From positions 1 through 34,092 of the forward strand of contig WAOL01000022.1 in assembly GCA_015521295.1 (NCBI GenBank): a DNA stretch of 34,092 nt, written 5' to 3'. Origin of the DNA: Desulfurococcales archaeon. GTDB lineage: Archaea > Thermoproteota > Thermoprotei_A > Sulfolobales > NBVN01. The notes under the pieces were generated by a model, which was not told the DNA's origin, made no database searches, and saw only the letters and a list, made by a program, of their open reading frames with translations. Of this stretch, positions 1-34,092 are shown piece after piece (position 1 is the first letter of the stretch; each line of letters starts with the position of its first letter). The translations under genes were made by a program, and so were the position numbers.

Positions 1-12
1 ACAGAAGACTGC

Positions 13-549
13 GTGAAGCTTGCGGAAATCTATCATATGTTGTCGCCCGTGCGTGTAGCCGTACTTAGGGATCTAGGAAGGCTGCGTGTGGAGGGAGGGT
101 GGGAGACCTATCAACGTGGTGATGAGGCTGGGATACCTTACTGGATGGCTACCTTTTTTGAGAAGCGAGGTGATGTTGAGGTTAGGGAACCTAAGCTGAC
201 GGACACTGACATAGGCAAGTACCTGATGATAGAGCGTAGGATGAAAGGGAGTTCCTTCCACCCACTAAAGGAGCGATTCTACTTAGAAGCTAGAGAACTA
301 ATAAGGAGACTTAAGGAGGAAGGAAGAGAGAACCCAGAGAACATCATGAAGGCGGTTAAGGTTGAGGGAAACCTAAGCGACATAGTCCGAATAAGGTTAA
401 GGAAAATACTGAATGCCGCATTCCTAAGCACTAAGATAGACGAGATAATAGAGAGGCTACTGCCAGAGGAAAGGGGGCTTCTTCTAGAACTCAGTGCGGT
501 AATCCAAAGATGGTTTGATGGGGTGACGAAGGTTGACCAGCAGTATTAA
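13..549 (+). CDS. gins23: GINS complex subunit, Gins23-like
   Basis: 178-aa ORF with GINS-like core (IPYWMATFFEKRGDVEV), immediately upstream of and overlapping mcm, as known for crenarchaeal gins23-mcm. Confidence 0.75.
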   Translation: MKLAEIYHMLSPVRVAVLRDLGRLRVEGGWETYQRGDEAGIPYWMATFFEKRGDVEVREPKLTDTDIGKYLMIERRMKGSSFHPLKERFYLEARELIRRLKEEGRENPENIMKAVKVEGNLSDIVRIRLRKILNAAFLSTKIDEIIERLLPEERGLLLELSAVIQRWFDGVTKVDQQY

Positions 550-2686
550 CTTAGAGGAGCTCACGAAGGAGGAGGAAATAAGCTCTCTCCAAGCACTTTT
601 CACAGACTTTCTTAGGAATTTCCGAGATAGTAGAGGGAAGTTCAAGTACAGGGAACGAGTAAGGGAGATGATACTTCGGGAATCAAAATCCTTGACAGTG
701 GATTATGAGGACCTAATATCCTACGACCCTCACCTAGCGGACATAATTGAGGAGAGTCCTGACGAGGCATTCCCAGCATTTAGTGAAAGCATCAGGGCAC
801 TAGTAAGGGACGAGAACCCCGAGTATGCTGACAAAGTCTTCAAGTTCTACGCCAGGCTAAGCGGGTGGGTGAAGTCCACACCAATACGACACATTAGGAG
901 CGAGCACATAAACAAGTTAGTTATGATTGAAGGAATCATAGTTCGAAGCACTCCCCCACGACATAAGCTTTACAAAGCAACATACCTCCACATACTTCCT
1001 ACTGGAGAGCAACACGAGTTTGAATGGCCTCCAGGAGAAGGGGAAGAGATGGGGGACGAACTTGAGAAACCCACCTACTGCCCCGAATGCATTGCGGCGT
1101 ACGAGGAGGAGTTAGAGGAAGGGAGCGCTAGGAGAAGGCAGCGCGGCATATTTAAACTCCTTCCCGAGAAGTCAAAGTACCGCGACTGGCAATTAGTTGT
1201 TGTTCAGGAAAGGCCCGAGGAAATACCTGCTGGCCAGATACCTCGATCCATTGAAGTTGTCTTGGTGGATGACTTAGTCGACGTGGCCAGGCCCGGTGAT
1301 AGGGTCTCCGTTATAGGGATCGTCAGACTATCTAGGAGTAAGAAGCCCTCGAAACCAATATTCTCTTGCTACATAGAGGCAAACAACGTCATCGTCGCGC
1401 AGAGATTCCTAGAGGAATTAAAGTTAAGCCCTGAAGATGAGGAGAAGATACTCTCACTGTCCCGCGATCCCCTCATACGAAGGAAAATCATAGCGAGCAT
1501 AGCTCCCACCATCTACGGCATGTGGGACATAAAGGAGGCCGTAGCCCTTCAACTATTCGGAGGGATATCTAAGGAAGCCCCAGACGGGACTAAGATACGG
1601 GGCGAAATACACGTACTCCTACTCGGTGATCCTGGAACCGCAAAAAGTCAGATACTTCAGTATGTTGCTAGGATAGCGCCTCGAGGAATATACACTACCG
1701 GTAAGGGGAGCTCGGCCGCCGGACTCACCGCTGCCGTCATCAGGGATAAGCAAACAGGAGAGTATTTCCTAGAAGCTGGTGCCATGGTCCTCGGTGATGG
1801 CGGCGTCGTGGCCATAGACGAGATAGATAAGATGCGTGAGGAAGACAGGGTAGCGATACATGAGGCCATGGAGCAGGGCACGGTCAGCATAGCTAAGGCC
1901 GGTATCGTCGCACGCCTCAATGCGCGAGCATCAGTACTAGCCGCAGGGAACCCCAAGCGCGGGCGCTACGAGCCGGAACTGGGGCTCGCCGGGAACATAA
2001 ACCTTCCGATCACCATATTATCGAGGTTTGACTTGATTTTCATTCTGAAGGACGTGGCAGAGATAAAGCACGACGAATCCCTAGTTCGCTATGTGCTCAG
2101 AACGCATGAGAGACACGGGTCCGTGACCCCGGAGATACCGCCCGACCTACTTAGAAAGTACATCGCCTATGCCAGGAAGAACGTGAAACCCGTTCTCACT
2201 AGGGAGGCTCAAGAGATAATTAAGGAATACTATATAGAGCTCCGCAAGAAGAGTGCTGAGAACCCGAAAGCGCCCCTAGCGATAACTACAAGGCAACTAG
2301 AGGCGCTAGTGCGTCTAGCGGAGGCGCATGCGAGAATGGCCCTCAAGAACAAGGTTGAGGCGGAGGACGCTGCGGAGGCTGTGAGGCTCATGAATACCGT
2401 CCTACAGAAGGTAGGCATGGATGTTGAGACCGGGACCTTAGACATAGATACAATAATGGTTGGGAAGCCTAGGAGCCTGCAGGAGAAGGAAATAGCGTTA
2501 CTTAACCTAATCAGGGAATTAGCGAAGGAATCGGACCTGGGATGTGTTAGGAGGAAGTACTTAAAGGCTAAGGCACTGGAGTTAGGCATAGTTGACGAGA
2601 AGACCTTCGATAGGCTCTTAGCAAGCCTCAGGAGAACCGGGGACATCTACGAGAAACGTGCCTTATGTTATGCACCAACGGATTAG
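533..2686 (+). CDS. mcm: Replicative minichromosome maintenance helicase MCM
   Basis: 717 aa, TTG start overlapping the upstream ORF; Walker A GDPGTAKS, Walker B VVAIDEIDKM, arginine finger LSRFDLIF, C-terminal winged-helix region. Confidence 0.97.
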   Translation: MTSSINLEELTKEEEISSLQALFTDFLRNFRDSRGKFKYRERVREMILRESKSLTVDYEDLISYDPHLADIIEESPDEAFPAFSESIRALVRDENPEYADKVFKFYARLSGWVKSTPIRHIRSEHINKLVMIEGIIVRSTPPRHKLYKATYLHILPTGEQHEFEWPPGEGEEMGDELEKPTYCPECIAAYEEELEEGSARRRQRGIFKLLPEKSKYRDWQLVVVQERPEEIPAGQIPRSIEVVLVDDLVDVARPGDRVSVIGIVRLSRSKKPSKPIFSCYIEANNVIVAQRFLEELKLSPEDEEKILSLSRDPLIRRKIIASIAPTIYGMWDIKEAVALQLFGGISKEAPDGTKIRGEIHVLLLGDPGTAKSQILQYVARIAPRGIYTTGKGSSAAGLTAAVIRDKQTGEYFLEAGAMVLGDGGVVAIDEIDKMREEDRVAIHEAMEQGTVSIAKAGIVARLNARASVLAAGNPKRGRYEPELGLAGNINLPITILSRFDLIFILKDVAEIKHDESLVRYVLRTHERHGSVTPEIPPDLLRKYIAYARKNVKPVLTREAQEIIKEYYIELRKKSAENPKAPLAITTRQLEALVRLAEAHARMALKNKVEAEDAAEAVRLMNTVLQKVGMDVETGTLDIDTIMVGKPRSLQEKEIALLNLIRELAKESDLGCVRRKYLKAKALELGIVDEKTFDRLLASLRRTGDIYEKRALCYAPTD

Positions 2687-2746
2687 CGTTGACGGCAATA
2701 TACAAGCTTAATAAGCCGAACAAACCCTCTCTACTGGGTCGGGATA

Positions 2747-2986
2747 ATGTGTGAGCTAGTGGTGCGCCTCAGCAGCGGTAAGGAAATACCGATCGATGAG
2801 ACAACACTGTCCATAGTTTACAAATACGTAAGGTCAGTATACACGCTGGAGATGCTGGCTAGGGACCTAGGACTCGACAGCTGGGAGGAAGCGTACGAAT
2901 TCATTAAGAGACTCCCGGCGTGGATAGCGTGGACACCATCATCGTTCTTCGAGTACACGAAGCGCAGGATCTGCGGCGAGAGTTAA
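2747..2986 (+). CDS. Small conserved-looking hypothetical protein (79 aa)
   Basis: ORF preceded by TATA-like cttaataag (about 2707-2715); stop codon directly abuts the next ATG. Confidence 0.6.
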   Translation: MCELVVRLSSGKEIPIDETTLSIVYKYVRSVYTLEMLARDLGLDSWEEAYEFIKRLPAWIAWTPSSFFEYTKRRICGES

Positions 2987-3508
2987 ATGACGACACCTTG
3001 TGGAGACAGAAACACGTACGTACTAACGGTAAGGTACGGGAAAGAAAGACTAGCGGAACTTGAAGTGGGCGACGCTCTTTTCCCCGCCGATCCAAGCGTC
3101 AAGATAGAGGGAACTGCTTTCGGCGGTGTTTTAGTGCTTTGCACTACATTGCAATTCGACGAACTACTCAATGCTCTGCTAGCATTTCCACCAACAACCC
3201 TCGAGCGCGTAGTTCCAATCATGACGTGCTGTGATACGGATAAGGACGACGTTATAAGATGTATTATCGGCATAGTGGTGAGGAGGAGGTTAAGGTATAG
3301 TGAAGTGCGGTTCGGTAGACGCGGATGCTTGAGTAAGGGTCAGCTTAGGCTACTTGAGAGGAAACTACGTGAGCTCTCAACACCCTATTCAGGCAATACC
3401 CTACTTGTTGAACCACTAGATAATGTAGTATGTATTGGAATTGTCAAGGATGCTATGGATAAATCATTTAAAGAAAAAGTAATGAAAATTCAACCTTACA
3501 GGAGGTAG
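2987..3508 (+). CDS. Possible stand-alone THUMP-like domain protein
   Basis: 173 aa; [32 protein letters not shown] followed by [19 protein letters not shown] resembles THUMP-type fold segments; starts immediately after the 79-aa ORF. Confidence 0.5.
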
Positions 3509-3517
3509 GGTCTCATG

Positions 3518-3558
3518 CATTACTAATCAAGAATGATCAACCAACTTTTTTAGTAATG
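3518..3558. repeat. 9-bp perfect inverted repeat CATTACTAA...TTAGTAATG, 23-nt loop
   Basis: Read directly: 3518-3526 and 3550-3558, intergenic, T6 run at the loop/right-arm boundary. Confidence 0.8.
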
Positions 3559-3585
3559 TACCGTATTGATAAGGAGGGAGGGCTT

Positions 3586-4080
3586 ATGGGTGAACTAAAG
3601 AAGATAGAGGTTATTGACATCCCCGTACCTGAAGGAACTAACGTAATAGTGGGGCACACTCACTTCATTAAGAGCGTTGAGGATCTCTACGAAACGCTAG
3701 TGACATCCTCAACTTCCATTAAATTTGGCATAGGCTTTGTCGAGGCGAGCGGGGCAAGGCTAGTACGCTCGGATGGCAACGACCCTGAACTCATTAAGCT
3801 AGCGGAGGAGGCAGCACTGAAGATAGGGGCGGGGCATACGTTCGTCATATATTTAAGGAACGCGTGGCCAATAAACGTCCTTAATGCCGTGAAGATGGTG
3901 CAGGAAGTGTGCCGTATCTACACGGCAACGGCTAATCCCTTGCAGGTAGTAGTCGCTGAGACGGATCAGGGGCGGGCCGTCCTCGGCGTTGTCGACGGAT
4001 ATACGCCGCTTGGTGTGGAGGACGAGAACGCGAAGAAGGAAAGACACGAGTTCCTTAGGAAGATAGGGTACAAGCGTTAG
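3586..4080 (+). CDS. Adenosine-specific kinase (DUF355 / PF04008 family)
   Basis: ORF extends to 3556 but [38 protein letters not shown] at 3586 follows a strong SD (aaggagggagg); sequence typical of the adenosine-specific kinase family. Confidence 0.9.
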
Positions 4081-4092
4081 GGGTTTTCTTGA

Positions 4093-4782
4093 ATGGGTGA
4101 ATACTTATTCAAGTGTCTAGAGCGGTTGGACAAGGTTTTTGACGGGAAAGTACTCCTTACTGTACTTAAGGAAGCGATTTCGAAGACTGTAAAAATACGG
4201 GGTGACCTAGACACTAACCGCATACCAGAGAGCAGAATTAAAAGAATAATCAGTAATTCCTTCAGTGGAGCTAAGTGCGACTACGTACTACTGCTTGATA
4301 ATGAAGGTAAGACCGAGATACTTGTGCCTGTGAGCGATGCCGCAGTAACTGCCAGAACAGTGATTTTCCCTCGAATAGCTAGGTTGAAGGGAATGCAGCT
4401 CCTTAAGAAGCAAGAGAGGGTAGAGTTAGAGGCTAATGCTGTCTTCTCACGATCGCTGATTAACGAGAACGTGAACGTTGATGACTCCTACTACGTGTTC
4501 GAGGGACGCGTCGGTTTAGTGGAACCGCATAGTGATGCAGTAGCCGTGAGGATACTTACGGATAAAGGAACGAGAGTTATATTGAATGGCGAGCACGTAG
4601 AGAAAATCAGGAAGGAGAGCATAGAGCTTCTCAAACCACAGCCCCTCCACCAACGCGCCGCAGTTAAGAAGGTAACTAAGAAAGGGAGGAAAACTAAAAG
4701 GAGGAAAGCATCGAAGAAGAGAAAACCTAGAAGAAAAACAAGGACTCGAAGGAAAAAGCGGACCTCAAAGAAGAAGCGCTAG
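4093..4782 (+). CDS. Hypothetical protein with about 40-residue Lys/Arg-rich C-terminal tail
   Basis: 229 aa; tail AVKKVTKKGRKTKRRKASKKRKPRRKTRTRRKKRTSKKKR; no recognised family for the N-terminal part. Confidence 0.75.
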   Translation: MGEYLFKCLERLDKVFDGKVLLTVLKEAISKTVKIRGDLDTNRIPESRIKRIISNSFSGAKCDYVLLLDNEGKTEILVPVSDAAVTARTVIFPRIARLKGMQLLKKQERVELEANAVFSRSLINENVNVDDSYYVFEGRVGLVEPHSDAVAVRILTDKGTRVILNGEHVEKIRKESIELLKPQPLHQRAAVKKVTKKGRKTKRRKASKKRKPRRKTRTRRKKRTSKKKR

Positions 4783-5700
4783 TATGGCTTTCTGAGCGTG
4801 CAACCTGTTCTCTGCCTGATCCCACACTACTGATTGTGGGCCATCTATAACCTCATCCGTTACTTCCATCCCCCTATGTGCCGGTAGGCAGTGCATGAAT
4901 ATTGCATCGCTTTTCGCTAGGCTCATTAATTCAGGTGTTACCCTGAACCTGCTCAAGTCCTTGATGCGTTTCTCACGCTCAGCTTCCTGCCCCATACTCA
5001 CCCATACATCGGTGTAGACCACGTCAGCACCCTTCACGGCGTCTTCAGGGCTCCTTAGCACCTCTATGCTGGCACCGGTCCTGTTGGCGTCCTCCATAGC
5101 TAACTTCATGATCTCAGGATCTGGATCATAGCCTTCGGCTGTGCCGATCTTTATGTTAATCCCTAGCTTAGCTGAAGCTAGTAATAGGGAATGGAGGACA
5201 TTGTCGCCCCCGTCACCCACGAAGGCTATGGTGAGGCCGGCTAATCTCCCCTTCTTCTCAAGTATCGTTAGCATGTCGCCGATTATCTGGCACGGATGTT
5301 CTTTATCACTTAAGGCATTAATCACCGGAATAGTCGCGTACTTAGCTAACTCAACTAGGTCGCCGTGGTTGTACACCCTAGCAACTACTCCGTCGACGTA
5401 CCTACTGAGAACCCTTGCGGTGTCCGCTATGGTTTCACCTCGTCCCAGCTGCATTTCCTTCCAACCCAGTGATATGACGTAACCACCTAGCTGCACCATT
5501 GCTTGCTCGAAGCTTATTCTGGTTCGGGTGCTTGGCTTCTGAAATATCATCAGGAGGGTCTTCCCCCTCAATACAGGGATTATCCTCTCACCAGCGTAGA
5601 ATCTTCTCTTGAAGTCGAGGGCTGTCTGAATAATGAATTGAAGTTCCTCCGAATTTAGGTCAGCTATGGATATTAAGTCTCTCCCATGAAGGGACTTCAC
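4765..5700 (-). CDS. argF: Ornithine carbamoyltransferase
   Basis: 311 aa, GTG start; motifs KPSTRTRISFE, HPCQIIGD, MHCLPAHRG. Confidence 0.96.
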   Translation of the reverse strand: MKSLHGRDLISIADLNSEELQFIIQTALDFKRRFYAGERIIPVLRGKTLLMIFQKPSTRTRISFEQAMVQLGGYVISLGWKEMQLGRGETIADTARVLSRYVDGVVARVYNHGDLVELAKYATIPVINALSDKEHPCQIIGDMLTILEKKGRLAGLTIAFVGDGGDNVLHSLLLASAKLGINIKIGTAEGYDPDPEIMKLAMEDANRTGASIEVLRSPEDAVKGADVVYTDVWVSMGQEAEREKRIKDLSRFRVTPELMSLAKSDAIFMHCLPAHRGMEVTDEVIDGPQSVVWDQAENRLHAQKAILALLL

Positions 5701-5705
5701 GTTTC

Positions 5706-5721
5706 TCCCTAGTGCTAGGGA
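5706..5721. promoter_or_regulatory. 16-bp palindrome TCCCTAG-tg-CTAGGGA near predicted argF transcription start
   Basis: Perfect 7-bp arms; about 26 nt downstream of minus-strand TATA-like GTTTATTACG (5740-5731). Confidence 0.5.
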
Positions 5722-5767
5722 CGCGGCTACCGTAATAAACGTTAAACAAGGTAACGCAATATATTAA

Positions 5768-6412
5768 GTGTGCCCTGCAATGGACGCCGTGAGAATCATT
5801 GCTGAGATAGCAATGCCGCGCCGGAAGGTTAAACCCAATTTCACTCCATACCATGTAATCAAGGCACTCATGATAATTAGCAAGGGCCATGTAGGTCGCC
5901 CTAAGCTACGGGAGGAACTTAGGTTAGGGGACGCCAGCACAAGAACCCTGCTCAAACGCCTTAGGGAAGCCAAATTGATAAAGTCGTTCCGCCCAACCGG
6001 AACCGAGCTAACAGAGAAGGGGCGTGAAGTTCTCAAGGAAGTATTAAGTAGTTTAGTGGTGCTCGGGGAGGTACCGCACGGTAATATTTGCAGTAACTGC
6101 GTCACCTCAGCGGTAGTTTTGAGGAATGCTACAAACCTCCTTAGAAGAATGGGGGTAGTAAGAGTTAGGGATCTAGTAGTTAAGGAGGGGGCGGATGGGG
6201 CATTAGTACTGCGGGTAGGTCCCGGCGGAAGGATCCTGATGCCCGTGCAGAATGGAGAGGTACCTTTCACAGACTCACTGATCTTAAATATAAAGGGAAA
6301 AGCCTCATTGAGGAAGGACGATGTGATACTTGTCGCTATGTGTAGCCCTCATGATGAGTCTTGTACTGAACATGTAGTGAATGCTGCTATCGCAGCACTC
6401 GAGCGAGGTTAG
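5768..6412 (+). CDS. DUF4443-like HTH-domain protein
   Basis: N-terminal wHTH (GHVGRPKLREELRLGDASTRTLLKRLREAKLIKS), C-terminal domain with CSPHDESC; alternative starts 5780, 5789, 5813. Confidence 0.75.
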   Translation: MCPAMDAVRIIAEIAMPRRKVKPNFTPYHVIKALMIISKGHVGRPKLREELRLGDASTRTLLKRLREAKLIKSFRPTGTELTEKGREVLKEVLSSLVVLGEVPHGNICSNCVTSAVVLRNATNLLRRMGVVRVRDLVVKEGADGALVLRVGPGGRILMPVQNGEVPFTDSLILNIKGKASLRKDDVILVAMCSPHDESCTEHVVNAAIAALERG

Positions 6413-6416
6413 TGAG

Positions 6417-7112
6417 ATGCGTAAGGCCGTGGCCCTTTACACGGGCGGGAAAGATTCTCACTACGCGATAATTAAGGCCTTAGAGAAGGGCATTGTGACT
6501 ACCTGCCTAGTAATAGTGAGGGCCGGCAGGGAGGACTCCTGGATGTTCCACACCGTGAACATCGACCGGGCGATTCTCCATGCCAAGTTAATGGGTATGC
6601 CTTACGTAACGGTGCAGGTAAGCGGCGCGAAGGAAATCGAAGTCGAAGAACTTAAGCACGTATTAGAAACTCAAGCCGTAATGCGCACCGATGAAGTCGG
6701 GTACTTAGTAACTGGTGCTGTAGCCTCGAGGTACCAAAAGGAGCGTGTTGACGCGCTGGCAGAGGAACTAGGTTTAAAGCACTATGCCCCCCTATGGGGC
6801 GCTGATCAAGGTAAGCTATTCCTTGAAGAAGTAAGCACCTTAGGTTTCCTGATAACAGCTGTTCAAGCATACGGCTTAAGTGGTGAGTTGTTAGGCAAGC
6901 CCATAACCCCCAGTTTCGCAGTAAAGTTACTCTCTAGGTTTAAGCGATATTCCATAAGCCCCGTAGGGGAAGGCGGTGAGTTCGAAACATTCGTTATCTC
7001 TTCACCAATGTTTAGGGGAAGATCCATAGCCATACGTAAGGCCTCAATGACGTGGAACCCGAACACCTTCACAGGGTACTACGTGATTGAGGATGTTGGG
7101 ATCTTACCTTAA
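6417..7112 (+). CDS. Diphthine--ammonia ligase family PP-loop ATPase (DUF71)
   Basis: PP-loop YTGGKDSHYA near the N-terminus and EVGYLVTGAVAS / GEGGEFETFV motifs; ATG 6417 four nt after the previous stop. Confidence 0.85.
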   Translation: MRKAVALYTGGKDSHYAIIKALEKGIVTTCLVIVRAGREDSWMFHTVNIDRAILHAKLMGMPYVTVQVSGAKEIEVEELKHVLETQAVMRTDEVGYLVTGAVASRYQKERVDALAEELGLKHYAPLWGADQGKLFLEEVSTLGFLITAVQAYGLSGELLGKPITPSFAVKLLSRFKRYSISPVGEGGEFETFVISSPMFRGRSIAIRKASMTWNPNTFTGYYVIEDVGILP

Positions 7113-7130
7113 AATTTAGAAGGAGGGCAC

Positions 7131-8186
7131 CTACTTCTTAAACCACGCATCCAATCCCTTGATCCGTGCCCTTATGTTCTCCCTGTATGCCTTCCTTAGT
7201 CTTTCATACGCGTTCTTAACCCGCTCAGGAGAGAAGTCATGCTCCTTCACGAGTATCTCCATTAATTCCTCTAGGTTTGGCTCACGCCACTCAACCTTGT
7301 ACTCGTCCGTGACTGGTGGGTTAAGGAATAATTCCTTGATCTTCTCAGGTGGTACGGGGAAGGACGCGCCTGGAAGAGCCTTAAGCGCCTTCTCCAGCGT
7401 TCCGTATGTGCGTATTAAGCGATACGCTGTCTTAGGCCCCACCCCCTTAACACCCGAAGGGTTGTAGTCTGTCCCTAGCAATATCGCTATGTCTATTAGT
7501 TGCTCCCTCGTGAGGTTAAGTACCTTCAGTAGCGTGTTAAGCTCTATGATCTCCGGCTTTATTTCTACGTAGACGTTCTTACGCGGTAATTTCCTCCTTC
7601 CTGAGATTGCTAAGTTCCTGAGCAACCGAGGTGCGCCGAAGAGTAGTGAGTCGTAGTCTTGTGAGGCAGCTGCCCAAGCATCACCTTTCTTAGCCAGGTA
7701 TGCTGCCTGAGCCTCTCCCTCGGAAGGGGCTTGAACCCACGGGACACCCATAGCGTTAAGCAGTTTCTTCGCATCCTCAACCATTTCATTTGTTAACCTG
7801 GATGACATCTGCGCATATCTTCTGGCTGCCTCTAAGTCACCCTTACTAAGCGCTTCAGCGTACTTCTTCGCCGCCTCCTCCCTCACACTCATTCTCTCAG
7901 CTATTTCCTTAGCCTTCAGCTCCGGTGGCTTGCCGTCAAACACGTAGACAGGCTTTACCCCTGCTTCCATGAAGTTAATTGTCCTGTAGAAGAGCCCGCT
8001 TAAGTGGCTGGTTACTCTTCCCTGCCTATCCTTTAAGGGGGTCCCGTCAGGTTGCCTTATTGCCGCAAGAAACTGGTATAGCGCATTGTACGCATCTATA
8101 GCCACCACCTTCCCTTTGAGTTCCCTTAGGTCCCCTACAACACGTACTGCTTCCTGCGGTATAAGTTCCTTTAAGTTCACACCCAA
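7131..8186 (-). CDS. fen: Flap endonuclease FEN-1
   Basis: [79 protein letters not shown] at 8186 preferred to 8189 because it yields MGV. Confidence 0.96.
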
Positions 8187-8269
8187 CAACTGTCCCCATA
8201 TACCTAAACCTCATGGACATAGTTAAGTATTGCAACTCACCACCGGATTGTTTTTAAGGCCACCTACTT

Positions 8270-8282
8270 ACCTATGATAGGT
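8270..8282. promoter_or_regulatory. 13-bp palindrome ACCTAT-G-ATAGGT at predicted TSS
   Basis: Perfect 6-1-6 palindrome; TATA-like tttttaagg at 8251-8259. Confidence 0.35.
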
Positions 8283-8283
8283 C

Positions 8284-8505
8284 GTGAGCATGAGTCAAGC
8301 AAGCGAGCAGGGTAGGGGTCCGGTGATAGTTGAGGCTTCAACACCACCGATATGCAGTAGTTGTGGTAGGGTAGTTCCTCCCGGCGAGAAGGCCGTTAAG
8401 TTCTACTGCCCGAATTGCGGCACGATACTGATCTGGAGATGTAGGAAGTGCAGGGAACTAGTGATACCGTATAAGTGCCCGAACTGTGGTTTTGAAGGTC
8501 CTTAA
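8284..8505 (+). CDS. Small Zn-ribbon protein (predicted RNA-binding/translation-associated)
   Basis: CSSCG...CPNCG...CRKC...CPNCG pattern; immediately upstream of aEF-1beta; ATG alternative at 8290. Confidence 0.88.
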   Translation: MSMSQASEQGRGPVIVEASTPPICSSCGRVVPPGEKAVKFYCPNCGTILIWRCRKCRELVIPYKCPNCGFEGP

Positions 8506-8517
8506 GAGGTGAGTTAC

Positions 8518-8796
8518 ATGGCTAAAGTATTGGTTGCATTAAGGGTAAATCCCTCAGACGAGAACGTGGATCTCGACAAGTTAGTTGAGAAGGTAAAGAA
8601 GAACCTGCCTAAGGATTTCGAGATAGTAAAGCATGAGAAGACCTACATAGCATTCGGGCTCTATGCACTAAGGTTGTATGTGATAATGCCAGAGGAATTT
8701 GAAGGCGGGACTGAGAAGCTAGAGGACTACCTAAAGGGCATTGAAGACATATCTTCAGTAGACATAGAGTACGTCACTAGAACAGAAGCGTTCTAG
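8518..8796 (+). CDS. Translation elongation factor 1-beta (aEF-1B)
   Basis: MAKVLVALRVNPSDENVDLDKLVEKVKKNLP...IAFGLYALRLYVIMPEEFEGGTEKLEDYL is characteristic of archaeal EF-1beta. Confidence 0.93.
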   Translation: MAKVLVALRVNPSDENVDLDKLVEKVKKNLPKDFEIVKHEKTYIAFGLYALRLYVIMPEEFEGGTEKLEDYLKGIEDISSVDIEYVTRTEAF

Positions 8797-8808
8797 AAAA
8801 ATAAATCG

Positions 8809-8849
8809 TTTTTAGGCTAGAGCGGTTGCTTAGGTCACTAGCCTTAAAA
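8809..8849. repeat. Imperfect 12-bp inverted repeat, 17-nt loop
   Basis: tttttAGGCTAG (8809-8820) pairs with CTAGCCTtaaaa (8838-8849) with one mismatch. Confidence 0.7.
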
Positions 8850-8954
8850 CCTGTAGGACATATTAGCAGGTATTAACTGTGCCTCCTTAGATTAGCTTGA
8901 GGATAACCAACAATCCCTATAAGCTCTAGAACTACAATCGAGCTTAGGTAGTGA

Positions 8955-11165
<2,211 letters not shown>

Positions 11166-11212
11166 CGTAACAATAACATCTTTAAGGCTTGGTGGCAGAG
11201 GTGTAGCGGAGG

Positions 11213-11476
11213 GTGCGTGGATTGCTGATAACTCGATTTCCTTCCAACATAGTGTTGAGGATACTGGAGATATTGAATGAGAATACCGGGATCATGAAGG
11301 ACACTGACCTCTACGAAGCCCTAAGGAGGGAGTTTGACATATCGTACCACGAGATGATGAGATACTTGATGATGCTGGAGATCAGAGGATACATCCATGT
11401 TTCTTCATCTCGAGAGAACTTGCGGGTAATATCACTTAACCCTAGGATTAAAGAGTACTTAACCTCTAGAACTTAA
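11213..11476 (+). CDS. Small winged-HTH protein
   Basis: 87 aa, GTG start; compact wHTH-like pattern DTDLYEALRREFDISYHEMMRYLMMLEIRGYIHV. Confidence 0.65.
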   Translation: MRGLLITRFPSNIVLRILEILNENTGIMKDTDLYEALRREFDISYHEMMRYLMMLEIRGYIHVSSSRENLRVISLNPRIKEYLTSRT

Positions 11477-12357
11477 GGCGGCTTCACACCGTAGACGTTT
11501 GAGATGTTATCCACCATTACCTTATGAAGGAACTCCAGAAGCTCAGCATCAGCACTTAGCAGCTGATTAACAGCCTCCGCTATTTCCCAGGGATACATAA
11601 CTACTCCAGGCCTCTTGGGGTCATCTATGTAGTCGCTTTCGGCCTCAACGCATAGGGCACCTAGTCGCTTAGCCTGCGCTAGAGGCTCACTTCTCCCTAT
11701 TATCGTGGCGCTGAGTCCTTTCCTGCATGCGTGAAGCGCCATGCCTGCTGATGAGTGATGTAGGATCACGGACTTGGTGTTTCGTAATCCTAGGGAGTTC
11801 ACCATAGTTTCCACGGACTCTACTGTTATTTGGCCCCCCTGCTCTAGGTGTAGGTGTAGGACGCCTCCGTGATCACGAATAATTTCTAATGCCGTTAACA
11901 GTAACGCGTCGTTAGCCGCGAAGGACTCAGGTATGCTCTTGTAGTGTGGCCTGCCGAACTCCCCTATTCCTTGAAGTTTGTCTTCGTCGATCATCCTCGC
12001 CAATAACTTCATTATGTTCTCACGCACGAATGATATTACGTTTGAGGCACTACCTCCACTCCTCTTGATTAAATGATCAATGAATGCCGGATGCACCCCT
12101 GCAATACATGCGACCTTAACACCGGCTTTCCTAGCTTCATCGCATTGCTTTACATGCAATTTAATAGCTTTGATAGCACCTTCCAGCGTTTGAGGTAGGC
12201 CATAGTGTTGTGGTGGGAGCGAGACTAAGGCTATGAACCAGCCTCCATGTTCCCTGAACTTCTTACTGATGCGGGAAGCACCCAGCCCTAGCGGTGAGGC
12301 ATGTGCATGCGCGTCCGCTACTGGTACTGTAACTCTCATACCTCTCGTTACCTCCAT
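11473..12357 (-). CDS. TatD-related metal-dependent hydrolase
   Basis: VADAHAHASPLG, AGVHPAFID, QGIGEFGRPHY, LHLHLEQGG, ILHHSS, VEAESDYIDD motifs. Confidence 0.88.
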   Translation of the reverse strand: MEVTRGMRVTVPVADAHAHASPLGLGASRISKKFREHGGWFIALVSLPPQHYGLPQTLEGAIKAIKLHVKQCDEARKAGVKVACIAGVHPAFIDHLIKRSGGSASNVISFVRENIMKLLARMIDEDKLQGIGEFGRPHYKSIPESFAANDALLLTALEIIRDHGGVLHLHLEQGGQITVESVETMVNSLGLRNTKSVILHHSSAGMALHACRKGLSATIIGRSEPLAQAKRLGALCVEAESDYIDDPKRPGVVMYPWEIAEAVNQLLSADAELLEFLHKVMVDNISNVYGVKPP

Positions 12358-12444
12358 AACCTTTGAAAAGATCGTTATGTATTAAACTCCTCCAAACTAA
12401 AACTTATTAAGCAATTTCAGCCCTACTTTTCACGGTGTTGAATA

Positions 12445-12864
12445 ATGTCAATAGTTGTACGTGAATTTAACAGTATCGGTGAATTCATAAAGAGCGTAGA
12501 CGATGAGCTAAGTGAAATGCGCAGGAAGTTGGGAGAGCTTCTGAGAAGGCTAGAGGAACTCCGTGTGAAGGTGGAGCAGGAACGAAAGATTAAGTCCATA
12601 CTCAGCAAACTGGGGGCAGCAGCCTCAGCCAGCGCACAGTCAAATGTTGTTGAACTCAAAACCATTAAGTTAATAATGAACCCTACAGCAGAGCAGGAAG
12701 TATCGGCCCTAGAGCAGGTTGTTGAGATGCTCAACAATAAGATCACCCAACTTCAGGCAATCAAGAAAGACTTAGATGTTCTAGGAGGAATGGATATCGA
12801 GGTAAAACTTACTGCAATATACATAGATGGATTACCTAAGAACATCCTCATAAGAATCATGTAA
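12445..12864 (+). CDS. Coiled-coil hypothetical protein
   Basis: 139 aa with long heptad-rich helix (ELSEMRRKLGELLRRLEELRVKVEQERKI) and second helix; TATA-like aacttattaag at about 12401-12411. Confidence 0.65.
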   Translation: MSIVVREFNSIGEFIKSVDDELSEMRRKLGELLRRLEELRVKVEQERKIKSILSKLGAAASASAQSNVVELKTIKLIMNPTAEQEVSALEQVVEMLNNKITQLQAIKKDLDVLGGMDIEVKLTAIYIDGLPKNILIRIM

Positions 12865-12986
12865 GTTACCAATACAGTAAAATTAAATTCCTTACAGGAC
12901 AGGATTTTAAGTAAATACACAGTGATCCCTGGCAGGCATATCCATAGCGTTAAACCCTTGTTTCAAGATCCTTTATCAAGAAACAC

Positions 12987-13010
12987 ACTACAGTAGCGTC
13001 ACGCTGTAGT
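12987..13010. promoter_or_regulatory. Dyad ACTACAG-N10-CTGTAGT upstream of T4P ATPase promoter
   Basis: Perfect 7-bp arms, ending 12 bp before the TATA box at 13023-13030. Confidence 0.45.
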
Positions 13011-13022
13011 TAGTGGACAGAA

Positions 13023-13030
13023 TATATAAA
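13023..13030 (+). promoter_or_regulatory. TATA box for the pilus-type ATPase gene
   Basis: TATATAAA about 47 bp upstream of the GTG start at 13070. Confidence 0.65.
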
Positions 13031-13069
13031 ACATGAATGATAAGGGTTCTATGAGGCCTTGAAGCCTGG

Positions 13070-14686
13070 GTGAACATCTTGAAAGGTATTTTCCGTGGAT
13101 TTCGCCTAAAACTAAAGAGAGGGAAAAAGCCTGAGGAGAGGATGGAGGAAGTTGTTGAGGAAAAAGAAGCCCCCAGGTTAACAATGCGAACACGTACGTT
13201 CCTTAGCGGTAGGGGGCACTTACTGGCCTCATACCCCCTCTACGAACCGTGGGCATATGCTTTCATAGTTGAGGATCCGAAGACAGGGAAGATAGTATAC
13301 AATGTTGAGGAAGTAAGTATGAATGAAACGGAGCTTAAGACGTACAAGGAAGTTATAGACTACATTACCTGGGAATTGGAGCCGCCTGAAGAAATAACTG
13401 ACGCCAGGGAGTACCTAATAAAGTACGCTCGCAAGGCAATTCGCCTCTTTCAAATTAAGTTAGGTCGCACACCTGGGCTTTCCTGGGCCAAGATAAGTTA
13501 CTATGTCGAGCGAGACCTATTAGGTTATGGTCCTTTGGACCCTATCTTCAGAGATCCGAACATAGAGGATATATCATGTAACGGCGTGGGAATACCTGTA
13601 TACGTATGGCACAGAAAGTTCGAGTCCCTCCCCACAAACATCGTCTTCCGCACCGAGAAAGAACTGGACGAATACATCCTTAAGCTAGCACACATGGCAG
13701 GGAAACACATATCTGTAGCATACCCGATACTTGACGCGATACTCCCGGGAGGACACAGAGTTGCTGCTACCTTCCAGAAAGAAGTGTCAACGAAGGGCTC
13801 CACCTTCACCATAAGGAAATTCAGGGCTGACCCCATAACCATTATTGACTTAATAGATTACCGAACAATATCCCCTGAGATAGCTGCTTACTTCTGGCTG
13901 GCCATGGACTACAAGATGACAACACTCATACTTGGAGTCACCGGTGCCGGGAAAACCAGCACGCTGAATGCCATGGCTAACCTCCTCAGACCCACATACA
14001 AGATAGTGACTATAGAGGACACGCCTGAACTGAGGTTACCGCAGGAGAACTGGGTACAGCTTGTTTCCAGGCCTTCATACCTAGCTACAGGAGGCATAGG
14101 TGAAATAACGCTATTCCACTTAGTTAAGGTCTCACTCAGGTATAGGCCCGACGTAATCATAGTGGGTGAGGTCAGAGGTGAGGAAGCATACGTCCTCTTT
14201 CAAGCAATCGCCACCGGCCATTCAGGTATGACCACACTACACGCGGAGTCAATAGATGCTGCGGTTAAGCGATTGACTTCACCGCCAATGAATATCCCGC
14301 CATCGTACATACCGCTCATAAACGTCGCCATGGTAATAAAGCGGGTCGTCAGAACAGATGAAACCGGTAGGCCCAGACCAGCCAGGAGAATAACGAACAT
14401 CTGGGAAATCGAGGACTACGAGAAATACAAGGAAATAGCCAGGTGGGACCCAATACGCGACACCTTCAGCTTAAAATTAAGCGACAGCATAGTCCTAAAG
14501 AAGATCAGCGAGCTGACGGGCAAACCCCTAGAGAACCTCATAGAGGAGATAGCGCGAAGGAAAGCCATACTGGAATGGCTAGCCGCAAACCGCATCAGAT
14601 CCTACCGGGAAGTAGCAACGTACGTACAGAAATACTACGTAAATCCGAGAGCGGTGCTCAAGGAAATAGGTGTTGGTGAAATCTAA
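13070..14686 (+). CDS. Type II/IV secretion system ATPase (GspE/VirB11 family, archaeal T4P/archaellum-like)
   Basis: 538 aa; GYGPLDPIFRDPNIEDISCNG, Walker A GVTGAGKTST, Asp box IVTIEDTPELRLP, Walker B DVIIVGEVRGEEAYVLFQAIATGHSGMTTLHAES. Confidence 0.96.
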   Translation: MNILKGIFRGFRLKLKRGKKPEERMEEVVEEKEAPRLTMRTRTFLSGRGHLLASYPLYEPWAYAFIVEDPKTGKIVYNVEEVSMNETELKTYKEVIDYITWELEPPEEITDAREYLIKYARKAIRLFQIKLGRTPGLSWAKISYYVERDLLGYGPLDPIFRDPNIEDISCNGVGIPVYVWHRKFESLPTNIVFRTEKELDEYILKLAHMAGKHISVAYPILDAILPGGHRVAATFQKEVSTKGSTFTIRKFRADPITIIDLIDYRTISPEIAAYFWLAMDYKMTTLILGVTGAGKTSTLNAMANLLRPTYKIVTIEDTPELRLPQENWVQLVSRPSYLATGGIGEITLFHLVKVSLRYRPDVIIVGEVRGEEAYVLFQAIATGHSGMTTLHAESIDAAVKRLTSPPMNIPPSYIPLINVAMVIKRVVRTDETGRPRPARRITNIWEIEDYEKYKEIARWDPIRDTFSLKLSDSIVLKKISELTGKPLENLIEEIARRKAILEWLAANRIRSYREVATYVQKYYVNPRAVLKEIGVGEI

Positions 14687-14705
14687 CAGCGGGTTCTCAA
14701 GAATC

Positions 14706-16859
14706 TTACCCTGAGTTAGTTAGCAGCCATATATAGAGTGCTGTAAACACCGCTAGCGTAGCGTCGAAATCCGGGTTCGTTCCGTGCGGATCCTTACCTG
14801 TCCAGTCAATCGGCGGTAGTGAATTAATTATTATATATCCATTACCTTCAGCCCATGCTGCACTAATTATTCTGTTTGTGCTGGCGTTTATGTAGAACAC
14901 GTACGTTGGATTAGCATTTGGAGGGGCTATGATGCTATAATTGCTCCACACGCTTTCCTGTAGGTTATATAAGTTGAAAGCATTCACCATGTCGTCCCAG
15001 TTAGCACCAGTACCTGCTGTAACGTTGCTCGAGGTATCTATTATAAGGTTTGAGGGATATACCGGTGGGGCACCAACTATATTGACCCAGATCCACCCAT
15101 CGTTCCTGACATAGTCCATCACCGTTGCAGGGTTTATTGGGGATTGCATTCCATGCAGGTTTATTACGATCGCGTTTTTGGGTGGGTTGTTGATTAACAG
15201 GCTATCAAGTAGGCTCTCATTATTTATGACTATGTAGTTGGATATGCCGACCGAGAGGAGCTTATCCTTGACCAGTGACGCTAGTTTCTGGAGGTCCTCA
15301 GTCACGTTCCCGCCACCTATTCCTTGGGCAGCGTAATTGTTTAGCGCCAGCAGATAGACCGTTGGGAGATTCTTGAAATATGGGTTATTAATACCCCATT
15401 CAACAAGTACGTACTCCAAACCTACTCTAAACTCCACCCCTCCCTCACCATTATCTGAAGGATCTATCACTTCCGTGTAAGGATCATACAGGAATACGGC
15501 CACCCTGTAAATATCTGACCTGTTTACCGGGAAGATAGCGTCGAAGCTAAACGTCCTGGGTTTAGCTGTAGAGAATATCAAGTCCTTGTAATGCGTGAAA
15601 ACCCACCTACCTGTAGCTTTATCTAGTTTGTAGATAGCTATCATAGCAATTCTTAACTTTCTGATGCCAGCTAAGTCAACAGACCCTCTAAAGAGCATTT
15701 TCCAATAGTAGTTAATCTTAGTTGACACTCTAATATAATCCGCGTTAGTTATGTCTTTGGAAATCATTACCTTCAGTGCGTAGGTCTCATACCAGTTATT
15801 ATTGTTGTTTATTGTGTCAAGGACTAATTCAGGGACACCATTATGATCCATATCCTCCTTCCTTATAGCACCTGTGGAGTTATCTTCATTAACCAATGTG
15901 CCAGAGTACGCAAGTCTGCAGCCTAGGTAACTGCTAGGCGTGTCGATTACTGGATTAAAGGATGAATCACATGTATATTTATTCACATAAGTTCCATTTA
16001 CGTAGTTATATGTTGTACTCCAGAAACCAGAGGAGTAGAATTGATACGTACCTAAAAAGCCCGTATAAACATCCCATGAACCGCCGAAACTCTTTTCGAT
16101 TGTCACCATATAGAATCCCGGGTGTTCAGGGTCGTCCCAAATGAATGACTTAGAGAAAGTGTCATCGTACAGAACGTAGTTACTTCCTCTAATTAACGTT
16201 ATGTTGGAATTCTTCACTATCTCATCATACCCTATTAACTTGAACCCTGATATTGGCATGAACATGCCCATCCAGCCTAAGCCGCCACCGTAAGTCGTCG
16301 GTGGGACTAAATTGTTTAACGGGGATGGCTGCCCAGGTAAAACATTACCTGTTGAGGTAACTATTTTCACGATATAATTTTTCGCTTCATTTACGTTTAG
16401 ATTAAATCTTATCAACAAGGAACAACCTGGTTGCAGGGTAGGGTAAGTTCCTGGTACTAGCCTAACTTTTGAGTCACCCGCATATATTACAGCCCAGCTC
16501 ACTATCGGGTTGTTTTCAAGGTACTTCATACTTATGAAATAAGCTAAGTTATTAGTTGTCTTAGAGACTAGCAGTAGGGACTCCAGAGTGACAGGAACGG
16601 TCCCCGTATTATTTATCCACACCCCAGGGACTAAGTTAGCTCTGAGGTTAGATGGAGTGGGTGGAATCCCTCCTATAGCTAATGACTCCTCCCTCTTAAT
16701 CTGAAGGAACTCCTCCCTATAGACGTTATTTATTTGGGCCTGATTTACTGAGGTCTGAATCCTAAGTAATAAAGGAATTACTGCGACAAATATTACCGAT
16801 AGTATAAGTATACCGGCAATTAACTCTGATTGGGCTCTCGACACTCTTAACTTCATCAT
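14706..16859 (-). CDS. Large surface protein with type IV pilin-like N-terminus
   Basis: 717 aa; N-term SRA|QSELIAGILILSVIFVAVIPLLL resembles an archaeal class III signal peptide; long Asn/Tyr/Thr-rich ectodomain. Confidence 0.8.
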   Translation of the reverse strand: MMKLRVSRAQSELIAGILILSVIFVAVIPLLLRIQTSVNQAQINNVYREEFLQIKREESLAIGGIPPTPSNLRANLVPGVWINNTGTVPVTLESLLLVSKTTNNLAYFISMKYLENNPIVSWAVIYAGDSKVRLVPGTYPTLQPGCSLLIRFNLNVNEAKNYIVKIVTSTGNVLPGQPSPLNNLVPPTTYGGGLGWMGMFMPISGFKLIGYDEIVKNSNITLIRGSNYVLYDDTFSKSFIWDDPEHPGFYMVTIEKSFGGSWDVYTGFLGTYQFYSSGFWSTTYNYVNGTYVNKYTCDSSFNPVIDTPSSYLGCRLAYSGTLVNEDNSTGAIRKEDMDHNGVPELVLDTINNNNNWYETYALKVMISKDITNADYIRVSTKINYYWKMLFRGSVDLAGIRKLRIAMIAIYKLDKATGRWVFTHYKDLIFSTAKPRTFSFDAIFPVNRSDIYRVAVFLYDPYTEVIDPSDNGEGGVEFRVGLEYVLVEWGINNPYFKNLPTVYLLALNNYAAQGIGGGNVTEDLQKLASLVKDKLLSVGISNYIVINNESLLDSLLINNPPKNAIVINLHGMQSPINPATVMDYVRNDGWIWVNIVGAPPVYPSNLIIDTSSNVTAGTGANWDDMVNAFNLYNLQESVWSNYSIIAPPNANPTYVFYINASTNRIISAAWAEGNGYIIINSLPPIDWTGKDPHGTNPDFDATLAVFTALYIWLLTNSG

Positions 16860-17533
16860 CCACCCCCCAGAGGTGTTGAGATCTTATTTAAGACATAATA
16901 TTTACCGCTTATTTCCGTTAACGTGATTAAGGTTAGGTAGTAATCATGCCAAGTATTAGGCAATATAACCTTAATCTCAACATACGCCGTCGGAACGGAA
17001 TCATTTACTGAGGTAGCAACTTTAAAGACGGGGACCGAAGTAACTTCCAGAGTGAGACCATTCATTAAGTTAATGTCCGTCCCCCTCACATTTATAATGC
17101 TTATTAAGTTAGGCGCCACCGAGAAATTACCGGTAGACTCGTTAGGCGTCAACACATAAACACTCTCCGAAGCCCAAAGCTCGCTTGTCTCATAAAATAG
17201 AATTCCGTTCAGATTCCCTAACGTAATTAAGGGAACAACATAGAAATAATCATTCCCAGTCCTTACTAACTTAACGAGCTTAAACAAAAATAGGTGCTCA
17301 CTATGCGTATCATTAACAGGCGTGAACCCGTGAAAAACCAACGCCAAATACTCATTACTTGCCTGTGAATAAACCGCGTCAGAAATATCCAATTGACTAC
17401 TAACTGTTGCCGACTGCGAAGTAAATAAAGCAACAACAGCCAGACCAACAGCTAACGACACACCAACCAATAACACCACTGAAATAATGTTACTCTGACC
17501 GCATCTCCACTTTATTCTTAACCTCACGCCCAT
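16856..17533 (-). CDS. Pilin-like membrane/surface protein
   Basis: 225 aa; RCG|QSNIISVVLLVGVSLAVGLAVVALF hydrophobic helix; 4-bp overlap with the 717-aa ORF. Confidence 0.8.
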   Translation of the reverse strand: MGVRLRIKWRCGQSNIISVVLLVGVSLAVGLAVVALFTSQSATVSSQLDISDAVYSQASNEYLALVFHGFTPVNDTHSEHLFLFKLVKLVRTGNDYFYVVPLITLGNLNGILFYETSELWASESVYVLTPNESTGNFSVAPNLISIINVRGTDINLMNGLTLEVTSVPVFKVATSVNDSVPTAYVEIKVILPNTWHDYYLTLITLTEISGKYYVLNKISTPLGGG

Positions 17534-17691
17534 TGCTTATACTGTCACCATTCTTCATTGTGTTCTTAAAAATTTAATACCCTTTCCCAAAGCCTTCCTA
17601 TGCGTCTCTTCAACAACTATTTAAAAGGAGTGAAAGGTTGGGTATGCCATACAACTGTAAGCTACGAAATATTTCAGGAACCAAAACATAA

Positions 17692-17740
17692 TTATCCTAG
17701 AACCTGACAAAACTGATCCCTTAAGATATTATTAGGATAA
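17692..17740. repeat. 8-bp perfect inverted repeat TTATCCTA...TAGGATAA, 33-nt spacer
   Basis: Arms 17692-17699 and 17733-17740, downstream of the pilin stop on the minus strand. Confidence 0.6.
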
Positions 17741-17765
17741 AGAAGAAAACAGTAAAAAGTTACCT
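17741..17765 (-). terminator. Possible T-rich terminator after pilin gene
   Basis: Minus strand reads ggtaactttttactgttttcttctt just after the pilin stop (17766). Confidence 0.4.
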
Positions 17766-18215
17766 TCATTTAGCCTGCACAACTATAGAGTAGACATTAC
17801 CTGCTGCTGTGTAAACCTTAACTTGATATGATGTACCACTTGTGTAACTTCCTGTTAATGGCACGTTAATATACATGTCCACCCCTGGTCCTATAGTGAA
17901 GCTACCTAATACCGTTGTCCCAGAGGCGCCTCCTACAGGCGATGTAGTGACTGTTTCAGAAGATATTGATTCTATACCTACAACTTCTATTTTCTGTATG
18001 GTCGAGGCTGCTGTGCCCGTATTCTTCACGTGAAGCACTAAAACTTTATTCCCTGCATCAATGTAGCTGTCCGGATAGAGCTGTAGTGACTCCGTTGACC
18101 CGAATGTTCCCCAGATACCCATTATCCATCCTATTACTCCTATGGCTATTACTAGGGTTACGGCTATTATGATGACCGTTGCAAGTATTGGTGATATAGC
18201 TTTCCGTGGATTCAT
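17766..18215 (-). CDS. Archaeal type IV pilin-like protein (candidate major pilin)
   Basis: MNPRKA|ISPILATVIIIAVTLVIAIGVIGWIMGIWG canonical archaeal pilin N-terminus; Ser/Thr/Gly-rich beta C-terminus. ORF extends to 18260 but MNPRKA at 18215 is the likely start. Confidence 0.9.
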   Translation of the reverse strand: MNPRKAISPILATVIIIAVTLVIAIGVIGWIMGIWGTFGSTESLQLYPDSYIDAGNKVLVLHVKNTGTAASTIQKIEVVGIESISSETVTTSPVGGASGTTVLGSFTIGPGVDMYINVPLTGSYTSGTSYQVKVYTAAGNVYSIVVQAK

Positions 18216-18332
18216 GAGCTTAGCACCAAGGTATTCTTCCGGAGGGTAATTAAAAAACACTGTGTTTAAGGAATTTAACCGTAACTTGTTGCCACTTTAT
18301 TAGCGTGGTTATCGAAAGAACTATTTGATCCG

Positions 18333-18755
18333 TTATTTTGACCGTATGTAAGTGGTTAGGGCATTGTAAACATTGCCTGACTTTGTGTATATTTTTATGG
18401 CGTACATTGTGTGTGGGGCGTAACTCTTTTTGAGGGTAATGTTTACTATTTTCTCCGTCATGGGATTTATCTTAATATTCACGTTTATTGTTTCCTTGTT
18501 TACTATGACAATTTTGTATATTTCTGCGGGTGAACTGCCTTGATTGAATAAGTGTAGCCTGAGTATCCATGCGTTGCCTTGTTTCTCTATGTAAGTGTCT
18601 GCGGAGTATATTTTCAGAATCTCCGGTTGCTTTACGCTTGACATGATGGAGTGGAACCACCCTATAAACGCTATTGATATGGACACCGCTACAGCTATTA
18701 ACACCATTATCGCGATTTCTTGGGAGATTCCCCTGCTCAACGTCACTTTCATCAT
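18333..18755 (-). CDS. Pilin-like protein
   Basis: 140 aa; LSRG|ISQEIAIMVLIAVAVSISIAFIGWFHS plus a C-terminus similar in pattern to the 17766-18215 protein (YAIKIYTKSGNVYNALTTYIRSK vs YQVKVYTAAGNVYSIVVQAK). Confidence 0.85.
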   Translation of the reverse strand: MMKVTLSRGISQEIAIMVLIAVAVSISIAFIGWFHSIMSSVKQPEILKIYSADTYIEKQGNAWILRLHLFNQGSSPAEIYKIVIVNKETINVNIKINPMTEKIVNITLKKSYAPHTMYAIKIYTKSGNVYNALTTYIRSK

Positions 18756-18963
18756 TCCTCTCCCAGAATCTCCAAATTGATTAAGCCATAGTCGCTAGCG
18801 TAGCTCTACCTAATTACTAGATTTAGTTTTAGTGTTATTAAGGGCTATCTAGAATGTCATACAACAAACCCGGTAAAGACATTCCCGTTACTCCTGTCTT
18901 AAGTCAATGCTAAGCTAATGATTGTGATGAGCCGTGTGCCGGGCCTTGCGACTGATAATCTTG

Positions 18964-20763
18964 TCATAATCCGATGAGTGCCAATGTTGCTAATATCGTT
19001 ACTGTTGAAAGTACCACCATTATTGCTGCGTGCTTGAATCCTGCTGCGATGCTTAGTTCGCTTACTTTGCCTGCTACTAGCCCCATTATTACTGCGTTGA
19101 TTAGTGTTCCTGCTGAGAGTACCGCTATTAGGGGTGCTAGGTCGTTGGGCGTTACGTTTTTGGAGCTCTGGAGTAATAGGTTTATTATGATTATTGGTGA
19201 TGCTGCTAGGAGCATTGTGCCGAAGTAGGGCATCACTACGTAGGCCCTTAGTTTCCTCCTCATCTCTACTTCCGCTTCTGCTAGGTCTTGTGTGAAGCTT
19301 GAGAGGGCGTCGATTATTTCCGGGGACCCGCCCCCTACGACTATTGAGTCTGCTAGGAAGCGGAATATCGTTATGACGAACCATTCCCGAACTCTTTTTA
19401 AAACCCTCCTCAGTGAGGTCTCTAGGCTCATACCCGATGCTAGAGCCACTGCCGCCTTACTTACTATTGGTGTGAGGTTCCCGTAATCCCTGCTTGCTAG
19501 GGAAATAATGCATTTCTCTGGGCTAAGTCCTGTTTTCCTTGCCTCACTGAGGTCCCTCAGGAAGTCCGCAGTAGCGTTTACTAGCCCCTTGCTTCCCCTC
19601 ATCTCACGCGTATGGCTTATCCATGCCGGGACGAAAACCACCAGTAGCGCCATTGCTAAGGAGATCGTCACGGACTTAGCTTCTAACGCGCCTATTCGCC
19701 CGGAGAAAACTCCGTAACCTCCCGTTACGATTAGCATTGTAATAAACGTGAGAAGTGCGAAGGGTAGTGCTGTCAGCGCTACGAGGTATGGTCCGTACCT
19801 TTTTACTGGGGTTTTCGGCTGTGATGCGTGCGCCATAAATAACGTCATGGCTCCTAGGGCGGGGAGTCCTACGAAGTTGTAGAGCGCGGGCATTAGTAGA
19901 TTAATTCTCGCGGTACCGGAAAGCCTGCTGGCCTGTATGGCTGATAGCGTGCCAGATACCGAGAAAAACACGAATATCGTTATCGACATTATTACTCCTA
20001 GGATTATGTAGACCTCTAGGAAGGATCCTAACCTCTCTATTATTGCTTTAAGCTCCGTTGTCCTAGTTGCAAAGAGTTCCCTTGTCCTAGTTTCTAGATA
20101 GTGAACCACGTCACCACCACTTCGTAGGGTGGTTACGTAGCCGAGCATCGTATCCCTGAACTTGGTGCTTGGGTGATACTTAGTAACAGCCTCTATCGCT
20201 GATAAGGGGTCCTTGCCGAAGAACTTCATCTCCATAACTATTCTTTTAGCTTCTTTCCTTATGGCTTTGAACACTTTTAGTTCGGAAACTCGCTCAAGAA
20301 TCTTGTCGACACTCACACCCCCCTTAACCATTGTTGAGACATATGCCATGAAGAATGGGAGCTCGTTATCTACCTCGGCCTTTCTGGAGGAAGCTAAGCT
20401 TGCCGGGTAGCTTATGCCTACAGCGAAAACCATTACAGGGACAACAGCTTCAATTACTAACATTGTAACTAGCGTGACCGTAGCTACGGGAATCACTAAG
20501 GCAAGCGACGCTAGTATTATACCTAGTATAAATGCTGCCAGTACTGTATACAAGATTATTCTCGAGGCAAATATCACTGGATGCTCGCTGATCCCTGCCT
20601 TGAGAATCGCCTTATCAAGTTCGAATCTCTTTGCTAAACTCTTTCCCCACTTCTCAAAGAGTGCTAAAGCTACAGCGTCCAGAACTTCCCTAGTCGTCGG
20701 CTTCCTAACCCTTAAACGCCTCTCCGAGATCCCTGCCGCACGCGACCCCATCCCGGTAGGCAC
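18964..20763 (-). CDS. T2SSF/TadC/ArlJ-like pilus assembly membrane protein
   Basis: 599 aa; two T2SSF-like halves, multiple TM helices; ELPFFMAYVSTMVKGGVSVDKILERVSE and DFLRDLSEARKTGLSPEKCI motifs. Confidence 0.93.
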   Translation of the reverse strand: MPTGMGSRAAGISERRLRVRKPTTREVLDAVALALFEKWGKSLAKRFELDKAILKAGISEHPVIFASRIILYTVLAAFILGIILASLALVIPVATVTLVTMLVIEAVVPVMVFAVGISYPASLASSRKAEVDNELPFFMAYVSTMVKGGVSVDKILERVSELKVFKAIRKEAKRIVMEMKFFGKDPLSAIEAVTKYHPSTKFRDTMLGYVTTLRSGGDVVHYLETRTRELFATRTTELKAIIERLGSFLEVYIILGVIMSITIFVFFSVSGTLSAIQASRLSGTARINLLMPALYNFVGLPALGAMTLFMAHASQPKTPVKRYGPYLVALTALPFALLTFITMLIVTGGYGVFSGRIGALEAKSVTISLAMALLVVFVPAWISHTREMRGSKGLVNATADFLRDLSEARKTGLSPEKCIISLASRDYGNLTPIVSKAAVALASGMSLETSLRRVLKRVREWFVITIFRFLADSIVVGGGSPEIIDALSSFTQDLAEAEVEMRRKLRAYVVMPYFGTMLLAASPIIIINLLLQSSKNVTPNDLAPLIAVLSAGTLINAVIMGLVAGKVSELSIAAGFKHAAIMVVLSTVTILATLALIGL

Positions 20764-20976
20764 CCCAAACTACTAACCTCTTAGTCGGGAACACCTAAAA
20801 CTTACTCTATTCTTTACATGATTTCTTTCATTCTTAAACCTTGATACTCTCATCAAATAACTTTTTAGAACATTCTCTTAGAACCTTGGATAATATAGCA
20901 GAAATGAAATAGTAAACTTAAAAGTAAGGCGCCTTTTATTTTTCTTGACGTAGGATATGCGGTAAGATTGGGGGTA

Positions 20977-23900
20977 ATGACCTTGAGAAGAAACATAAAA
21001 ATCAACTTATCTGCAGTAATTTTCCTCATGCTTGTTTCTGTAATTTCCTACTCTTTACTAGTCCTTAGTAGTGTAACTACCGCAGAAGGGGTAGTAACTA
21101 ATCCCTACGCATACAGTGTGAATATCTCCGTAAAGCCTGTTGCGGTGTACGCGTTGTCTCCGCAGAAAGTATTCTTGGTAGGCACCGCTAACGGATCTAC
21201 AGTTGTTGAAATACTTGATGTCAGCAACCCCCTTGCACAACCTAAGGTGTTACAATCCTACCCGCTCGTAGGTAACCCAACGGTCGTTGCGACGAACGGC
21301 TATCCCGTATCGCGAATAGCCGTTGGAACAAATGCTGGTGACTTAGTTCTCTTTAAGGTGGATGGTGGGAGAGTATATCTGCTTCTTCACGCTGTACTAG
21401 GGACTGATTTCTCAATAAACAAGTTACTAATACTTAAGGGCACAACGGACTACAAGCTCGCCGTATTGGCCGTCGAAGGTAAAGCACCTACGGGAGGTGT
21501 ATGCACGAAGTGTCATGTCTACGTATTTGACGAGCTCTCAGGTGGTGCGATGAGGATAGGGCTTAACGAAGGAAACGCGTCTCTCACGATAAATAACGTA
21601 TTACCACAAGACATCTCAGCCGCGCTCGTCGTAAGTAATGGTAATTACTATTATGATGCGCAAAAGTTCGTTGTTACATGGTTACCAGCTAAATTCTACA
21701 TGATCCTAGTAAACGCAACATACGTAACCAAAAACGGTACTATAGAGAAAGCAAGACACGCCTTAGTAGACATCATTACATACAATAAGGAGTTACGTGA
21801 AATGTACCACTACGGTATTAACCTAGGAAGGGATGGCACGGCAGAAATACCGGTTCCATGGGGATTTGACGCTAACTTAACACTTACGGACATAGACGGT
21901 AGAAAGTATACTAAGCATATTGAGGCTCCAAACGTAAGCGAGGTAACTAAGGTTTACGTGTCTCTTAAGCTTAATGCCCCGCCAGTAACTGCCGAAGCGT
22001 CAACATTATACAGCGTCCCTCCGTATGAACTAGCAACTCCTCACATAATCGATGTTGACAATATACCGAGTTCATTCAGTACCGTAACATCCCTCAACGA
22101 CACCCGAATAAATCCAGCATCGACAGGACTCTCCTTACTTAAAGGCGCCAGTTCATCTAACTTTGTCCTATACTATTATGACCCATCCACGGGAGAAGCC
22201 TACATTAAGGTTTACACCTCATCATTTAAACAGCTAAGTGAAGTCTCTGACTACGTTGGCGTTAGGCTATATTCTTTAGGTGCTTTCACGTACCCTGACG
22301 AGAAAATAATTATAACGGCATACAAGGAAGGCAAGGCAAAATATTACATAGCGTCTGGTAATTCATACAAGTTCCTCTACGAACTAACACTTGGAGGCAC
22401 GTTAAATAAAGTAGAAATAGTCCCGTCCATCGAAGGCTACTACTACATAGCCCACACAACCGCAGGACTTCAGGTGGTCCGCACATACCCGTACCAAGTA
22501 CCTATCCTCAGATACGGAACTTGGGTAAATTACGCAGAAGGATCCATAGACGGCGACATCGGCGGGAACTTAAATTACGGTGTCGTAGCATATAGCAATC
22601 ACCTAATTATTTTGCGAAACATTGCCTCTTTGATTAAAGGAGGGAAACCCACTAACCTAGAATCAATAAAGGTGCCGAAACTCTACGTAAAAGTGAATCT
22701 TCCTGAAGGCTTGCCTGTGAATGGAACTAAGATTTCCTTGATATATCCCGGAGGGATTATAGAGAAAGTCTTAAAGAAGAGTAATACCGCTGTATTTCCA
22801 AACATACTACCTAACGAAAATTACACGTTGGTTGTAAACTACACTGAACCATATGTGAATAAAGCTGTGTTGAACATCACACCGACAGGGTATAGGGACG
22901 TACACATCACGGTGAACCTTACCTATAAACTATATTCTCTAAAACTGAACATCAGGGACTCCGTAAGCGGTACTAAAATAATAGCCCCTTATGATGTCCA
23001 AATCGACAACAAAATTGTATTAAAGAACGTGAGGGAAAGCACGTTAACGCTTCCCGTGGTCTACGGGAACCACACCATAACCATTAGACCAGCAAGCGGC
23101 TATGAGAATGTTTATGAAGAATCAACCATACATACGTACGTAACAGGGAACACCACCGCTAACATTACGTTAGTCAGGAAGAAATATGCCCTCAACGTTG
23201 TGGTAATGGATAAGTATTCGAAGAGGTTGCTTGCGCCAGTGGTTGTTGAGGTGACTAAAGGCGTGTCAAAGATCATTGGTTTCGGCGGAACTAAGGCGTC
23301 GTTCATACTGCCATATGGTAATTACATTATTCATGTCTCGCCTTTGAAAGGGTATAGCAATATATACTTACCCACCACCGCGAGCGTTACACTAAATAAG
23401 CCGAGCACCGTAACATTAGTTCTTGAAAGAGTAAGATATACCCTCAATATATCCATTAAAGATGTAACAACCGGTGTCCTAGCGGGGCTATTCGATATTT
23501 ACGTTAACGGGAGTAAGGTCGCATCAGGTGTGAGGAGCCTAACTAACATCACCCTACCCTACGGCGTTTACGTTGTGTCAGTAACTCCGGAGCCTAAGTA
23601 CGCAAACGTTTATAGCACTCCTCGCCCACAGACTGTCAAAGTGTTCAATAATACTGAAGTTACCTTTAAGTTAAGCAGGAAGTTCTTCAAGATAAAAATC
23701 ATTGTTGTCGACGATGTGGGGGCACCCATAAAGAATGCTGAGGTGAGGTTCTTCAGCATAGACAAGGGCACTTATATCTCAACACTACTGACTGATGCTT
23801 CAGGAACTGTTCAAGGATCACTATTTTATGGGGGTTACAGGATTGATATCTTAGCTAAGGGATTTTACCCTGCCCAGCGGAACCTTATATTGAATAAAGA

Positions 23901-24060
23901 TACCGAGCTCACAGTAACGCTTCAGCCGCAATTACTCACTGTAATAATGCGGTACGCAATAGTAATTATAGTAGTGTGTATAGCTGCGGTGGCGATAATA
24001 GCTATCCTCAAGGTAAAGGCCAAGATCGCTGAAAGATTACCTAAAGAGGAACTCTTTTAA
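20977..24060 (+). CDS. Large secreted protein with C-terminal TM anchor: beta-propeller-like N-terminal region and tandem PEGA/Ig-like repeats
   Basis: ORF opens at TTG 20968, ATG at 20977; N-terminal signal-like helix, tandem domains starting YSLKLNIRDSVSGTKI, YALNVVVMDKYSKRLL, YTLNISIKDVTTGVLA, FKIKIIVVDDVGAPIK; C-term TM YAIVIIVVCIAAVAIIAIL + KVKAKIAERLPKEELF. Confidence 0.85.
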   Translation: MTLRRNIKINLSAVIFLMLVSVISYSLLVLSSVTTAEGVVTNPYAYSVNISVKPVAVYALSPQKVFLVGTANGSTVVEILDVSNPLAQPKVLQSYPLVGNPTVVATNGYPVSRIAVGTNAGDLVLFKVDGGRVYLLLHAVLGTDFSINKLLILKGTTDYKLAVLAVEGKAPTGGVCTKCHVYVFDELSGGAMRIGLNEGNASLTINNVLPQDISAALVVSNGNYYYDAQKFVVTWLPAKFYMILVNATYVTKNGTIEKARHALVDIITYNKELREMYHYGINLGRDGTAEIPVPWGFDANLTLTDIDGRKYTKHIEAPNVSEVTKVYVSLKLNAPPVTAEASTLYSVPPYELATPHIIDVDNIPSSFSTVTSLNDTRINPASTGLSLLKGASSSNFVLYYYDPSTGEAYIKVYTSSFKQLSEVSDYVGVRLYSLGAFTYPDEKIIITAYKEGKAKYYIASGNSYKFLYELTLGGTLNKVEIVPSIEGYYYIAHTTAGLQVVRTYPYQVPILRYGTWVNYAEGSIDGDIGGNLNYGVVAYSNHLIILRNIASLIKGGKPTNLESIKVPKLYVKVNLPEGLPVNGTKISLIYPGGIIEKVLKKSNTAVFPNILPNENYTLVVNYTEPYVNKAVLNITPTGYRDVHITVNLTYKLYSLKLNIRDSVSGTKIIAPYDVQIDNKIVLKNVRESTLTLPVVYGNHTITIRPASGYENVYEESTIHTYVTGNTTANITLVRKKYALNVVVMDKYSKRLLAPVVVEVTKGVSKIIGFGGTKASFILPYGNYIIHVSPLKGYSNIYLPTTASVTLNKPSTVTLVLERVRYTLNISIKDVTTGVLAGLFDIYVNGSKVASGVRSLTNITLPYGVYVVSVTPEPKYANVYSTPRPQTVKVFNNTEVTFKLSRKFFKIKIIVVDDVGAPIKNAEVRFFSIDKGTYISTLLTDASGTVQGSLFYGGYRIDILAKGFYPAQRNLILNKDTELTVTLQPQLLTVIMRYAIVIIVVCIAAVAIIAILKVKAKIAERLPKEELF

Positions 24061-24200
24061 ACTCGCTGGGTAATGATGCTAAGCAATGACTTGTTTCATT
24101 TTTTAGGAGAGTTAAAATCATAACTTGAAAATTAAATAACGTAAATAATTGCGGTTGAGATTTACTTTATCGGGGTAGCAACGCCAAGGTGTGTGCAGTG

Positions 24201-24629
24201 ATGAGCAGAAGTCCCGCTATATCATCTCTGGCCATTGAGATCTTAATACTGATCCTTACGGCAATACTTGTGCCCTTAGTCATTATGTGGGTTGTAGGGG
24301 TCTGGCAGACAACAGAAGAATCCTTTTCACTAACACCAACCTTACACGTCACCCAAAATTCCACAAGTAAGCCAATCCTAGTACTGCACATCACTAATAA
24401 GGGGAAGGACTCTGATGTTATAATACGTATAACTATAAAGGCGGGTAATGGTTACTATATCAATACCACAACGATTAGCATACCCGGAGGCTTCACAGGA
24501 TCCGTAACCATAGGAGGTTGGAAGATAAGCGGTAACCCACAAGCACTAAAACCTGGTGAAACCTACCGTGTGTATATATACACGAGAGAGCATGGCATGT
24601 TGCTCTATGATGTAGTAGCCTCGACATAA
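24201..24629 (+). CDS. Pilin-like protein
   Basis: MSRSPA|ISSLAIEILILILTAILVPLVIMWVVGVW N-terminus; beta-rich C-terminus; GTG upstream option 24189. Confidence 0.8.
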   Translation: MSRSPAISSLAIEILILILTAILVPLVIMWVVGVWQTTEESFSLTPTLHVTQNSTSKPILVLHITNKGKDSDVIIRITIKAGNGYYINTTTISIPGGFTGSVTIGGWKISGNPQALKPGETYRVYIYTREHGMLLYDVVAST

Positions 24630-24688
24630 TTCCTCTTGTTCTCAATAGCATATTAATCACTACTTACCTAAACTAGAGGGAGGACATA

Positions 24689-25987
24689 ATGTCCGCACAC
24701 ACGTTGCTGAATAAAGTCATCGAAATCACACGTAATCACAACCGATGGAGAAGATTTGAGTGTATTAATTTGATAGCGTCCGAGAATGTCATGTCTCCCT
24801 TGGCCGAGGCCGCGTACTTTACTGACATGATGCATCGGTATGCGGAGGGTAAGCCTGGAAAGAGGTACTACCAAGGTAACATCTATACTGACCAGATAGA
24901 ATTGCTAGTGATGGAGCTCATGTCTAACTTGCTTCAGGTGGAGTATGTCGAGCCTAGACCCATAAGCGGAACAATAGCCAACGCGGTCGTGTTCAGGAAC
25001 CTCGCTAATCCAGGTGATAAAGCACTAATAGCGCCTGTTCAGGCCGGTGCGCACGTTTCACACACGCGTTTCGGTACGTTAGGTGCGTTAGGTATCGAGC
25101 AGGTAGAGTTACCCTTTGACATGGAGCGCTGGAATATAGACGTTGATAAGGCCGCTAAAATGATTGAGGAGGTAAAACCTAAGTTCGTTACCCTAGGTGC
25201 TAGCGTCTACATGTTCCCTCACCCAACTAAGGAGATAGCCGAGGCCGCACACGCCGTTGGTGCTAAGGTAGTCCATGACGTTGCCCACGTCCTAGGGCTA
25301 ATAACTGGTAAGAGATGGCCTAATCCCGTACATGAGGGCGCCGATGTCGCCACATCGTCAACACACAAGACATTTCCGGGCCCGCAGGGTGGGCTGATAT
25401 TCACGAATGATAGAGCACTATATAAGGCAGTAGCTAAGACCGTGTTCCCGTGGTTCGTCAGTAACCACCACCTTCATAGATTGCCTGCGATGGCTGTAAC
25501 TGCCATTGAGATGATGGAGTTCGGTGAGGCATATGCTGACCAGATAGTGAGGAATGCTAGGGCATTCGCGGAGGCACTGGCGGAGGAGGGCTTTAAGATA
25601 CCGACAGAACACTTAGGTTTCACTCAGTCCCACACCTTCGTAGTTGACGTGAGGGAATTAGGTGGTGGGGCTAAGGCAGCTAAGCTACTGGAGGATGCAA
25701 ACATCATACTGAACAAGAATTTACTCCCATGGGATCCGCCTGAAGCCGTTAAGAACCCCAGCGGCTTAAGAATAGGTGTGCAAGAGATGACTAGGTTCGG
25801 CATGAAGGAAAGCGACTTCAAGGAACTAGCTAAGTTCTTCAGAGAAGTGCTAATAGAGGGCAAGGACCCGGTAGAAATCAAGAAGAAAGTCATAGAATTC
25901 CGGAAGAACTTCCTGGAGGTTAAGTACGGATACAATATACCTAAGGAATTCCAAGACAGCTTACTGAAGGTGCCGATGCTGCTATGA
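24689..25987 (+). CDS. glyA: Serine hydroxymethyltransferase
   Basis: [42 protein letters not shown] (PLP lysine region). Confidence 0.96.
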
Positions 25988-26802
25988 CCCTCACTAGGGA
26001 ACATACGGGTAAGGTTCACTGGAACCTTCTTAAGTGGGTGGAGCTCGCTGAGGATCTTAGGAGAATTAAAACGCACGTCATTTTCTTCCCAATAGGTAGC
26101 GTAGAACAGCATGGTCCCCACCTCCCCCTAGGCCTTGACTACATCATAGCAGACGAGGTCAGCAGTAGGGCGTGCCGGAAGTTACAGGCGAGGAGTATCC
26201 TGGCGTTGAAGCTCCCTCCACTACCCTTCGGCATGAGTAGCATGTGGGGAGCGTACCCTGGCACAATAACGCTCTCGACCGAAACACTGTATAGTGTAGT
26301 GAGAGACGTCCTACACTCACTATGGAAGTCGGGCGTTAGGCTCGTGGTAATAGTGAACGGTCACGCCGGTAACGCAGATCTGCTTAGGGTGGTTGCTAGG
26401 GACTCTGCTGAGGAGTTTGAGGGCTTAACCGTAGCTGTAGTCACTGTATGGGAGATTGTTGGCGACTTAATCAAGGAGTTGTTCCAGACACCGTTCTTCC
26501 ATGCCGACGAGGTTGAGACAAGTATTGCGTTAGCCCTTAACTTGCCTGTTGGCGAGCCTCCGAGAAGCGCTTCTCAACCAAGTGAGTTTAGGATGTATAG
26601 TGAGGAGTGGCACTCGCTGGATCTAACGACCCGGCCCAAAGTGTACGTGTACTCAAAGGAATCCTCGAAAGTTGTTGGTCTCGGCGCCTTCGGCTCACCG
26701 TTCTTAGCAACCAAGGATAAGGGTCTGAAACTTCTGGAGGAGATGGAGTCCAGGATCGTTAAATTCGTAACCGACCTACTCCACGGACTTGAACGTGAAT
26801 GA
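25984..26802 (+). CDS. Creatininase/creatinine amidohydrolase family protein
   Basis: [50 protein letters not shown] overlap with glyA. Confidence 0.92.
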
Positions 26803-26809
26803 CTTAACA

Positions 26810-27490
26810 CTAACCTATAATCCGGTATTCTCTGCCTGCGTGAAGGTACACTAGCCCCTCCTTAATTAGGGAGTCGAGCAAACCCCTCTCCTCGGGACTC
26901 ATCTTCTCAATTTCACCAACGCTTAACGGGAACTTTTTCTTGAACCTATTAAGGAACTCTGGATTAACTAAGTAATCCCCAACGGGTATCGCTACACCCT
27001 CATTGACGTATACTTCAATGGGTTTACTTGCAAGTTTCCTAGCCTCACTTAGCGTGACCAGACCCTTGCTAGACAAGATACTTAATAACGGATCAGTGAC
27101 CTTCTTGTCTTTCCTCTGTCTTGCCTTATGTGTTGGTATACCCTTCTTTAGTAAGTTTATCTCCTGCTCTAACCGATCAACCCTGGCTTTAAGTTCCATC
27201 ACCACTGATTTTAGTTCCTCAATAACGCCAACAAGTTCAGCTACCGAAGCACTGGATCGCGAGTCGCTACCCCCGCCTTGAGTTACCTCAACATCGTCCA
27301 ACGCTGGGAAACCCACTCTAACTAAGTACCCACCCCTCGACGAGCGTATCACGTAGCCGGCTTCCCTAAGCCTGAGTAACGCATGACGAACAACATTGTA
27401 GGGCAGACCTAAGGCGTCTGCCACCTCCCTAGGTGTGGCGCCCGGATTGCTCTTCAGGAACGCTAGTACTTTTCTGTCAACGCCACTCAA
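26810..27490 (-). CDS. wHTH transcriptional regulator-like protein with coiled coil
   Basis: TPREVADALGLPYNVVRHALLRLREAGYVI N-terminal HTH; VIEELKSVVMELKARVDRLEQEINLL coiled coil; TTG start. Confidence 0.78.
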   Translation of the reverse strand: MSGVDRKVLAFLKSNPGATPREVADALGLPYNVVRHALLRLREAGYVIRSSRGGYLVRVGFPALDDVEVTQGGGSDSRSSASVAELVGVIEELKSVVMELKARVDRLEQEINLLKKGIPTHKARQRKDKKVTDPLLSILSSKGLVTLSEARKLASKPIEVYVNEGVAIPVGDYLVNPEFLNRFKKKFPLSVGEIEKMSPEERGLLDSLIKEGLVYLHAGREYRIIG

Positions 27491-27507
27491 GACATCATCA
27501 AGAGATA

Positions 27508-27523
27508 TAGGTTTGCTAACCTA
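27508..27523. promoter_or_regulatory. 16-bp palindrome TAGGTT-TGCT-AACCTA between divergent promoters
   Basis: Perfect 6-bp arms between the HTH gene and ORF 27545. Confidence 0.5.
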
Positions 27524-27544
27524 ATAAAGTGTGGTCGAGGGTGT

Positions 27545-27889
27545 ATGGGCAGGTCAACGGAGGAGAAGGTTCGGGAAATAGTTGAACTAATTGATGAGAG
27601 CGACGATTACTGGCGCAAGGCCGCATTCTACTCTGACCCCGACGTCAGCGCGCTACTCGATAGCCTTTACGAAAGGTGGGAATCCAGTAACATGCAGGGG
27701 GTCCCCCTAGACTACGCGACTGATGAAGAGGTGGACTTCCTTTACCACAAGGCTAAGTCACTGACACGTGAGGATGCGAGAAGAAGTGAACGCGCATTCA
27801 TTAAAAAGTCCATGGGTATTGATGAGGGAATTCATAAGGATAGTAGTGAGAAGCGTCGTAAGAGAAGGTTTTTCGGCCTACTTCCTTAA
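27545..27889 (+). CDS. Hypothetical protein (114 aa)
   Basis: Charged ORF, divergent from HTH gene, ends in RRKRRFFGLLP; 4-bp tail-to-tail overlap with serS. Confidence 0.65.
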   Translation: MGRSTEEKVREIVELIDESDDYWRKAAFYSDPDVSALLDSLYERWESSNMQGVPLDYATDEEVDFLYHKAKSLTREDARRSERAFIKKSMGIDEGIHKDSSEKRRKRRFFGLLP

Positions 27890-29259
27890 GTCTTCTTCCT
27901 AGGGTAGATGTATTCTTTAGGTGCTTTACTGAAAGGTTCTAGGTATTTCCTCAGAACCTTCGGTATTTCTACAACCCCGTCCTCCCTCTGGTAATTCTCT
28001 AAGATGGCAGTTATTGTTCTAGTGCTTGCTATCGCTGTTGAATTCAGCATGTGCACGAAGTCCCTAACCATTCCCTTCCTCCTAAGGTACTTTACATTAA
28101 GCTTGTATGCCTGCCAGTCTAGGACATTGCTACAACTCACGAGTTCCCTGAACTTACCCTGTGCTGGGTACCACGCCTCTAAGTCGTACTTCATGGCCGC
28201 ACGGAGATTTAGCTCGCCCGAGGCGATGTTAACTACCCTGAACGGTATTCCGAGGCCCTTGTAGAGTTCCTCGGCATTACCTATTAGGAGGTCGAATACT
28301 TCCCAGCTCTGCTCTGGCAGGGTGTACGCGAATTGCTCGACCTTATGGAACTGGTGAACTCTGAATATTCCTTTAATGTCCCTGTTAGCTGCTCCGGCCT
28401 CCTTGCGGAAGCATGGACTAACGCCCACGTACAGTAGCGGGAGGTCTTCCTCCGGTATTACCTCACCTGCGTGAAGCGCTGCCAGCGGGTGTTCGGCCGT
28501 CGCTATTAGATATAGGTCCTCGCCATCTATTTTGTAGAGGGCGTCCTTGAATGCCTCAAACTCCTCGACTGCCCGCATGTACTTACCTTTGAGGAAGTAT
28601 GGCGGGAGAACTAGCCTGAATCCCTTACTCGTTAGGTAGTCTATGGCGTATGAGAGGAGCGCCATGTCTAGCCATACTAGGTCATCGAAGAGATAGTAGA
28701 ACCTGGAACCCGCTACTTCGCCAGCCTTTAACGTGTCACCTAGCTTCAACACGTTCTCGAGCATATCCGCGTGTCCTACGATCTCCTTATCAGTAACCTC
28801 GTACTCCATCTTAACGCCCTTACCCTCAGTCTCAGCGAGGAAGTCCTCGAGGTGCTTACGCTGTACTAAGGCCTTACCCCATACCCTCACGACCGCGTTG
28901 TACGAGTCGTCAGGCCCTATAGGCACTGACTCGTGAAGTAAGCTGGGCATCTGATCAAGTATCTGCTTTCTTCGAGCTTCAGCCTCCTTCAGCCTCGCCT
29001 CATACTCCCCTATTTCCTTCAGCAGTTCCTTAGCCTTCGCTATTAATTCACCCCTCTCCTCAGGCTTAGCCTTCGCTATACGTGAGCTTATCACGTTATG
29101 CTCATGTCTGAGCTTATTCAGCTCCGTCTGCAACCTACGCCACTCAGCATCAACTCTCAGGAACTCGTCCACTAAGCCGGGATCCATGAATCTTTTTCTG
29201 AGGTTCTCCCTCATTAAGTCTGGATTCGTTCTCAGTGTTTGTAGGACGGACCAAGGCAC
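27886..29259 (-). CDS. serS: Seryl-tRNA synthetase
   Basis: N-terminal coiled-coil arm, class II motifs GVSPCFRKEAGAANRDIKGIFRVHQFHKVEQF and LVSCSNVLDWQA. Confidence 0.95.
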   Translation of the reverse strand: MPWSVLQTLRTNPDLMRENLRKRFMDPGLVDEFLRVDAEWRRLQTELNKLRHEHNVISSRIAKAKPEERGELIAKAKELLKEIGEYEARLKEAEARRKQILDQMPSLLHESVPIGPDDSYNAVVRVWGKALVQRKHLEDFLAETEGKGVKMEYEVTDKEIVGHADMLENVLKLGDTLKAGEVAGSRFYYLFDDLVWLDMALLSYAIDYLTSKGFRLVLPPYFLKGKYMRAVEEFEAFKDALYKIDGEDLYLIATAEHPLAALHAGEVIPEEDLPLLYVGVSPCFRKEAGAANRDIKGIFRVHQFHKVEQFAYTLPEQSWEVFDLLIGNAEELYKGLGIPFRVVNIASGELNLRAAMKYDLEAWYPAQGKFRELVSCSNVLDWQAYKLNVKYLRRKGMVRDFVHMLNSTAIASTRTITAILENYQREDGVVEIPKVLRKYLEPFSKAPKEYIYPRKKT

Positions 29260-29364
29260 CTAAATCCACCTCTTTACTCTCACTAGGCTAAGTCTGAACC
29301 TGAAGATATATCTCTTTTCCGGTTGCTCAACGCGCTTAGTGCCCTGTAAACCTTTACCTCCTTA

Positions 29365-32304
29365 TTAGGATTTCCAGAATCTCCTAGTTCTTATGAAGTT
29401 CCTTTCAAGGTCATATAAGCCCATGTAGAAATCTGAACCTTCCTTACCAAGAACTCTTTTCGCTGTGCTTGGACCTACGCCGTACATGGCAAGCGCCTCA
29501 ACCGCCTTCTTACCATATGTTAGCACGAGGTTCGCAGAATCAAGTAATTCTTCGAAAATCTTCCTCTCTTCACCACTTAATACGAATTTATAGTTACGGC
29601 CTCCACTCAATCCCCTCTTGGCTATGCCTAATACGCGTTCTCTGTCCTTCCCAAAGTACGGTGCTACTAAGCCACAACCGCATTTAGGGCAAGTAATCCG
29701 TTCGGGAAGTTCCCTTACCTTAACTACCCACGTATGTGTACACATCATGCATATCATGTACGCCTCCTTAGCCTGAATTCTCCTCTTAACTAATTCCACT
29801 AGCGTGCTACTCGGTAACACGCTGGAACGTACAACACCAGCCACTACCTGACCAGCGTATCTCAGTAAATCGCTCGCGATAGTTGAGGGCTTCATTAGGG
29901 ACACGTAAGTTAGCTTCACTGACCCGTCGCGAAGCTTCCGCGATAGGGATATGACAGAATCCTTGTCCAAGAACCTAACGTATATCTCGTTGAAGGCTTC
30001 CCTCGATACGACCTCGTCCCTACTATACCGCTTAACTAGGGCCTTAACAACTTCCGAGCTAGCGTCGGCAGGTATAACGCCCATACGTCGGAGGACCCTG
30101 GAAACAACCACCAGGTACATGGATGTATTGCTTACTGCGGCATTAAGTTCCTCAAGTATCCTGGGACTCTTCAGCGTTTCGTTGATTATGTTCCTTACAA
30201 TGGTATACTCACCCTTACCTGAGAGGTGCGATATGTTCCCGGTAAGTAGTATTATACCGTAGGGAGTGACCGTGAACCCCACCCTACGGCCTAAGTACTT
30301 ACTCAATACATAGGACAGTAGTATCGCTAGAGCCCTATTACCCCGTGTGCCTAAGCATGTATGGATTACTATTAAACCCTCATTACCTATTATCTCCACT
30401 ACGATGTTTCGCTCGCTCGGTAATGGCGCTCCTGAGGATATATGCTGGGTTAGTATTCTTTTTAGTCCCTCAATAACGTCCTTTCCCGCTATCCTCGCTA
30501 TATCCTGCATAACGTACCCCATAGCAAGTAACCGCCTATTCGCGCACACCTCCCTAGCGACCCGATAATGTACCGGTATGCTCTCCCCGCGCCAGAAGGG
30601 TACCTCAGCCTCACTTATCGACACTGGTGGCTCAACGTACACTTTCTTTTCATCGTCATCAACCCCGACGATTCTCCACGCTCTGCCGGCAAGTATGACG
30701 AATTTACTGTCTCTATCGTATTTTCTTTCATCCATTAGCATGACTATGAAGTCCTCATCAAAGTAACCGATTTTCTTCATGGACGTTAAGTCCACAACAT
30801 CGTATCTGGGCGCATCAACTATCATTGTTGTCCTTAAGTAGTAGAGCTTCCCACGCTTAGTTGCTCTGAAAGAGCCTCCCTCGAACCTCACGTACCTTAA
30901 CCTACTGAGGAAGTTCGTTAAAGATACTACATCATCCTCATCCAGTTCCATGAACGGATAGGATCTCCTCAGTACATCACATACCTTCTTAGGGGTGTAA
31001 CCCCCCTCTAAGGCCATCCCAACAAGGACATGAGCTAACACATCTAGTGGGTTCCTATACGTATTTACTGGCTCAACCTCGCCTTTGATTGATCTTCTCC
31101 CTATGATTAGGGCCTCAAGCGCCTCATGGAGTACGTCCCGCGCTATTAAGTACCCGCGCGCGACTCCGCTAACATAGTGCCTTGACCTCCCTATTCTTTG
31201 CAGGAACTTAGTTACCTGCTTAGGTGACCCAACCTGTATTACAGCGTCAATATGCCCTATATCTATGCCCAACTCTAAACTAGACGTACAAACCACCGCG
31301 TTAATCCTTCCCTCACGTAATCCCTTCTCAACCTCCTTCCTTTCCTTCTTGGAGAGGGAGCCATGATGCACACGTATCTTTAAGCCTAGCCCGTGACGCT
31401 CAACGTAAGTTATGAGTTTATTGCCCAGCATTTCAGCCTCGTCCCTAGTGTTAGTAAATATTAGGACACGTCCATGCTTACGTATCTTATCAACTATCCT
31501 CCTGACGATATCTGCATACCTCCCTGGACCAGAGACCTCCACCCTAATCTCGGCCCGCCTTGCACCGTAAACAACTACCTCCTCAACAACCTTACCTGGT
31601 GCAAGAGCCTCGGAGGCTACCCTAACATTGCCTATGCTAGCTGATAGGGCTATGCGTTGAAAGGCACCTGCAAGCTCCTTTAGGCGTTCAAGATCCGCAA
31701 GTAGGTGGGCACCTCTCTTGCTCCCAAGTAACTCGTGGAACTCATCAATGATGACCCACCTCACATTCCTTAAGTGCTTGCGCATCGCCTCATTTACGAG
31801 CATTATTGAGAGGGTTTCGGGCGTGGTTATCAGGATGTGGGGTGGGTTACTAGCTATCATCCTCCTAGCATAGCTTGACGTGTCGCCGTGCCTTATGGCT
31901 ACCTTAATCCCGAGGGCCCTACAGATGCTCTCAATTCGGCGGAACATGTCCCGGTTCAGTGCCCTTAACGGCGTTATGTAAAGCACCGCTATCGGTTTCA
32001 CAGATCGGTTAGCTGAAACTATCTTTGATAGAACGGGGAGTAAGGCTGCTTCAGTTTTACCGCTTCCTGTTGGCGCCACTATTAGTGTGTGTCTACCACT
32101 AAGTACCTTAGGTATCGCTTGCTCCTGAACTTCCGTGAGTTCCTTGATGCCCGCCTTCCTCGCTACCTCGGCGACACGGCTATTCAGGTGTTTCCAACCA
32201 TCACTCATGCCGTGGACACACCTTCCTAGAGCATACGCTTGGCTTGCACCCTCATCTATGGAGTCTTTATAGCTTTTATAATGCTGTAATACAAGCTCTT
32301 CCAT
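29365..32304 (-). CDS. lhr: Lhr-type superfamily 2 DNA/RNA helicase with C-terminal zinc motif
   Basis: APTGSGKTEAALLP, VIIDEFHELLGSKRGAHL, LSASIGN, VVCTSSLELGIDIGHIDAVIQVGSPKQVTKFLQRIGRSRH; CMMC...CPKC zinc site. Alternative start at 32208. Confidence 0.94.
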   Translation of the reverse strand: MEELVLQHYKSYKDSIDEGASQAYALGRCVHGMSDGWKHLNSRVAEVARKAGIKELTEVQEQAIPKVLSGRHTLIVAPTGSGKTEAALLPVLSKIVSANRSVKPIAVLYITPLRALNRDMFRRIESICRALGIKVAIRHGDTSSYARRMIASNPPHILITTPETLSIMLVNEAMRKHLRNVRWVIIDEFHELLGSKRGAHLLADLERLKELAGAFQRIALSASIGNVRVASEALAPGKVVEEVVVYGARRAEIRVEVSGPGRYADIVRRIVDKIRKHGRVLIFTNTRDEAEMLGNKLITYVERHGLGLKIRVHHGSLSKKERKEVEKGLREGRINAVVCTSSLELGIDIGHIDAVIQVGSPKQVTKFLQRIGRSRHYVSGVARGYLIARDVLHEALEALIIGRRSIKGEVEPVNTYRNPLDVLAHVLVGMALEGGYTPKKVCDVLRRSYPFMELDEDDVVSLTNFLSRLRYVRFEGGSFRATKRGKLYYLRTTMIVDAPRYDVVDLTSMKKIGYFDEDFIVMLMDERKYDRDSKFVILAGRAWRIVGVDDDEKKVYVEPPVSISEAEVPFWRGESIPVHYRVAREVCANRRLLAMGYVMQDIARIAGKDVIEGLKRILTQHISSGAPLPSERNIVVEIIGNEGLIVIHTCLGTRGNRALAILLSYVLSKYLGRRVGFTVTPYGIILLTGNISHLSGKGEYTIVRNIINETLKSPRILEELNAAVSNTSMYLVVVSRVLRRMGVIPADASSEVVKALVKRYSRDEVVSREAFNEIYVRFLDKDSVISLSRKLRDGSVKLTYVSLMKPSTIASDLLRYAGQVVAGVVRSSVLPSSTLVELVKRRIQAKEAYMICMMCTHTWVVKVRELPERITCPKCGCGLVAPYFGKDRERVLGIAKRGLSGGRNYKFVLSGEERKIFEELLDSANLVLTYGKKAVEALAMYGVGPSTAKRVLGKEGSDFYMGLYDLERNFIRTRRFWKS

Positions 32305-32315
32305 GGATAAGCACC

Positions 32316-34001
32316 TTGAGAGATCATAGCCTAATAATCTCAGCGCTTGCGTTGACTGTTGTCAACATACTGGTATACTATGCTAGTACGGGGTTAGGGT
32401 ACTTAGTATTTGTGGGCGTGGCCTCTTCGTGGCTCCTCGCGGGTTTAGGTGGGTATATTGCTGGTAGATCACGGCACCTCATACTAGTGGTCATTGAGGG
32501 CTTGGCGCTCATAATTCTGACCGTCATTACTGCCCCACCGTTGACCTCGAGTCAGTACGTGGTTCAATCAGCAGCAATCATAGTGACGGCATATCTACTG
32601 GGCGTGGTTAGTGGGGCATCACTTTCAACCCGCACCCCAACCACACATCACGTATCACTCACCAAGGTATGGGATGTGAGGTCAACTCTACCAATATTCA
32701 TTGGAGGATTAGGCGTGGCATCAGCCGTTAGAGGGGTTTGCGAGTATTTCGCCTGCCCACTCCTCCTCCCCCAAAGTAGTGCTGGTCTTTATGCCATGAT
32801 CGTTGCCTGGGTAGTGGGTGCGTTACTGACTTCAGCCTTACTAGCAGGGTATGAAATGAATTTCCTTACATCACTATTTGTTACTGGTCTTGTAACCCTG
32901 CTCTCACCTCTGACTTTGCCCATACCCGTTGTACTTGAGGGACTTAAGCATCGGGATGCAGAAATAGGCGTCAACGAATGTATAGCGTTAGGGGAAGTTC
33001 TCAAAGTTATTAGGAAGCAGAGTAAGGGTAGGAAAGCCCCATGCCTTACCTTCAAGATGGGGGAAAACAACCACATGATAATCACGGGTTCATCGGGAAC
33101 AGGCAAGACACAGGCAGCTAAGCGATTAATCGACGGGGCCTTAAAGAGAAACATAAACGTCCTCGTTCTTGACGTGCACGGAGAGTACGCATCGTTACCC
33201 GCAGCTAAGGTGATTAACCCGGCTGAGAACCCCATTAATTTACTGGCTAGGTTTGGCAAGTCTCCCGCCGTGCGAGCCGAGGAGGTGGCTGACCTTATCG
33301 CCTCAGCTTTCAGGTTAGGGAACGTGCAGAAGTCCGTTCTACAACACATGATAATCTACGCATACAAGTTATTCGATAACCCCAAGGTAACAGACTTACT
33401 TGACATAGCATCCGATCCCCGCGCCCCTGAGTACTTAGGTTTCAGCAAAGACGTCATTCGCTCACTAATCCCTTACCTAAAGACCCTCTCCGGCCTAGAG
33501 AGTAAGGTTGAGTGGCTCGAACCAGTAGAACTTAGTGAGGGTTTAATCGTGGCAGATCTCTCTAGGGTTGAAAGCCTCTCACTTCAGGTCGTATACCTTG
33601 AGGCGTTAGTTCACATGCTCTTTAATTACAGAAAGTCAAGACCGCAACCGACCTTAGTTGTCGTTGAGGAGGCGCATAGATTCATAACAAGGAATAGGGT
33701 AAGCATATTGACTAAACTCTTCCGCGAAGGTCGAAAGTTCGGTGTAAATGTAATTGCGATTACCCAGGAACCATACTCCCTAGAGCCTGCAGCCCTAAAC
33801 AACTGCGGCTACATACTTAGCCTGCAGCTCACAGAAGAGCGCGCTACGTCGATGATAGCGAGGCTCATGGCAGGAGGAAATGAGAAATACTTCAAAAAGA
33901 TACGGAACCTGCTGGCTGAATTAAGTAGATTTGAGTGCCTTCTTTGGACAAGAAATGGCGATGTCTTCCTATTAAAGTTACCTATTTCATTGAGCAGTTA
34001 A
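32316..34001 (+). CDS. Membrane-embedded HerA/VirB4-like ATPase
   Basis: N-terminal multi-TM region (about 6 hydrophobic segments) followed by GSSGTGKTQAAKRL, VLVLDVHGEYASL, TLVVVEEAHRF, LFREGRKFGVNVIAITQEP; TTG 32316 start inferred (ORF opens at 32244). Confidence 0.85.
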   Translation: MRDHSLIISALALTVVNILVYYASTGLGYLVFVGVASSWLLAGLGGYIAGRSRHLILVVIEGLALIILTVITAPPLTSSQYVVQSAAIIVTAYLLGVVSGASLSTRTPTTHHVSLTKVWDVRSTLPIFIGGLGVASAVRGVCEYFACPLLLPQSSAGLYAMIVAWVVGALLTSALLAGYEMNFLTSLFVTGLVTLLSPLTLPIPVVLEGLKHRDAEIGVNECIALGEVLKVIRKQSKGRKAPCLTFKMGENNHMIITGSSGTGKTQAAKRLIDGALKRNINVLVLDVHGEYASLPAAKVINPAENPINLLARFGKSPAVRAEEVADLIASAFRLGNVQKSVLQHMIIYAYKLFDNPKVTDLLDIASDPRAPEYLGFSKDVIRSLIPYLKTLSGLESKVEWLEPVELSEGLIVADLSRVESLSLQVVYLEALVHMLFNYRKSRPQPTLVVVEEAHRFITRNRVSILTKLFREGRKFGVNVIAITQEPYSLEPAALNNCGYILSLQLTEERATSMIARLMAGGNEKYFKKIRNLLAELSRFECLLWTRNGDVFLLKLPISLSS

Positions 34002-34092
34002 CGGGACCGTTCGCCCCGAGCCGTGTCTTCATTATTAAACTGTGTTAAAGTATGTCTGGCACGGTTGGGTTCATTACGGCTTTATTATCCCC

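Follow-up and report, generated by a model that had tools for sequence, protein, structure and literature searches.

Comparison of gene order points to a derived, split arrangement of a probable Aap-like pilus locus in a Desulfurococcales archaeon

Does a type IV pilus (T4P) locus whose assembly ATPase and membrane platform protein are encoded at opposite ends and on opposite strands specify a surface filament of its own, or a pilus of known kind with rearranged genes? Such a locus lies in the window, the whole stretch of 34,092 nucleotides analysed here, which forms contig C22 in a genome of 1.39 Mb; among named relatives, MAGs of Desulfurococcales and Sulfolobales are nearest. An earlier note on this DNA had described the ATPase gene on the plus strand, the platform gene on the minus strand and a 1030-aa surface protein, and all open reading frames were found where it had located them. 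The cluster comprises the following features.

12445..12864, plus strand: coiled-coil 139-aa protein (cc139), a neighbour kept at this cluster edge in relatives
13022..13031, plus strand: TATA-like ATATATAAAA, about 40 nt 5' of the ATPase start (consensus resemblance only)
13070..14686, plus strand: pilus assembly ATPase (AapE/ArlI-type T2SSE; Pfam T2SSE), intein-free allele
14706..16859, minus strand: 717-aa pilin-fold protein with class III signal, pilin, jelly-roll and C-terminal Rossmann-like domains; proposed tip adhesin
16856..17533, minus strand: pilin-like protein of 225 aa and partner of the 717-aa one; suggested role as tip or minor pilin
17766..18215, minus strand: pilA, PilA-family pilin of 149 aa (TIGR02537 over cut-off); probable major subunit
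18333..18755, minus strand: pilB, PilA-family pilin of 140 aa (UpsA model match below cut-off)
18964..20763, minus strand: membrane platform protein of the TadC/UpsF/ArlJ type with two T2SSF stretches
20764..20967, no strand: putative divergent promoter region between the platform operon and the surface-protein gene
20968..24060, plus strand: 1030-aa surface protein with signal/TM helix, beta-propeller, beta-sandwich stalk and C-terminal TM anchor
24201..24629, plus strand: pilD, PilA-like pilin of 142 aa (UpsA model match below cut-off)

The pilin operon (14706-20763, minus strand) opens with the platform gene, and the ATPase gene (13070-14686, plus strand) faces the far end of this operon. 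Both run head-on into each other, as had been noted before; 19 nt separate the ATPase stop (14686) from the stop end of the 717-aa gene (14706). The TATA-like ATATATAAAA upstream of the ATPase gene is kept in all three congeners covering that site.

A search with profile models confirmed the identities assumed for the two core proteins: Pfam T2SSE matched the ATPase (E=1.4e-34) and T2SSF matched the platform twice (E=1.7e-22), in both cases over the cut-off. Membership in the archaellum, Ups and bindosome systems was ruled out by curated cut-offs together with an ATPase tree, in which the window ATPase falls outside the ArlI, UpsE and BasE clades. The archaellum (arl) possesses a homologous ATPase and platform; however, the window ATPase scored 375 bits against the FlaI model, below the cut-off of 550 bits, accessory arl genes are absent from the window, and a full archaellum operon is present separately in the same genome. 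Likeness to Ups (UpsA/B/E/F) was found for pilA, pilB and pilD, which match the UpsA model with E-values of 2e-13, 1e-5 and 5e-7, respectively, and for the platform, which matches UpsF; but all three pilins stay below the curated cut-off of 130 bits, and the platform reached 125 of the 400 bits set for UpsF. The BasE model gave 268 bits (curated cut-off 1000) and the BasF model 97 bits (curated cut-off 1300). The best Sulfolobaceae match of the ATPase (41-47% identity, 373-400 bits), which the tree does not group firmly with the clade of the window ATPase, belongs to a pair of ATPase and platform that is not of the Ups, archaellum or bindosome kind; by elimination, the nearest Sulfolobaceae relative of the window ATPase, at 45% identity, is probably AapE.

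In Makarova et al. 2016 (PMC4858521), clade 4A holds Aap as well as Desulfurococcales loci, the latter with three to four extra genes proposed to encode minor pilins (PMC4858521). The system studied here probably fits these Aap-related Desulfurococcales members of clade 4A with extra minor pilins (PMC4858521). It shares with Aap of Sulfolobales, also of clade 4A (PMC4858521, PMC11178815, PMC11178785), a single ATPase, a platform, class III PilA-type pilins and PibD in trans. In contrast, the named Aap genes include neither the surface protein nor the proposed 717-aa tip protein, and ATPase and platform are convergent and about 4.3 kb apart, whereas aapE and aapF were reported to be always adjacent in the 2024 Aap cryo-EM paper (PMC11178815); this adjacency concerns gene order rather than mechanism. 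The closest solved pilin of pilA by sequence is 8fk7, the flagellar-like type IV pilus of Pyrobaculum calidifontis (E=4.9e-6). That structure, however, contains one small pilin and is without a large tip protein. A literature search found no paper naming this locus type.

The pilin-like proteins were examined for class III signal peptides by a strict rule ([KR][GA] ahead of a hydrophobic stretch) and by a relaxed one. Five pilin-like N-termini had been claimed; three of them, those of the 717-aa protein, pilA and pilB, follow the strict rule, but the 225-aa protein (RCG|QSN) and pilD (SPA|ISS) follow the relaxed rule only. Orthologues of the 225-aa protein carry REG|QAN and KKA|QAD, and a class III signal is therefore supported for this protein as well. 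Processing of pilD is less sure because the proline preceding the alanine is kept in all three congeners. Among the window genes outside the cluster, none fits either rule.

Additionally, the genome was searched for partner genes. The window contains neither a prepilin peptidase nor archaellum genes, as the earlier note had stated, but this does not hold for the genome: a PibD-type prepilin peptidase is encoded on contig C1 (PF01478 and PF06847 over cut-off), and an archaellum operon on contig C12 comprises archaellin, arlX, two small arl genes, arlH (KaiC-type), arlI and arlJ, with ArlI reaching 624 bits against the cut-off of 550. The constituents of an archaeal T4P are all present, namely T2SSE and T2SSF proteins, class III pilins (three strict, two relaxed) and a genomic prepilin peptidase. 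T2SSF domains occur in two genes of the genome only, the window platform and the archaellum platform, and a Pfam search of the whole genome revealed no further non-archaellum platform gene. Since the window platform is the sole recognised one of its kind, the window ATPase and platform are likely to work as a pair despite their separation. A third, divergent ATPase is encoded together with a pilin on contig C19 (L043, C19:3000-12000) without a recognised platform; its 517-aa and 780-aa neighbours match no Pfam or NCBIfam model.

For the ATPase, the platform and the surface protein, best matches were listed in 194 genomes of the order and their positions compared. Adjacency of ATPase and platform, taken as the usual state beforehand, was indeed found in 80 of the 82 genomes having both on one contig, and the split order is exceptional. 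The ATPase is followed by a co-directional platform in 68 genomes, and in 12, all of family f4, both genes lie head to head and divergent; among the f4 loci (L039 and L049), L039 has several pilin-like genes behind the platform, one of them of 862 aa. Convergent genes 4.3-5.6 kb apart were found in two genomes only, the window genome and its congener G021. An assembly chimera or artefact was rejected, as G021 has the split order on one contig and contig fragments of the congeners G022 and G024 agree with it. The surface-protein gene adjoins the ATPase gene divergently in 26 of 31 cases.

Locus L025 of a sister genus carries the same gene set, colinear as far as SHMT, in the order cc139 (+), surface protein (-), ATPase (+), platform (+), pilB, pilA, glycosyltransferase, 225-aa, 717-aa and SHMT (+). 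In sister genera generally, the surface-protein gene is on the minus strand, followed by ATPase, platform and pilins on the plus strand. The order in the window genus is cc139 (+) and ATPase (+), then 717-aa, 225-aa, pilA, pilB and platform (all -), then surface protein, pilD and SHMT (all +). The outgroups L009, L025 and L027 all have the unsplit order; on this comparison, the split gene order is a derived rearrangement within one genus. Its cost, determined manually from signed gene order, amounts to at least three inversions, or to relocation of the ATPase past the surface-protein gene plus one inversion.

The 717-aa and 225-aa proteins have homologues in the distant families f3 and f11, where they recur as a neighbouring pair elsewhere in the genome, often divergent, and carry RRG|QA signals. 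AlphaFold models were obtained for the 717-aa protein (17 sequences, mean pLDDT 79, pTM 0.52) and the 1030-aa protein (mean pLDDT 80.5, pTM 0.59); both rest on 15-17 sequences, and beyond the pilin and jelly-roll parts the fold matches are mostly poor. The former model has a long helix at the N-terminus, domains rich in beta structure and an alpha/beta domain at the C-terminus. Its pilin part matches the archaeal T4P 8fk7 (TM 0.55 over target) and other parts match carbohydrate-binding modules (jelly rolls; TM about 0.5 over target), and we propose the protein as a tip adhesin. Its top Foldseek matches (phage fibres, BcsB, pore proteins) had TM values below 0.2 and were disregarded. The model of the 1030-aa protein is all-beta with a C-terminal helix and matches propeller proteins in general, suggesting an anchored collar or a surface-layer-associated protein.

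Allelic variation was observed at the tip genes. The congeneric locus L012 (L012:13087-15938 as compared to window 14706-17533) has a divergent 225-aa gene, and its 717-aa gene diverges over the first two thirds; most of 15425-17780 in the window lacks a DNA match in L012, and 85% DNA identity was found over 14212-15424, including the last third of the 717-aa gene, whose C-terminal domain is near-constant. Import of the 225-aa gene and 717-aa front part into the window was rejected: window and L025 show the usual 22-23% difference there, and the divergent allele is therefore that of L012. In L012 (16055-17401) and L025 (10319-11647), a gene for a PMT-like membrane glycosyltransferase separates pilA from the 225-aa gene; it is absent from the corresponding window interval 17534-17765. 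Mosaic alleles and presence or absence of the glycosyltransferase would fit surface-exposed parts under diversifying exchange. An intein of about 482 aa with splicing and LAGLIDADG domains follows residue 382 of the pilus ATPase in two congeners; the pilus ATPase loci concerned are L012:10001-13063, L011:1480-4539 and L025:3835-7488, and L025-L027 have a second insertion, located at the Walker A site. The window pilus ATPase has no intein, and the archaellum ATPase of the same genome (C12; L042:3820-6960) contains a 38% identical one at the equivalent site.

We consider it probable (about 0.75) that the locus encodes one Aap-like adhesion pilus with a PilA-family shaft, a two-protein tip and a membrane-anchored propeller/stalk protein at the base. 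The direct basis is given by gene identities, order, conservation, the peptidase and the separate archaellum, from which we infer assembly, tip placement, adhesion, the role as a collar and the succession of rearrangement steps. PibD would cut the pilin signal peptides, and the ATPase (13070), beneath the platform protein (18964), would assemble a filament from PilA-family subunits. Its cap may consist of the 225-aa and 717-aa pilin-like proteins, the latter displaying sugar-binding-like and Rossmann-like domains. The 1030-aa protein would stay anchored in the membrane, probably as a collar at the site of pilus exit from the envelope. The ATPase gene presumably relocated past the surface-protein gene and the remaining cluster was inverted in place, so that each half would keep its own upstream region.

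The earlier note had suggested a distinct filament, and part of this holds: the system is not an archaellum, does not fit Ups or bindosome at the cut-offs and has an exceptional gene order. One could also argue for a surface filament of distinct function, marked by ATPase and platform being controlled separately: the split is retained in each of the four congeners open to checking, either half has a conserved upstream region of its own, and the ATPase clade is separate. However, the same proteins are encoded in sister genera in the usual order of ATPase, platform and pilins; therefore, the composition marks no different machine, the unusual order is no sign of a distinct filament, and we regard this explanation as unlikely. 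Absence of the glycosyltransferase gene from the window might point to decay of the locus, with the genes uncoupled by the rearrangement and the pilus on its way to loss, but all reading frames are intact throughout the cluster, the ATPase retains its P-loop and conserved core, and orthologues of ATPase, platform and surface protein are about 87-98% identical (protein) within the genus, which renders decay very improbable. Slightly less credible still is a secretion or DNA-transfer device built from T4P parts: VirB11 and TrbB relatives belong to the same ATPase superfamily, but the window ATPase scores far higher against archaellum-type ATPases than against either, and PilA-family pilins with class III signals are present along with a T2SSF platform.

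The locus is a well-conserved pilus locus of known kind, with an order confined to one genus in this survey. The order would be surprising to a specialist, yet easily explained by rearrangement, and is an exception to the reported rule of neighbouring aapE and aapF; sister genera, being unsplit, offer a comparison for what the uncoupling of motor and platform does. Tentatively, and with some doubt, a broad Desulfurococcales-type group may build a pilus with a dedicated two-protein tip (one protein being a pilin fused to lectin-like and Rossmann-like domains) and a membrane-anchored propeller collar, all of them uncharacterised parts, one genus of which splits the control of motor and platform. 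Tips and exit points of crenarchaeal adhesion pili are poorly known; the tip module and the surface protein are conserved, uncharacterised leads to them and more useful than the gene order.
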